DNA of 64,000 nt from NCBI GenBank assembly GCA_016875335.1, contig VGRO01000001.1, positions 79,955 through 143,954 on the forward strand, read 5' to 3'. Positions 1-64,000 of the stretch are shown in pieces (the first letter of the stretch is position 1; the number at the start of each line of letters is the position of its first letter). The position numbers were made by a program, and so were the translations under genes. The notes under the pieces were generated by a model. That model did not search any database and was not told where the DNA came from. It saw only the letters and a program-made list of their open reading frames with translations. This stretch comes from Deltaproteobacteria bacterium. GTDB lineage: Bacteria; Myxococcota_A; UBA9042.

Positions 1-1594
1 GCTCATTGTCGGTGACGCGCAGCGCGGCCGCGGTGAGACGGCCATTGTGCACGCCGATGGCCGCAGTACTGGCGGCGTCGCCGGGAGCGTGGCGTGTCCT
101 GGCCACAACCGTGCGCTGCAGCTCGGCATTCGCCGCACCCATGCGCACGGCCACACCGTAGCCCAGGTTGTCGACAAGGGCAGCCGCGTCGATGACGGCC
201 GTGCCGCCCAATTCCACCAAGAGGCCTGTGCAATCATCGGGACCGGTCGGCAGGGGGCGCGTGCCGTCAATTCGCAGCCGCTGCGCCGTGAGCTTGCTTG
301 CCTGGTCGCGCACCTGCACGCCGGCGCGAAGGTTGCCGCGCAGGCGCACCTCGTACAACTCGAGCGCGGCCCCCGCCTGGGCAGCCGCGCCGAGCCCCAA
401 GACGTTGACGGCTTGGGTGCCATCGACCACCGACTGGCGCAACTCGAGGTGGCTGCCGGGGCCGTGCGCGACCGCGCCAATCTCGCCGACCTGGGCGAAG
501 AACACCCGCTCTGCGGTGGCCTGTCCACCGGCCAGGGCCGCGAGGCCGGGCTTGGGCGACTGGATCGTCACGCCGCGCACGGTCACGGACCCACCGCCGC
601 CAAGGGCGTAGAGCGCCGGATCGGGCCCCTGGCCGACGATGCGGACCATGGCCGCGCAACGGCCCGCGATGGTCAGGCCTTTCTTGATTGGCAACGCAGG
701 GATCTTGTGGTCGCCCGCCGCGAGCAGAAGTGTCGCGCCTTGGGGCGCTGTGTTGGCAGCCACCTGCAAGCTCGACCACGGTTTGGCCTGCGTGCCGTCG
801 CCGCCAGGAGGCGCCTTGGGGTCCACGTACAGGACCTTGGGACCGGACACAGTCGGATAGGGAGCGCTGCCGCAGTCGGCAGCATCAGGTTGGCACGCGG
901 CAAGCCCCGACGATGGACTGAGCGGCCCCTGCGGCAAAAAGCCCGGTGGGCACACCCACGGCACGCCTGCCCGCACACAGCCGGTCGGCGTCGGCGTGGC
1001 TGTGCAGTCGGGGTCGACCGACCGGCACAGGCGAGGCAGTTGGCCATCGTGCGCACCGCAGAACCAGGTCTCGTCGGCGGGCGGCAGCGGACCCGGTTGC
1101 GGGTAGGCGAGGTCCAGGTCGCCGAGTTCGGGCACGGCCGGCGCGCTGCGCAGGGCGTCGTCTGCCCACAAGCCAGCCGGGCGGCACGTGCCGCTCGAAT
1201 CGGGGTACTGCCCGGCGAGACAGCCCTTGCCGGCGGCGATTTCCTGCGCGGTGCAGGCACGGGCTGTGGGGCCGCAACTGGTGTCGGTTGCCGCGCACGC
1301 GGGTCCGACCGATTCGGTCAGGCACCAGCGCGGGTGGCAGCCCTGCGGGTCGTCGAGCACCGTGGACGCGCACTCCGGCGGTCCAACCGCGGTGCAGGTG
1401 TGAGCTGCCGGGTCATGGACGTGACCTGCCGGGCAACAGCCGCCTTCTGGCATCACAGCGACCGGATGGCATGGCAGAGTTGCGTCCGCAACCGCACTTG
1501 CGTCGGCCACCGGCGCGCCGACCGGGGCCCGGTCTGACCCGCAGCCGCTTGCGATGGCGACAAGGGACTGCAAGACCATACGCCGGTCAATCAT
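1..1594 (-). CDS. Partial Cys-rich putative lipoprotein, possibly beta-helix repeat protein; runs off the left edge
   Basis: Minus-strand frame from ATG at 1594 reads MIDRRMVLQSLVAIASGCGSDRAPVGAPVADASAVADATLPCHPVAVMPEGGCCPAGHVHDPAAHTC..., open to the window edge; lipobox-like SGC. The long + ORF 47..1537 is antisense to it. Confidence 0.6.
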   Translation of the reverse strand, partial: MIDRRMVLQSLVAIASGCGSDRAPVGAPVADASAVADATLPCHPVAVMPEGGCCPAGHVHDPAAHTCTAVGPPECASTVLDDPQGCHPRWCLTESVGPACAATDTSCGPTARACTAQEIAAGKGCLAGQYPDSSGTCRPAGLWADDALRSAPAVPELGDLDLAYPQPGPLPPADETWFCGAHDGQLPRLCRSVDPDCTATPTPTGCVRAGVPWVCPPGFLPQGPLSPSSGLAACQPDAADCGSAPYPTVSGPKVLYVDPKAPPGGDGTQAKPWSSLQVAANTAPQGATLLLAAGDHKIPALPIKKGLTIAGRCAAMVRIVGQGPDPALYALGGGGSVTVRGVTIQSPKPGLAALAGGQATAERVFFAQVGEIGAVAHGPGSHLELRQSVVDGTQAVNVLGLGAAAQAGAALELYEVRLRGNLRAGVQVRDQASKLTAQRLRIDGTRPLPTGPDDCTGLLVELGGTAVIDAAALVDNLGYGVAVRMGAANAELQRTVVARTRHAPGDAASTAAIGVHNGRLTAAALRVTDNE

Positions 1595-1755
1595 CGGACG
1601 AACTGGAGCCGCGGGTCGACCCTCCGGGATCAGCGCGGGCGACCCATCCAGCCAGCACAGCGGGCCACGGCGGGATGGCGCAAGTCATTTCCGGTCCCCA
1701 CGAGGGGCAAGCAAGTAGCGCTCCCGCAGCCATGCGCAGCAGTCGCGGTTCGCGC

Positions 1756-3819
1756 TCACTCCGGGTCGCATGTGCCCTGGCAGGTCGCTTCGACATGGCC
1801 GCCGACTCGAAAGAAGCGGTCGATTTGTTCCAGCGACGCCGGCAAGTAGCGCTGGGCGTCGTGGACCGGGTTGCCGTTGTCGGGCGCGGGTCCGGTGGCG
1901 TCCAGCGCAGGCTTGCCAAAGTCGAACTCGACCAGGGCGTCGGCCAGCGGTCCGTCGGCCGTCGGCAACCCCCACACCGTGCGCGGCGCCGGGCCGAGTA
2001 GTGGCACACCCAGGATGCGCGCGTGCAAGTGGCTGGCAAGATTGGGAACCTGCGTATCGCTGAGCCCGCAGTGCAAGAGGACCTGCCGCTTGGCCGGCCC
2101 GCCGGGGTAGGTGTCCGCCCGCAGGTGGGTGCCATACGTCCCCGGGTCGATGCGCTCCATCGGACCGGTCATCAACAAGGTCATCCGCGTCGCGCCTTGT
2201 GCGCTGCCGGTCACGCCGGTCAGCAGCGCCAGGAAGGTCGAAAACGGCGCGGCCCGCGACATCATCAACCCGAAACCTGCGCCGCCCACGCCGAGCGCGG
2301 CGCGGTCGATCCACGGGTTCAGGGCGACTTGCGTGCCACCCAAGATGTGGCCCTGGCTGAGCCCGTAGAAATACACGTCGTTGCTGACGTCGAGCGCCAT
2401 GCCGTCGCGATGAGGCGCCACCAAAGTCCACAGCCCGTTGCGCGCCGCCCAGGTCAGCGCCAGATGGTTGGCCATGCCCTGATGCGCGCGCTGCACGAAC
2501 CGCAACCCCTCGCCTGGCGCAGCGATGAGGTCGCTCACCAGCACCGTCGAGTCGGCCAGCGACATGCCCCACCAGTCGATGCCCATGCCGACTGCGCCCA
2601 TCTTGTCGAGCAGATGCGGCAGCACGCCCACCACCACTTCGCTTCGCGTGCCAAAGAAGCCGTGCCCATACTGAACGACCCGCAGAGGACCCTTGGCCTG
2701 TCCACTCCACACCTTGGGAGGCACGATCAAGGTGAATGGCAGCCACGCCTGACCCTTCTGTGCGACCTGGCCATGTGCGTCGCGCACAAGTTTGGCGCCC
2801 GGCCCGTCGCTGTCCACGAAAAGCGGCACGCGCAGTTGCCCCTCGAACTGGCGGGCGACCAGCGGCTTGGGGTTCTCGATGACCTTGACGATCGTGGCCT
2901 CGACAGGCAGATCGGCCAATGCAGCCAGTGTCTTGGCGCGTATGGTCAGCATGTCGGCCGTGGCGTTGGATTCGCTGCGCGTCGTGAAGTCCCAGGCCAA
3001 CAACAAATTGTCGCGAGGCACCCCGACCTTGGCCAGCACCGGGAACACGTCGGCCTCGAAGTGGGTTCGAAGCGCGTCGGCGGCGGGACTCGGCGCCTTG
3101 TCGCGCAACGCCTTGAAGGTTGCGGGCGGTGCGAACGGCGTGCCATCGGTGCGCGCGAGGCCCTGGCGCAACGCCACGACGTAGCGGCGGTTTTCGCGAA
3201 GGCGCTCCACCGGTCGGATCATCAGCAGGCGATCGGCCGCAGCCGGCGTGGTGCCATCCGGTTCGGCGAAATGCGCGATCGCCTTGCCGGTCTCCACATC
3301 GACGATGAGCGTCAGGCTCGCAGGCGACTGCGAAGGCGAGAAGTCAGGGTTGACCTTTCCGCCGACGTAGGCCGGAAGCAGCCCCTTTTCGCTCGGGCTT
3401 CCTGGCAAGCGCACCCCGATCTGGCCTAGCACCCCGAAACCATCCTGCGGGAACTGTGCCAGCAGGTCGATGGGCGCACCCGGCGCCGAACCACTGTCTT
3501 GCGCACGCTTGGGGGCCGCCACGCCGCCCAACACCAGGCGCGGCTGGCCGGTCGTCGCACCCTGCCGGAACCAGTCGCTCGGCCACGGCAACATGCAGTC
3601 CCATTCGGCGGCCAGCGACTGGCACGTATCTGGCACCTTGTCCTCGGCGTGCCAGGGAAACGGCCCCTTGTAGGCGGCACCGTCAGACAGAGTCGCGTCG
3701 AACGCAATCGCCGCCGAACCATCGTGTGCGTCCGGCGTCGCCGCAGACCGATCAGTACATCCGACGGCTGCCGCCGCACACGCAACACCTGCCCCGCGCG
3801 TCCATCGCCGCTGCGTCAT
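1756..3819 (-). CDS. Putative lipoprotein with alpha/beta-hydrolase-like region
   Basis: 687 aa ORF, N-terminal AAAAVGC lipobox-like, 'LRVVQYGHGFFGTRSEV' and later hydrolase-like segments. Confidence 0.75.
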   Translation of the reverse strand: MTQRRWTRGAGVACAAAAVGCTDRSAATPDAHDGSAAIAFDATLSDGAAYKGPFPWHAEDKVPDTCQSLAAEWDCMLPWPSDWFRQGATTGQPRLVLGGVAAPKRAQDSGSAPGAPIDLLAQFPQDGFGVLGQIGVRLPGSPSEKGLLPAYVGGKVNPDFSPSQSPASLTLIVDVETGKAIAHFAEPDGTTPAAADRLLMIRPVERLRENRRYVVALRQGLARTDGTPFAPPATFKALRDKAPSPAADALRTHFEADVFPVLAKVGVPRDNLLLAWDFTTRSESNATADMLTIRAKTLAALADLPVEATIVKVIENPKPLVARQFEGQLRVPLFVDSDGPGAKLVRDAHGQVAQKGQAWLPFTLIVPPKVWSGQAKGPLRVVQYGHGFFGTRSEVVVGVLPHLLDKMGAVGMGIDWWGMSLADSTVLVSDLIAAPGEGLRFVQRAHQGMANHLALTWAARNGLWTLVAPHRDGMALDVSNDVYFYGLSQGHILGGTQVALNPWIDRAALGVGGAGFGLMMSRAAPFSTFLALLTGVTGSAQGATRMTLLMTGPMERIDPGTYGTHLRADTYPGGPAKRQVLLHCGLSDTQVPNLASHLHARILGVPLLGPAPRTVWGLPTADGPLADALVEFDFGKPALDATGPAPDNGNPVHDAQRYLPASLEQIDRFFRVGGHVEATCQGTCDPE

Positions 3820-3854
3820 CGACTACCTCGCCACGCCGGCCAATTGGGCCGCGT

Positions 3855-4604
3855 TCAGCCGTCCGTCGGACGCCGGAAACGATCGTACAACCGGTCGCGC
3901 CACGCAATCAAATCGGCAAACTCGTCGGCCAGTTCTGGCTCGCGCCACGCCGCGCGCGTCGCCGGGCCCAGTCGCTGGTGTCCGTCGCCCACCGGCTCGA
4001 CCACCTGCAATGCGACGGCCATAGCGATGTCGGCGTAGCTGAACGCGCCGAGTAGATGAGCGCCGCTCGCCAGGGCTTGCCGCAGAGCGGTCAGTTCCGC
4101 GCGCATGGCCGAGCGGCGTTCGTTTTGTCCCACGGCCTCCAGGGCGTACTTGTCGCGCAAGTAGCGCACCCCGAGCGCCACGAGCGGGGCCGACAAGGGA
4201 CCCAGCCAGCGCAGCCCCTTGGGCACCTGCTCTAGCGCCGCGCTCGGATCGCCCGCCACCCGCGGTGTCACCAGCGCTCGACCATGCGCGAGCACTGCCT
4301 CGCTGGCGCGGTTCCAGGCCAGCAATTCCGTGGCGCGCCCGATCGGGAAGAGTTCTGGTCCGGTCCCCTGCCCTGCTGCCCACTGTGCAATCGCAAGCGA
4401 GTCGTCGTGCGCCTGGCCGCTCGCAAAAAGCACCGGCACGGTCACCTTGCCTGACCAGCGCCCCAGGCGTGCCCGCAGCATGGGCGCTCCGAGCATCGGC
4501 AGGTACTCCACCTTGCGGTAGGCCACGCAGCGGGCGTCCAAGGCCCAGCGCGCCTTTTCGCTCCACGGCGAATAGTGGATCTGGTACAGCGCTGGCAGGG
4601 GCAT
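3855..4604 (-). CDS. Glutathione S-transferase-like protein
   Basis: MPLPALYQIHYSPWSEKARWALDARCVAYRKVEYLPMLG...TVPVLFASGQAHDDSLAIAQW: GST N-terminal thioredoxin fold pattern. Confidence 0.75.
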   Translation of the reverse strand: MPLPALYQIHYSPWSEKARWALDARCVAYRKVEYLPMLGAPMLRARLGRWSGKVTVPVLFASGQAHDDSLAIAQWAAGQGTGPELFPIGRATELLAWNRASEAVLAHGRALVTPRVAGDPSAALEQVPKGLRWLGPLSAPLVALGVRYLRDKYALEAVGQNERRSAMRAELTALRQALASGAHLLGAFSYADIAMAVALQVVEPVGDGHQRLGPATRAAWREPELADEFADLIAWRDRLYDRFRRPTDG

Positions 4605-4736
4605 GGTGGGCCGCGCGAACGCCATGGGGCGTATCCGCGGATTGCCGCAGATTGGGCTGCTCGTCAAGTTGCCTTGCGACCGGCGCAACCATGGATCCGC
4701 CTGGATTCGATCGCAGCGCCCCGAGAAACAGATGTA

Positions 4737-4768
4737 GAATCATGCGTCTGAACAATGGGGGGGATCGA
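4737..4768 (-). repeat. Intergenic repeat copy A (core CCCCCCCATTGTTCAG on minus strand)
   Basis: gaatcatgcgtctgaacaatgggggggatcg; shares the core with 16 other copies. Confidence 0.9.
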
Positions 4769-4880
4769 GATCCGGCCAGTCGCGCCAACCGTCCGAGCGG
4801 ACGTCCGAGTCCTGTCCAGTTGTGTCCGAGGTCCCAGGGTTGCGCCATGCGGCCTGCTCGCGAGCCGCACAAATCCTCCA

Positions 4881-4913
4881 CAGAATCATGGATCTGAACA
4901 ATGGGGGGGATCG
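4881..4913 (-). repeat. Intergenic repeat copy B
   Basis: cagaatcatggatctgaacaatgggggggatcg; nearly identical to 51364..51396. Confidence 0.92.
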
Positions 4914-4959
4914 AAAACCCCCCGGTCTTGCGCGGTGTCCGACGGTGAACTCGGTCGGG

Positions 4960-5862
4960 CTACCAGAAGCGGTAGAAGTTGAACCAGTTGTCCGGGGCTG
5001 CGCGCACGTAGCAGGCGACCCGGTCGGCGTACTGGCCGACCACGCGCGCGAGGGTGGTTTCGCGGTCCTTGCGTGGCAAAACGATGCGGTCGGAAAAGGG
5101 CTCGCAGTGCAGTTCGTAGCAATTGGGCGCGCGGTAGATGCCGCAGACGAAGTAGACTGGGCACTGCAACATCGCGGCCAGCAGGAACGGGCCGGAAGGA
5201 AACGCCGCTGGCATCCCCAGGAACTCGACGGTCACCGACCGGTCGTTCAGCCCGACGCGGTCGGCTGCAATGGCGAGCAGTTCGCCGCGGTCGATGCGGT
5301 CCTTGAGGTCGAGCACGGTTTCGGCCCGGCCTGGGTCGATGTGCACGACCTGAGCGGCGGCGCGCGGGTTGAGGCGGTGAAGCGCGGCGTTGATCATGCG
5401 CGCGTTCTTGAAGTAGCCGACCACGCGGATACGCAAGCGTTCGTCATGGCCACCAATCGCCATGGCTGCAGTCGAGCCTACGTGGGCGGACAGCAGAATG
5501 GCACCGCGCCCTTGGGCGTGCAGGCGCTCCAAGTGTTCGTGGCCGTTGCGCGTCACGGCGAACAGATCGCCGCGACCCTGGATAAGCCACAGCCGATCCA
5601 ACGCCGCCTCGGAAAAGCACAGCACATGGCGATAGATGGCGCCCAGGCCGCGGCGGTTTTCGCCCAACCGGTCGCCGAGTTCGCGGCTGGCCTGGCGCAC
5701 GCCCGGATGCAGCAGGGTGTACCACAAGGCCAGCAGTTTCATGAGCATCCGCGCTGGCACGCGGCCGGCGACCGTCGCCAGCATCACCGTCAAGCGTATG
5801 CCGAGCACACTGCCTTTTTCGGCGACACTCAACCAGTCGCCGCTCGGCTGCCCGGCACTCAC
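4960..5862 (-). CDS. LpxL/HtrB-like lysophospholipid acyltransferase (ApeK-like position)
   Basis: LLSAHVGSTAAMAIGG...IAADRVGLNDRSVTVEFLGMPAAFPSGPFLLAAMLQCPVYFVCGIY; GTG start overlaps the upstream stop. Confidence 0.75.
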   Translation of the reverse strand: MSAGQPSGDWLSVAEKGSVLGIRLTVMLATVAGRVPARMLMKLLALWYTLLHPGVRQASRELGDRLGENRRGLGAIYRHVLCFSEAALDRLWLIQGRGDLFAVTRNGHEHLERLHAQGRGAILLSAHVGSTAAMAIGGHDERLRIRVVGYFKNARMINAALHRLNPRAAAQVVHIDPGRAETVLDLKDRIDRGELLAIAADRVGLNDRSVTVEFLGMPAAFPSGPFLLAAMLQCPVYFVCGIYRAPNCYELHCEPFSDRIVLPRKDRETTLARVVGQYADRVACYVRAAPDNWFNFYRFW

Positions 5863-6617
5863 CCTTCGGCCTCGATCCGTTTGCCAAACCGCTGCCACAA
5901 CAGAATCTTGCGCACCATCGCCTCGGTCACCAAGCGGGTGTGCAGCCACGTAATGCGCAGATTGTCGCGTACCATGCGAAAGTGCGACACGCCGCCCTCT
6001 TCGGCCGACAAGTAGCGCACGGCGACCGGCAGGTTCAGCACCAGCACACCCGCCCACACCATCCGCACCGCGATCTCGATGTCGAATTCCATGCGGTCGC
6101 CGCGCGCTTGCGCCGCCTCTGCGGCAGCCAATGGGTAGACGCGAAAGCCGATCATCGCGTCGGCGATTGGCCGCCCGAAGGTCTCGACGGCGACCCAGAA
6201 GTTCGTGATCTCCCTGCCGATGCGTCGACCGCGCGGGGCTTCGGCCGCAAACACCGGGCGCGCCAGGACCAGGGCCGCGGGGTGCGCGCGCGCGGCAGCC
6301 AGCATGGCGCCGATGCGGTCCAGATCGTGCTGACCGTCCGCATCCACCTGTAACGCGTGGGTGTAGCCATCCGCACGCGCTGCCGCGAAACCTGCCTTGA
6401 CCGCCGCTCCCTTACCGCCGTTGACGGGTCTCCACACCACGCGCGCCTTGTTCTCGTGCTCCAGCGCGCGCGCGACAGCCTGGGCATCCGGGCCGCTGCC
6501 ATCGTCGACGACAAGCACAGGAGTACCGCAACGGCCCGCACGTTCGACGACCCGCCGCAACGTGGCGGCGTTGTCGTAGGTCGGGATCAAGATGCACGGC
6601 CGGAACGGGTCAGCCAT
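5859..6617 (-). CDS. Family 2 glycosyltransferase
   Basis: MADPFRPCILIPTYDNAATLRRVVERAG...VLVVDDGSGPD...VNGGKGAAVKAGF...ALQVDADGQHD. Confidence 0.85.
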   Translation of the reverse strand: MADPFRPCILIPTYDNAATLRRVVERAGRCGTPVLVVDDGSGPDAQAVARALEHENKARVVWRPVNGGKGAAVKAGFAAARADGYTHALQVDADGQHDLDRIGAMLAAARAHPAALVLARPVFAAEAPRGRRIGREITNFWVAVETFGRPIADAMIGFRVYPLAAAEAAQARGDRMEFDIEIAVRMVWAGVLVLNLPVAVRYLSAEEGGVSHFRMVRDNLRITWLHTRLVTEAMVRKILLWQRFGKRIEAEG

Positions 6618-8307
6618 GCGAGACGCCCGCGTCGAACACCAGTCGACCGCTCGCGCACGGCTCGTCGTGTCGCACGATGGTGAAATCCGCCGTGCCCACC
6701 GGCCGCGCAAACGCGATGGCGACCGCCACCACGTCGCCAGGACCGATGACGCGGCGGAACTTGAGGCGCTGTACCCGCAGCAGCCCGGCCCACGTTGGCC
6801 GCGCCGCGCGCACCGGGCGCACCACCAGCTCATGAACCTGCACGATGCCCGGCAGCACCGGGTGGTCGCGGAAATGTCCTTGGAACCACATGAGATTCTC
6901 GGGAACGCGCAGCCGCATTGTGAGCGACTCCTCGGTCGCCGAGTGCTCCAAAACCTCCAGGTCTCGCACCGGGCCGAAAAGGCCGCGGACCCTGTGGACC
7001 GGCAACTTTCCGGTGTCGGTGCGCGGCAAGCGCTCGACGTGAACGAAGCGGCGTGGCAGTGAGGTGGGTTCCAGGTTTCCCAGCAGCGACGCTCGCAGGT
7101 CGGCTGCGGTCAGGGTTGGCGCAACCACGGCCGCCCACAGCTCGTGCCCGCGGGCGGCCTGGGCGGACGGAACCGCGATGACCGCAGCGTCGGCGACACC
7201 GGGAGTCGCCAGCAGCAGGGCTTCAACCTCTGGAAGCGAGACACGGATTCCGCCGGTCTTGACGACGCCGTCCCGCCGGCCCAGGTGGTCGAACGTACCG
7301 TCGGGATGCACCTCGACCAAGTCTGCGCAGGCAAAAGCGGTTGCCCCGCCGCCCGGCACAAACGGCGAAAGAACCCGCGCCGTGCCATCGTCTGCCCCGG
7401 CGACGCGGACCGCCGGCAGCGGAACCCACCGCGGGTCCAGCCGCTGGCGCCGCGTGGCGATTCCGCCCGTTTCCGTGGACCCAAACACCTCGATCGGGCA
7501 CAGGCCGTGCCGATCCTGCAGTACCTGCGCGGTAGCTGCGTGCAGCGGGGCCGTGGACGACAGGCCGACCGCGACCGGGGCCAGGGCGCCCGCGTCTTGG
7601 CCTGCGAGCGAACGCCAATGCGCCGGAATCGACACCAGCAGCGCGCCGCGCATGGCAGAAAGGCGCCCGACCGCCGTTTCCGCGTGCAGCGGCGTCGTCC
7701 GGTCGAAGCGCCAACCGCCCATCAGCGGGGCGAGCACGGAGAACAGCAAACCATACAGGTGGTGCGGCGGCACTGTGGCCAGCACCGGCGTGCCTGCGGG
7801 CAAGGGCAGGTGGTCGGCCCACAGCGCCGCCTCGCCCAAGAGTTGCGCCGCCGTCTTGGCGCAGGGTTGCGGCGCACCCGTGGATCCGCTGGTCCAGACG
7901 GTGGCCATCAAGCGACCCGCGTCCATCGGGTCCAAGAGCGACGCGTGCCCAGTGGGTCGGTCGCTCAGCCAGTTGCGCAGGTCGTCGCCGCGGGCACCCG
8001 CAGTATCGTGCAGAAGGGCCAGGACTTCGGGCCGATCGGCGACGAGGCCGACTGTTTGCGGTTGGCCGTTGGCGGGCAGCGCCACCGCGTGCCCGCGCTG
8101 CCAAGCCGCCAGCAGCCCGACGGCAAAGCAGTACCGGTCGGCACAGATCAGCGCGATGTGGCTGCCGGAGGTGGGCGGCGGTAGCCGATTCGCCACGCCT
8201 GCGACGTCGGCCAGCAGGGCTCGCCGTGTCCGCTCGCCGCCATCGCCCCAGGCGACGACATCGTCCGGACCGTGGCGGCCGAGCAACGAATAGCTGCCGG
8301 CCGTCAC
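6610..8307 (-). CDS. AMP-dependent acyl-CoA/ACP synthetase fused to a C-terminal hotdog 3-hydroxyacyl-ACP dehydratase-like domain
   Basis: TVWTSGSTGAPQPCAKT (AMP-binding), FGSTETGG, C-terminal 'FQGHFRDHPVLPGIVQVHELVVR' (FabZ-like). Confidence 0.82.
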   Translation of the reverse strand: MTAGSYSLLGRHGPDDVVAWGDGGERTRRALLADVAGVANRLPPPTSGSHIALICADRYCFAVGLLAAWQRGHAVALPANGQPQTVGLVADRPEVLALLHDTAGARGDDLRNWLSDRPTGHASLLDPMDAGRLMATVWTSGSTGAPQPCAKTAAQLLGEAALWADHLPLPAGTPVLATVPPHHLYGLLFSVLAPLMGGWRFDRTTPLHAETAVGRLSAMRGALLVSIPAHWRSLAGQDAGALAPVAVGLSSTAPLHAATAQVLQDRHGLCPIEVFGSTETGGIATRRQRLDPRWVPLPAVRVAGADDGTARVLSPFVPGGGATAFACADLVEVHPDGTFDHLGRRDGVVKTGGIRVSLPEVEALLLATPGVADAAVIAVPSAQAARGHELWAAVVAPTLTAADLRASLLGNLEPTSLPRRFVHVERLPRTDTGKLPVHRVRGLFGPVRDLEVLEHSATEESLTMRLRVPENLMWFQGHFRDHPVLPGIVQVHELVVRPVRAARPTWAGLLRVQRLKFRRVIGPGDVVAVAIAFARPVGTADFTIVRHDEPCASGRLVFDAGVSHG

Positions 8308-8924
8308 TGTTGCTCCTGCGCGCTTGGGCGCCGTCGGGCTCCGAACCGCACGGTGCGCACCGCGTACTCGGCCGCGAAAAGCACGCCGACGAATCCATAG
8401 CTCAGCACACCGGTGAAGGCGGCCCACCACGCGACCGGCGCCCACAGCAACAGGCCCGCCGAAACCGCCGCATTGCACACGAAGAAGCCGCACCACACGT
8501 GGGTCACCGTGCGACAGTAGGCGATCTCGTCGTCGGCTAGATCCGCGTGCACCAATCGTGCATAGCGTTCGGCCATCGGCACCTCGCGCAGCGATCGGCC
8601 AAAGGTCAGCAGTAGCGCAAGGTTGACCAAGGTCGGCACCGTCATCATCCAGCGCGCGTCGCCAAGCAGCACGCCGCCCAACAGCACCAATCCGGCGAGC
8701 ACGGGCGCCTGCGCGACCGCCCAGCGACCGCCCGAGGGAACCCGCCACACCCGCAGGGCCGTCAGTGCAGCGATGAGCAAGAGCGCAAGCCCTCCGACGC
8801 GGCGCGCCGACCAGTGCTGAAGCCCGTACCACAGCAGCAACGGATAGGCGACACCGCCCACGACTGCGATCGCGCCAACTGCACGCCTTAGCTGCGACAG
8901 AGCCACGCGACGGGTGTCGTCCAC
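8304..8924 (-). CDS. COG4648-like predicted membrane protein
   Basis: 206 aa, several hydrophobic segments; located between ACP and AMP-ligase as in ape clusters. Confidence 0.65.
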   Translation of the reverse strand: MDDTRRVALSQLRRAVGAIAVVGGVAYPLLLWYGLQHWSARRVGGLALLLIAALTALRVWRVPSGGRWAVAQAPVLAGLVLLGGVLLGDARWMMTVPTLVNLALLLTFGRSLREVPMAERYARLVHADLADDEIAYCRTVTHVWCGFFVCNAAVSAGLLLWAPVAWWAAFTGVLSYGFVGVLFAAEYAVRTVRFGARRRPSAQEQQ

Positions 8925-8939
8925 TATCCGCGCGAGGCG

Positions 8940-9203
8940 CTACGCCTGCGCCAATTGCGCCTGCACCAAATCGACCACGTCGGCGATGGTGCGGACCTTG
9001 CGCAACTGGTCCTCGGGGACGCGTTTGCCGGTGATTTCTTGCAGCTTGACCACCATGTCGATGGCGTCGATGCTGTCGAGGTCCAGGTCATTGACCAGGT
9101 GCGACTGCAGCGTGATGTCGTCGCGGTTGAGTTCAAACATCTCGACCAGCAAGTCGGCGATGCGCGCGAAGATTTCGTCGCGGGTCATGGTTGGGGCGCT
9201 CAT
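8940..9203 (-). CDS. Acyl carrier protein
   Basis: MTRDEIFARIADLLVEMFELNRDDITLQSHLVNDLDLDSIDAIDMVVKLQEITGKRVPEDQLRKVRTIADVVDLVQ: DLDSID phosphopantetheine site. Confidence 0.92.
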   Translation of the reverse strand: MSAPTMTRDEIFARIADLLVEMFELNRDDITLQSHLVNDLDLDSIDAIDMVVKLQEITGKRVPEDQLRKVRTIADVVDLVQAQLAQA

Positions 9204-9472
9204 GGGGCTCCTGCCGGTTGGGTGCGGCTGGCGGCGATGTGCTGCGCAAGCGTACGCACCGATTGAAAGATCTCGCGGGTGCGCGCGTCCTCGGCTTCGA
9301 TGCGCACGCCAAACTTCTTGTGGATGGCCATGGCCAGTTCCAGGGCGTCGATGCTGTCCAGGCCGAGGCCGGTGCGAAAGAGCGGCGCGGCGCTGTCGAT
9401 GTCGGCGGGCACCACGTCTTCGAGCGCCAGCGATTCGACGATAAGCACCTTGAGTTCGTTTTCAAGTTCCAT
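9200..9472 (-). CDS. Acyl carrier protein (second)
   Basis: MELENELKVLIVESLALEDVVPADIDSAAPLFRTGLGLDSIDALELAMAIHKKFGVRIEAED: GLDSIDALEL. Confidence 0.92.
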   Translation of the reverse strand: MELENELKVLIVESLALEDVVPADIDSAAPLFRTGLGLDSIDALELAMAIHKKFGVRIEAEDARTREIFQSVRTLAQHIAASRTQPAGAP

Positions 9473-9490
9473 GGCTTCCTTGCAATTCGC

Positions 9491-10483
9491 CTACGCCGGC
9501 TGCAGCGTCGCCAAACCTGCCATTGCGGGCGCTGGCACGCCCTCGATCCGCGCGTAGTAGAGGCGGGCGGCCGCCGCAGCCATGGCCTTGCTGTCCCCAC
9601 TGAACTCGGCGGAATGCAAGACGTTCAGGTGTTCGACGGCGTGGAACGGCACGGTGCGCGGAGCGCGATACCACGGCGCGGTCTTGGCCAGCACTGGCGG
9701 TTGACAGCGCGCCAACAGCAGCACGACCGGAACGCGGGCGCGGACCGCCATCTCGAAGGCGCCCCGCTTGAACGGGTGCAAACCGTTTTCCGGCGACCGC
9801 GTGCCTTCGGGAAAAACCAGCACAGGCAGGCCCGCCGCCAACCGCTCGGCTGCCTCGGCCAACACCCGCGCGTTGTCCGCCGACGTCCCGGAACCGCCGT
9901 CGACATGCCAGCAGTGGCGCAGCAGGTTGCCAAGCAAGAGCCCGCGGAACAGCGGACCCTTGACGACACACGCCACGGTCGGCGCGGCCGCCAAGACCGC
10001 CGTGACGTCCACCAGGGTCGGGTGGTTGCAGACGACCACGCACGGCCCCGCGGGCAATCCGAGTCGTGTGGAGCGCGGGTCCGCCTTGAGCAGGAACCCC
10101 CAGCGCATGCCGTCGTGGAACAACCGGAACGCGCCGCGCACGATGGCCTGAGCGCGCGCCACCCGCGCCAGCCGGTCGCCGCCCCGCAGCCCGGCCAAGG
10201 GCAACACCACCCACGACAGCATCAGGCCGCCCAGATAGAAGGTCGCGAACGTCCACGCCGTCAGGACGACGCGCAGCACTTGGCCAGCGGGCACGAGCAA
10301 CGACAACGGCGGCTCCGGGCCTGGCGCAAGGTGCGTCGCGGCCAGCATCCGGCCGGCATGGCGAGCGACGAAGGTGCGCGGGGGCCGCCGGAGCGGCCCA
10401 AGGGTAGCGCGCAGGCGACAGGGCGGCAAGGGGTTGCGCGCGGCCACGGTTCCGTTGCTCTCGGCGCATCTGTGCGTTGTCAT
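9491..10483 (-). CDS. 1-acyl-glycerol-3-phosphate acyltransferase (PlsC-like)
   Basis: CVVVCNHPTLVDVTAVLAA (NHxxxxD) and LVFPEGTRSPENGLHPFKRGAFEMA. Confidence 0.85.
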   Translation of the reverse strand: MTTHRCAESNGTVAARNPLPPCRLRATLGPLRRPPRTFVARHAGRMLAATHLAPGPEPPLSLLVPAGQVLRVVLTAWTFATFYLGGLMLSWVVLPLAGLRGGDRLARVARAQAIVRGAFRLFHDGMRWGFLLKADPRSTRLGLPAGPCVVVCNHPTLVDVTAVLAAAPTVACVVKGPLFRGLLLGNLLRHCWHVDGGSGTSADNARVLAEAAERLAAGLPVLVFPEGTRSPENGLHPFKRGAFEMAVRARVPVVLLLARCQPPVLAKTAPWYRAPRTVPFHAVEHLNVLHSAEFSGDSKAMAAAAARLYYARIEGVPAPAMAGLATLQPA

Positions 10484-10699
10484 TGCGCTGCGGTACGCAC
10501 GACCACAGCGGGCGTCGTCGCTCCGGGAATCACCCCGGCCTGATCGGCATCAGGAATCTCCGTCCGGGAGGACCCCTGCGTTCGGATTCGGGCACGGCGC
10601 GAGGGTGCCTTCCGCTGGCCACAGTTCCCCAACGTTCGCACCCGCGCTACACTGCCGGCCCTCGCCGTGGCGCCCTGCCTCGGCCGCCCCGGGTGTCCG

Positions 10700-11719
10700 A
10701 TGCCGCGCATGAACATGGTCCAGGCCATCAATGACGCCCTTTTCGTGGCCATGCGGCGCGATCGCGATGTCGTCGTGCTCGGCGAAGACGTAGGCCGGTT
10801 CGGGGGCGTGTTTCGCGCAACTGTGGGCTTGCAGCAGGAATTCGGCGACGATCGGGTCATCGACACGCCGCTGGCCGAATCGGGCATCATCGGCACCGCG
10901 ATCGGCATGGCCATGTACGGGCTGCGACCGGTGGCCGAGATACAGTTCAGCGACTTCATCTATCCGGCGTACGACCAGATCGTCAATGAACTCGCCAAGT
11001 CCCGCTACCGGTCGGGCGGCGAATTCCCGGCGCCGATGGTCATCCGCACGCCTTTTGGCGGCGGCATCCGCGGCGGCCACTACCATTCGCAGTCGCCCGA
11101 GGCGGTCTTTTGCCACCAGGCCGGTCTCGTCGTCGTTGCTCCGAGCAACCCCTACGACGCCAAGGGAATCTTGCTGAGCGCCATCGAGCGGCCCGACCCG
11201 GTGTTGGTGTTTGAACCCAAACGCGTCTACCGCGGGCCCGACCACGGCACCAATTGGACGGCACACCCCAAAAGCGAAGTACCCGAGGGCGCCTACACCG
11301 TGCCGATCGGCACCGCCGAACTGGTGCGGACCTTGTCGGGCCACGGCACGCCGGTGTCGTTGCTGACCTATGGCGCCATGGTGCACACCTGTGCCAAGGC
11401 GGCGGAACTGGCCCAAGAACACGGCGTGGACGTCGAGCTCATCGACTTGCGCAGCCTTGTCCCGTTGGACCTGCAAGCTGTGGTCGCGACGGGCCGAAAG
11501 ACCGGCCGGGTCGTCGTCGCCAACGAAGCACCGCGCACCTGTGGCTACGCTGCCGAACTGGTCGCGTTGGTCATGGAGCACTGCTTTGACTGGCTGCAGG
11601 CGCCCGTGGCCCGGGTCACGGGCTTGGACACGCCGTTTCCGTACACGTTGGAGAACGCGTACATGCCGGATCCGCAGCGCGTGTTGCGCGCGATCCTGAC
11701 AACGGCGGCCTACAACTAG
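10700..11719 (+). CDS. 2-oxoacid dehydrogenase E1 component beta subunit
   Basis: MPRMNMVQAINDALFVAMRRDRDVVVLGEDVGRFGGVFRATVGLQQEFGDDRVIDTPLAESGIIGTAIGMAMYGLRPVAEIQF; upstream in-frame start at 10667 possible. Confidence 0.92.
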   Translation: MPRMNMVQAINDALFVAMRRDRDVVVLGEDVGRFGGVFRATVGLQQEFGDDRVIDTPLAESGIIGTAIGMAMYGLRPVAEIQFSDFIYPAYDQIVNELAKSRYRSGGEFPAPMVIRTPFGGGIRGGHYHSQSPEAVFCHQAGLVVVAPSNPYDAKGILLSAIERPDPVLVFEPKRVYRGPDHGTNWTAHPKSEVPEGAYTVPIGTAELVRTLSGHGTPVSLLTYGAMVHTCAKAAELAQEHGVDVELIDLRSLVPLDLQAVVATGRKTGRVVVANEAPRTCGYAAELVALVMEHCFDWLQAPVARVTGLDTPFPYTLENAYMPDPQRVLRAILTTAAYN

Positions 11720-11752
11720 ATCGGGCCCGAGGGTCAACATCGAGGGGGCATC

Positions 11753-13051
11753 GTGGCGTTCCTTTTCAAGCTGCCGGATATCGGCGAGGGCGTGGTCGAG
11801 GGCGAGTTGACCAAGTGGCTGGTCGAGGACGGACAGGCCGTCGCCGAGGACACGCCGCTTTTCGAGGTGCTGACCGACAAAGTTTCGGCGGTCATTCCGA
11901 GCCCGCGCAAGGGCACAGTGGTGGTTCGGCATTTCAAGGAGGGCGACATGGTGCCGGTGGGCGCCGTGGTCGTGACCATCGACGAAGCCGCGGGTGCCAC
12001 TCATCCCGCGCCGGAACCGGAATCGGCTCAAAAACCGCCCAAAACGGCCGCTCAGGCGTCCACGGTCACAGCGACCCTGGTCCACCTGCCGCCTGTCGCG
12101 CAGCGCGCCCCCGACGAACGGGTGCGGGCCGCTCCGGCGACGCGCAAGCTGGCGCGCGAGATGGGCGTGGAACTGTTCGAGGTGCCCGGCACCGGCGAAG
12201 AGGGGCGCGTCACCCGCGACGACGTGATGGCCTGGGCGCAACGCGTGGCGCAAGGAACCAGCAAGCCGGCCGCAGCACCTGAACCTCCGCCATCCCCAGC
12301 GCAGCAACCGCCGACGTCGGCCAGGCCGGCACCCAAGCCCATCGAGCGCGGCCCGGACGAGTCCCGAGAACGCCTCAAGGGTCTGCGCAAGCGCATCCAC
12401 GCCAAGATGCGCGAGAGCAAGGACATCGCCGCCCATTTCACGTACGTGGACGAGGTCGATTTCACGGCAATCAACGAGATGCGGACGGCCCTGGAGCGCT
12501 TTGGCGTCAGGGCCACGTTCCTGCCGTTCGTCCTCAAGGCGGTGTGTCTGGCGCTCAAGAAGCCGGAATTTCGCTACCTGAACGCGAGCGTGGACGACGC
12601 CGCTGGCGAAATCGTGGTCAAGCACCGCTGCCACATCGGCGTCGCCGCGGCGACGGACGCGGGCCTGGTGGTGCCGGTGGTCAAGGACGCCGACCAGTTG
12701 TCGATGCGGCAGTTGGTGGACGAGGTCAAGCGCCTTGGCGAAGGTGCGCGCGACGGCAAGCTGGCGGCCGAGGACATGAGCGGGTCGACGTTCACGATCA
12801 CCAGCCTGGGCAAGCTGGGCGGCATGTTTGCCACGCCCATCATCAACTACCCGGAGGCCGCGATCCTCGGGCTGCACAAGGTCGAGAAGCGGCCGGTGGT
12901 GGTGGGGGACCAGATCGTCATCCGCGAGCGCATGTACATGTCGTGCAGCTTTGACCACCGGCTGATCGACGGCCACGTCGGCGCGGCCTTCGTGCAGGCG
13001 GTCAAGGGGTACCTGGAAGAGCCGGTGTCGATGATGGTCGAGTTGGTGTAG
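11753..13051 (+). CDS. Dihydrolipoamide acyltransferase (E2) of a 2-oxoacid dehydrogenase complex
   Basis: Lipoyl domain ...FEVLTDKVSAVIPSPRKG..., E3-binding domain, catalytic C-terminus ...CSFDHRLIDGHVGAAF. Confidence 0.92.
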   Translation: MAFLFKLPDIGEGVVEGELTKWLVEDGQAVAEDTPLFEVLTDKVSAVIPSPRKGTVVVRHFKEGDMVPVGAVVVTIDEAAGATHPAPEPESAQKPPKTAAQASTVTATLVHLPPVAQRAPDERVRAAPATRKLAREMGVELFEVPGTGEEGRVTRDDVMAWAQRVAQGTSKPAAAPEPPPSPAQQPPTSARPAPKPIERGPDESRERLKGLRKRIHAKMRESKDIAAHFTYVDEVDFTAINEMRTALERFGVRATFLPFVLKAVCLALKKPEFRYLNASVDDAAGEIVVKHRCHIGVAAATDAGLVVPVVKDADQLSMRQLVDEVKRLGEGARDGKLAAEDMSGSTFTITSLGKLGGMFATPIINYPEAAILGLHKVEKRPVVVGDQIVIRERMYMSCSFDHRLIDGHVGAAFVQAVKGYLEEPVSMMVELV

Positions 13052-13169
13052 GCGCTCGATCGCGCTGCCAGTCCAAGGGGCAGAGCGACCTTCGCCGCGA
13101 CGCCGTTGCGATCCACATCAGGTCGGAAACCACAGCATTGTCAACGCCCTGAACAAAGCCCCCCTCCGT

Positions 13170-13952
13170 TCACACCCCGTCCCCCCGGCATTTCCAGACC
13201 GCCGCGCCGGAACCAGCCACGCCCAGCAGCAGCAGCGCTGCAAGTGCGCCCGGAATCTCGCCGGCCATGTTCGCCGCGGTCAACTCCTTGCCAGGCAGGG
13301 TCTGCACCAGCGTGCCGATGTACACCGACGGCGACAGCTTGGCAGCCAGGTCCACCCACTGCGCCATCAGCAGGTCCACGGCGACCAAGTAGCCGAGCCC
13401 AAGGCCCGTCGCCGCTTTGAACAGCGCGCCCATGCCCAGGAAGATTCCCGCGTAGGCAAAGCCGCCAAACAGCGCCGCCAGCACCTGCCGCGTCATGTAG
13501 CCGACGTCGGGCGAATACAGCGTGCCCAGCATCAGCCCGGCCGTGCCCGCCATCATGGCGGCGCCCAGCGCACAGACCAGGATCGCCACCGCAAGCAGCC
13601 GGCCGATCGGCAATGCGACCGGCGCGCGCGGCTTGAGCAGCAAGAGCGGCAGCGCCCCTGCCTCGGCGTCGTCGCGAATGGCCGACACGCCCAGCCCCAG
13701 CGCACACAACGCCAGCGCCCGCATCGCAAAGTGCTGGTAGAACCGTCCGATGGTGCTGCTGTCGTCGATCGACAGCCGCGCAAGTCCTGCGGCCGCCGCG
13801 ACCGGCAGGGCCACCAGGAGCAAGTACGGCCACATGCGCCGCAGGGTCAAGGTGTTGCGCAGGTGCTGCGTCGCATGCAGGGCAATCGCCGCGCCCATCG
13901 ACAAGCGGCCGGGCCACGACACGTCGGTCAAGCTGAAGGTCGCCTGCGTCAT
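13170..13952 (-). CDS. ABC-2 type transporter permease
   Basis: Multiple TM segments, adjacent to ABC ATPase; MTQATFSLTDVSWPG... Confidence 0.7.
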   Translation of the reverse strand: MTQATFSLTDVSWPGRLSMGAAIALHATQHLRNTLTLRRMWPYLLLVALPVAAAAGLARLSIDDSSTIGRFYQHFAMRALALCALGLGVSAIRDDAEAGALPLLLLKPRAPVALPIGRLLAVAILVCALGAAMMAGTAGLMLGTLYSPDVGYMTRQVLAALFGGFAYAGIFLGMGALFKAATGLGLGYLVAVDLLMAQWVDLAAKLSPSVYIGTLVQTLPGKELTAANMAGEIPGALAALLLLGVAGSGAAVWKCRGDGV

Positions 13953-13954
13953 GG

Positions 13955-14914
13955 TCACCGCACCTCTGCGGCCAGTGCCGCGAAAAGACTGACGAGATCG
14001 TCGCCCTGGGTGTCCACACGTTCCACTGCCACGCCGCTGGCGAGCACCGCGTGCGGCAATGCCCGACAAAGAGCTTCCGCGTCGGCGGCCTGCACGGTCA
14101 GCACATCGTTGCCAGCCGAGTCGACGCGCACCAGCGTCACCGGGGCCTTCGCCAGCAATTCGCGGGCCAGTGAGCGGGCGTCGGAGCATGAAATCTTGAG
14201 CAGCGTCGCTTGGTTGTGTAGCAGGTCCCGGATGTCTTCCTGGTGGCCCGCGGCGACCAAGCGACCCTTGAACAGCAGCACCAGGTGGCTGGCCAGCGCC
14301 TCGACTTCCTCAAGGATGTGGCTCGACACCACCACGCACGCGCCCGCGGACGCGGCTTCGTGCATCAGCGCCGCCACCTCGCGACGCCACACGGGGTCCA
14401 GGGCATTGAGCGGCTCGTCCAGCAGCAAAAGGGTCGCGGGCAATGCGAACGCCTGGGCAATCTTGACCCGTTGGCGCTGACCGCGCGACAGCGTCTCCAA
14501 CTTGGCGTCTTTCTTGGCGTCCAGGCCCAGGCGGTCGAGCATCTGACCGGCCCGCTGCCAAGCGTAGCTTGCGGGGCAACCGCTCAGCCGCAGCATGCCG
14601 GTCAGCCACTGCATCACAGTCAGTCGCCGCGGCATCTGGTCGTTGTCGGTACACAGGTTGACGCGGTTGTCCAAACCCGGGTCGCGACGGCCCAACTCGC
14701 CCAGCCAGCGCACCTGCCCGGAGCTTGGTGCAACCAGGCCGGCAGCGAGGTTGAGCCAGGTGGTCTTGCCGGCGCCGTTCGGCCCCAGCAGGCCCACCAC
14801 CCCCGGCTGCAACTCGACCGAACAGTCGAGCAGTGCGACACGCGACCCAAAGGCCCGGGTCACGCGCTGGAATGCCACCACCGGCCGGGCCGTGGGGTGT
14901 GCGAAGGTGGCCAT
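13955..14914 (-). CDS. ABC transporter ATP-binding protein
   Basis: GLLGPNGAGKTTWLNLAAG, ETLSRGQRQRVKIAQAFALPATLLLLDEPLNALDP. Confidence 0.93.
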   Translation of the reverse strand: MATFAHPTARPVVAFQRVTRAFGSRVALLDCSVELQPGVVGLLGPNGAGKTTWLNLAAGLVAPSSGQVRWLGELGRRDPGLDNRVNLCTDNDQMPRRLTVMQWLTGMLRLSGCPASYAWQRAGQMLDRLGLDAKKDAKLETLSRGQRQRVKIAQAFALPATLLLLDEPLNALDPVWRREVAALMHEAASAGACVVVSSHILEEVEALASHLVLLFKGRLVAAGHQEDIRDLLHNQATLLKISCSDARSLARELLAKAPVTLVRVDSAGNDVLTVQAADAEALCRALPHAVLASGVAVERVDTQGDDLVSLFAALAAEVR

Positions 14915-15880
14915 CTACGATCGCCCCTTGCCCAGCGGCGGATTGGCCAAGAAGCGCTGCAGGGACCACCAAGCACCAGCGGTCAGGGCGATCCACAGCA
15001 CCAAGCCGCCAGCTGCCGCTACCGCATGGGTGTTCGGCGGCCGCGCCGGGTCGATCGGAAACGACAGCAGCACCCACGCCGCCGACATCGCATGGTGCAA
15101 GTCGAGCGCCCGCGCCGCCGACTCGCGGCCCCACGCGGCCTGCGCCACCCACGACGCGGCGGTGCTGCCCAAGATGACGCCGCCAAATGCCAGCGGCGCC
15201 GAACTCGGGTTTCGCACGATGGCGCCCGCCGCCAAAGCGACCAGCGACGCCATCGCTACGGCCGCCGCGGCCGACAGCGCCTGGCCCACCAGCAGGGCCA
15301 GCCACCACAGTGCGCCTGCCGCGCCCGGCAACGGGCACCCACCGGGCTGCAGCCCGTATTGCGACAGCAGCACGACGATGAGCAGCACCGCGGGAGCCAA
15401 GATCTGGCCCAGGCCACTCAGACACGCCGCGCCCCACCGCGCGAATAGGTAGTGGGGCCGCAACACCGGCCGCGAAAAGTACAACAACAACGCACCTTCG
15501 TGGGCGTCGCGGGCGATCTGCGGTGCCACCTGGGTCGCAAGGCCGACCAGCAGCAGCCCAGTGGTGATGAGACCATGATAGTGCAGCAGCGTCGCGACCC
15601 ACTTGGCCTGATCAGCCACCGGCACGGCCAGGCCTTGGACATCGAACTTGGCGCGCACGATCGCGACGGCGGCCATCACAAGCGCCGACAGCACAAAAAA
15701 CACGGCGAAAATCTTGGACTTGGTGGTGCGCCACTGGTCGCGCGCGAAGACAAGCAACAGCATCCGCAGACGCTGGCTCTCGGCCACCCGCGCACCGGCG
15801 TGGCGCGCGTAACCGCCCGGCTCGAACACCACGGCGCCTTTTTGGCCCGGTGGCCGCGTGTTCAAGGTCGCCCCGTTCAC
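14915..15880 (-). CDS. ABC-2 type transporter permease
   Basis: GTG start overlapping upstream stop; hydrophobic, adjacent to ATPases. Confidence 0.7.
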   Translation of the reverse strand: MNGATLNTRPPGQKGAVVFEPGGYARHAGARVAESQRLRMLLLVFARDQWRTTKSKIFAVFFVLSALVMAAVAIVRAKFDVQGLAVPVADQAKWVATLLHYHGLITTGLLLVGLATQVAPQIARDAHEGALLLYFSRPVLRPHYLFARWGAACLSGLGQILAPAVLLIVVLLSQYGLQPGGCPLPGAAGALWWLALLVGQALSAAAAVAMASLVALAAGAIVRNPSSAPLAFGGVILGSTAASWVAQAAWGRESAARALDLHHAMSAAWVLLSFPIDPARPPNTHAVAAAGGLVLWIALTAGAWWSLQRFLANPPLGKGRS

Positions 15881-16872
15881 ATGGCCCCCTGTCGCTGTGC
15901 ACCAGCTTGGCGGCGCAACGGATCGTCGATGCGCAGGTGGCGCACGAACGCCGAACCCATGTCCTCTTCGAGCGGACCGAAGGCCCGCACGCCTACGCCC
16001 GCGCCGACACACAGGCTCCACAGCATCGCAGCGGCGTCCGCCGGCGCCGAAACCACGACGCTGCGGCCCTCGACCTCGCACTCCAATCCCGCTGCGCGCA
16101 CGGCGCTGGCCAAGTTTTGGGCGTCGCCGACCACGCGGATCTTCCACCGCGATCCAGTGCCCGACTTGAACCCCGCGACCGTGCCGTTGTAGCCGACCTG
16201 GCCGCGAGACAGCAGCACGACGTGGTCACAGACCGCCTCGACATCGGGCAACACGTGCGTGCTCAACACCACGGCGACCCCGGCGGCGGCGATCTCGGCG
16301 ACCAAGTCCAGCATCTGCTGGCGACCCTCGGGGTCGAGCCCGGCGGTCGGTTCGTCGAGGATCAACAGCTCGGGGCCGTGCGCCATCGCCATCGCCAGTC
16401 GCAGCCGTTGGCGCATGCCCAGCGAATACGACGCGCCGAGCCGATAGCGCGCGTCGGCCAAGCCGCACAGATCGAGGGCCTGGTGGGCCCGGCTGCGCGC
16501 GTCCGTCGCGGACAGGCCGCTGAGCTGCGCGGCGTGCACCACCTGTTCGATGCCGTTGAGCCCCGGAAAAAGGCTATCGTCTTCAGGCATGTAGCCCACG
16601 CGCGCCAGCACATCGAGGGTGTGGTCGGGCATGGCGCGACCGAGCACGTCCACCGTGCCGCTGTCCGGGATTTCCAGGCCGAGCAGCAAGCGGAAAAGCG
16701 TGGACTTGCCCGCGCCATTGGGCCCGAGCAGACCGACCGCGCCCTTGGGCAGGTCTAGTTCAACGTCGCGCAGCGCGATCAACTCGTCGTAGGTCTTGGT
16801 CACGCCGCGCAACGCTGCCACCGGTTCGGTGGCGGGCGGCGGTGGGGCAGCATCGGCGGGCGGCGTCGGCAC
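15877..16872 (-). CDS. ABC transporter ATP-binding protein
   Basis: GLLGPNGAGKSTLFRLLLG, YSLGMRQRLRLAMAMAHGPELLILDEPTAGLDPEGRQ. Confidence 0.93.
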   Translation of the reverse strand: MPTPPADAAPPPPATEPVAALRGVTKTYDELIALRDVELDLPKGAVGLLGPNGAGKSTLFRLLLGLEIPDSGTVDVLGRAMPDHTLDVLARVGYMPEDDSLFPGLNGIEQVVHAAQLSGLSATDARSRAHQALDLCGLADARYRLGASYSLGMRQRLRLAMAMAHGPELLILDEPTAGLDPEGRQQMLDLVAEIAAAGVAVVLSTHVLPDVEAVCDHVVLLSRGQVGYNGTVAGFKSGTGSRWKIRVVGDAQNLASAVRAAGLECEVEGRSVVVSAPADAAAMLWSLCVGAGVGVRAFGPLEEDMGSAFVRHLRIDDPLRRQAGAQRQGAM

Positions 16873-16950
16873 GCGGCGATGGTGCCACTGGCCGGCGCAA
16901 AGCGGAAGGCCGGATTGCCGGCGCGCCGCGCCCCTCGGTATCCTGGGCCC

Positions 16951-17724
16951 ATGAAGCCCCTCGCCCTGTCTGCCCTTGTCCTTGTCGTCGCCTGTGCAGA
17001 GGCGCCTGTGCCTGCGGCTGTCGATGCGGGCGCCGATGTGTTCGTCCCGCCTGGCTTCGGTCGATCTTGCGAACCAGCAACCGGCTGCGCCAAGGGTTTG
17101 CTCTGCCTGAAAAGCGACTATTCGGTCAAGCCGTTCTGCACGGCCCACTGCCCGAGCGCCCAGGTCAAGGACTATTGCAAGCAGTCGGAGTTGGCCGGCG
17201 CCGCCGCCTTGTGCGTGCAGATGCCCAAGGAGTTCCAGGGACCCAAGGATCCGCTGTGCCTGCCCTTGTGCGGCAATCTCGCCGAGTGCCTCACCGCCAA
17301 CCCCGACTGGGAGGTCTGCGCCAAGCCGAGCTACAAGAACCAGCTTCTTTTCAACGATTTGCCGACCAAGGCCTGCCAGAGTCCGAGCGCGCACGGCCAA
17401 ATCCAGGTCGACCCGGTGCTGTGCGACTGGCAGGACAAGGCCGCCGCGCTGCCGCAGTTCGCCGAAGCCAAGCAGGCGTGCCTCGCCGTGTGCAAGAGCA
17501 TCTTGAAATCATGCCAACTGTGGCCCAAGGGCAAGTCCGAAGACTGCTGCGGCTGGGCGTGCTTCCAATGGCTGACTCCGGGCGGCAAGCTCGACAACAA
17601 ACGGCTGTCGGGCACGATCAAATGCCTCAACACCGCGTATGCGGCCTTCTTGGGCACACCCCAAGTCTGCACCGGCTGGAAAGAACAGTGCGGCGAACTG
17701 CCTGCCTGGGTGCAGGCGCCGTAG
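16951..17724 (+). CDS. Cys-rich putative lipoprotein
   Basis: MKPLALSALVLVVACAEAPVPAAVDAG... lipobox-like VVAC, many Cys pairs. Confidence 0.75.
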   Translation: MKPLALSALVLVVACAEAPVPAAVDAGADVFVPPGFGRSCEPATGCAKGLLCLKSDYSVKPFCTAHCPSAQVKDYCKQSELAGAAALCVQMPKEFQGPKDPLCLPLCGNLAECLTANPDWEVCAKPSYKNQLLFNDLPTKACQSPSAHGQIQVDPVLCDWQDKAAALPQFAEAKQACLAVCKSILKSCQLWPKGKSEDCCGWACFQWLTPGGKLDNKRLSGTIKCLNTAYAAFLGTPQVCTGWKEQCGELPAWVQAP

Positions 17725-17828
17725 TTCCGTGCGGGTGCGGCGAAAAACTTGCGCAACGGACAGCGCAGTTACAATGGGACTGGGCACGAATCCGCGGCCG
17801 GTCTGCGCGTTGTGCCCGGCGTGCCACC

Positions 17829-18470
17829 ATGGGCACCGAAGAGGCTGCGATGTTCTCCACCCTGCGCACCTGGACCGCCGCGGCGGTTGTCCTGGCGCTG
17901 ACCCTGGCCGCGCCCGCCCAGGCCGTCGAGGTCTACCTGAACGGTGTGCGCATCAGTTCGCTCAAGAACGCGGAATTGCTGCACTGCTCGGTCAAGTTCG
18001 ACGTCAACGGCGACGTGCACATCCTGTCGCCCGGCTATCGCATCGAACAGGGACCGGACGGTGGCCAAAAGGTCGCCGGCCAGAGCGACTACGAGAAAGC
18101 CAGGACGCCTCAAGCCAAGACCAAGATGCGCTATGTGCTTGCGTACGAGCCCAACCCCAAGGTCAACTTCGCGTTCGAGGTGTGGGTCAACGGCAAGCTT
18201 TTCCAGAAGATTGGGCTGGAGTCCGCCAAGTTCACCATCGAACTGACCCAGGACCTCACCGTCGGCGGCAACGTGGTGCGCATCGTCGCCAAGCCCGGCG
18301 ATGCGCCTCCCGGCGGCAGCGAAGCCGACATCACGGCGTTGCGCATCTATCGTGGCGAGGCGACCGGTGACGGCACCTTCCGTGCCAAGGCGCCCGCTGT
18401 GTGGGAACTGGTGCGATCGGCCATCGACCGCAACCCGCTCGACCGCTCGTACACGGTCTACGCTGAGTAG
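17829..18470 (+). CDS. Secreted hypothetical protein (start may be 17850)
   Basis: MFSTLRTWTAAAVVLALTLAAPAQAVEVYLNGVRIS: signal peptide. Confidence 0.7.
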   Translation: MGTEEAAMFSTLRTWTAAAVVLALTLAAPAQAVEVYLNGVRISSLKNAELLHCSVKFDVNGDVHILSPGYRIEQGPDGGQKVAGQSDYEKARTPQAKTKMRYVLAYEPNPKVNFAFEVWVNGKLFQKIGLESAKFTIELTQDLTVGGNVVRIVAKPGDAPPGGSEADITALRIYRGEATGDGTFRAKAPAVWELVRSAIDRNPLDRSYTVYAE

Positions 18471-18479
18471 TCGGCCCGC

Positions 18480-19514
18480 GTGTCCACTGACCGCGGCCGT
18501 TTCGGAGCTGGCGACGGCCAGTTGCGCGATGCCGTGCGCGCCCGCGCAGTGGTCCTGCGCGCCATCCGTCAGTTCTTCGATCGCCGCGGGTTCCTGGAAG
18601 TCGATCCGCCCCAAGTCGCGACCAGCCCTGGCCTCGAGGTGCACCTCGACGCCATGCGGGTGGACCTGCGCGCCGGCATGGGCGGCCGGCCTGTGGTCCG
18701 GTACCTGACCACCAGCCCCGAATACTATTGCAAGCGCCTGCTTTCCGCGGGTTTCGAGCGCATCTATGCGTTGCAGCACGCCTTCCGCTCCGGCGAGTCG
18801 GGGGCGCACCACAACCCCGAGTTCATGATGCTGGAGTGGTACCGAGCGGGCGCGGGGTGGCGGCACATCGCGGCCGACGTGCGCGCTCTGCTCGGCCATT
18901 GCGCCAGCGCCCTGCGCGCGGCCGGGTTCGACGGCGCGTGCGGCGAGCGGTCGCGCTACGATCCGCAGCAGCCTTGGACGAGGCTCGGCGTCCGCGCGGC
19001 GCTGCGCCGTTGGGCCGGTTTCGACCCCATCGGCCCGCCAGACCGCGTCCTCGCGCGGGCGCGAAGGGCTGGCGTCGAGGTGCGCGCTGGCGACACGGTG
19101 GCCGATGTGCTGGTACAGGCGCTGGTAGAACGCGTCGAACCTCGCCTGCGCGACCTGCCGGTGGTCGTGTTGGCGCCTTGGCCCGCGGTGTTGGCCTCGC
19201 TGGCCCGCCCGGTGCCCGGGCGACCGGAGTTGGCCGAGCGATTCGAGGTCTATCTGCGCGGCGTGGAACTGGCGAACGGCTTTGGCGAACTTACCGATGC
19301 GGGCGAGCAGCGCCGGCGCTTCGAACAGGACCTCGCAGATCGGCAGCGCCTGGGCAAGCCCGCGTATCCCATGGACGAGCGCTTCCTTGCGGCGCTGGCC
19401 GACGGCATGCCGCCCGCCTCTGGGGTCGCCCTGGGCGTGGATCGGATGCTGATGGCGCTACTAGGCCTGGGGAACGTCCGCGGCGTCATGGCCTTTCCGT
19501 TCGACCAGGCTTGA
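18480..19514 (+). CDS. epmA: EF-P (R)-beta-lysine ligase-like class II lysyl-tRNA synthetase paralog
   Basis: FFDRRGFLEVDPPQVATSPGLEVHLDAM...LTTSPEYYCKRLLSAGFERIYALQHAFRSGESGAHHNPEFMMLEWYR; lacks the N-terminal anticodon-binding domain. Confidence 0.82.
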   Translation: MSTDRGRFGAGDGQLRDAVRARAVVLRAIRQFFDRRGFLEVDPPQVATSPGLEVHLDAMRVDLRAGMGGRPVVRYLTTSPEYYCKRLLSAGFERIYALQHAFRSGESGAHHNPEFMMLEWYRAGAGWRHIAADVRALLGHCASALRAAGFDGACGERSRYDPQQPWTRLGVRAALRRWAGFDPIGPPDRVLARARRAGVEVRAGDTVADVLVQALVERVEPRLRDLPVVVLAPWPAVLASLARPVPGRPELAERFEVYLRGVELANGFGELTDAGEQRRRFEQDLADRQRLGKPAYPMDERFLAALADGMPPASGVALGVDRMLMALLGLGNVRGVMAFPFDQA

Positions 19515-19673
19515 CGTGGGGTTGACCGTGGCGGCGCGCGGGCCTACAATGCTCGGCCTTGCGCGGCGGCCCATGTGCAGTCGCCGCTGCCATTTTTGGC
19601 GAGATTTCAACGCAGTCCGAACTCCGCCGTGCGACCAAGCTGCCTTGCCGGCAGCCTGACCTCAGAGGATCCA

Positions 19674-19928
19674 GTGGCCAACCACACCAGCGCCCTCAAA
19701 CGGGCCAAGCAGAACGAGAAAACCCGCGAGCGCAACCGCGCTGGCCGCGCCGCCAACCGCACCGCCGTGCGCAAGTTCGAGGCTGCCGTCGACAACGGTC
19801 AGGGCGCCGCGCAGCTTCCGGTCTTGATGGCGCAGCTGGCCGGCAGCGCGGCAAAGGGCACCATCCCCAAGAAGCGGGCCTCGCGCAAGATCGCGCGCAT
19901 GGCCAAGCTGCTGTCGCACAACGCCTAG
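19674..19928 (+). CDS. rpsT: 30S ribosomal protein S20
   Basis: (GTG)ANHTSALKRAKQNEKTRERNRAGRAANRTAVRKFEAAVD...GTIPKKRASRKIARMAKLL. Confidence 0.93.
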   Translation: MANHTSALKRAKQNEKTRERNRAGRAANRTAVRKFEAAVDNGQGAAQLPVLMAQLAGSAAKGTIPKKRASRKIARMAKLLSHNA

Positions 19929-20063
19929 CCGATCGCCGTTGCCCCGACCGCTCGCAGGGCGGAGCGCGGACCCACGATTGCCGCGGCTGCTGCGTCTCGA
20001 ACGGTTCGGCCCAATGGCGTGCGCGGCACCGCTTGCCGCGGTGGAAGCGCCAGCGAGGATGCC

Positions 20064-20819
20064 ATGGGTTTTCTCGACAGTGCGCCCCTCGGTGCCAACG
20101 CCGACGTGCTGCGGGCCAAGGTGCGCAAGGCGCCGGCCGGCTTGGAGATCGCCACCTATTGGCAGTCGGTCGCTCAGGCCACGACCGATCCGCAGCGGCG
20201 CTTGCTGAGCTACATGGTGGCGGCGCTGCTGGCCCGCGGCTGGATGCTGCCGGTCGACCGCGTCCTGGAGTCGGCGGCGGAGACGTTGGGCGAAGCGCCT
20301 GCGCAAGTCCAGGCCGAGTTTGACGCCCTGGTGGCGTTGGACCTCGTGACACTGGACGGCCCCAAGATCGCGACCTTGGCCGGGCTGCTGACGACACGCC
20401 CGGGTTCCCTGGTCTTCAAGTACGACTCCCAGCACGAAGTCGGGCTGGTGGGGCCGCTTGCGGCGCTGGCGGTGGGCCGGGCGCTGCAAAAGACCGGCGC
20501 AGTGCGCGCCAGTTGTGCCGAAGACAAGGCCATCAAGCTGACCTTGCAAGTGGACAAGGACGGCGTCGCCTCGCGCGATCCAGACGGCATCTGTGCGTTC
20601 CTGCCGGCCTGGAACGGCCAGCTTGTGCCTACGGAGGCGACGGCGGGCGGGGTGCTGTTGCGGGACGACGATGCGCTCGGCCGCTGGCAGGAATCGGCCG
20701 GCGAGCCAGATGGCATGCCGCTGACGTCGCTTTTCTTTCCCATGGCCGCTGCGGACCTCGCCGGCCAGGTGGGCGCAGCCTTGGAGTCGGTGCTCAACCA
20801 CCTGCCCGACTTCGACTGA
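20064..20819 (+). CDS. Hypothetical protein, possibly alkylmercury-lyase (MerB)-like fold
   Basis: 252 aa; winged-helix-like N-terminus and 'SCAEDKAIKLTL...LTSLFFPMAAADLAG' loosely resembling MerB-like proteins. Confidence 0.45.
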   Translation: MGFLDSAPLGANADVLRAKVRKAPAGLEIATYWQSVAQATTDPQRRLLSYMVAALLARGWMLPVDRVLESAAETLGEAPAQVQAEFDALVALDLVTLDGPKIATLAGLLTTRPGSLVFKYDSQHEVGLVGPLAALAVGRALQKTGAVRASCAEDKAIKLTLQVDKDGVASRDPDGICAFLPAWNGQLVPTEATAGGVLLRDDDALGRWQESAGEPDGMPLTSLFFPMAAADLAGQVGAALESVLNHLPDFD

Positions 20820-20846
20820 CCGCGGCCTGCGCGACTTGCGCCAAGG

Positions 20847-22166
20847 TCAAAAGGCCGTGTCGAGCGTGACCACGCACAGGTGCTCTGTGGTCAGGGTCGC
20901 GTCGGCCGCGATCTTCTTGACCGACCGCATGCCCTCGCCTGGCTGGAAAAGGCCGTAAAGGACGTGCAGCGATGCGCCCTTCTGGAATTTCCACAGCAGG
21001 CGCACGTCCACTTCTTTGCCCAGGTCGGTCTCGGGTTGCTTGTCGCCCGCCGCCTTGAGCGCGTCGCCGGCCAGGGCATGGGTGGCGAACAGGTGGACGT
21101 CGAGACCCACCGACAGGCCCGCGGCCGGGCTCGCCGACAAGGTGACGCCCATGTCGCGCAAGCCGCGTTGGAGCGTGTCCTTGCCGAAGGCCAGGAAGTA
21201 GTCCATCTCGCCGTACCAGCGGTGGTTGGTGCCGTAGTTCAGTTCGAAGGCATTTGGGGCGTTGCCGTCGCCCGAAAGGTCCTCGAAGAACAGGCCGACG
21301 GTCGGCGTGCCCGGCGCCGGCAAGCTGTACGCTGCACGCACGCCGAGCATGCTCGCCGAGATGTCTTTGTCGCCGAGATGGCCCAACTGCTGGTAGAACT
21401 CGGCCATGAACGACACATCGGCCACCTTGCCTTCGGCGAATAGCCCCTCGGTCAGCCGCAGTTCGTTGGCCGTCTTGACCGCCGTGTCGTTCTTGCGCGC
21501 CAACGACATCAGCGAGACCTTGGCGATCTTGCCCACCGCATACTTGCCGTGGACCCCGCCGAAGTACACGTCGCCGGCCCCGCCCGCAGGCACGTGGCCA
21601 TCGCCGTCCACCGCGTCGCGTTCGGTGATGAGCGCCGCAAAGCCGCTGACGTCCCAGGCATCTTGGGCGTAGCGCAGGCGGGCCGCGTCGAAACGGCGGG
21701 CTCGCATGGTCCAGTCCAGGTTGCCGACGATGCGGTGCTGATCCAGGATGATCTCCTGCTTGCCCAGCTGCAGCGACAAGCCCTGCACGCCGAGCGGCAC
21801 GAGCGCGTACGCTTCGTGGATGTCCATGCCGAGCGCGCCGTTGCTGAGGACCGGCTGGCCTGAGGCGTGGGTTTCTTCGCCCCAGACGCGCACGTCCTGG
21901 AAGCGCACGACGACCTTGGTGCCGCTGGTGTGCGCGGCGGCCATACCGATGCGGGCGCGGTGCGAGAGCCACTCGCGGTCCGCGATGTCGTCGCCCACAA
22001 AGTTCTTGCCGCTGTCGAATTGTCCGCGCAGCTTGTATTGGCCGTCGAACGACAGCTTCCAGTCAGCGGACTCCAGGGTCGGGTGATCCTGCGAAAAGCC
22101 GGGCGTCGCCAGCGCGAGCAGGGTCAGTGCGCAGAAAAGGGGCAGGGAGCGTTTCGAGCGATTCAT
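20847..22166 (-). CDS. Alginate-export/porin-like outer membrane protein
   Basis: Signal peptide MNRSKRSLPLFCALTLLALATPGFSQ, then 'YKLRGQFDSG...DREWLSHRARIG...VWGEET...AYALVPLGVQGLSLQLGKQEI'. Confidence 0.7.
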   Translation of the reverse strand: MNRSKRSLPLFCALTLLALATPGFSQDHPTLESADWKLSFDGQYKLRGQFDSGKNFVGDDIADREWLSHRARIGMAAAHTSGTKVVVRFQDVRVWGEETHASGQPVLSNGALGMDIHEAYALVPLGVQGLSLQLGKQEIILDQHRIVGNLDWTMRARRFDAARLRYAQDAWDVSGFAALITERDAVDGDGHVPAGGAGDVYFGGVHGKYAVGKIAKVSLMSLARKNDTAVKTANELRLTEGLFAEGKVADVSFMAEFYQQLGHLGDKDISASMLGVRAAYSLPAPGTPTVGLFFEDLSGDGNAPNAFELNYGTNHRWYGEMDYFLAFGKDTLQRGLRDMGVTLSASPAAGLSVGLDVHLFATHALAGDALKAAGDKQPETDLGKEVDVRLLWKFQKGASLHVLYGLFQPGEGMRSVKKIAADATLTTEHLCVVTLDTAF

Positions 22167-22447
22167 GGCATTGTCCTGAAAACCTGGCGGTTTCGAAGCA
22201 ACCCGGTTCGCTCCAGGTGCAGCCACAGCATGCGCCCTTCGCGCCCAAACCGGCATGGCTCAATCGACAAAAACGTCGGTTGTGCGTCATGCTACGGTCA
22301 CGACGGGCACATGTGTCGCGCCGCGCCGTGAATGTGCCGACTTGCAAAGGTGGCCGGCAAGCGCTGGCTGCGGCGTCAGTGATTGTCGGCGTGCGCGGGT
22401 GGCAATCGAACGCCCAATCCGCGGCGTCGCCCTGGTTTCGGCTCGGC

Positions 22448-23119
22448 TCAGCGATCCAGTGGCCGCGGTGGCGCGCCCATTTCGAGAACCGCCTGGGTGT
22501 CGCGGAACAGCACCATGGCGGCGTTGTCGTGCACGATCGATTCGACGATCCCCAGCCCGTGGCTCTTGTGCAGCAGCACGTCGCCAGGTTTGTATTTGCG
22601 TGTGGCGTTGTAGGGCCGGCCGTCGCGCGCGCTCAACGTGGCCGTCAGGCGCTGCCAGCGCGCCCCAGGCGCGTCGCCTTGCGAGGCTGGGATGAGTCCG
22701 ACGGCAGCGGCTTCGGCGGCTGCTCTTTCCTGTTCCGCGCGCGCGGCCTGCATCAGAGCTTGCGGGCCGACGATCGGCGGAACGAGGTCGGGATCGCGGC
22801 CCATCATCTCGCGAAACGCCCTGAGCGGCATGGCCAGGTCGCCACCCTCGCCTGCGCCCTTGGCCTTGCGCGACGCAAACGTGATGATCGAAGGCGCCGA
22901 CTGGTCCTTGAGGCGCTTGCGCACCATGGTCTTGAGCTTCTTGACCTGGTTCTCGCGCAACTCGTCCATGCTCAGTTCCGGCCGCCATTGGAAGGTGTTG
23001 CGGCAGGTCCGGCAGGTGGCCGAGAACACCTCGCGGCCATCGGTGGCCGAGACGATCTGGTAGGTGTTCAGGCGGCAGCGCGGGCAGTATCCGTCCACAA
23101 TGTCACCGATCTGGTGCAT
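22448..23119 (-). CDS. Zinc-ribbon protein with CarD/SH3-like C-terminal segment
   Basis: YCPRCRLNTYQIVS...CRTCRNTFQW and 'YKPGDVLLHKSHGLGIVESIVHDNAAMVLFRD'. Confidence 0.6.
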   Translation of the reverse strand: MHQIGDIVDGYCPRCRLNTYQIVSATDGREVFSATCRTCRNTFQWRPELSMDELRENQVKKLKTMVRKRLKDQSAPSIITFASRKAKGAGEGGDLAMPLRAFREMMGRDPDLVPPIVGPQALMQAARAEQERAAAEAAAVGLIPASQGDAPGARWQRLTATLSARDGRPYNATRKYKPGDVLLHKSHGLGIVESIVHDNAAMVLFRDTQAVLEMGAPPRPLDR

Positions 23120-23385
23120 GGCATTCCTCGCCGCAGAGCGGGTGCGAGGCAACGCGCTCCTGGGTCGGGGCGCGCGCGAGTCGGGCTGTCGAGATCCGGC
23201 GGCGCGCGTCCGATGGGAGGTCGGAGCGACCGGCCAGTTGGGTGGCATCTCGCCAACCCATTGTAATCCAAGGGGCATGCGGCGGGCGCGGGCTTTCGCC
23301 GCCCATCCACGCGTGCTAGACTGACAACATGCCCGCCGCTTTGCAAGGCCGACCGGCGCCGCCGCCCTGAACCACCGGAGTTTTC

Positions 23386-25077
23386 ATGGACAATCGCGAC
23401 CAGGAGGCTCCCGCCGACGGCGCCGCAGACGATCCCGGCCCGGACGACCCTGCGGCCATGTTCGAGATACCGCCGCCCGGGGACCCAGAAGACCGCAGTT
23501 TTTTCGATGACGACGGACCGCCCGAGCCGGCGCCGCCCGAGGCGGAAGACGTGCCGGCCCACATGGATTTTCATGATTTCGTGGGCCCTGGCGCGGCCGA
23601 CGCACCCGCGCATCCGCCCGATCCGCACGCGGTCCCCACCCGCCTCGGCCCCGTGGTCGCGCATGTGGTGCAGTCGGCGCCCCCCCGCCACCGCCACGGC
23701 CATCCTGCCGCCGCCGGTCCCATCGACGTGGTGCCGCCGGCCGACCTCTCGGCGGAGCGCGCCATTCTGGCTGCGGCGTTGAGCGACCCGGCGGCCCTGG
23801 CCTTGGCCCAAAGTGCCATGCGCGCGAACGACCTGTATGACCACCGACACCGCGTCTTGTTCGAGGCGATGCGCAACCTCGCGACCCGCAGCGAAATCAT
23901 CGACCCCCTCAACGTCGAGGCCGAGGCGCGGCGCCTGGGCCACGGCGACATCGTGACGCTGCAGTACCTGCTCGACCTGGCGTTCGTGCCCGGCAGCACC
24001 CTTGCCGTCGAGGGCTACGCGCGCCGCGTCGCCAAACTGTCAGTCATCCGCAAACTGCTCGACGTCACCCACAAGCTGCAAGTGGAGGGCTATGGCAAGA
24101 GCCTCGACCCCGACGCATTCCTCGATGCCGCCGACCGGCACTTTCGCGACGCCATGGATGCTGCGGTGCGCGGCGGCCCTGAGCGTGTGATGGGCATCGT
24201 CACCGAGGTCTTCAACGCCATCGTCGAGGCGGCGCAAGCCGGCGGCGCCATCCTGGGTACCTGCTCGGGATTCCGCGACATCGACCGCATGCACCTGGGT
24301 CTGCACGCGACCGACCTCATCGTGCTCGCGGCGCGGCCCGCCATGGGCAAGAGCGCATTCGCGCTCAACCTCGCCTACAACGTGGCGCGCCAACAACGGC
24401 GCAAAGCCCTCGACCAGCGGTGCCGGGTGGTGGTGTTCTCCCTCGAGATGGGCAAGCAACAGCTGGTCCAGCGCATGCTGAGCGCGCGGTCCGGCGTCGA
24501 ACTGACCAGCCTGCGCAAGGGCGAACTCAGCCCGCAGGACGAAAGCAGCCTGCGCGAAGCCGCCGCTGAACTTGGCGAACTCGAACTGTACATCGACGAC
24601 ACCGCGGGCCTGACGCCGCACGACATCCGCGCCCGCTGCAAACTCGTCGCCATGAACGGACCCATGGACCTGGTTGTCGTCGACTACCTGCAACTGATGC
24701 GCGGCACCGGCGGCGACCGTCAGAGCACCGAGAACGCCATCGCCGAGTGCTCGCAATCGCTCAAGGGCCTGGCCAAGGAACTGCGCTGCACAGTGCTCGC
24801 TCTGTCGCAGCTGAACCGCGAGGTCGAAAACCGGTCGGGCCGCAAGCCGCAGATGAGCGACCTGCGCGGTTCCGGGTCCATCGAACAGGACGCCGACATC
24901 ATCTGGTTCATCCATCGCGAGCACTACTACGACCCGACCAAGGACGAGCACCTCGCCGAGCTCATCGTGGCAAAGCACCGCGCTGGCGCCGTCGGCTCGG
25001 TGAGCCTGTACTTTGACGGGCGGCTGACCAAGTTCGGCACCTACGATGATCGCGTCAACGACAGCTACGTGGGTTGA
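23386..25077 (+). CDS. dnaB: Replicative DNA helicase DnaB with long acidic/Pro-rich N-terminal extension
   Basis: AARPAMGKSAFALNLAYNVA, VVFSLEMGKQQLVQRMLS, DLVVVDYLQLMRG, LSQLNREVENR, DLRGSGSIEQDADIIWFIHRE. Confidence 0.95.
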   Translation: MDNRDQEAPADGAADDPGPDDPAAMFEIPPPGDPEDRSFFDDDGPPEPAPPEAEDVPAHMDFHDFVGPGAADAPAHPPDPHAVPTRLGPVVAHVVQSAPPRHRHGHPAAAGPIDVVPPADLSAERAILAAALSDPAALALAQSAMRANDLYDHRHRVLFEAMRNLATRSEIIDPLNVEAEARRLGHGDIVTLQYLLDLAFVPGSTLAVEGYARRVAKLSVIRKLLDVTHKLQVEGYGKSLDPDAFLDAADRHFRDAMDAAVRGGPERVMGIVTEVFNAIVEAAQAGGAILGTCSGFRDIDRMHLGLHATDLIVLAARPAMGKSAFALNLAYNVARQQRRKALDQRCRVVVFSLEMGKQQLVQRMLSARSGVELTSLRKGELSPQDESSLREAAAELGELELYIDDTAGLTPHDIRARCKLVAMNGPMDLVVVDYLQLMRGTGGDRQSTENAIAECSQSLKGLAKELRCTVLALSQLNREVENRSGRKPQMSDLRGSGSIEQDADIIWFIHREHYYDPTKDEHLAELIVAKHRAGAVGSVSLYFDGRLTKFGTYDDRVNDSYVG

Positions 25078-25111
25078 ACGGACCCCATTGTTCAGGCCCG
25101 TGAATTCGCAG
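25071..25111 (+). repeat. Intergenic repeat copy C1 (contains dnaB stop codon)
   Basis: gggttgaacggaccccattgttcaggcccgtgaattcgcag. Confidence 0.85.
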
Positions 25112-25154
25112 GGGTTGAACGCCCCCCCCATTGTTCAGGTCCATGAATTCGCAG
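25112..25154 (+). repeat. Intergenic repeat copy C2, direct tandem of C1
   Basis: gggttgaacgccccccccattgttcaggtccatgaattcgcag. Confidence 0.92.
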
Positions 25155-25260
25155 GAACTGTGAGGCCAGCGAGTCCGCATCTTGATCGGACAGCGGCCGG
25201 CTGATCGGTGGCGCCAATGCTCCCGCCGTACGCAGATTTAGAAAGCGTAGTAATTACAAT

Positions 25261-25279
25261 GATCTGAACAGAGGGGGGG
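25261..25279 (-). repeat. Intergenic repeat copy C3 (degenerate, inverted relative to C4)
   Basis: gatctgaacagaggggggg. Confidence 0.75.
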
Positions 25280-25295
25280 CATGCTGCACGCATGA

Positions 25296-25320
25296 TACCC
25301 CCCATTGTTCAGGTCCCTGA
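25296..25320 (+). repeat. Intergenic repeat copy C4
   Basis: accccccattgttcaggtccctga region. Confidence 0.85.
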
Positions 25321-25415
25321 AAACACGAAGGTATCCTCGACGGCCGCGAGCGCCGCCTCGTGGCGACCTGTGCCGCTGTCCCGGCAACGAGCGCGAGCGG
25401 CACAAAACCGGCGCG

Positions 25416-25443
25416 AAATCATGGATCTGAACAATGGGGGGGG
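25416..25443 (-). repeat. Intergenic repeat copy C5
   Basis: aaatcatggatctgaacaatgggggggg. Confidence 0.9.
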
Positions 25444-25991
25444 AGTGGCCGCCAGCGCTGCAGTACGAACCACGACCCCGTGGGCCAGTGGCGCCCAGCT
25501 ACCTCGACCAGGGAGACTCCGAGCAGTAGCGTCGGATCGTTCGGCCGCAAAGCTACCAGTGGGTCGCGCACCAGGCGGGTCGGGTCGACCGCGGCGTTGC
25601 GCGGGTGGACGTAGTCGAGCATCACGCCAGGACCGCAGGGTCGGCGCAGGCGCGCGCGGGTGCGCTGCCATTCGTCGAGCTGCGTGACGTGGAAGTGGCC
25701 AAACTCCCATGGCTTGCCAGCCCGGCTGCGTAGCACGAGTTGGGCGTCGGCTTCTAGCAAGCGATCGTCGCCTTGCACGATGCGCACGTTCCAGCCGACC
25801 ACGCGGTCGCCATCGGCTGCAAATGCCTTGACAAATACCGACCACGTCAACCGTTCGACCCAGCGCGGCAGGCCGAGCGAAATGCCCTGGTACTGCCATC
25901 CTGCGAGATCGCCCGGCGCCAGCGCATGACCGGCGGCCAGTGCATCCGCCAGTTGCGGTTTGGACCAACTGCGAAACTCGGCCAGATTCAT
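25419..25991 (-). CDS. Hypothetical protein whose last codons (PPHCSDP-stop) lie in repeat C5
   Basis: 190 aa MNLAEFRSWSKPQLADALAAGHALAPGDLAGWQYQG...LQRWRPLPPHCSDP*. Confidence 0.75.
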   Translation of the reverse strand: MNLAEFRSWSKPQLADALAAGHALAPGDLAGWQYQGISLGLPRWVERLTWSVFVKAFAADGDRVVGWNVRIVQGDDRLLEADAQLVLRSRAGKPWEFGHFHVTQLDEWQRTRARLRRPCGPGVMLDYVHPRNAAVDPTRLVRDPLVALRPNDPTLLLGVSLVEVAGRHWPTGSWFVLQRWRPLPPHCSDP

Positions 25992-26012
25992 GGTTCTCCG
26001 CGCGCTCGTTCG

Positions 26013-27413
26013 CTACTTGAAGCACCCCGCCAAGAACGTCCACTTGTCGAGCGCCAGGGCCGCCTGAGCGCGCTGGTCGGCGCCCCATCCCGGCGCGCGG
26101 TCCGCGAACACAGCATAGGCGGGCGTGCCGGCAAAGCACCAAAAAAGCAGCCCCGGATCGGTCATCTTGCCTGCGATGTCCAGGCCCGTCCTGCACTCGG
26201 CGAGACGCCCCGCAGCACGCTGTCGCAACACCCACGCAGCCTCGACGTGGCGCTTGAGTCCGGGGTAGCCGCCCGCGGTCTCTCTTTCGAAACAGCCTGT
26301 TGCCCCAGGTGACCCATGTGCCTTGAGCCAGGCCTTGCGGTCGAACGTCACCTGCTCGTGGGCGTGACTGACCTCTTCGTCCAAGTAGTCCAGACCCGTC
26401 GCCGGAGAATGTTGCCACGCACACAGCAGCGCAGCGTTGGCCTCGCAGTTCGGCAGATGCTGGCCACTGTAGCGGGGATTGCACTCGTTGCTCGCCGGCC
26501 ACAACACCAGCCGCACACCCCGGCCCGGCTGGTCTGCCGTCCAGCGCCGATACAGAAGCCCCATCTTCTCCTTGTAGTCGTGGCGGCAGTGCGGGCACGA
26601 CACGTCGAGCATCTCGACCATCGTCGGCTGGCCGGGCTTGGCCGCCGCGAGCACCAGCGACCCCTCGTCGGCGGGCAGATCCGAGTTCGGGCCGACAAGC
26701 GGCGCCATGCAGCTCTTGGCGGGGCACCTCAACATGACCTCGCCGCGGGCGACGATGAGCGGCTGGTTGTTCACGCGCTTCTTGTGCAGGCGCTCGGCTT
26801 GGGTGGTGAAGTAGAAGTCGGTGCTGACGCTGGCGATGAACCAGAACCCAACGCCCAGCGCCATGGTCGCGCCAACCTGGGCCTTCCACGCGCTGCCCTG
26901 CTGGCGCGCCAAGTCGCGCAGCCGTTCGCCGAAGTGGTTCCACGCCCAGCCCACCACCACACAGAACGCAGCGTTGGCGGCATGCATGGCCAAGCACAGC
27001 GTGCATTTTGTGCCGATCTGCACAAGGCCGATGTACAAGAAGGCCAACGTGCCCAGCAAGTCGATGATTGCCCACGCAACCAGCAGCGCGAACGCAAATG
27101 CTGCCGCCTGGAACGCGCCGGTGGTCATGGTGACCGCAAACGCGATGGCCGTGCCCAGCGCCACCGTCATCGTCGCCATGCCCCAGATGGCGACCGGCAC
27201 CCCCAGGATCTTGCCTTGGTCGCTGGTCAGCGCGCCTTTGCACGAGTCGCCCTGGCCCTTGGCGAGCGCGGCACATGAACTTGGCACACCGGTGTCCAGC
27301 CCGATCGCCAGTTCGTGGTGGCGCTGCGACGCCGACAAGCCCAGTCCGGCGCCCATGCCGGCGATGAGCACCAACGCGAAGACCAGCAGGTAGTCCAGCA
27401 ACCGACCGGTCAC
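26013..27413 (-). CDS. VKOR-family membrane oxidoreductase fused to thioredoxin/DsbA-like domain
   Basis: Multi-TM N-terminus with 'GTKCTLCLAMHAANA', C-terminal 'MVEMLDVSCPHCRHDYKEKMG' (CPHC); GTG start overlaps the upstream stop. Confidence 0.78.
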   Translation of the reverse strand: MTGRLLDYLLVFALVLIAGMGAGLGLSASQRHHELAIGLDTGVPSSCAALAKGQGDSCKGALTSDQGKILGVPVAIWGMATMTVALGTAIAFAVTMTTGAFQAAAFAFALLVAWAIIDLLGTLAFLYIGLVQIGTKCTLCLAMHAANAAFCVVVGWAWNHFGERLRDLARQQGSAWKAQVGATMALGVGFWFIASVSTDFYFTTQAERLHKKRVNNQPLIVARGEVMLRCPAKSCMAPLVGPNSDLPADEGSLVLAAAKPGQPTMVEMLDVSCPHCRHDYKEKMGLLYRRWTADQPGRGVRLVLWPASNECNPRYSGQHLPNCEANAALLCAWQHSPATGLDYLDEEVSHAHEQVTFDRKAWLKAHGSPGATGCFERETAGGYPGLKRHVEAAWVLRQRAAGRLAECRTGLDIAGKMTDPGLLFWCFAGTPAYAVFADRAPGWGADQRAQAALALDKWTFLAGCFK

Positions 27414-28540
27414 GGCGTCTCCAGGCAGGTCAGAAGTTGCTTGACGCGGTTCGGGCATTCTTCGCGGGCGACCAGAAAGCCCAGCGCTTGCTGGCAGTTG
27501 GCGTGCGACTTTCCGTAGCGTTCGCAAATTTGCCGGGCGACATTGGGCAACTGGCGGCTGCACGCGGTCAACGGCTGGCGGTCGAGCATGGCGCGCGTCA
27601 GTTTGCTGTCTTCGGCCGGCAGCGAAACCGCGGCAGCCAACACCAGCCCGGCGGCGGCGGCCACGGCGAACCCCAAATCCATCGCCGATCGGCCCCGCGG
27701 CTGCGGCAACGCTTGACCCAGGCCGAGCAGCGACAGCAGTTCGGCGATGTGCGCCGGGCGACTGCGCGGATCGCTGTCGAGCGCGCGCCGCAAGGGTTCG
27801 GCCACTGTGGGCCAGCGCGCCACCAACCCCCATGCCGCCTGGGCGCGATCATCGCGGATCTGCGGCGGCGGTATGCCGCGGGCGATGCGGGCCGCCGCGG
27901 GATCCTCGTCGTTCCACGGCGTGATGCCGGTCAACGTGAAATACGCCAGCAGCGCCAACCGGAACACGTCGGTGCGCGCGTCGACCAGGCCTCCGCCCAG
28001 TTGCTCGGCCGCCATCCAGCGGGCGCGCGGCCCACCCACCACAGGCGCGGATCGGGCGAAATCCGTGACTTTGACGGTCAGACGGCCGTCGGGCGACAGG
28101 TCGACCCACACGCTCTCGGCCGTGAGCGTGGCATGCGCCACACCCGCAAGGTGCGCGGCCTGAATCGCGTCGCCGACGGTGCGAATGACCGTTTGGGTCA
28201 CCAGGTCCCAGCCGCGCGCCGCGAGGTAGCCGTGGCGTTGCTGGCCGATGCGCACGATCTCGTCCCAGCGGCGGCCCGACGGACGCTCAAAGACCAGGTG
28301 CAGGGCGCCGTCCGGCCCCGACCAGAGCCCCAAGGGTCGCACCACCGCCGGGTGCGCCACCAACCGAGTCGCCTGCAACTCGGTCTGCAACCACAGCGCC
28401 GCCGACTGCGGGTCGATGGGCACCGGGTAGCTCTTGGCCAGCGCCTGCAGTCCGTCACAGCGCGCGGGCGTCCACACCTGCGGGCCGCTGCAGGGAAGGG
28501 GCGCGCCACTGAGCACCACCCGGCCGTTTTCCAGCATCAT
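27410..28540 (-). CDS. Ser/Thr protein kinase-like protein (likely pseudokinase) with TM segment
   Basis: 'AAHLAGVAHATLTAESVWVD...VKVTDFARSAP...ARWMAAEQLGGGLVDARTDVFRLALLAYFTLTGITPW' aligns with kinase motifs but HRD and DFG are altered. Confidence 0.72.
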   Translation of the reverse strand: MMLENGRVVLSGAPLPCSGPQVWTPARCDGLQALAKSYPVPIDPQSAALWLQTELQATRLVAHPAVVRPLGLWSGPDGALHLVFERPSGRRWDEIVRIGQQRHGYLAARGWDLVTQTVIRTVGDAIQAAHLAGVAHATLTAESVWVDLSPDGRLTVKVTDFARSAPVVGGPRARWMAAEQLGGGLVDARTDVFRLALLAYFTLTGITPWNDEDPAAARIARGIPPPQIRDDRAQAAWGLVARWPTVAEPLRRALDSDPRSRPAHIAELLSLLGLGQALPQPRGRSAMDLGFAVAAAAGLVLAAAVSLPAEDSKLTRAMLDRQPLTACSRQLPNVARQICERYGKSHANCQQALGFLVAREECPNRVKQLLTCLETP

Positions 28541-31377
28541 GCCGCCCGGCCCCCTCCGAGCAGGCCTTGCAGCACCCGAATGGCTTTGTGCCGGTCGAGG
28601 TTCTGGTTGTGCGGTTGGTGGGTGCAGGTCACGCTGCGGCAGCATTTGGCGCAACTGGCCTGGCAGTCGCAACTGCCCAGGATTTCCAGCGCTGCATGCA
28701 AGATAGCGTGCAGGTCGCGCTCGTCGTCGATGTCGTCCAGGCATCCCAAGCCGTCGGGGTGGCGGTCGAAGAACACGATGCCCGGCTTGCCGTCGAAGTC
28801 CAACTCGTAGCTCACACCCAGAAAGTCCGAGGCGCCCAGGAAGAACCAGTCCAGGCTGTCGCGCAAGACGTGGCTCAGCGTGTGCAGCACGGTTTCGTCG
28901 GCGCCAGGCAAGCGCAGCACCCACGCCCGCGTGGCGAATCCAGCGACCTCATGGGGTTGCGGCAACATGTTCTCGTAGCGGCGCTGCAGCGAGTCGGCGT
29001 CGCCCGCGGCGCTCGCCGCATTCTGGTCGCGGTCGTAGCCGAAGTTGTGGACGCCGCGATGGGTCAGGTGCAACTGCACACCGACACGCACCGTTTCCAA
29101 GCTGTCGCGGCCGCCAAACCGCGGCCGCTTGATGTCGGGCAGACCGGCGCCATGGCGGGCGAAGCGGATGCTGCGCACCGGCGTCGCGGTCCGGTACGAC
29201 GGTTCTTCTTCGAGCAGACGGACCTGGCCGCGCAGCCCCGCCGCCTTGTCCAGCGCGACCTTGTAGCGCTTGCCCCCCAACGTGACCCGCGCACCCTCGA
29301 AATACTGGAAATCGAGCAGCGACCGCGCCACCGGCCAGCGCTCGCCCGTGCTCGGCGCCAGCAGCTCCGCAGGGTCGCGCACGCGGTCGCGGTCTGCCTC
29401 GACGGCGCCTTGCGCGCGGCACAGCCGCACGATCTCTGGCTTCTTCGGGTCGGCGGGGTTGGGGCGCCAGCCCTCAAAGCTCGTGAAGATCCGAGAGCCC
29501 TCGAGCGTGCCCAACACCCTGGCCGTGACTTCGCGAGAAAACACCCGCTCCAGCCGCGCCGTGTCTACGAATCCCTTGTCGAGCGCGGCGCGCAGGTGCA
29601 TCCGGGCCTCGGCCTGCAGGCCCGCAGGGGTCGCTTGGCCGGTCGGCACCGCCGACAGCACCCGCGGAAAGCGGCTGACGTCGTACCATGCCGGCCACCA
29701 GCGCTTGTGGGTGCGGTATTGCCGCAGCAGCAACTGCGACATCGGATCGTCGGCGAAAAGCAGATACTCGTGGGCAGGCTCGGGCCCTTCGGCGTAGTAG
29801 CGGCGGTGACCCAGCACCTGCCAGGCACAGCGCGGGCCGATGCGCGCCAGCAGCACCTCGGCGCTGCCCTCGGGCTGGGGATCGCCCGGCGGGGGCCACG
29901 GCGCCCACGGTTCGCCGACCAATTCGGCAAAGAGGCGCTCGTGTGGCCCTTCGACCTCGGTGACCACCCGTGCATAGCCATCGCGTACGCCGAGCAGTCC
30001 CGCAGTGGCGGTCTTCTTGTGCTGGATCCTGCCCAGTTCGACCACGAAACGCCGCACTGCGCGCGAGGCCGCCCCCTGGGGATCGTACTCGCCAGCCGTG
30101 GGTGCCACCTTGACCTGCGCGGTGGCGATGCGGTCGGCGATTTGCTGCAAGACCGCCGTGCCGAGGTTGCCCACCAGGAGTACCGCGGGCGGACTGGCGC
30201 CGCGCAAAGCGGCGAGCCGATAAACCAAGAACCGGGCGCGCGCCACCGCCGGTCCGTACAACTCCTCGACGTCGTCCAGGACCACCAGCTTGCAGCGCTC
30301 GATCAGCGGATGGGCGCCCGGATCGGCAGCGTCGTCGAGAAACGCCTGCACGTCGTCGAGCGACGCCACCCAGATATCCGCCGGTCGCGGCGGCAGGCCG
30401 TCGTCGATCGCCACCGCGGCGCCGGCCGCGATCTTCTCCGTCAACGCCCGCAGTTGCCGCACGGTGGCCCCGACGCTTTCGCGCTTGGGGGTGACCACTA
30501 CACAACTGGCGCCGGTCGTCAGGGCCAAGTCGATCGCCCGCACAAGCGCCGCCGTGGTGCGCCCGGTGCCGACCGGACCCGCAAGCGCCAGCGCCGGCAG
30601 CGCAGCCCACTCGTCGATCACCCGCGCCTGGAACGGGTAGAGGTCGAGGCCAAACCGCGGTTCGCCCTTCTTGCCGGCCTTGCTGCTGCGGTCGATGGCC
30701 GGCAGCGTCTCGACCGCCGCCGGGGCCCCCAACCACTGGTGCAGAGCATCGATGCGCTGGGCGAACGGCAGACGGTCCGGTGGCGCCTCGACGTTGCGCG
30801 GCGGCCGCGGTTCCGGCAGCGGTCGGACCGGATGCGTGGAACCGAAAAGCACGCCCAATAGCGCCGCATAGCCGAACGCCCACAGCGTGTACTGCGGCAC
30901 GCCCTTTGCGGGCACGACTGCAAGGTCCATGCCCAAGATCGCCAAGGTCGCAAGGCCGAGGCCAAGCACCGCGAACGTGCGCAGCATCCAGCGCAGGCCG
31001 ACCAGCGGCGAGCCGTCGGGGGCGATGCCAAACGCCACGAAAAGCGGCGGACACGGCGGGTCGCGCGGTCCCGGCTTGTAGAGCGCGCCGAGTACGAGTC
31101 CAAACAGCGGAAACGACGCCACGAGCAGGATGAGCGCCAAGAGCAAAGCGTTGAACGTGCGCGGGAATCCAAGGATCGCATGGCCACGCACCACGCCGTG
31201 GGTCTGGAGCGCCGCGACCATCCCGCCCACAGCGAGCACCGCTGCCGCCGAACCGTACCACAGGGGGCCGTGGCCCGGGCGCAACCAATCGGGGCCGGAT
31301 CGCACGGCAAGCAGCCACGCCGTGACCAGCACCCCGACCAGCAAGAGCACGTACACCAGCAGGTCGGTGTTGCCCAT
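28537..31377 (-). CDS. Membrane-anchored P-loop/helicase-like protein with DUF1998/MZB-like Cys-rich C-terminus
   Basis: N-terminal TM helices; 'PFQARVIDEWAALPALALAGPVGTGRTTAALVRA', 'LVVLDDVEELYG'; C-terminal 'GIVFFDRHPDGLGCLDDIDD...LEILGSCDCQASCAKCCRSVTC'. Confidence 0.65.
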   Translation of the reverse strand: MGNTDLLVYVLLLVGVLVTAWLLAVRSGPDWLRPGHGPLWYGSAAAVLAVGGMVAALQTHGVVRGHAILGFPRTFNALLLALILLVASFPLFGLVLGALYKPGPRDPPCPPLFVAFGIAPDGSPLVGLRWMLRTFAVLGLGLATLAILGMDLAVVPAKGVPQYTLWAFGYAALLGVLFGSTHPVRPLPEPRPPRNVEAPPDRLPFAQRIDALHQWLGAPAAVETLPAIDRSSKAGKKGEPRFGLDLYPFQARVIDEWAALPALALAGPVGTGRTTAALVRAIDLALTTGASCVVVTPKRESVGATVRQLRALTEKIAAGAAVAIDDGLPPRPADIWVASLDDVQAFLDDAADPGAHPLIERCKLVVLDDVEELYGPAVARARFLVYRLAALRGASPPAVLLVGNLGTAVLQQIADRIATAQVKVAPTAGEYDPQGAASRAVRRFVVELGRIQHKKTATAGLLGVRDGYARVVTEVEGPHERLFAELVGEPWAPWPPPGDPQPEGSAEVLLARIGPRCAWQVLGHRRYYAEGPEPAHEYLLFADDPMSQLLLRQYRTHKRWWPAWYDVSRFPRVLSAVPTGQATPAGLQAEARMHLRAALDKGFVDTARLERVFSREVTARVLGTLEGSRIFTSFEGWRPNPADPKKPEIVRLCRAQGAVEADRDRVRDPAELLAPSTGERWPVARSLLDFQYFEGARVTLGGKRYKVALDKAAGLRGQVRLLEEEPSYRTATPVRSIRFARHGAGLPDIKRPRFGGRDSLETVRVGVQLHLTHRGVHNFGYDRDQNAASAAGDADSLQRRYENMLPQPHEVAGFATRAWVLRLPGADETVLHTLSHVLRDSLDWFFLGASDFLGVSYELDFDGKPGIVFFDRHPDGLGCLDDIDDERDLHAILHAALEILGSCDCQASCAKCCRSVTCTHQPHNQNLDRHKAIRVLQGLLGGGRAA

Positions 31378-31380
31378 GCG

Positions 31381-33339
31381 CTACGCCCCGTGCCCGGCCG
31401 GCCGGCTGATCGCCGCATAGATGTCGGCCAATCCAGGGTGGACGCGCTGGTGGCCGACCCCAGAGTCCGGCACGGCGTCTTCCAACTGCTTGGGCAGCAC
31501 CACGAAGCGCTCGGCGCCGAACTCCAGCGGCAACAGGTCTTGCAGGCGGTCGATCATCTGATCCATGGCGCGGCGGGCCGGGCCGATCGCGGCCTCGCGC
31601 AGTTCGGCGCGGTCGGAGAACGGTACCTGTTCGGCAAAAGCGCCGTACTTGCGAGCGCAGTGGGCAATGAGCGCCTCGGAGTTCATGAATTCCAGTTGCC
31701 AGCGCCAGCTTTCGGCGCGCAGCGCGGCGTCGTAGGGGTCAAACACCTCGGCCGGGTCCACGCGCGATTCGGCCCGCGCGTAGAACTCCTCGGGCAACTG
31801 GATGTCGCTGTCGAACGCGGTGTCGCCGACCAAGCGCATGCGCTCAGGCTTTCTGTGCTGCTGCTGCAAGTCCAGCAAGGTGTCATGCACCGTGCGCAGC
31901 CAGTGCAGTTCGGCCGTGGCGACTTCGACAGCAAAACGCAACATGCGGCCGTGCAAATGGTGGCCGATTTGCGCGATGTGGTCGCGGATGAGCGCGGACC
32001 AGCGGGACCGGTACGCTTGGCGGCATGCGGCTTCGGCGGCCTCCAGGCGCTGGAAGGTGGCCTCGGCGGCACGCTTGCGGATTGCGGCAACCGCCCAGCC
32101 TGCCACCAATGCCGCGACCGCCACGCCGCCACAGGCGACCATCCGCCACGCGCCGAACCCGACCAAGGCCGGCCACGCACAGGCTGCGACCACGGCAGAG
32201 AGCGCAAAAGTCCAGCCGCCAAAAAGGACGCCGCTGTCGTCGAACGTCGCCCGCGCCCGCGCCAAGGCCCGCGCCGCGTCGCGCACTTCGCCATCGTCGG
32301 GTGCCTGCAGCCGCATCGCCATGCGCGGCCCCTGATCCTGGTCGCCGAGCGGCGTCGCGCCTGCGGTGTCGCGCCAGCGTTCGAGCTGGTCGATGAGCAC
32401 CGGCAGGGCCGCGAAGCCCGCCCGCTCGAGGTTGTCGTCGCTCCAACGCCGCAACTCGGCCTGCCACTTGAGCGCCTGTTCGCGCAGGTCGCTGCCGTGG
32501 CGGCGCAGCACGTCTTCGAGCCGCGCCGGAAGTTCTTTGAGCGCCAGGTCCGCGCGGCGCTGCACGTCGGCCTCGCTCGGCAGATCGCCCTCGCCCACGA
32601 TGCGCCGAGCGATGCCCTCGCCGAGATCTGCGGCGCGGCCCTCGATGGCGGCCTCGACGTCCTGCTCGGGCGGGGCGGGCGGGTCGGCCAGGTTGGGGCG
32701 GGCCGACGAACTGCGCCCCTGCTGCAGCGTTTGCACCATGCGGTCGGCGACCTTGGCGGCCAGCCTGCGCGCCAGCACCCGCTGCACGATCGGCGCCTGG
32801 AAGCGCGCGGCCTGGGTGATGGTGACGCGCACGCCGCCATAGGTCTCGCACCACCGCGCAACGTGCTCGCGGGCCTGCGGCAGGCGCGCAATGTCCACCA
32901 GCAGGCCGAGCAGGTTGGCGGCGGCGCGCTCGCGCTCAGAAAGGGTCAGCACGCGCTGGACCAGGGTGTGCGGGACGGCGTGCACTGCATGGAGCCCCGC
33001 CGCACCGCCTTGGGCCACCTCGGCCTCTTCGGCCAGCACAATGGCGATTCGCGCCCACGGCGCGCGCACCGCGGACTCCGGCGGCGTGCGGCCGGCCAGG
33101 GCGACAAGGTCCGCCAGTTTGTCGGCCAGCAGAATCTGGACGAAACCGCCCTCGTGCTTGCGGACCGCCAGCATCGCCCGCTGGTGGGCCAGCAGCTTGT
33201 TGCCCCAGTCCGGGTCCTCCAGGCCCGCGAGCACCCACAGGGCCTGGGCGCCCTCGACGGTGCCAGCGCGGCCCGCGACCTCTTCGACCGCCGGCAGGAG
33301 CGCCGGGGCGCTGACGAGCACTTGGACGGGAACGCTCAC
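31381..33339 (-). CDS. Large hypothetical protein, alpha-helical/coiled-coil with central TM hairpin
   Basis: 653 aa from GTG; hydrophobic 'FALSAVVAACAWPALVGFGAWRMVACGGVAVAALVAGWAVA'. Confidence 0.65.
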   Translation of the reverse strand: MSVPVQVLVSAPALLPAVEEVAGRAGTVEGAQALWVLAGLEDPDWGNKLLAHQRAMLAVRKHEGGFVQILLADKLADLVALAGRTPPESAVRAPWARIAIVLAEEAEVAQGGAAGLHAVHAVPHTLVQRVLTLSERERAAANLLGLLVDIARLPQAREHVARWCETYGGVRVTITQAARFQAPIVQRVLARRLAAKVADRMVQTLQQGRSSSARPNLADPPAPPEQDVEAAIEGRAADLGEGIARRIVGEGDLPSEADVQRRADLALKELPARLEDVLRRHGSDLREQALKWQAELRRWSDDNLERAGFAALPVLIDQLERWRDTAGATPLGDQDQGPRMAMRLQAPDDGEVRDAARALARARATFDDSGVLFGGWTFALSAVVAACAWPALVGFGAWRMVACGGVAVAALVAGWAVAAIRKRAAEATFQRLEAAEAACRQAYRSRWSALIRDHIAQIGHHLHGRMLRFAVEVATAELHWLRTVHDTLLDLQQQHRKPERMRLVGDTAFDSDIQLPEEFYARAESRVDPAEVFDPYDAALRAESWRWQLEFMNSEALIAHCARKYGAFAEQVPFSDRAELREAAIGPARRAMDQMIDRLQDLLPLEFGAERFVVLPKQLEDAVPDSGVGHQRVHPGLADIYAAISRPAGHGA

Positions 33340-33524
33340 GGTGCGGTTCCAGGGCGGCGTCGGGCCGCAGGCGCGGGCGGCAAGGGTATGCCGGGTGCGC
33401 GGTCTGGGGCAAGCCGGGCGCAGCGCTGGACTCGGCCACCCCGCTAGTTGACGCCAGCGCGGCACCTTGCCAGCATCGCGACCCTGTCCGCGCAGCCGTG
33501 CGGGCATGACGAGGGAACCGCGCC

Positions 33525-34976
33525 ATGTCCTCCGCCCCAAAATTCTGCGCCGAGTGTGGCGCGCCGCTTGCCGAAAACGCAAAGTTCTGCGCTGGTTGTG
33601 GAAAGCCGGTCGCAACGGCAACCGCCCCAGTGCCGGTGGTTGCGGATGCCGCACCCACCGCAGGCCCTGCCGCAAAGCCGGGTGCCGCCCAGCCCGTTCC
33701 GCCCGCCGACGATCACGACGACGACGGCGAACTTCCGATGCCCAAGGGCCTGGACGACATCGAGAAGCCGGGAAGGCCACTGCCGGTCGCCGCCATTTCG
33801 GTGGGCGCCGTGCTCGCCGTCGTCGTCGGCTTGGTGCTGTTCCTGACCAGCAACCCCGAGCGGCTCGCCGCCTTCCAATGTCGCGTGCTCGGCCAAGCCG
33901 ACAAGTGCGAAACCGAGGCGATGAAGCTCAAGAAACTGGAACGCCAAAAGAACGAGGAAGAACAGCAACTGATGGTCTCGGTGGTCGCCCAGTTCGACTT
34001 GCAGTTTGCGCCCAAAGAGTCGACGTGGGCGACGGTGGTGCAGAAGCGCTACGAAGAGCCTCGCGATGATTTCGTCAAGCGCGTGCGCGACAGCGGCCCC
34101 GACAACCGCAAGCTCGTCGAGACCAAGTTTGGCGAATACAAGCAGGCTGCCGCCAAGGATGGCCAGATCAAGGGCGCGATCGCGTTCGTGACCGAGTCCG
34201 ATTGGACCGCCGCGCACAGTGCTGGCGATGCCAAGCCGGCGCTCATCCCCGAGGATCCGCCGCCGCCGCCCCCGGCGCCGCCTCCACCCCCGCCGCCTGT
34301 GCCGCCGACCGGCCCCATCTCGTGGTGGCCCAAGAAGGACCAGTCGCTGACGCTGCCCATGAGCGTGCAGAACCTGCCGATGCTCGAAAAGGAGCAGGCC
34401 GATGGCAACGGCAAACGCCTGACCGCCGACGACGTCGCCAAGATCATTGCGTTGGAAGAGGCCGGCGGCGCCAAGTCCAAGGAGGGTGAGGAAGGCAAGC
34501 CCGACCCGACCAAGAACGTCAAGACGATTGCCGTCTCGACCTGGGTCTACGAGATTCGGCTGTGGGCCCCTGGGTACGAGCAGCGCAACATCGTGTTCTA
34601 CGACGACCCGCTGCCGCCCGACCTGAACAAGAAGAAACTCGAAGCCGACAAGTGGACGCTGCGCAAGTTCAAGCGCATGCCCGACGGAAAGCTGGTCATC
34701 GACAACGCGGGGTTCGACCTGCTGCCCTTCCCGCGCACCATCCAGACCCGTTACCTCGTGGTGCTCAAGGAGCTGCACTGTCTCAAGCTGACCAAGGAGT
34801 ACGAGGCCAAGAGCCAGCAGGGCAAGGTCGACGCCGAGCAGCTCATCTGGGACCAGAAGGCCTTTACCAAAGAAGAGCAGGAGGTTGCCAAGAAGAACGA
34901 CGGCGACCCGGCCTTCGAGGCCCTCAAGGCCGAGGCCATCAAGCAGGTCAAATGCGAGTTGGTGTTGCCGCAATAG
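33525..34976 (+). CDS. Zinc-ribbon-containing membrane protein with Pro-rich linker
   Basis: FCAECGAPLAENAKFCAGCGKPV; TM 'AAISVGAVLAVVVGLVLFL'; PPPPPAPPPPPPPVPP. Confidence 0.78.
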   Translation: MSSAPKFCAECGAPLAENAKFCAGCGKPVATATAPVPVVADAAPTAGPAAKPGAAQPVPPADDHDDDGELPMPKGLDDIEKPGRPLPVAAISVGAVLAVVVGLVLFLTSNPERLAAFQCRVLGQADKCETEAMKLKKLERQKNEEEQQLMVSVVAQFDLQFAPKESTWATVVQKRYEEPRDDFVKRVRDSGPDNRKLVETKFGEYKQAAAKDGQIKGAIAFVTESDWTAAHSAGDAKPALIPEDPPPPPPAPPPPPPPVPPTGPISWWPKKDQSLTLPMSVQNLPMLEKEQADGNGKRLTADDVAKIIALEEAGGAKSKEGEEGKPDPTKNVKTIAVSTWVYEIRLWAPGYEQRNIVFYDDPLPPDLNKKKLEADKWTLRKFKRMPDGKLVIDNAGFDLLPFPRTIQTRYLVVLKELHCLKLTKEYEAKSQQGKVDAEQLIWDQKAFTKEEQEVAKKNDGDPAFEALKAEAIKQVKCELVLPQ

Positions 34977-34988
34977 GCTGCCGTCCCT

Positions 34989-36239
34989 GTGTCAGCCGTA
35001 TCTGACGCCAGGGTTGCGCCTGTGTCGTGGATGGCCGCGGCGGGGGCAAGCCTGGGCCTGGGTTGGTTGGCAGGCGCCGCGCTCGCCCATACCCGCGCCG
35101 ACCACATCACGGACTTGACGTTGCGCAGTGCTGCGGCGTTTGCCGTGGTCTGGCCTGTCGTACTGCTCGATCGCATGACCACGCCGCCGCAGTGGGCGAC
35201 CCGATCGTGGCTTGGCGACACCGCGGCTTCAGCAGTTGCGCAGGGCGTGCGCGGCTCGTTCGCCTGGCTCGCGGCAGGTCTGTTTGCGCCGATTGGTGTT
35301 TCACTGCACACCGATGGCATGCCCTGGCATGGCCCGGCGGCCGCGACGATCGCGCTGGCAATGGTTGGCGTGTGGCTGGCGACGGTCCAAGCACTGCTGG
35401 GCGCTCTGCGCGCGATGGGCACGGGCCGCAGGGTGCCGGACGCGCTCGCCGGGGGCGGCACGTTCGGTCCCGCAGACGCCGCCCAGCTAATCTATGCGCC
35501 AGCCCAAGGGTTCGTCATCGGCCTGGCGCCAGTGGTGGTGTGGTCCGCCTGGTGGGCCGCGCGCGGCCTGGAGTTCGCCCTGCCGGCGTGGCTTTTCGTG
35601 CCAATGATTGCGCTTGGCGCGCGCTGGCTCGCCACGGTCTGGGTGTCCAGATCTGGCGGGGACCTGTACGCCGGCTTGCGCGCAGTGCAGGTGGCGCACG
35701 CAACGCGTTTTGCGACCGCGCAGCTCTTGCCTCCGCCTCCTGGGTGGTTGCTGCTCGCCCTGCGGACGGGCACCGCGGGTCGGTGGCTGGGCTTGGCATT
35801 CAGCCGGCACTTTCCGTTGTCGCCGGTCGTCTTGGCTGCGGTCGGACTCTCGATCGCCGCATTCTCGCACCTCTGGCCGCTGGAACTCGCCGCGGTGTCG
35901 GCGGCCGTCGGCTACCTGGGGGCGACCCGGCGATTGGCCCTACGCGAACTGGATGCTTGGCCCTGCGCGAATTGGTTGGGCGGCAGCGCCCTGCAGATGG
36001 CCAAGGCCGAGCGGCGCATCGGTTTGACTCTTGCCGCGGCCGGCGCCCTCTGCGCGCTGACCGCTGTGTTTTCCGGCCCTGTCGACATCGCAGGGGCCGC
36101 GCTGCTTGGCGTCGCGGCAGGCGCTTGCCTGGGCACGGCGGCGACCCTGCGGCTTGGCGAAGTGCCGCGCTGGGTTGGCTGGACGCGCGCCGCCGCATGG
36201 ACCGTGTGCGCGCTCGCCCTTGGCCCGGGGAGCGCTTGA
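34989..36239 (+). CDS. Polytopic membrane protein, likely ABC permease partner
   Basis: Many hydrophobic segments, ATGA overlap with downstream ABC ATPase. Confidence 0.65.
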   Translation: MSAVSDARVAPVSWMAAAGASLGLGWLAGAALAHTRADHITDLTLRSAAAFAVVWPVVLLDRMTTPPQWATRSWLGDTAASAVAQGVRGSFAWLAAGLFAPIGVSLHTDGMPWHGPAAATIALAMVGVWLATVQALLGALRAMGTGRRVPDALAGGGTFGPADAAQLIYAPAQGFVIGLAPVVVWSAWWAARGLEFALPAWLFVPMIALGARWLATVWVSRSGGDLYAGLRAVQVAHATRFATAQLLPPPPGWLLLALRTGTAGRWLGLAFSRHFPLSPVVLAAVGLSIAAFSHLWPLELAAVSAAVGYLGATRRLALRELDAWPCANWLGGSALQMAKAERRIGLTLAAAGALCALTAVFSGPVDIAGAALLGVAAGACLGTAATLRLGEVPRWVGWTRAAAWTVCALALGPGSA

Positions 36240-36964
36240 TGGCGCCAGTCCTGACCGCCCGAGGTGTGGTACGTCGCTACGGTGCGCGCGCCGTCATAGA
36301 CGGCATCGACCTCGACCTTTCGGCCGGTGAGGTCGCGGTCCTGCTCGGAGAGAACGGAGCAGGCAAGACGACGCTCATGCGCGCGCTGGCCGGCGAACTC
36401 AGTCTGGACGGCGGTTCAGTTGCGGTAGTGGGCGTGGACCTTGCGCGCGAACCCGAGCGCGCCCGCCGCGGTCTGGTGCATGTGTCCCAGCGGCCGGCCC
36501 TGGCGCCCCTGGCCACCCTGCGCGAGCACGCGGAGGCGCTGGCGGGATTTCGCGGACTCGACCCCTCGTGGCCGGTCGAACTCGCAGAACTGGCTGCGGC
36601 GCTGCGCCTGGCCGATGCGATCGACGCACCGGTGCGCGCCCTGTCCGGAGGCATGCAGCACAAGGCCGCATTGGTACTTGGCCTTTTGGCGCGCCCCCCC
36701 CTGGTGATGTTCGATGAGCCACACACCGGTCTCGACGTGCGCTCTGCCCTGGCGCTGCGGGACCTCGTCCGAGCGCGCCGTGCCGGCGGGACCGCCTTTC
36801 TGCTCGCAAGCCACCTGGCCGAAGCGACACTGGCGCTCGCCGACCGGGCGGTGGTCCTGCGCGGCGGCCGTGTGGGGCGGGTCTTCGGGTCCGACGAGCT
36901 CGCAGGTTTTTGCGGCGATGCACGGCACTTCGAGCGCGAGGTCCTTGCGGCGATGGGGGATTGA
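36239..36964 (+). CDS. ABC transporter ATP-binding protein
   Basis: VLLGENGAGKTTLMRALAGEL, RALSGGMQHKAALVLGLLARPPLVMFDEPHTGLD. Confidence 0.92.
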   Translation: MAPVLTARGVVRRYGARAVIDGIDLDLSAGEVAVLLGENGAGKTTLMRALAGELSLDGGSVAVVGVDLAREPERARRGLVHVSQRPALAPLATLREHAEALAGFRGLDPSWPVELAELAAALRLADAIDAPVRALSGGMQHKAALVLGLLARPPLVMFDEPHTGLDVRSALALRDLVRARRAGGTAFLLASHLAEATLALADRAVVLRGGRVGRVFGSDELAGFCGDARHFEREVLAAMGD

Positions 36965-36990
36965 TCGGCCACCGGCGGGCCGTTGATCGG

Positions 36991-37018
36991 TACCCCATTG
37001 TTCAGATCCCTGAATTTC
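36991..37018 (+). repeat. Intergenic repeat copy D1
   Basis: taccccattgttcagatccctgaattt. Confidence 0.85.
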
Positions 37019-37082
37019 AAGTCATTGTTGCAGGCTCTCGTGCTGCTTCTTGCTGGCCTGCGCGCGCTGCGGCGACGGGCCT

Positions 37083-37125
37083 TGGAACGCCCCCCCCATT
37101 GTTCAGATGAATGAATTAACACAGA
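37083..37125 (+). repeat. Intergenic repeat copy D2
   Basis: tggaacgccccccccattgttcagatgaatgaattaacacaga. Confidence 0.88.
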
Positions 37126-37198
37126 AAAGCCGCTTGGTGGCCCAGCCGCCGCAAAGCGAGGTTGCTGCCACCACCTTCGGCGAGGCAGGCAGGCTCCG

Positions 37199-37231
37199 AC
37201 GCCCCCCCCACTGTTCAGAAGTTTGAAATGA
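37199..37231 (+). repeat. Intergenic repeat copy D3
   Basis: acgccccccccactgttcagaagtttgaaatg. Confidence 0.8.
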
Positions 37232-37325
37232 TTGCGATATTCTCGGTGCGGACAGTCGCGCGCAAGGCCGGACCTGCTGCTGGGGCGGCCTTGACACATG
37301 GCCGGCGCCCGGCGACGCTCGCGGC

Positions 37326-38696
37326 ATGGCCAATCTTCTAAATACCCGCCGTGGCCGCCTGACCACGCTGTTCGCGCTCTACTTGACCGAGGGCATACCG
37401 CTCGGCTTTACCGCTACCGCGTGCGCGACCGAGATGAGGCGCATGGGTTTAGGGCCAGCGGCGATTGGCGGCTTCGTCGGGTCGCTGTACCTGCCGTAGG
37501 CGTTCAAATGGGTCATCGGCTTCATCGTCGACGTGTTTGCTCCCGACCGGTTCGGTCGGCGCAGGGCCTGGATCCTGGGGGCCCAGTTCGCGATGGTCGC
37601 CACGTTGCTGGTCGCCATGGGCGTCGACGCGGTGCAGGACCTGGCGCTGTTCACCGGGCTCATTGCCTTGCACAACGTGTTCGGCGCGACCCAGGATGTG
37701 GCCATCGACGCGCTGGCGTGCCAGGTGCTGCCCGAAGAAGAACGGGGGGTAGCAAACGGGCTCATGTTTGGCGCCGCCTACCTCGGCCAGACCATCGGAG
37801 GGTCGGGAGTCCTCTACCTACGGGACATCCTGAATCAGGCGCTGGGGGCACGCGGCGCCTGGATGGCGGGTTTCGGACTGGTCGGCGCCGCCATCCTCAG
37901 CATCACCTTGCTGGTCGTCGTCCACCTCAAGGAACCGCCCTATCCTGCGCGGCCTCAGGGCGGCGCAGCGGGCTTGCGACGCGCTTGGGTCGAAGTCTGG
38001 CTTTTCCTGGTCGACACAAAGCGCGCGTTCACAGGGTCGCGCGCGGCGGCGGCCGGCGTGGCTTTTGCCCTCCTGCCCGCCGGATCGATGGCGCTGTCGC
38101 TGGCGCTGCAATCCAACCTGTGCGTCGAACTGGGCCTGAGCGACGACCAGATCGCCGACATGAACCTGGTGACGACCATCTTGTCTGCTGCTTGCTGCAT
38201 CGCCGGTGGATACCTCAGCGATCGCTTGGGGCGCCGGCGCATGTTGGCCATGTATCTCGCCGCTACCGCCGTGCCCACGATGTACTTGGGCTGGAAGATG
38301 CAGCAATTCGGCTGGGTGATGCCTGTAGCGGCCGACGCAGCAAGCCGCCCGCAAGTGCCGGCGGAGCTGGTGGACGCCCTGTGGTTCGCCACCCTGTCGT
38401 TCGCCGTGCCCCAGGGCTTGATGTATGGCACGCGCACCGCGCTATTCATGGACGTGACCACGCCCGCGGTCGCCGCAACACAGTTTACCGCCTACATGGC
38501 GCTGATGAATCTGACCATCAGCTACACGGCCAAGTGGCAGGGCCGGGCCGCCGAGGCGTGGGGCTACCCGAAAACCCTGGCGCTCGACGCGGCGCTGGCG
38601 TTCGTGGGGCTGCCTCTCCTGCTGTGGATGCGCAAGACACCCCCCATTGTTCAGGGTCCGAAAACAACAGAGGAATCTCCGAGAGTACTTGGCTGA
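37326..38696 (+). pseudogene. AmpG/MFS-like transporter interrupted by in-frame TAG at 37497..37499
   Basis: MANLLNTRRGRLTTLFALYLTEGIPLGFTATACATEMRRMGLGPAAIGGFVGSLYLP*AFKWVIGFIVDVFAPDRFGRRRAW...; frame is otherwise open to 38696 (the ORF track restarts at 37533 in the same frame). Confidence 0.8.
38638..38671 (+). repeat. Intergenic-type repeat copy E1, lying inside the 3' end of the MFS frame
   Basis: caccccccattgttcagggtccgaaaacaacaga. Confidence 0.8.
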
Positions 38697-38714
38697 CCGG
38701 TGGCCCGCCGCAAC

Positions 38715-38762
38715 GGGGTTGCATGCCCCCCCCATTGTTCAGATCCATGAAATTGTGCAGAA
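38715..38762 (+). repeat. Intergenic repeat copy E2
   Basis: ggggttgcatgccccccccattgttcagatccatgaaattgtgcagaa. Confidence 0.92.
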
Positions 38763-38786
38763 AACTGCGCTACCCGCCATCGTCGC

Positions 38787-40451
38787 TCAGCCATAGCGCC
38801 ACAGAGCTGCGATTTCCTTGGGATTCGGGTCGCCCTGGAACACCGCGCCCACCCGCCGACAACCTTCTTCCAACTCGTCGAGCAACTGTTGGCGGGCCGC
38901 GTGGTCCGCGCGCACCAGACCGCGCGCTGCATCGACATCCTCGGCGTCCGCGACCACATCGAGCACTTCACTTTCGTCGATCTCGCGCACCGCGACCGCC
39001 ATGACGCGGTGCCCGGCTTGTCGGGCGTGGGCAAAGGTGGTCATCATCGGGCCGAGGTGCCCGGACAGACCCCGGAAATCCGAGACGACAATCAGCGCGA
39101 ACGGTCCCTTGCGTGCGGTCATGGCGCTGCGCACGCCGGCCACGATGCCCGCGACACGCTGGTCGGCCGGAAGTTGCCCGCGGTAGGGCAGGGGCAGGTC
39201 GGCGGCCCGGCAAAACCGGCGCAAGATCGCCAGGTCCGAACGAGCACTGGGTTCTGGGCCGCGCAGGACCGGGATGCGTTCGCGCAGAGGCAGCCGCGAC
39301 AGGGCCGCCATGACCACCCGCTGCCGGACGTGGGGCCCGGTCAGTGCCACGGTGTGCGGGACCCCAGTGCCGATGAGCACGGGCAGCGGTGCACGTTCGA
39401 CCGCCAGCAAGTACCTGGTGACCACTGCAAAGAGCGCGGCCTCATCGAGCGGCGCCAGGTCTTCGGCGACGGCGCGGCGGATGTCGAGCAAGGCACGGTC
39501 GGCGGACCCCAGTGCCGCAAGGCCCTCGAGCACGGGCCGGGTTTCGAGCACGCGACCGTCGACCAGGGCCAGTCCAAAGGGATCGTGGGTGCGCGCACAC
39601 GCCTCGGCAAGTGAGTGCACCAGGTCGGCTGCCTGGTCCAGTGGCCCCCTGCCAGCGACCCCGTCGCGCATGGTCGCCCCGGTCTCCAGCACCACGTACA
39701 TCGATCGTGTGCGCTCGCGCTCGAAGGACCGCGCCATCAAGCGCCCGCGTGCCGCCGAAGCCTTCCAGGCGATGTGCTTGAACGGGTCGCCGGGCACGTG
39801 CTCGCGCAACTCGCGCAGGTCGTCTCCCGTGCCAGGCACCTTGTCGGGGCGTTGGCCGTGGCCGCTGCGCGGTGACATGCGCCGGGTCTCGGCCACCGAG
39901 CGCAGATCGATGGGCAACGAGCGCGGCAACACCGCCAACTCGCACGGTGCAGGCAGGAACACGTGCGCCTGCACCAGCCCGTTGGGGTCGGTCAGCCGGC
40001 CCTGCACCCCGACCACGCGGTGAACGGCCGCGGTTTGCGGGCAGACCACCAGGCGCAACTGCGCACCGGGGCCGCGCAACATCACCGTCGCAGCGCCGTC
40101 GCCGCGAAGCACCAGGCCGGGGCTCGTCCAGACGCGGTCGATGTCGAGCCGCGCCCGCATCAACTCCAGAGGCGCATGGAACTGCAGCACCACCGGCACG
40201 TCCCGGCCAACCCGGTGGGATCGCTCGGTGCCTGGGTCGCCCCGACCGTGGCCGACGATTTCGCAGCGGGCGCTCAACTGCCACGGGGGGGCGCCGAGCC
40301 GCAGACCACGGCGCAGACGCCGCAATTCCAAGTGCAGGGTGCCCACCGCGACCGCGCCAGCGAGCGCGATGCCCGGCACGCCGAGCACCAACCCCGCGGC
40401 CAACAGCGCCAACCCGGCGCCCAGCATCACGCGACCCAGCGGCAACAGCAT
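38787..40451 (-). CDS. DUF58 domain protein
   Basis: 'GTGDDLRELREHVPGDPFKHIAWKASAARGRLMARSFERERTRSMYVVLETGATM'. Confidence 0.88.
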   Translation of the reverse strand: MLLPLGRVMLGAGLALLAAGLVLGVPGIALAGAVAVGTLHLELRRLRRGLRLGAPPWQLSARCEIVGHGRGDPGTERSHRVGRDVPVVLQFHAPLELMRARLDIDRVWTSPGLVLRGDGAATVMLRGPGAQLRLVVCPQTAAVHRVVGVQGRLTDPNGLVQAHVFLPAPCELAVLPRSLPIDLRSVAETRRMSPRSGHGQRPDKVPGTGDDLRELREHVPGDPFKHIAWKASAARGRLMARSFERERTRSMYVVLETGATMRDGVAGRGPLDQAADLVHSLAEACARTHDPFGLALVDGRVLETRPVLEGLAALGSADRALLDIRRAVAEDLAPLDEAALFAVVTRYLLAVERAPLPVLIGTGVPHTVALTGPHVRQRVVMAALSRLPLRERIPVLRGPEPSARSDLAILRRFCRAADLPLPYRGQLPADQRVAGIVAGVRSAMTARKGPFALIVVSDFRGLSGHLGPMMTTFAHARQAGHRVMAVAVREIDESEVLDVVADAEDVDAARGLVRADHAARQQLLDELEEGCRRVGAVFQGDPNPKEIAALWRYG

Positions 40452-40457
40452 GGGCGC

Positions 40458-41519
40458 CTAGCTGGACGCCGGCGAGAGGTCCAGGTCCACAGGCATCTGG
40501 ACGCCCGCGATGGGTTCGATGACCTTGGTGCGCGCCACAACGTCGCTGACGACCACTGCGGCGCTGACGCCCTCGATTGCCGCGTCGGTCGTGACCATGA
40601 TGCGGTGCTCGAGCGCCGGACCCACTAGCGCCCGGACATCGTCCGGCGTGGCGAACTCGCGCCCGCTCAGCAGCGCCCACGCTTTGGCAAGCCGCAAAAG
40701 CGCGAGGCTGGCGCGCGGGCTCGCGCCCAAGGCCACCCGCGGATGCTGGCGCGTGGCTTGCACGAGGCGGACGATGTAGCCCATCAGCCGCTCTTCGACG
40801 TGCACCGCGTCCACGACCGAGGCGAATTCGAGCAGTTCGTCGACATCGGCAACGGCGCGCAACTGCGCCACTGGTCGGTCGTAGGTCTGCAGCATCCGCA
40901 CCTCATCGGCCGCTGTCGGGTAGTCCAGGCGGATCCGCACCAGAAAGCGGTCGATTTGCGCCTCGGGCAGCAGGTACACCCCCTCCTGTTCGACCGGATT
41001 CTGCGTCGCCAACACCAGGAACGGTTCGGGCAGGGCCTGGGTGTGGCCCTCAATGGTCACCTGACGCTCCTGCATGGCTTCGAGCAGCGCGCTCTGCGTT
41101 TTCGCTGGCGCACGGTTGATTTCGTCTGCGAGCACCAGTTGCGCGAAGAGGGGCCCGCGCCGCAGCTCAAACTCGTGGATTTTCTGGTTGAACACGAACG
41201 TACCGGTGATGTCTGCGGGCAGCAGGTCTGGCGTGAACTGGATACGCCTGAACTGGCACCCGAGCGACGTGGCGATGGCCTTGGCGAGCGTGGTCTTGGC
41301 GAGGCCCGGCACGCCTTCGAGCAGCACATGGCCGCGGGCCAGCAGCGACGCGAGCAGGACGGTCACGACCTGGGGATTGCCGATGTACACACGCCCCACT
41401 TCGGCCAGCACCCGATCGCGCAACGCGCCGGCGCGAGCGAGGCGGGCGTGATCAAGCAGGGCCGTCGCGATCCCTGCGCTCGGCGTGCTGCCGGCGCTGT
41501 CAGCGGGTGGGGTCATCAT
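40458..41519 (-). CDS. MoxR-family AAA+ ATPase
   Basis: HVLLEGVPGLAKTTLAKAIATSLGCQFRRIQFTPDLLPADITGTFVFNQ...LADEINRAPAKTQSALLEAMQERQVTIEG. Confidence 0.95.
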   Translation of the reverse strand: MMTPPADSAGSTPSAGIATALLDHARLARAGALRDRVLAEVGRVYIGNPQVVTVLLASLLARGHVLLEGVPGLAKTTLAKAIATSLGCQFRRIQFTPDLLPADITGTFVFNQKIHEFELRRGPLFAQLVLADEINRAPAKTQSALLEAMQERQVTIEGHTQALPEPFLVLATQNPVEQEGVYLLPEAQIDRFLVRIRLDYPTAADEVRMLQTYDRPVAQLRAVADVDELLEFASVVDAVHVEERLMGYIVRLVQATRQHPRVALGASPRASLALLRLAKAWALLSGREFATPDDVRALVGPALEHRIMVTTDAAIEGVSAAVVVSDVVARTKVIEPIAGVQMPVDLDLSPASS

Positions 41520-42957
41520 CGGCCTCCTGGCGCGCGGACGACGGTGTCGTCTCGGGGGGTAGGTGCGGATGGGCGCCGGTGGTGCGCTGCACGGTGTGGC
41601 GCAAGAGGGTCTCGGCCCATTCGACTTCGGCAGCTAGTTGGCCGAATTGTTGGCGCGACACCATCGGCGCGTGATCTTGCGCCAAACGCTGCAAGTCGTT
41701 CAACACGTGACGGAGGCGCTTGCCGGCCTGAGGCGACCATCGACCGCCTCTCACCAGACCGTCGACCAAGACGTCGTCGCGTCTCCAAGAGCCCGACCGC
41801 CGCTGTGGGGCGCCGGCCAGGCGGGCGCGGTCGGCGGCCAGGCCCGGCTCCACGCGCTCGAGCAACCGTTCGAGCTGGTTGGCCAGTAGTTGCGCCGGCT
41901 TGCGGTAGTCGGCCATTGGCTCGCCCAGCCATGCCCGCAGCTTCTGCGACAGTGCGCTCGTGTGCCGCGGCAACTCTGCGCGCGGGGGCAACATGGCCGG
42001 CAGCGCCTGGGCGCGGCGCACCGCCGGCAACCCGATGGCCAGCAGCAATGCCGCAAGTAGGCCTGGCGCAACCAGTTTGCCTCGGAGCAGCCCAGCGAGG
42101 TCGCCGAGCAACGCACTGAGCCAGTCCAGACCGGCTCGCCAGCCGGCGCGATCGTCGGGCACATCCGCAAATGCCCCGCGGGCCCCGCGAAGGTTCACAA
42201 CCACGTGCACCTGGCAGGGTCGGTCCTCGACGCAGTAGTACCGCAACAGGTTGGCCGCGAATTGGCGATTGTCGTACACCCGCGCCACCATCTGGTTGAT
42301 CAATACGCTCGAGTCCGCGAGTGCGAGCACCCGGCCGCGCCCGCGTGCCGCCTCCATCAGCCATGCCGTTCGCGGTGTACCGTCAAACGCACCCCAGATC
42401 GCGGTTGACGCACCCGCCATCGGTTGCACCGCAGCCGGATGGTTGAGCACCACGCCGTTCTTGACGTTGTGCCCCAAGAATTGCGCGGGCGTATAGGCGC
42501 TTTTCGGTCCAGTCCATTGCTTTGCCGTCTCGACCGCATGCGGGTCGGCTGCAACCTGGACGACGGGCAACTCCCGGTTGCGGTCATAGTGCGCCGCTGC
42601 CGGGCCCGGCTGGTCGAGCCACTCGATCCCGAACGGCGCCACCCACTGGCGGCCCGCGCGGAAATCGTCGGCAACGATCAACCGACCGCCAGACGCAAGA
42701 AAGGACTTGAGTTCCACCAGGTTTTTGGCGTCCGGGCCCGCTTCGGGCGCCAGCAGCAGCACGACCGAATGGCGATCCAAGCTGGCGAAGTCCAACTCGT
42801 TTGCGGCCTGCAGGGTGACGTCGATGGTCTGCGCCGCGGCCAACAGTCCGGCGAGCCCGTTCCATTCGTGCGAGTCGGCCGCAAAGTCCACCCCGGCATG
42901 CGCACTGCCGGAGACGCACACGCAGAGCAGCCCGAACGCGGCAACCCAGCGATTCAC
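41500..42957 (-). CDS. DUF4350-like membrane protein
   Basis: 'ELKSFLASGGRLIVADDF...', TM region, located in MoxR/DUF58 operon. Confidence 0.7.
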   Translation of the reverse strand: MNRWVAAFGLLCVCVSGSAHAGVDFAADSHEWNGLAGLLAAAQTIDVTLQAANELDFASLDRHSVVLLLAPEAGPDAKNLVELKSFLASGGRLIVADDFRAGRQWVAPFGIEWLDQPGPAAAHYDRNRELPVVQVAADPHAVETAKQWTGPKSAYTPAQFLGHNVKNGVVLNHPAAVQPMAGASTAIWGAFDGTPRTAWLMEAARGRGRVLALADSSVLINQMVARVYDNRQFAANLLRYYCVEDRPCQVHVVVNLRGARGAFADVPDDRAGWRAGLDWLSALLGDLAGLLRGKLVAPGLLAALLLAIGLPAVRRAQALPAMLPPRAELPRHTSALSQKLRAWLGEPMADYRKPAQLLANQLERLLERVEPGLAADRARLAGAPQRRSGSWRRDDVLVDGLVRGGRWSPQAGKRLRHVLNDLQRLAQDHAPMVSRQQFGQLAAEVEWAETLLRHTVQRTTGAHPHLPPETTPSSARQEADDDPTR

Positions 42958-44675
42958 CGATTGGCCTCCTCGACCTTGGCAACGGCCCGCCGCACTTCGC
43001 CAACCTGCTCGCTGCCGGTGCCGCGGCCGTACAGGGCCCGCTCGACGGTGCGCACGGCCTCGCGGATCTCGACTCGGCCCCGCCGCAGGTGCGCGACCCA
43101 TCGCGGTTCGACTTTGCGCGGCGTCTCGCGCGACCAGTCCATGGGCGTTCCGGTGTGGCCGTGCAGCGCACGCGCAAACGTCCCGCGCACGACGGCCCGG
43201 CACGAATGGGGCAAGAGCGTGCAGCCATCCAGACGGCCCCAGTGCGGCATATCGAAGCTCAGGTGAAGGGCCTCGTGCTCCTCGGCCGTGACGCTCAACT
43301 GATAGCGACCTGGCGCGAGAGCCTCTGCGAGCAACTGCCCGTCGTCGCCCGCCAAGATCGCGAGGCCGCCGCCCGGAGACGTCAACACGCCGCGACACGG
43401 CAACGGCCGGCCCAGCTCGCCGTGCACCACCTTGGCCCGCAAGACAAAGCACGGCACGCCGCGCTCGCGGCCCTCGATCATGGTCGTCGTGGCCAGCCCT
43501 GCCTGTTCCGCAGTCTGCTGCAACTGCGCGCTGCGCGCCCGCCGCCGCGACTGCCAGAACCGCCATGCAACCCACGCAACGGCCACCGCCAGCGCTGCGC
43601 GGCTGAGCCATTCGATCCATCCGGCCGGTCGCGCCGCCGCCACCCGCACGATGGGGCTGAAACCCGGCTCCGTCCAAGGCCGATTGGCGGTGGCACGCGC
43701 CACCAACTGCACTTCGAGCATGTGGCCAAACGCGGTGAGCGCATCCGCATGCAGCACCGCAGCGAACCGGCCCCCGGGGCCGGAAACCAGCGTCCCCACC
43801 TCCCTGCGCTCGGCGAAAAGCTGCACGACGGCGTCGGACAGGCCCGCAGTCGCCGTGGCCTCGTGCAAGGTCACCTGACCATCGAGGCACCAGTCGCCGC
43901 CGCCGCACACCCCGCCGCCATCGCTCGGACTAGCCGAGAGCGTGACGGTCACGGCGGCAAGCAGTTCGAACGTCCAATTGGCCTCGGCCGCGTTGCGGGT
44001 CGCAGACGGTTCCAAGATGGCCGTGGCGCGATGCGGACCCGCCCGCCGCAGCGCATGGATGGGCAGCGCCGCACGGGCCACTCCCTGCGCGTCGGTGCGC
44101 AGGTGCAAGACCGGCTGACCGTCAAGCGCAAGCAGTATCGGCACGTTGGGCAGCGGCAAGCCGGAGACCGTGGCGACGACGGTCGCCGTCCACGCGTCGG
44201 CCAGCACCGACCACCAGCGCTGTGGCTGCACCACGGCCAGCCGCGGCTGGTCGCGCGCAAGATCCACCGTCACCTCAGCCGTCGCCTCGCCGTGCAAGGG
44301 GCCGCCCATGAAGCTTGCATTGGCGTGGTAGAGTTCGGCCTCGCCGATTTCGACGCGCGAAAACCTGGCTGAATACCGCCCAAGTGCGTCGGTGCGCACC
44401 GGTTGGCCCAACCGGCCGCCGCGTTCGGTCGCCAGCGCGACGACCAAGCTTGCCTCTGGCACCGGTTGGCCGCGCTGGTCCCGCAGTTCTCCAGCCACGA
44501 CCAGGACCGCCTGCTCGGCCGACAACTGCGCGGTCAGAACGGTGCGGGCGCGCACCTGGATGCGGATGGCGTGGGCGGCTGGGACGACCCCTTGCGCCGC
44601 GGCCAGTCCCAAGACGAACATGCCACAGGTCAGTTGCGAGGTGCCGCGGGTCATCGCTTCCTGATTGCCCGGCAT
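42954..44675 (-). CDS. Secreted/membrane protein with carboxypeptidase-regulatory/Ig-like repeats
   Basis: 'AGELRDQRGQPVPEASLVVAL...GRYSARF', 'GLPLPNVPILLALDGQPVLHLRTDAQGVARAALP'. Confidence 0.65.
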   Translation of the reverse strand: MPGNQEAMTRGTSQLTCGMFVLGLAAAQGVVPAAHAIRIQVRARTVLTAQLSAEQAVLVVAGELRDQRGQPVPEASLVVALATERGGRLGQPVRTDALGRYSARFSRVEIGEAELYHANASFMGGPLHGEATAEVTVDLARDQPRLAVVQPQRWWSVLADAWTATVVATVSGLPLPNVPILLALDGQPVLHLRTDAQGVARAALPIHALRRAGPHRATAILEPSATRNAAEANWTFELLAAVTVTLSASPSDGGGVCGGGDWCLDGQVTLHEATATAGLSDAVVQLFAERREVGTLVSGPGGRFAAVLHADALTAFGHMLEVQLVARATANRPWTEPGFSPIVRVAAARPAGWIEWLSRAALAVAVAWVAWRFWQSRRRARSAQLQQTAEQAGLATTTMIEGRERGVPCFVLRAKVVHGELGRPLPCRGVLTSPGGGLAILAGDDGQLLAEALAPGRYQLSVTAEEHEALHLSFDMPHWGRLDGCTLLPHSCRAVVRGTFARALHGHTGTPMDWSRETPRKVEPRWVAHLRRGRVEIREAVRTVERALYGRGTGSEQVGEVRRAVAKVEEANR

Positions 44676-44725
44676 GGGCGCGGGTAGTTTGGCGGTTTTG
44701 CCGGCGTGGGGAAAGCGGCGTATTT

Positions 44726-44757
44726 CGATCCCCCCCATTGTTCAGACGCTTGAAATG
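44726..44757 (+). repeat. Intergenic repeat copy F
   Basis: cgatcccccccattgttcagacgcttgaaatg. Confidence 0.88.
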
Positions 44758-44884
44758 GTGGATGAATCTGCGGAAGCTGTGATCGCGGCGAAACCGGCAG
44801 GGAACCCGCCTGGATTCGCTGGCGGGTCCAAGCCCGATGGGCCACGCCGTGGCCACGCGAGCCCTGCAAAAGTGAGCTAACTAC

Positions 44885-44961
44885 TGGCGCGCCCAAGAGG
44901 ATTCGAACCTCTGCCCCTCGGCTTAGAAGGCCGATGCTCTATCCAACTGAGCTATGGGCGC
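44885..44961 (-). tRNA. tRNA-Arg (anticodon TCT), CCA encoded
   Basis: Reverse strand GCGCCCATAGCTCAGTTGGATAGAGCATCGGCCTTCTAAGCCGAGGGGCAGAGGTTCGAATCCTCTTGGGCGCGCCA, folds as cloverleaf. Confidence 0.96.
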
Positions 44962-44977
44962 GTATCACCGGCCGCGG

Positions 44978-45823
44978 CTACTCGTCCGTCGCTCTCAGTG
45001 CCGGGTCGTGCAAGGCCGCGTTGAGCGCTCGCATCGCTGCAATTTCTGGCAGGTGGGCCACGCTTTGCGGCCCGAACCGGTCCGCCCGGCTCGCCGTGGC
45101 CGAAGCCAGCGCCAGGGCCACCGCCAGGGCCGCCAGCGTTCCACCGACGAACTTGCGTTTGGACTCCGCCTCGCTCAGGGCTTGTGCGGTTTCCATGTCG
45201 CAGGTCAAGCAATACCGCACCACGGCGGCCGAGGCGGCTGCGGTCCCCAACGCCACCCAGAAGGCGCCGCTCGACAGCCAGCCCAGCGGATCGCGCAATG
45301 CGGCGGCAAAGAAGCTGGCGTCGATGGGTTTCTTGTCGATGGCGGCCATCACCAAGCTGGCCATGCGCAAAAGCGTCGCCAGCATCCACATCGCGGCCAG
45401 CATCAAGCTCGCGCTGCGCGTGACGTCGGCGGTCGGCGTGACCGGGGGGGCGCCGGTAAGCGACATGGCCCGCAGCGTGGTGGTGACGGCGTGGGCAATT
45501 GCCAGGTCGCCGACCGCGGCCAGGACCAACTCCTCGTTTCCTGCGCGTCCCAGGTCGCCGCGCGCCACCACGATGAGCAGGCGCCATGCCAGCAGGATGC
45601 CTGCGGCCAGCAGCGCCCACCCGCTCGGCAGCAGCAGTTGTGCTGTGCGCACGAAGGCACTCGGCGAGGCCTTGAGGGGCACCCACAGCGCCGAGGAGGT
45701 ATGGGCGACCTTGCGCCGCTTGGGCGCGGGCTCTGCGGGCACCTGCGTCGAGATGACCTCGATCCGCGGCAAGGGCGCGTTCGCGTCGTCGGCGGGCTGC
45801 GGGTCGGGCTCTGCGGAGAACAC
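44978..45823 (-). CDS. Hypothetical membrane protein
   Basis: Several TM segments, 'SGWALLAAGILLAWRLLIVV'. Confidence 0.6.
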   Translation of the reverse strand: MFSAEPDPQPADDANAPLPRIEVISTQVPAEPAPKRRKVAHTSSALWVPLKASPSAFVRTAQLLLPSGWALLAAGILLAWRLLIVVARGDLGRAGNEELVLAAVGDLAIAHAVTTTLRAMSLTGAPPVTPTADVTRSASLMLAAMWMLATLLRMASLVMAAIDKKPIDASFFAAALRDPLGWLSSGAFWVALGTAAASAAVVRYCLTCDMETAQALSEAESKRKFVGGTLAALAVALALASATASRADRFGPQSVAHLPEIAAMRALNAALHDPALRATDE

Positions 45824-45852
45824 GGCGACTCCACGGGGGCGGCGAGCGCCGG

Positions 45853-46830
45853 CTATTGGTCCCACAGGCGCGTCGAGAAATACCGCTCGCCAATGTCGCA
45901 CAGCATGGTCACGACCACGCCGGATTCGCCGCGCCTGGACAGATCACTGGCCACCCGCAGCGCCGACGCTACGCACACGCCCGACGATTGGCCCGCGAAA
46001 AGGCCCGCGCGGGCAAGATCCTGGCTCACCTGCCACGCCTTGTCCTCGTCGACGTCCCAGGTGCGGTTCGGCAACTGCGTGTCGTAGATTTCGGGCACAT
46101 GGTCGCCCGGCGATCCCAGGGGTTTGAGGCCCTCGACACCCGGAAAGGCGTCGGGGATCAGCAACTCCACCTGGATTCGGGGGTTCAGCGCCCTGAGTCG
46201 CCGACCCATGCCGGTGATCGTGCCGCCAGTGCCGACGCCAAAGACGAAATGGGTGACACGGCCCTCGGTCTGCTCCCAGACCTCCAGCGCCGTGGAGTCG
46301 TGATGGGCGCGCCAGTTGCCGGGATTGCTGTATTGGTCGCAGTAGAAGTACTTGTCGGGGTCGGCGGCGACGATGCGCCGCACCGTGCGGATGGCCTCGT
46401 CGTAGCCGTCCTGCGCCGAAGTGTGCGTGATCTTGGCGCCATGGGCGCGCAAGCGTTTAAGCCGCTCCTTGCTGGCATTGTCTGGGATGACGATTTCGAC
46501 GGGGTAGCCCAGCGCGCCTCCGATGAGCGCGTAGGCGATGCCCGCGTTGCCGGAACTGGAATCGATGATGGTCTTGCCAGTCGCGAGCCGGCCATCGGCG
46601 ATGGCCTCGCTCAGCATCCGCAGCACCGGCCGGTCCTTGAGCGACCCTCCAGGGTTGAAGTACTCGACCTTGGCGTAGAGTTCGACGCCGGGGTGCCTGT
46701 CCTTCCACAGGTCGATGGGTACGAGCGGGGTGTTGCCGATGATGCGCAGGGCTGGCACGCGGTCGAGCAGCGGTTCCACCACCGCCGGCGGGGCGATGCG
46801 GACCTCGGGGATGCGGCGGGGCGAACTCAT
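45853..46830 (-). CDS. Cysteine synthase family PLP enzyme
   Basis: IIGNTPLVPIDLW...YFNPGGSLKDRPVLRML...SSSGNAGIAYALIG...GVGTGGTITGMGRRL. Confidence 0.93.
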   Translation of the reverse strand: MSSPRRIPEVRIAPPAVVEPLLDRVPALRIIGNTPLVPIDLWKDRHPGVELYAKVEYFNPGGSLKDRPVLRMLSEAIADGRLATGKTIIDSSSGNAGIAYALIGGALGYPVEIVIPDNASKERLKRLRAHGAKITHTSAQDGYDEAIRTVRRIVAADPDKYFYCDQYSNPGNWRAHHDSTALEVWEQTEGRVTHFVFGVGTGGTITGMGRRLRALNPRIQVELLIPDAFPGVEGLKPLGSPGDHVPEIYDTQLPNRTWDVDEDKAWQVSQDLARAGLFAGQSSGVCVASALRVASDLSRRGESGVVVTMLCDIGERYFSTRLWDQ

Positions 46831-46859
46831 GCAACTCACCTGAAAGGGCCCTGACCAAC

Positions 46860-47822
46860 TCAGATGCGGCCGCGGATCCGCGACACGCGGGTCGTGCGCT
46901 CGACCACGCGGCCGAATTCGTCGCGCAAGTTGGCGCGGTGTTCTGCTGCGAAGGCCTCACTGTATGCGTCGTACTCGACCTTGCCGCCAAACACGTACTG
47001 CTCGCACAGCGCGCCGTCTTCGTGCTGGACCAAGGTGGCCGACCGGCAACCCGTGCAAGTCCGCACGGCCGGGAGCATCGACTCCAACAGCCATTGAGCG
47101 AGGCGTTCGCGCTGGCTGGTGTCCGGGTGGCGGTTCTCGATTTCGTACACCAGGGGACCCTGTTTGGCTTCGACCAACAGTCGCACCAGTTCGTCGAGGC
47201 TGCCTACCGCCAGATCGACGTTGGCGCGATCGTCGGCGCCCGGTCGGCGTACGAGGCAGGTCTTGATGCCCTTGGCGCGGGCAGGAACGAGGTCCGAACG
47301 CGGGGCGTGCGACACGTGCAACCAGTTGTCGCGGGTCACGGCGGCGCGCATCACGCCCATGCGCACGATGGCGTCCCAGGCGCGGTCGGTCGGCTTGTAC
47401 GCGCGGATCTCCTGGCTGGTGATCGACACGTCGGGGACCACCCGCAGCGCCGTGACCACATCGACCTGGTGTTGCGCGTCGCAGTTGCCGACCAGGCCCA
47501 CCTTGACCACCTCGCGCAGGCCGTGCAGGGCCCGCGCGCTGTCCGAGAACGGCGCACTGCGCCCGAAATCATCGGCGAACACCCCGACCAGCGCCGGTCG
47601 CAGGTGCGGCTTGACCTTGTTGATGGCGGTCTTGAGCACCTCGGAGTAGCGGACCCACGACTCCTTGTCGGTCTGTTCGCGGACGCTCTCTTCGAATTCC
47701 TGGACTTCCTGGCGCGTGCGGATTTCGACCTTGTCCAGCGCGGCCTGCAGGTCGAGCAGGGTGCCGAACACGTCGAATGTGACCAACTGGATGTCGGCCA
47801 GCCAGGCGGGCGGATTGCTCAT
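46860..47822 (-). CDS. HAD-superfamily hydrolase
   Basis: IQLVTFDVFGTLLDLQAAL; later 'VGNCDAQHQVDVVTALRVVPDVSITSQEIRAYKPTDRAWDAIV'. Confidence 0.85.
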   Translation of the reverse strand: MSNPPAWLADIQLVTFDVFGTLLDLQAALDKVEIRTRQEVQEFEESVREQTDKESWVRYSEVLKTAINKVKPHLRPALVGVFADDFGRSAPFSDSARALHGLREVVKVGLVGNCDAQHQVDVVTALRVVPDVSITSQEIRAYKPTDRAWDAIVRMGVMRAAVTRDNWLHVSHAPRSDLVPARAKGIKTCLVRRPGADDRANVDLAVGSLDELVRLLVEAKQGPLVYEIENRHPDTSQRERLAQWLLESMLPAVRTCTGCRSATLVQHEDGALCEQYVFGGKVEYDAYSEAFAAEHRANLRDEFGRVVERTTRVSRIRGRI

Positions 47823-47915
47823 GCGGCACCATGGCGGCCCCCGGGCGGCGACCGCGGCGCGAGAGGATGCCGCAGATCGCGCCCGAGGTCCAACCCGGCG
47901 CGCTGGCCCGAGCGC

Positions 47916-48512
47916 CTAGAGCTTGCGGGCGTTCTTGGCGAGGTAGGTCGAGACGCCTTCGCGGTTGCCCTTCATCGCGGCGTCGCCATGCTCCCAGCCG
48001 GCCGGGCAGACCTCGCCGTGCTCCTCGGTGTACTTGAGGGCGTCGACCATGCGCAGCATCTCGTCGATGTTGCGGCCGAGCGGCAGGTTGTTGACCACTT
48101 GGTGCTGCACCACGCCATCCTTGTCGATGAGGAAGCTGGCGCGCAGACACTTTTCGCCGTCGAAAAGCACGTCGTAGTCGCGGCCGATGGTCTTGGACAG
48201 ATCGGCGAGCAGCGGGAACCGCACCGGGCCGATGCCGCCCTCCTTGACCTTGGTCTGCCGCCACGCCCAGTGGCTGAACTTGCTGTCGACCGAACAGCCG
48301 AGCACCTGCACACCGCGCGCCTCGAACTCGGCCACGCGGTGGTCGAACGCGATGATTTCGGTCGGGCACACGAAGGTGAAGTCGAGCGGGTAGAAAAAAA
48401 GGACGACGTATTTGCCGCGGAATTGCGACAGGGTCAGCCGCGAGAAGCTGCCGTCGGGCATCACCGCTTCGACGTTGAACTCGGGGGCAGGCTTGGTGAC
48501 GAGGACGCTCAT
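47916..48512 (-). CDS. 2-Cys peroxiredoxin (AhpC/TSA)
   Basis: MSVLVTKPAPEFNVEAVMPDG...YVVLFFYPLDFTFVCPTEIIAF...GEVCPAGW. Confidence 0.95.
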   Translation of the reverse strand: MSVLVTKPAPEFNVEAVMPDGSFSRLTLSQFRGKYVVLFFYPLDFTFVCPTEIIAFDHRVAEFEARGVQVLGCSVDSKFSHWAWRQTKVKEGGIGPVRFPLLADLSKTIGRDYDVLFDGEKCLRASFLIDKDGVVQHQVVNNLPLGRNIDEMLRMVDALKYTEEHGEVCPAGWEHGDAAMKGNREGVSTYLAKNARKL

Positions 48513-49120
48513 GGAACTCCTGGCCGGCTCTTGCCGGATGCGCGATGCGGCGTTTTTGCCGCGTTTTGCGCGAAAACCGCCGACAAACCGGCGGCGAGTG
48601 ACAAAAAACCCGGCTGCGACGAGGCGTCTTGGGCCAGGCTGGTCCAGAAATAGGCCATTCTTGCCAGCCTGGCAAGTGGATTCTGGCGGTTTTCGCACGA
48701 TTGGCCGCTTTCTGCTGCGAAACTGGCTCGGGAAATGGCCTGGCGGACGCCGCCACTCGGCGTTTTTTGTCCAGAATGCGGTCAACTTGCCGGCTTTCGT
48801 GCTGCACAGCAAAGAGGACAAATTTGGTCCGATATTTGATCGTGCGCCGGCATCGCGCCCCGGAACACGAAAGTGACGCACGGCAGATTCGCCTTTACGG
48901 TCAACTCGTTGGCCGCCGAGCTTCGCAGTCGCGCGACCCCCTTGATCACGATGCCGTTGATTCGATTGAGCGATCGCGCGATCGAACTGCTTGAAACCGA
49001 TCGGCTTTTTCGATTGCGCCGCCTGCGCCCGTGCGGCCCACCTGAAGGCGGCACCGCAAAAAATTCGACAGGGGATCGCGCCGCCTGACACTGCGCCCGC
49101 CCACGCCGGGCGAGGTGTCC

Positions 49121-50074
49121 ATGCAAGTTGTCGCATTCTCTTCGTATGCATCCCCCGATCGGACGCGCTCGGCCGCCACCGCGCGCGCGCCCGAACCTGC
49201 CGATGCACCTGCGCGGCCGTTCCTGAAGTGGGTTGGCGGCAAAGGAAAACTGCTGGACCAGATCCTGGTCCACGCCCCGCGCGGTCGCTTGCGCTACGGC
49301 GAGGCGTTCACGGGCGGCGGCGCCGTCTACTTTGCGTTGCGCGGCGAGGGCCGCCTCGCGTCGGCGTTGCTGACAGACCTTTCCGGCGACGTGGTCAATG
49401 CCCACACGACCGTGCGTGACCGGCCGCGCGAACTGGTGGCGGCGCTGCAGGACCATGAGCGCGCGTACCTCGACGCCGACGACGCCGGCCGCGCCGACTA
49501 TTTCTACCGCGTGCGCGCGATGCGCCCGGACCTGCTCGCGCTGTCCCCAGTCGAGCGCGCCGCGCGCATGATCTTCCTGAACCGCACCTGCTTCAACGGC
49601 CTGTGGCGCGAGAACAGCCGCGGCGTTTTCAACTCGCCACATGGCCGCTATGCGCAGCCCCACATCGCCAACGAGGCGCGCATCCTCACAGCCAGCCGCG
49701 CGCTGCAGGGAACTGCCATCGCGCGGGCCGACTTCCGCAGGTGGCCTGAGCTCGTGCGCGCCCACGAGTTGGATTTCGTGTACCTCGACCCGCCCTACCA
49801 TCCGGTGAGCGTCACCAGTAGTTTCAACGCCTACGCTGGTGGCGCCTTTGCAGCCGCGGCCCAGCGCGAACTGGCCGAGGTCTGTGCCGAACTCGACCGC
49901 CTAGGCGTGCGTTGGATGCTGTCGAACAGCGACTGCGCATTGGTGCGCGAACTGTACGCCCGCTGGAACATCCACGCTGTTCGCGCGCCGCGTGCCGTCA
50001 ACTCGAAAGGCGATTCGCGCGGCAAGGTGGCCGAAGTGCTGGTGACCAATCGTCGATCTGGACTGGCGTGGTAG
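49121..50074 (+). CDS. DNA adenine N6-methyltransferase, D12 class (Dam-like)
   Basis: PFLKWVGGKGKLLDQIL, GEAFTGGGAVYFAL, LNRTCFNGLWRENSRGVFNSPHG, DFVYLDPPYHP; possible alternative start 49115. Confidence 0.93.
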   Translation: MQVVAFSSYASPDRTRSAATARAPEPADAPARPFLKWVGGKGKLLDQILVHAPRGRLRYGEAFTGGGAVYFALRGEGRLASALLTDLSGDVVNAHTTVRDRPRELVAALQDHERAYLDADDAGRADYFYRVRAMRPDLLALSPVERAARMIFLNRTCFNGLWRENSRGVFNSPHGRYAQPHIANEARILTASRALQGTAIARADFRRWPELVRAHELDFVYLDPPYHPVSVTSSFNAYAGGAFAAAAQRELAEVCAELDRLGVRWMLSNSDCALVRELYARWNIHAVRAPRAVNSKGDSRGKVAEVLVTNRRSGLAW

Positions 50075-50089
50075 ACCTCGGCCGGATCG

Positions 50090-51274
50090 TCACTCGCCCT
50101 GGGTCGCGGCCGTCGTACTGTCGTAGGTCTTCTCGACCAGAACCAGCGCATCGCGCAGCCGCGCCAGGCGGTCGGCGGGCACCAATTCGACCTCGGCCGC
50201 CAAGTCGGTCAGCTGCCGCTCGGCCTCGTCCAGGGCGTCAGCCATGTCCGCGATCCATTGGCGTTCGGAGGGGTGGCGGTATTCACCCGTCCAGCGCCCA
50301 CGAAACTCGGCGAAAAGCGCGTCTGCCCGATTCCATAGCGCTTCGGCGCGCGCCTGAGGGCTGAGTGCCCGCTGGGCTGCAAGGGTGCGCTCCGTCTCGC
50401 GCTGCCAGGCATCGAGCGCCGCAGTCGCTGCGCGCACGGCGGTGTCATGCTCAACCGGCAGGTTGGCGTGGGCGATGGTCAGCAGCCCCTCTAGCACCTC
50501 ATCCACCGCCGCCACGTAGCGCGTGCACAGCCCTAGCCGGCGCGTCGCCACTGGCTGGTCAGCCACTTCTCGGGTCCAAGCGTGTTGCAGCCCGTCCAAC
50601 ACGCTCGCCATGGTCGCGGACTGTTCTGCCCGGCCGCCCGATCGGCGCGCCAATTGGATTTCGTCCATCTCCGCACGGAAGAACTCGACGAATCCTTGGA
50701 CGGCGCCGATTTCCTCGGCCACCGACCGCAGGTGGATGCCGGCGCTGACCGGCCGCAGCGCGAGCGCCAACGCTTCCAAATCATTGGTCATTTCGCGCAG
50801 TCGTTGCACATCGCGATCGCGACGCGCCTGCCCCGCGAAATGCCGCACATAGCGGTGCAACACCAGCCGCGCCCGGCTGGTCAAGCGGCTCGCACGCCGG
50901 TCATTGGTTCCGGCTGCCGCCTGGATTTGTGCGACCGCACCACGTTCGTGCGTGTACTCGTCCAATCGGCGCTCGACGATGCCGAGCAGCGATTGCCAGC
51001 GCCCTTGACTCTGACCTGCATTCGCCTGGGCCAACGATTGGACTTGCCGCATCCCGGCGATGAGCCGATCCAACCCCGGCAGGTCGCGCGTCAACCGTAC
51101 ATGGCCGGCGTAGCGCAGCAAGTAGTCGTCGTGCAGCTGGTTGGCGGCGCGCGCCAACGCCGCGATCGAGTGCGCTTGCCCACTTCCGCGCGACGGCGCA
51201 AGCGATGGGCCTTGATCTTGGGCGGCGGGCAGGGCGATGACCGGCTCCGTGCGGTGCCTCCGCGCGCATAGCAT
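50090..51274 (-). CDS. Hypothetical alpha-helical protein
   Basis: 395 aa, Ala/Arg/Leu-rich helical composition, no recognised motif. Confidence 0.6.
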   Translation of the reverse strand: MLCARRHRTEPVIALPAAQDQGPSLAPSRGSGQAHSIAALARAANQLHDDYLLRYAGHVRLTRDLPGLDRLIAGMRQVQSLAQANAGQSQGRWQSLLGIVERRLDEYTHERGAVAQIQAAAGTNDRRASRLTSRARLVLHRYVRHFAGQARRDRDVQRLREMTNDLEALALALRPVSAGIHLRSVAEEIGAVQGFVEFFRAEMDEIQLARRSGGRAEQSATMASVLDGLQHAWTREVADQPVATRRLGLCTRYVAAVDEVLEGLLTIAHANLPVEHDTAVRAATAALDAWQRETERTLAAQRALSPQARAEALWNRADALFAEFRGRWTGEYRHPSERQWIADMADALDEAERQLTDLAAEVELVPADRLARLRDALVLVEKTYDSTTAATQGE

Positions 51275-51363
51275 GGCGCACGCGCCAGGGCTCCGCAAGG
51301 TTTGGCGCTTCGAACTGCGTTGGCGCGCCCGGACTCTGCACCGTTCGGGGTACAAAAACGTCA

Positions 51364-51396
51364 CAGAATCATGGATCTGAACAATGGGGGGGATCG
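51364..51396 (-). repeat. Intergenic repeat copy G1
   Basis: cagaatcatggatctgaacaatgggggggatcg, identical over this length to copy B. Confidence 0.93.
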
Positions 51397-51496
51397 TCCG
51401 GGCGACTTGGATTGCGAACGTGTCCGAGTCGGACGCCAGCGGAATTGCGGTCCGCGGAATTCACTGTCGCCAGAACATGGTTTTCTATTCGTTCTA

Positions 51497-51529
51497 AGAT
51501 GTTGAACAATGGGGAGAGGCGTTCAACCC
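51497..51529 (-). repeat. Intergenic repeat copy G2
   Basis: agatgttgaacaatggggagaggcgttcaaccc; minus strand GGGTTGAACGCCTCTCCCCATTGTTCAAC. Confidence 0.8.
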
Positions 51530-51630
51530 TGCGCGGTAGGATGTGTACGGCGGCCGTCCGACCCCTGTCCGAGCGATCCGGCTCAGGGCAGCCTGTGGCA
51601 TCCCGCCTGGCGGCATTGCCCATTAATATC

Positions 51631-51656
51631 AGCAGTATGAACAATGGGGGGGATCG
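51631..51656 (-). repeat. Intergenic repeat copy G3
   Basis: agcagtatgaacaatgggggggatcg. Confidence 0.88.
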
Positions 51657-51787
51657 CTCAAGGAGGCGGAAGCGCCAGTGTCCGACCCCGCAGGCACGGC
51701 TGGCGCGCCGAGTCTGCCCCTTTGCGCGGGATGCGCCTATACTGCGCGGCCCTGCGCGTTCGGCGCGCGCTTCGAAGCAGGCGACCC

Positions 51788-52945
51788 ATGGACCTCACGC
51801 TGCAAGATACCCACCAGATGATTCAGGAGACGGCCAAGGCCTTCGCAGACAAGGAGTTGCTGCCGGCAGCGCAAAAGATCGACAAGGAGGGAGTCTTTCC
51901 GTCCGAAAAGGTGGCCAAGATGGCGGCGCTCGGCCTGATGGGGATGGCCGTGCCCGAGCAGTACGACGGCGCCGGGCTCGACACGCTCGCCTATGCCCTC
52001 GCCATGGAGGAAATCAGCCGCGGCTGTGCATCATGCGGCGTCATCATGAGCGCGCACAACTCGCTGGTGTGCGACCCCATCAAGCTGTTTGGCAACGCCG
52101 ACCAGAGGCGTCGATTCCTGCCGCCGCTCGCCACCGGCCGCCGCATTGGTTGCTTCGCGCTGAGCGAGCCCGGATCGGGTTCGGACGCCGCCGGCATGCG
52201 CACCACGGCGATCCGCGACGGCGACCACTACGTCGTCAACGGCACCAAGAACTGGATTACCAATGGCCAGGAAGCGCAGACATGCGTGCTCATCGCCCAC
52301 ACCAACCCGGCCGAGCGCCACCGCGGCATCAGCGCCCTGGTCGTCGACCGGCTGGAGTCGCCGTACGGCATCGGCAAGGTCGAGGACAAGTTCGGCATCA
52401 AGGGTAGCTCGACCACCAGCTTGGTATTCGAGGACACGCGGGTGCCGGTCGCCAACCTGCTCGGTCAGGAGGGCGACGGTTTCAAAGTGGCGATGGTCAC
52501 CTTGGATGGGGGCCGCATTGGCATAGCTGCCCAGGCGCTTGGCATCGCGCGCGTCGCCTTCGAGGAGGCCCTTCGCTACAGCCGTGAGCGCTCGGCCTTC
52601 GGCAAAGTCATCGGCGACTTCGGCGCCATCCAGGAGATGTTGGCCGACATGGCGACCGACATCGAGGCGGCGCGCTTGCTCATCTGGCGGGCAGCGACGG
52701 CCAAGGATGCCGGGCAGAAGTACGGCAAGTTCTCGGCGATGGCCAAGCTCCATGCCAGCGAGACGGCGGCACGCGTCTGCCACAAGGCGCTGCAGATTCA
52801 CGGCGGCTACGGCTACGTCAAGGACTACAACGCCGAACGCCATGTGCGCGATGCACGCATCACCGAGATCTACGAGGGCACGAGCGAGATCCAGCGCTTG
52901 GTCATCGCCCGTGAAACCCTGAGCGAATACGCGGCGATGGCGTAG
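51788..52945 (+). CDS. Acyl-CoA dehydrogenase
   Basis: [78 protein letters not shown]. Confidence 0.95.
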   Translation: MDLTLQDTHQMIQETAKAFADKELLPAAQKIDKEGVFPSEKVAKMAALGLMGMAVPEQYDGAGLDTLAYALAMEEISRGCASCGVIMSAHNSLVCDPIKLFGNADQRRRFLPPLATGRRIGCFALSEPGSGSDAAGMRTTAIRDGDHYVVNGTKNWITNGQEAQTCVLIAHTNPAERHRGISALVVDRLESPYGIGKVEDKFGIKGSSTTSLVFEDTRVPVANLLGQEGDGFKVAMVTLDGGRIGIAAQALGIARVAFEEALRYSRERSAFGKVIGDFGAIQEMLADMATDIEAARLLIWRAATAKDAGQKYGKFSAMAKLHASETAARVCHKALQIHGGYGYVKDYNAERHVRDARITEIYEGTSEIQRLVIARETLSEYAAMA

Positions 52946-52959
52946 GCGGAGCCGACAGT

Positions 52960-54102
52960 ATGCAGTTCGAGCCCAACGACGCTGATCTTCGCATCACCGA
53001 ACTCGCCCGGTCCGCCGCGCGCGACCATCTGGCCCCACGTGCGATGCAGACCGATGCAGGCGTTTTTCCAGCTGAAAACATCGGCGCGCTCGGGTCAATT
53101 GGGCTGCTCGGCATCAAGATCGATCGCCACTACGGTGGGTTGGGTGGCAGCAACCTGGCATACGTGCTGGCGATTCGCGAACTTGCCGCGCAGTGCGCCT
53201 CGACGACCGTCGCAGTGGCCGTGACCAACATGGTCGCCGACATGATCGCCCGCTTCGGCACCGACGACCAGAAAGTTCGGCACCTTCGCAACCTGGTCAG
53301 CGGAGCGTACCAGGCCGGCAGCTTTGCGCTGTCGGAGCCCGGAGCAGGGTCCGACGCCGCAAGCCTGCAAACCCGCGCGGAACGGCGCGGCGACGACTGG
53401 GTGCTGAACGGCACCAAGCTGTGGATCACCTCCGGCGACGTCGCGGGCGTGACGCTGGTGATGGCCAAGACCGATCCCGGCAAGGGCGGGCGCGGCATCA
53501 CGGCGTTCCTGGTCGAACCGGGCACTGCGGGCTTCTCGGTCGGGCGCCATGAGGAGAAGCTCGGACTGCTCGGGAGTAGTACGGTTTCACTGGCTTTCGA
53601 GGACGTGGTGGTGCCGGACGCTGCGCGGATTGGTGCCGTGGGTCAAGGTTTCGAGATCGCCATGACGGCCCTGGACGGCGGTCGCTGCGGCATCGGCGCG
53701 CAGGCCAGCGGCATGGGCTACACCGCGCTGCGCGAGACCAGTCGCATTCTGTCCGCGCGGGCAGGCCAGGACAAGGCACTTGGCACCGATCAGAACGCGC
53801 AGTTCCGGTTGGCAGATATGGCCGTGCGCCTCGACGCGGCGTGGTTGCTGGTGCAGCGCGCCGCGTGGTTGCGCGACCAGGGCAGCAAGATGACCAAAGA
53901 GGCCGCGATGGCCAAGGTCGCCGCGAGCGAGGCCGCCAATTTTGCCTGCCAGACCGCGATGCAGTTGGCCGGGCCGGATGCGTTCGACGCCGGCAGCACG
54001 ATTGCGCGGGTGTGGCGCGACGTGCGCGTCAGCCGCATCTACGAAGGGACGAGCGAGATCCAGCGGTTGGTGATCGCGCGCAGCTTGGCCGCCGCCCTGT
54101 GA
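52960..54102 (+). CDS. Acyl-CoA dehydrogenase
   Basis: [57 protein letters not shown]. Confidence 0.95.
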
Positions 54103-54121
54103 TTCCGAGCGAGGTGAACCG

Positions 54122-54574
54122 ATGAGCGACACGAACGCCGCCACCCACAACCTTTCGCGCCGCGGCCGCGTGCTGGTCGGCAAGGTCGGTTTGGACGGCC
54201 ACGACCGCGGCGCCAAGGTGGTGGCCCGGGCCTTGCGCGACGCGGGTCTCGAGGTCATCTACACCGGCCTGCACCAAACGCCCGACATGATCGTGCACGC
54301 GGCCATCCAAGAGGACGTGGACATTGTCGGGTTGTCGATCCTGTCGGGCGCGCACAACACGCTGGTGCCCAAGGTCATCGAGGGCCTGCGGGCGCGCGGT
54401 GCGGGCGACGTGGCGGTGTTCGTCGGCGGCATCATTCCCGACGGCGACCTGCCCGGGCTCAAGGCGGCAGGGGTGGCCGCGGTTTTCACTCCCGGCGCTT
54501 CGCTGGATGCCATCGTGGTGCAGGTCCGCAACTGGTTGGCCGAGCGTGGCATTGCGTTGGTCGATAGCCAGTAG
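54122..54574 (+). CDS. Stand-alone cobalamin-binding (methylmalonyl-CoA mutase small-subunit-like) protein
   Basis: [63 protein letters not shown]: DxHxxG B12 motif. Confidence 0.93.
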
Positions 54575-54588
54575 CGTGTGAGGTCGCC

Positions 54589-55707
54589 ATGCGTTTCGAT
54601 CCCACCGAAGATCAGCGCCTTGTCGTCGGGGGCGTTGCCAAGCTTGCGCGGTCCTTGCGCGCCTCAGCTGCTCGCCGCGACGCCGAGGGCGCGCCGGACC
54701 CAGCAGCCTTGGCCGCCATGCGCAGCCTGGGGGCCTTCGGCTTGCTCGTCCCCGAATCCGCCAACGGTCTGGCCGTCGATGCGGCAACGTGGGTGTTGGC
54801 GCTGCAAGAAATCGCCGCCGCCGACGCAGGCCTGGCCCTCGGTGTCGCCGAACACGGGCTTGCGGCGCGCCTGATTGCCGTGTGTGGCGATTTGCCACTG
54901 GCCAAGGCCGCAGCCGAGGGCCGCGCGCTCGGCTGCATCAGTCTTGCGGGGCCGCACAACCACTTGGACGACGATTCGCCGGGCCTTGCTGCAACGTTGA
55001 CGGACGGCGCATGGCAGTTGTCGGGCGCCACCGGCTGGGCTGCGCTGACCCTGCGCGCCGAGTTCGCCATCGTCCGCGCGAGACCTGCGGGAGCGCTTTT
55101 GCACGTCGCGCTGGCTGGGACAGGTGTCGTGCGCTCCAGGCTGGATCGCCAACTGGGCCTGCGCGCTTCAGCGGGTGGAGCGATGCAGTTCGACGGCGCA
55201 GCCGCCCGCTTGTTGCCCTGTAACGCCGACGCCGAGGTCGCGAACCTGCGGGCCTGGCTGGCCCTGTCCATCGCGGCCATTTCCGTTGGCGTCGCTCGAG
55301 CGGCTGCCGTGGCGGCAGGCCGCTACGCAGACGAACGCATCCAGTTTGGTGCGCCGATCTCGAGGCTACAGCCGGTGCAGTGGCACGTCGCCAACAGCGC
55401 GCTGGACATCGATTCCGCGGCGCTCTTGGTCGGCAGGGCGGCTGCGCTCGTCGATCGCGACGGCGCTGCCCCGCGACCCCTGACTCCGGCCACGACCGCG
55501 GCCATCTGGCAGGCCAAAGCCGCCGCGGGCACTGCCGCCGTGCAGGTGAGCGACCGCGCCATCCAGATCCACGGTGGCTATGGGTACACGCGCGATTTCC
55601 CAGTGGAGCGCGCGTACCGCGACGCGACGCTGCTGCAGGTATTGCACGGAACGCCGAGCGCCGTGAAGGTGCGCACAGCCCAGTGGTTGGCCAGCCAAGC
55701 GGCGTGA
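54589..55707 (+). CDS. Acyl-CoA dehydrogenase-like protein
   Basis: 'ISVGVARAAAVAAGRYADERIQFGAPISRLQPVQWHVAN...IQIHGGYGYTRDFPVERAYRDATLLQVLHGTPS'. Confidence 0.9.
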   Translation: MRFDPTEDQRLVVGGVAKLARSLRASAARRDAEGAPDPAALAAMRSLGAFGLLVPESANGLAVDAATWVLALQEIAAADAGLALGVAEHGLAARLIAVCGDLPLAKAAAEGRALGCISLAGPHNHLDDDSPGLAATLTDGAWQLSGATGWAALTLRAEFAIVRARPAGALLHVALAGTGVVRSRLDRQLGLRASAGGAMQFDGAAARLLPCNADAEVANLRAWLALSIAAISVGVARAAAVAAGRYADERIQFGAPISRLQPVQWHVANSALDIDSAALLVGRAAALVDRDGAAPRPLTPATTAAIWQAKAAAGTAAVQVSDRAIQIHGGYGYTRDFPVERAYRDATLLQVLHGTPSAVKVRTAQWLASQAA

Positions 55708-55711
55708 TCGG

Positions 55712-56227
55712 CTACATACAGTTGGCTGCGAGGCATTTGGCCAGATCTTCGACCTTGCCCTTGGTGCCGGGCGACGCGCTGCCGATGCAGCTTGCGCGGC
55801 ACGGTGTGTCCTTGCAGGCGACGTAGCACGTGACGACCTTGAGGCATTCCGGGTCCTGATTGCACGCAAAACCCTGCATGGGGCACTGCTGGACCGCGCA
55901 GGAGGTCAGGCACGCCGAATCGGTGGCGCCGCACACCGGCTTGGCGTCGGCAATGGCTTCCATTGCCGTTTCCGCCGCAACCTCAGCCGCCGCAGCCTCG
56001 TGGCCTTGCGCGTCCTCGGCGGCACCGGCGACGTCTTCGACGCTGCCTTGTGCGCTGTCCGCCGCGCGCGCAGCGCCCCCCCGGGTGCAGCGCCCCCCCA
56101 CGCACGCCCACCCGGGTGCGCACTGGTCAGTCGCCGAGCATGCATACGTGTAGCTCTGCACCGGCACGGATGAATTGCACGCCCATGTGGCTGCAACGGC
56201 GGCCAGCCACCTGCAACGGGTGCCCAT
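55712..56227 (-). CDS. Cys-rich putative lipoprotein
   Basis: MGTRCRWLAAVAATWACNSSVPVQSYTYACSATDQCAPGWACVGGRC. Confidence 0.7.
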   Translation of the reverse strand: MGTRCRWLAAVAATWACNSSVPVQSYTYACSATDQCAPGWACVGGRCTRGGAARAADSAQGSVEDVAGAAEDAQGHEAAAAEVAAETAMEAIADAKPVCGATDSACLTSCAVQQCPMQGFACNQDPECLKVVTCYVACKDTPCRASCIGSASPGTKGKVEDLAKCLAANCM

Positions 56228-57153
56228 CAGAACCACCCCGCCAATGCCAAGCCCTCGGGCCACGCCGCGACGTGCACGCGCGGTCTGGTTGCCTCGTCGC
56301 CCGACCCCATCCACCACAGCAGGCCCGCCAGCGCCAGCGCGCCGCCCGCCCCCGTTGCCGCTGCCGCCCACGTCTTGCGCCGGCCGATGGCGTCCGCGCG
56401 CTCGAAGGCCGAGCGCTGCGTGGTTCCGGTGACCCAGCCGTCGTCATTGCGCCGGTCGGTGTCGCCCTGCAACGCACCGTCGTCGGCCACCGCCAGGCCG
56501 AGCGCGATGCCGCCGCCGACGGCCACCGCGCCACCCATTGCCGCCAGCACCCACGGGCCACGCAGGGGCCGCGGTGTCGGTGCAACCACGGCCGGCGCGG
56601 CCACGGCAGGCGGTGCCGACTCTTGGGGCGCCGCCTCGCGCCCTGGCGTTGGCGCCTGTGGTTTTGGCGTGGGAGTGGGTGACGCGGACGCTGGCGAGGT
56701 CGGCGCTGGCGCTGCGGGTTGTGGGGGCGGGACTGCGGCGGGTGGCGCCGGCGCGACGTCCACCGGTCTTTGTGCGGCCACATGATCGCGCAACCGAGCG
56801 GCGCGCAGGCGGGCCTCTTCGCGCGCCCCGGCGTCGGTCTCGACGGCGGCGCACGCTTCGTAGCGTTGCAACGCCTCGCGGAAACGGCCTGCCCGGTCCC
56901 AGGCGCGGGCGGCGTTGAAAAGCAGCGCCGGACGCCTGGCCAGTTCGTAGGCGCGGTCATACAGTTGCGCCGCGAGTTCGAAATCGCCCGACTTGTAACG
57001 GCGGGCTGCTGTTTCGGCGATCGACTCAGCTTCCGCGGTGGCCGCCGCCGGCTTGGCCGCCTGTGCGGACGTGGGCGTCCATGCGGCGATTGCGCCCGCC
57101 AGGGTGACGGTGGCCAGCGTCCACCTTCCAGAATTGCGCGTGCGGTGTCGCAC
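56227..57153 (-). CDS. TPR-containing secreted protein with Pro-rich linker and TM hairpin
   Basis: 'AETAARRYKSGDFELAAQLYDRAYELARRPALLFNAARAWDRAGRFREALQRYEACAAV'; Pro/Ala linker; GTG start. Confidence 0.72.
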   Translation of the reverse strand: MRHRTRNSGRWTLATVTLAGAIAAWTPTSAQAAKPAAATAEAESIAETAARRYKSGDFELAAQLYDRAYELARRPALLFNAARAWDRAGRFREALQRYEACAAVETDAGAREEARLRAARLRDHVAAQRPVDVAPAPPAAVPPPQPAAPAPTSPASASPTPTPKPQAPTPGREAAPQESAPPAVAAPAVVAPTPRPLRGPWVLAAMGGAVAVGGGIALGLAVADDGALQGDTDRRNDDGWVTGTTQRSAFERADAIGRRKTWAAAATGAGGALALAGLLWWMGSGDEATRPRVHVAAWPEGLALAGWF

Positions 57154-57775
57154 ATCACCCCCCGTGCCTGCCCGCGAGCGATGGTAGGGCGCCGCTGCGC
57201 CGCTTGTCCAGCGCCGGTGGACCCTCGGCCCGCGCCATTGCGCTGCAATTGACGTTGCTGGCCGCGTCGCCGGGCCTGGTGGCCCCGACGGACAGTGCGA
57301 CCGACCTGGGCGTCTCTGCGGCTGCCGGCTGGGTGTCGGCGCACGAGGCCATGGCGACCGCGACAGCCACGCGCGCAGCCGTGAAAGAGAGCAACAAATC
57401 AGATGCATGACGAGGTTCGCCGCGGCGTCGCGGCTGCACGCTCCCGCACAGCGATGGAGCCGGGCGCGCCTCCCTGCGCAGGCCGAGGGCACCCCGGGGC
57501 AAAGCCCTGCTCGACGCTTGGGTTGATTGCCTCCAGCGGGACATCGCGTCGCCCGTGCGCCCCGGCACGCCCAGGTCGCGCCGCGCGGATTGCGGCTCGC
57601 TGTCATCGCTTGGCCACGACACGGGCGAATGGCGCTTGATCTCGATCCGGCCCCGGCGTAACGTCGCCGCCAGCCCGACGTCGGCGCCACCCTCGGGCGA
57701 GTCCTCGCGCTGGCGCGGCACGCGCGCCGCCCGCGTTTCCACCCGCGCCGATCCGGCCGCGCTGCCGGTGCCCAG

Positions 57776-59830
57776 TTGGAGGAGCCCATGCCCACCAAAT
57801 CGCCATCGTCGCCCCGTGTGGCTGCGCTCGTCGGCCCTTACCTGGCCGGCAAGACGTCGCTGCTCGAGGCGTTGCTGCACCACGCGGGGGCAACTGCGCG
57901 CAAGGGCAGCGTCAAGACCCGCGACAGCGTCGGTGACGCCTGCATGGAGGCCCGCGCCCGCGGCATGTCCACGGAACTGTCGATCGCCTCGTGCGAATAC
58001 CTCGGTGAGTCGTGGACGTTCGTCGACTGCCCGGGGTCGGTGGAGTTCCAGCAGGACGGGCTGAACGCCCTGCAGGTCGCCGACATCGCCGTGGTGGTCG
58101 TCGACCCCGAACCAGCCAAGGCTCTGTGCGCCGCGCCGATCCTCAAGCTTTTGGACGAGCGCAAGGTGCCGCACGTGCTCTTCATCAACAAGTGTGACCA
58201 GCAAGGCGTAGGCGGCAAGATCAACGAGCTGTTGTCAGCGCTGCAGTCGGTCAGCGACCGGCCACTGGTGCTGCGCGAACTGCCCATCAAGGAGGGCGCC
58301 AATATCACCGGGTTCGTCGACCTGGTCAGCGAGCGCGCGTGGGGCTACAAGCCGCACGAAGACGCTCAGCTGGCCAAGATGCCCGACGGGGTGCTGCCGC
58401 AAGAGGGCGATGCCCGCCGCGAGATGCTCGAACACCTCGCCGACTTCGATGACCACCTGATGGAGGAATTGCTCGAGGACATCGCCCCGGCGACCGAAGA
58501 AGTGTACGCCAACCTCACCCGCGATCTGGCCGGCGATCTCATCGTGCCGGTCCTTTTCGGCAGCGCCGAGGAAGATCACGGCATCCGGCGTCTCTTCAAG
58601 ATGCTGCGCCACGAGGCACCCGGCGTCGCTGAAACGGCGGCCCGCCTCGGCGTCGCCGACGAGCCAGTGATCGTGCAGGTATTCAAGTCCGTGCACGCCC
58701 AGCACATCGGCAAGCAGAGCATTGCGCGCATTTGGCGCGGAGAAGTGCAAGACGGCCAGTTCCTCGGGCCCAACCGGGTCAGCGGCGTGCAGCGGCTGTT
58801 TGGCGCGCAGCAGAAGAAGCAGGCCAAGGGCGGCGCGGGCGAGGTGGTCGCGCTTGGTCGCATGGACGACGTGCAAACGGGACAGGCGCTGGCGCCGGGC
58901 CGGCTGGTGCCGCACCCGTGGCCCGCACCGATGCAGCCGTGTTTCAGTTTCGCCGTCAAGACCTTCAAGCAGGGCGACGACGTCAAGCTCGGCACGTCGT
59001 TGCTCAAGATCTCCGAAGAGGATCCCTCGCTGCGCTACGAGCAGTCGGCGGAGACCCACGAGATGGTGCTGTGGGGCCAGGGCGAGATCCACCTGCGCAA
59101 TGCCATCGAGCGGCTCAAGAACCGCTTTGGCGTCGAGGTCAAGGCCGACCGCGCACAAATCCCGTACAAGGAGACGCTGCGCAAACCGGTGATGAACCAG
59201 CACGGCCGCTACAAGCACCAAACCGGCGGCCATGGCGCGTTCGGCGACGTGTACATCGACATCAAGCCGGTGGCGCGCGGTCAGGGCTACAGCTTCAGCG
59301 AAACCGTGGTCGGCGGTGCCGTGCCTCGCCAGTTCTTTTCGTCGGTCGACAACGGTGCCCGCGAATTCTTGAAACAGGGTCCGCTCGGCTTTGAGCTGGT
59401 GGACATCGCCGTCACGCTGACCAACGGCAGCTACCACGCGGTCGATTCGAGCGACATGGCGTTCAAGGCCGCCACGCGCATCGCCATGACCGAGGGCACG
59501 CCGCTCGGCGCTCCCGTTCTGCTGGAGCCAGTGGTCACGGTCGAGGTCAGCGTGCCAAGCGACTACACCGCCCGCGCCCAACGCATGGTCACCGGTCGCC
59601 GTGGCGGGCAGATCCAGGGCTACGACGCCAAGGCCGGCTGGAACGGCTGGGACGTCGTCAACGCCCTGGTCCCGTTGGCCGAGATCGCTGATCTCATCCT
59701 CGAACTGCGCTCGCTGACCATGGGCGTGGGCTCGTTCACCTGGGCGTTTTCGCACCTGGCCGAGCTCGACGGGCGCGAGGGCGAGCAAGTGGTCAAGGCC
59801 CGCAAGGCGGCGCTCGGCGCGGCCAGTTGA
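57776..59830 (+). CDS. EF-G-like translational GTPase paralog
   Basis: GPYLAGKTSLLEALL, FVDCPGSVEF, FINKCD; domain IV/V 'GHGAFGDVYIDIKPV...MVTGRRGGQIQGYDA'; start may be 57788. Confidence 0.9.
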   Translation: MEEPMPTKSPSSPRVAALVGPYLAGKTSLLEALLHHAGATARKGSVKTRDSVGDACMEARARGMSTELSIASCEYLGESWTFVDCPGSVEFQQDGLNALQVADIAVVVVDPEPAKALCAAPILKLLDERKVPHVLFINKCDQQGVGGKINELLSALQSVSDRPLVLRELPIKEGANITGFVDLVSERAWGYKPHEDAQLAKMPDGVLPQEGDARREMLEHLADFDDHLMEELLEDIAPATEEVYANLTRDLAGDLIVPVLFGSAEEDHGIRRLFKMLRHEAPGVAETAARLGVADEPVIVQVFKSVHAQHIGKQSIARIWRGEVQDGQFLGPNRVSGVQRLFGAQQKKQAKGGAGEVVALGRMDDVQTGQALAPGRLVPHPWPAPMQPCFSFAVKTFKQGDDVKLGTSLLKISEEDPSLRYEQSAETHEMVLWGQGEIHLRNAIERLKNRFGVEVKADRAQIPYKETLRKPVMNQHGRYKHQTGGHGAFGDVYIDIKPVARGQGYSFSETVVGGAVPRQFFSSVDNGAREFLKQGPLGFELVDIAVTLTNGSYHAVDSSDMAFKAATRIAMTEGTPLGAPVLLEPVVTVEVSVPSDYTARAQRMVTGRRGGQIQGYDAKAGWNGWDVVNALVPLAEIADLILELRSLTMGVGSFTWAFSHLAELDGREGEQVVKARKAALGAAS

Positions 59831-59834
59831 TCGC

Positions 59835-60545
59835 GTGAGGGACGTCGCGCAGACACGCACCTGGCTTTCAGTCCTGTGGCTCGCCGTTGCGACGGTGCCT
59901 TCGGGTCCTGCCTACGCCGAGTCGTTTGCGCACAGCGCGCAGGCGTGGGCTGGGGCGTTCTTCCAAGGGCCGCTGCGCGGCGACCTGTTTTTCCAGGGCG
60001 ACCTGCACTACCGCGTCTCCGATCAGGGGGCGCCGGCGACCGCCATCGTCCGACCCGCGATCGGCTGGCTGCTGGCGCCCGGCGTCACCGTCACGTTGGG
60101 TTATGCCTACACGCCTTCGTGGCCAGCGCCCGGCGTCAAGGCGGTGGGCGAGCACCGCGCCTGGCAACAAGCACAAATCGACCAGCCGGTGCTCAACGGG
60201 GCGCTGCGCGTGCAATGGCGGTCGCGGTTGGAACAGCGGTCGCGGCCCGCGACCAGTGAGGCAGTTGGCCTGCGCTTCCGCCAGTTCGTGCGGTGGACCC
60301 GGCCGCTAGGCGAACGCTGGCTGCTGACCGCTTGGGACGAAGTGTTCGTCGGCCTGAACCGCACCGATTGGGGGCAGTTGCTGGGGTTCGACCAGAACCG
60401 CGTGTTCATTGGCATCGGCGCCCACGTGGTGCCAATGACCTTCCGGGTCGAGGCCGGCTACTTCAACCTCGCGCGGCGCACGCCGCCGGGCAAAGCGGAC
60501 GGGATGATCCACGCGGCGATGGTCAACCTCTTCGTCAATTGGTGA
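59835..60545 (+). CDS. DUF2490-like outer membrane protein
   Basis: Signal-like N-terminus, 'VWLLAPGVTVTLGYAYTPSW' type beta-strands, 'LLTAWDEVFVGLNRTDWG...FDQNRVFIGIG'. Confidence 0.75.
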   Translation: MRDVAQTRTWLSVLWLAVATVPSGPAYAESFAHSAQAWAGAFFQGPLRGDLFFQGDLHYRVSDQGAPATAIVRPAIGWLLAPGVTVTLGYAYTPSWPAPGVKAVGEHRAWQQAQIDQPVLNGALRVQWRSRLEQRSRPATSEAVGLRFRQFVRWTRPLGERWLLTAWDEVFVGLNRTDWGQLLGFDQNRVFIGIGAHVVPMTFRVEAGYFNLARRTPPGKADGMIHAAMVNLFVNW

Positions 60546-60618
60546 GTTTCGGGCCGCGACGTGTCCGCAGCTGGCCGCGGGCTGCGGCCGACGAAGGCGA
60601 TGGGCGATCGCCCCCCTC

Positions 60619-60650
60619 GATCGCCCCCCCCCATTGTTCAGATCCATGAA
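60619..60650 (+). repeat. Intergenic repeat copy H (antisense strand contains the hutI stop codon)
   Basis: gatcgccccccccccattgttcagatccatgaa region. Confidence 0.92.
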
Positions 60651-61996
60651 GTCGAACGGTTTTCGTCCAAGCGCGCCACAGGATCGTCGCGCAGACGTGC
60701 GCTATCCGATGCCGGCGCGCAATAGCCGTCCCAAGCCCGAATGGGTTGGCCGAGGTGGTAGAACATCGCGTCCACGCTCGGCATGTCCAGCACCGTGCCC
60801 AGGAATGGTTCGCCAACCGAGATGCGACCGGTGTAGCCTTCCGGTTGGCCGATCGCCAACGCCGCACAGCGGGTCACGCCGCGCAGCGCCTCGGCCGGCG
60901 ACAGGTGACCCAGCAAGACCGCCAGTTGCAGCAGCAAGGTCAGGCTGGTGGTCATCGACGACCCTGGATTGCAGTCGGTGGCCAACGCCACGCGGGCGCC
61001 TGCGTCGACCAAGGCACGCAGTGGTGCGAGCGGGGCGCGCAAGAATACGCTGGTCAACGGCAGGCCAACCGCCACCGTGTCCGAGGCCGCGAGCGCCGCA
61101 ATGCCCTCGGCCGAAGTCTGCAAGAGGTGTTCGACACTTGTGGCACCCGCGCCGATCGCCCAGGGCAGTCCGCCGATGTCGGCAAACTCGTCCACGTGGG
61201 CCTTGAGTCCGAGCCCCAACTCGCGCGCCTTCTGGGCGATGCGCTTGGCGTGGTCGACACTGAAGTACCCACTCTCCACGAACACGTCCACGAACGCCGG
61301 CGGGTGGGCGTGAGCGGCCATCGCGGGTAGCAGTTGGCCGCATACGCGATCCACGTAGCCCTCTGGGTCGGCCTTGCATTCCGGCGGCACGGCATGGGCT
61401 GGCATGGCGGTCGCGATCAACTCGACATTGCCCGCAAAACGGGCACGCAAGGCCGCGACGGCATCGAGGATCTTGAGTTCCGACTGCAAATCGAGGCCAT
61501 AGCCGGTCTTGATCTCCACGACGCGTGCGCCTTGATCGCATAGCGACCGCAGCCGCACCGTGGCCGCTTCCACCAGTTCGGGCACAGTCGCGCTACGCGT
61601 CTGCGCCACTGTGTGCGCGATGCCGCCGCCCTGGCGGGCGATTTCGTGGTAGGAGACGCCGCTCAAGCGCTGCACGAACTCGTGGCTGCGGTCACCCGCG
61701 AACACCAGATGGGTGTGGCAGTCCACAATCCCAGGCATCAGCGTCCGACCCCCGAGGTCGAAGGTCGCATCGGCGGTCGGCCGGCCCGGTGCGCCGCGCT
61801 GGCCCAACCACACCACCTGCCAGCCGCCCTCCAGGCCGAGGCAAACGACCAGTTCGGCGTCGCTGACCACACCGAGTGCCTGCAGCGTGGACAACGGCCC
61901 GCGCTCTGGGCCAGCACAAGTCAGCAATTGCCCGATGTTGGTCAGGCAGACCCGGCGCCGGGGCAGCGGGCCAGTCGGGCGAGGGGTTCGACTCAC
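60638..61996 (-). CDS. hutI: Imidazolonepropionase
   Basis: [42 protein letters not shown]...[13 protein letters not shown]...[24 protein letters not shown] start overlaps hutU stop. Confidence 0.93.
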
Positions 61997-63720
61997 GGTT
62001 GCGCCGCCATCGGAATGGCCAAGCCGTTGTCGCGCGCACAATCCAGCGCCTTTTCGTAGCCGGCGTCGGCATGGCGCAAGAGACCCATTGCGGGGTCGCT
62101 GGTCAGCACCCGTTGCAGGCGGGCGGCGGCCTGTGGCGTTCCGTCGGCGACAATGACGACGCCAGCGTGTTGCGAATAGCCCATGCCGACACCGCCGCCG
62201 TGGTGCACGCTGACCCAACTGGCGCCGTTGACCGCGTTGACCAAGGCGTTGAGAAACACCCAGTCCGACACGGCGTCGCTGCCGTCCTTCATGCCTTCCG
62301 TTTCGCGGTTGGGGCTGGCGACGCTGCCGCAATCGAGGTGGTCGCGGCCTATGACGATCGGCGCCTTGACGCGGCCCGAGGCGACAAGGTCGTTGAGAAT
62401 CAGCCCGGCCCGCGCCCGTTCACCATATCCCAGCCAGCAAATGCGCGCCGGCAAGCCCTGGAATGCGATGCGCGGCGCCCCTTGGGTCAGCCATTGATGC
62501 ACCCCCGCGTTGCCGGCGAACGCTTCGATCAGTGCGGCATCGGTCACGGCGATGTCCGCTGGGTCGCCCGACAACGCCACCCATCGAAACGGACCGCGGC
62601 CCACGCAGAACTGCGGGCGAATGTACAGGGGCACGAAACCCTGGAACGAGAATGCGCGCGCCGGATCGAGCCCGCCGACCACCGCCTCGCCGCGCAGGTT
62701 GTTGCCGTAGTCGAACACATGGACGCCGCGGTCCGCAGCCTCCGCTATGCGCTCGGTGTGCTCGACGATGTCGGTACGCACGCGCGCAACCCACGCCTCA
62801 GGGTCGGCCGTCCGGGCCGCGCTCGCCTGTTCGAGCGTCACGCCCTCGACATGGTAGCCGTGCAGCGGATCGTGGGCGCTGGTCTGATCGGTCATCAAGT
62901 CCGGGTCCAAGCCGCGATCGCGCAACCGCCGCAGCAGGGCCAGCGCAGTGCCCTGGACGCCCACCGACCGCGCCCTGCCCTGCCTTGCATAGGACCGCGC
63001 CCGGTCGATGGCGTCGTCGAGGTCGGTCGCGCACTCGTCCAGATAGCGGGTGTCCAAACGGCGACCGATGCGCACCGGGTCCACTTCGGCGCACAGCGCC
63101 ACGCCACCCGCCAGCACGACCGCCAAAGGTTGTGCGCCGCCCATGCCGCCCAGGCCTGCCGTCACCGCCCACTTGCCGCGCAGCGGTTGCCGGTTGTCGA
63201 AGCCATGTTCGCGGCTGTAATGTTGGCGGCCTGCCTCGGCGAAGGTCTCGTAGGTGCCCTGAACGATGCCTTGCGTGCCGATGTAGATCCAGCTGCCGGC
63301 CGTCATCTGGCCGAACATGGCCAGACCCTTCGCATCGAGTTCGCGAAAGTGCTTCCAGGTTGCCCAATGTGGCACGAGGTTGCTGTTGGCGAGCAGCACG
63401 CGCGGCGCGTCCTCGTGGGTGCGCAGGACGCCCACCGGCTTGCCGGACTGCACCAGCAGCGTCTCATCGCCCCCCAGATCGCGCAGCGTCGTGGCAATCG
63501 CGTGAAAGCTCGGCCAGTCGCGCGCGGCCCTGCCAATGCCGCCGTACACGACCAAATCGGGCCAGTGTTCGGCCACGTCCGGGTCGAGGTTGTTGTAGAG
63601 CATGCGCAGCGCCGCTTCCTGCACCCAACCCCGGCACTGCATCTGCGTTCCCCGGGGCGCGCGGACTGGTTCGGGCGGCCGGCTTCGCGCAAATCGGTCC
63701 AACGGGGCGGCGAGGGTCAT
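61993..63720 (-). CDS. hutU: Urocanate hydratase
   Basis: [69 protein letters not shown]...[12 protein letters not shown]...[17 protein letters not shown]. Confidence 0.96.
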
Positions 63721-63873
63721 TGTCGGCTGGTTCGCGCCACCGGGCGCGGGTACGGGACGATCGCACGGCCGGCGCGTACAGGGCAACTGCGGCGAAGTGT
63801 GCATAATTACCACATGTGCTGCAAGATGCGACGATTCGCAATCCCCAACTGGAAACGCGAATGTTTTTGATAC

Positions 63874-63901
63874 TTGCTCGTTGGCACGCATCTTGTATAC
63901 T
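63874..63901 (+). promoter_or_regulatory. Candidate sigma-70 promoter upstream of the truncated right-edge CDS
   Basis: TTGCTC - 16 nt - TATACT in an unusually AT-rich stretch. Confidence 0.5.
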
Positions 63902-63946
63902 ACCGGCCGGGGCGAGCACCGGCGCGCTGCGCCCACGGAGACGACC

Positions 63947-64000
63947 ATGCATCTAATTCGTACGACCTTGGCGACGGCCATCGGCGCAGCGGCGGTGTCC
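63947..64000 (+). CDS. Partial CDS (signal-peptide-like start), truncated by window end
   Basis: [18 protein letters not shown]... Confidence 0.5.

Follow-up and report, generated by a model that had tools for sequence, protein, structure and literature searches.

A conserved membrane operon as the probable envelope half of a split Tubulin_2 (FtsZl1) system

The four-gene operon A-B-C-D, located in the analysed stretch of 64,000 nucleotides (hereafter, the window), very probably encodes envelope components, placed in the inner membrane, of a Tubulin_2 (FtsZl1) cytoskeletal system whose other half has been relocated. This high confidence concerns membership in the system only, and it derives from gene linkage, synteny, homology, topology prediction, and the loss of catalytic motifs. 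The window belongs to a 6.66-Mb MAG (G000), and the relatives with named records are MAGs too, mostly labelled as Myxococcales, one as Deltaproteobacteria, and one as Proteobacteria. The operon had originally been predicted to be an undescribed multi-protein system: its nature as a conserved membrane operon held, but not its standing as something unrelated and undescribed, since it is half of the FtsZl1 system described in 2010 (Makarova & Koonin, PMC2875224). The tie to the tubulin was missed from the window because the f0-Tubulin_2 pair lies on another contig. The partners of FtsZl1 given in the main text of that paper are proteins with vWA domains, kinases, and a GTPase, besides OmpA-like proteins and lineage-specific membrane proteins left unnamed; membrane remodelling was proposed for it from context alone.

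All four genes lie on the reverse strand: A at 31381..33339 (GTG start, 652 aa), B at 28537..31377 (946 aa), C at 27410..28540 (376 aa), and D at 26013..27413 (GTG start, 466 aa), and each start agrees with the homologs. A and B are separated by a 3-bp gap, and B/C and C/D overlap by 4 bp each, confirming the predicted ORF coordinates and spacing. The gene-neighbourhood comparison found A-B-C-D contiguous and syntenic in G001, G002, G003, and G005, with partial recovery in G004, while the outer flanks are unlike those of the window in G001, G002, and G005. Since synteny is kept in genus-mates while the outer flanks differ, the arrangement is beyond chance, and the prediction of a single conserved multi-protein membrane operon is borne out. 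A short A/B gap or overlap is also present in the four syntenic genomes and in G019.

The genes diverged nearly in parallel. The Tubulin_2 protein is the most conserved (97, 92, 82, 80, and 40% identity to G000 across the relatives) and A the least (87, 72, 58, 51, and 22%), and the identity rank order is nearly equal for the tubulin, A, B, C, and D. B is full-length in G001, G002, G003, and G005, at 61–89% identity, and partial in G004.

Gene E (25419..25991, reverse strand, 190 aa), which follows D at its 3' side in the window, had been listed with the operon and did not keep its place there. Its homologs, found in 19 of the 36 relatives, lie at unlinked places, and none is next to D beyond the closest relative, G003, so E was dropped from the module as a separate family. 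No Pfam family matched it. E and DnaB are retained beside the locus only in G003, and the neighbours of the locus are of housekeeping type (DnaB, a class II tRNA-synthetase-type protein, and a porin-like protein). Divergent from A, on the forward strand at 33525-34976, is a gene (P0006) whose product has an N-terminal zinc ribbon, a single hydrophobic segment, and a stretch rich in proline; among the relatives, it lies next to A only in G003. At window positions 38787-41519, DUF58 and MoxR-type AAA genes stand in tandem, a common pair without a link to the operon. The window also holds 16 copies of CTGAACAATGGGG (with at most one mismatch) against 0.04 expected, often in clusters of two to four, at positions 4748, 4894, 25083, 25126, 25300, 25427, 36993, 37094, 37206, 38642, 38730, 44733, 51377, 51502, 51637, and 60629.

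The gene directly upstream of A in G001, G002, G019, and G284 encodes a Tubulin_2 protein (PF13809) of ~1,100 aa, and in these unsplit loci it is preceded by a membrane protein, f0, homologous to the vWA partner. G000 instead has the f0-Tubulin_2 pair away from A-D, on contig C112 (12258-16985; tubulin at 12258-15560, f0 at 15597-16985). The two halves are split in G000, G003, and G005, i.e., three of the six genus genomes. Since the more distant G019 and G284 have joined loci, the simplest history would be one relocation event in an ancestor shared by G000, G003, and G005. In G004, whose assembly is 81% complete, pieces of A-D are present and no Tubulin_2 was found. The f0 protein of G284 opens with a vWA-like DDSGSM motif that the Pfam vWA model does not score, and its C-terminal part is common to the f0 proteins of the genus, which are without the vWA part. 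CGDGxC-repeat membrane proteins, with no Pfam OmpA match, are found near some loci, and none of the linked genes is annotated as a P-loop GTPase with a TxKD motif.

The linkage was then surveyed in 379 Myxococcota genomes, searching the phylum with an alignment of B. Tubulin_2 is present in 28 of the 30 genomes with B or a B-like protein vs 55 of the 349 without (Fisher p 1.7e-18, a value that is only descriptive because phylogenetic dependence makes the genomes non-independent). Besides full-length homologs, many proteins of ~900–2,100 aa match the nucleotide-binding part of B, and 17 of the 23 distant B-like hits (E <= 1e-6) lie within ~12 kb of Tubulin_2 on the same contig. In the loci examined, the gene order is vWA/f0, Tubulin_2, a protein that we call X, and the B-like gene. 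Furthermore, hhalign aligned B with the B-like proteins of other Tubulin_2 operons with a probability of 99.6 (E 1e-24, 657 columns), and several of these exceed the Pfam cut-off for MZB, with L101 doing so for both DEAD and MZB. Distant B-like proteins L076, L077, and L038 keep the Walker A Lys.

The converse sample, 20 Tubulin_2 loci taken regardless of B, contains a B-like protein in four cases, three of them with MZB; seven loci with enough sequence (L103, L106, L108, L109, L112, L120, and L121) have no detectable B, and roughly eight more are truncated where the contig ends. B is thus a frequent, not a universal, partner of Tubulin_2. One could argue that the conserved operon is functionally independent of the tubulin and that their adjacency in relatives is hitch-hiking, in agreement with the unlinked halves in half of the genus genomes. 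However, the linkage recurs across families among homologs only ~20–40% identical, and the co-occurrence with Tubulin_2 holds even when the genes are unlinked, which makes such independence highly improbable.

Two further arrangements were observed in the survey. G003 carries a second, paralogous Tubulin_2 operon (L038, contig C114, 2701-19998), encoding a 1,523-aa X-type protein and a 1,967-aa B-type protein with a weak transglutaminase match. Outside Myxococcota, a plasmid of Azospirillum ramasamyi (L124:11414-16892) has Tubulin_2 and, behind it in the order of X and B, two large hypothetical proteins with TM segments and with no detectable homology to A/X or B.

A consists of an alpha/beta N-terminus (residues ~1-180) and a long coiled coil that includes a TM hairpin (residues 378-420). 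Its structure model (pLDDT 71.8) shows the alpha/beta part followed by long helices. A has no Pfam family and no convincing PDB relative. Similarities to pore toxins or dynamins reached TM-scores of at most 0.31 and were taken as shared long helices only. The profile comparison of A with X (hhalign probability 94, E 1.3e-7, 448 columns) indicates that A is a reduced homolog of X, the coiled-coil TM protein usually encoded behind Tubulin_2 elsewhere in Myxococcota. The N-terminus of X carries a GLGxFG-type motif, and X usually has two TM segments where these were counted. The possibility that A or X is a tubulin paralog was also considered and rejected: hhalign of A vs Tubulin_2 was negative, the best PDB matches of A included nothing FtsZ-like, and X gave a probability of only 8.

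B is related to the DUF1998/MZB helicase MrfA, but it is anchored in the membrane and its helicase motifs are degenerate. It comprises four predicted N-terminal TM segments, a DEAD-like P-loop domain (PF00270 at 248-373, 28.7 bits vs a cut-off of 26; motifs GPVGTGRT and LDDVE), a degenerate second half, and a C-terminal MZB zinc domain (PF09369 at 834-913, 40.4 bits vs a cut-off of 24.2; CDCQASCAKCCRSVTC), in line with the predicted DUF1998/MZB protein on TM helices. Although the AlphaFold model is of low overall quality (pLDDT 53.6), just four PDB chains match it below E 0.001, each of them MrfA, over 785–853 alignment columns, which agrees with the independent MZB sequence match. In the Walker A motif, Arg replaces Lys in 7/7 homologs (GPxGxGR(T/S)), the DExH box reads DDVE, EDVE, or similar, and motif VI (QxxGRxxR) is absent from the 7/7 homologs checked. 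On the basis of these three changes, B is best described as a helicase-derived and probably non-unwinding membrane protein.

The same domain composition could point to an anti-phage or DNA-processing role, in which a membrane-anchored DUF1998 helicase of the MrfA or DISARM DrmB type would act on DNA at the envelope, with the kinase as sensor. B does have DEAD and MZB domains, its poor model best matches DNA-bound MrfA, and PADLOC weakly matched the C-terminus of B to DruE and C itself to the PD-T4-6 and PglW kinases. These hits are partial or generic, however, and PADLOC found neither DrmB nor any other defence protein at full length; no partner methylase or nuclease is present, and the Walker A replacement and the lack of motif VI are invariant. 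Moreover, the genes are conserved genus-wide with near-parallel divergence rather than patchily present, the neighbours are of housekeeping type, and the partner gene is Tubulin_2. Coherently with the original prediction, which already held that membrane anchoring does not fit defence, we consider a DNA-directed role highly unlikely.

C carries a degenerate kinase domain (PF00069, 36.4 bits) in which HRD has become HAT, the G-loop is absent, and DFG has become DFA, followed by one TM segment (289-307) and a short tail with five Cys. Across the genus, HRD is replaced by HAT or HAN and DFG in most cases by DFA, DFS, or DYT, and G003 retains DFG, not HRD. The homolog in G284 is instead intact-like (HND, DFD, and a Gly-rich loop; Pfam kinase 114.6 bits), and the five-Cys tail is common to the genus and G284. 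By its motifs, and as had been suspected, C is a pseudokinase; its tail is Cys-rich, and the HRD Asp is lost genus-wide. Thus, a kinase appears to have decayed to a pseudokinase within a single operon lineage.

D matches VKOR in Pfam (47.8 bits), with cysteines C47, C58, and C137xxC140, and continues into a Cys-rich region with C273PHC276 that no Pfam model matches; all five sequences of the genus retain the loop cysteines, CxxC, and CPHC. As foreseen, D is a putative VKOR-DsbA fusion, whose thioredoxin part was assigned from CPHC and from a weak match in the PDB. A second C + D pair lies at L097:7339-12224 (contig C82 of G000), with equivalents in L098 and L099; it adjoins a CGDGxC-repeat membrane protein and was found only in the split-locus genomes of the genus (G000, G003, and G005).

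The presence of a VKOR-DsbA fusion, and of the second C-D pair beside the CGDGxC-repeat protein in those three genomes, could also suggest an ATPase for protein secretion or envelope assembly, in which B would be the motor and D would introduce disulfides into exported Cys-rich proteins, the tubulin link being secondary. B even matches the C-terminal end of TIGR03817 ("helicase/secretion neighborhood"), but with a score of 28.7 vs a cut-off of 874. In addition, the copy in G284 has no D next to it, and the gene that follows C in G019 was rejected as a D homolog, its similarity being weak and its CxxC missing, and yet tubulin-A-B-C is kept; no outer-membrane channel or substrate gene is linked. 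We therefore regard a secretion role as unlikely.

Within the Tubulin_2 system, the tubulin-like GTPase would assemble, possibly as a polymer, at the inner membrane, on its cytoplasmic side. A, with its coiled coil and TM hairpin, and B, with its TM bundle, helicase-derived nucleotide-binding body, and zinc domain, would tether it there, and A/X and B could couple it to the vWA-derived receptor, which would carry a Cys-rich periplasmic domain and a cytoplasmic tail, through direct interaction and nucleotide-driven conformational change. C may act as a membrane pseudokinase scaffold, descended from an active kinase, and D could introduce disulfides into the Cys-rich domains that C and the receptor have in the periplasm. 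The division of labour among A-D is accordingly a proposal. More tentatively, the helicase-derived, membrane-embedded B may have been recruited as a membrane coupler of a tubulin-like cytoskeleton, its MrfA-type body acting on protein or membrane rather than DNA, its companions being the reduced coiled-coil protein, a scaffolding pseudokinase, and a disulfide-forming enzyme of its own. The final output could be a local shaping or remodelling of the envelope; this is the most likely output and also the weakest step, and we hold it as doubtful.

Tubulin_2 proteins are widespread, divergent relatives of tubulin, and their conserved membrane partners A/X and B can now be named. The domain composition of these partners is unexpected next to a cytoskeletal protein, and B illustrates how a helicase fold sheds its helicase motifs in a membrane setting. 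Our literature search returned no paper joining tubulin-like and DUF1998 proteins, and no tested function for FtsZl1/Tubulin_2 proteins. The word "helicase" is absent from the main text of PMC2875224, where the helicase-like architecture of B in the FtsZl1 context is thus unmentioned; X or B may be listed, without helicase annotation, in its supplementary family list.

Compared with known systems, B shares a DUF1998-class C-terminus with DISARM DrmB and differs by its TM anchor; no other gene of the DISARM set (DrmA, DrmB, DrmC, and methylase) was found at the locus. D resembles VKOR-thioredoxin fusion oxidases in the loop Cys pair and CxxC of its VKOR part and in the CPHC thioredoxin-type motif, but it stands in a tubulin-system operon and has a Cys-rich C-terminal region without a Pfam match. 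MrfA (YprA; PDB 6znp, 6znq, and 6zns) and B have in common a DEAD-like domain and a C-terminal MZB with a Cys cluster, whereas B has an N-terminal TM bundle, Arg for Lys in Walker A, DDVE for DExH, and no motif VI, and its genomic context is Tubulin_2, that of MrfA being DNA repair. The closest likeness is to the FtsZl1 system: in relatives, Tubulin_2, a vWA-derived membrane protein, a Ser/Thr kinase, and lineage-specific membrane proteins share one operon. Tubulin_2 is adjacent to the operon in relatives and on another contig in G000, and the kinase is represented by C, with a kinase fold in all genomes and the catalytic residues kept in G284. The system described here differs in being distributed over two loci, in a genus receptor that has lost the vWA part, and in a kinase that has become a pseudokinase, and it adds a membrane-anchored MrfA-like protein and a VKOR-DsbA fusion.
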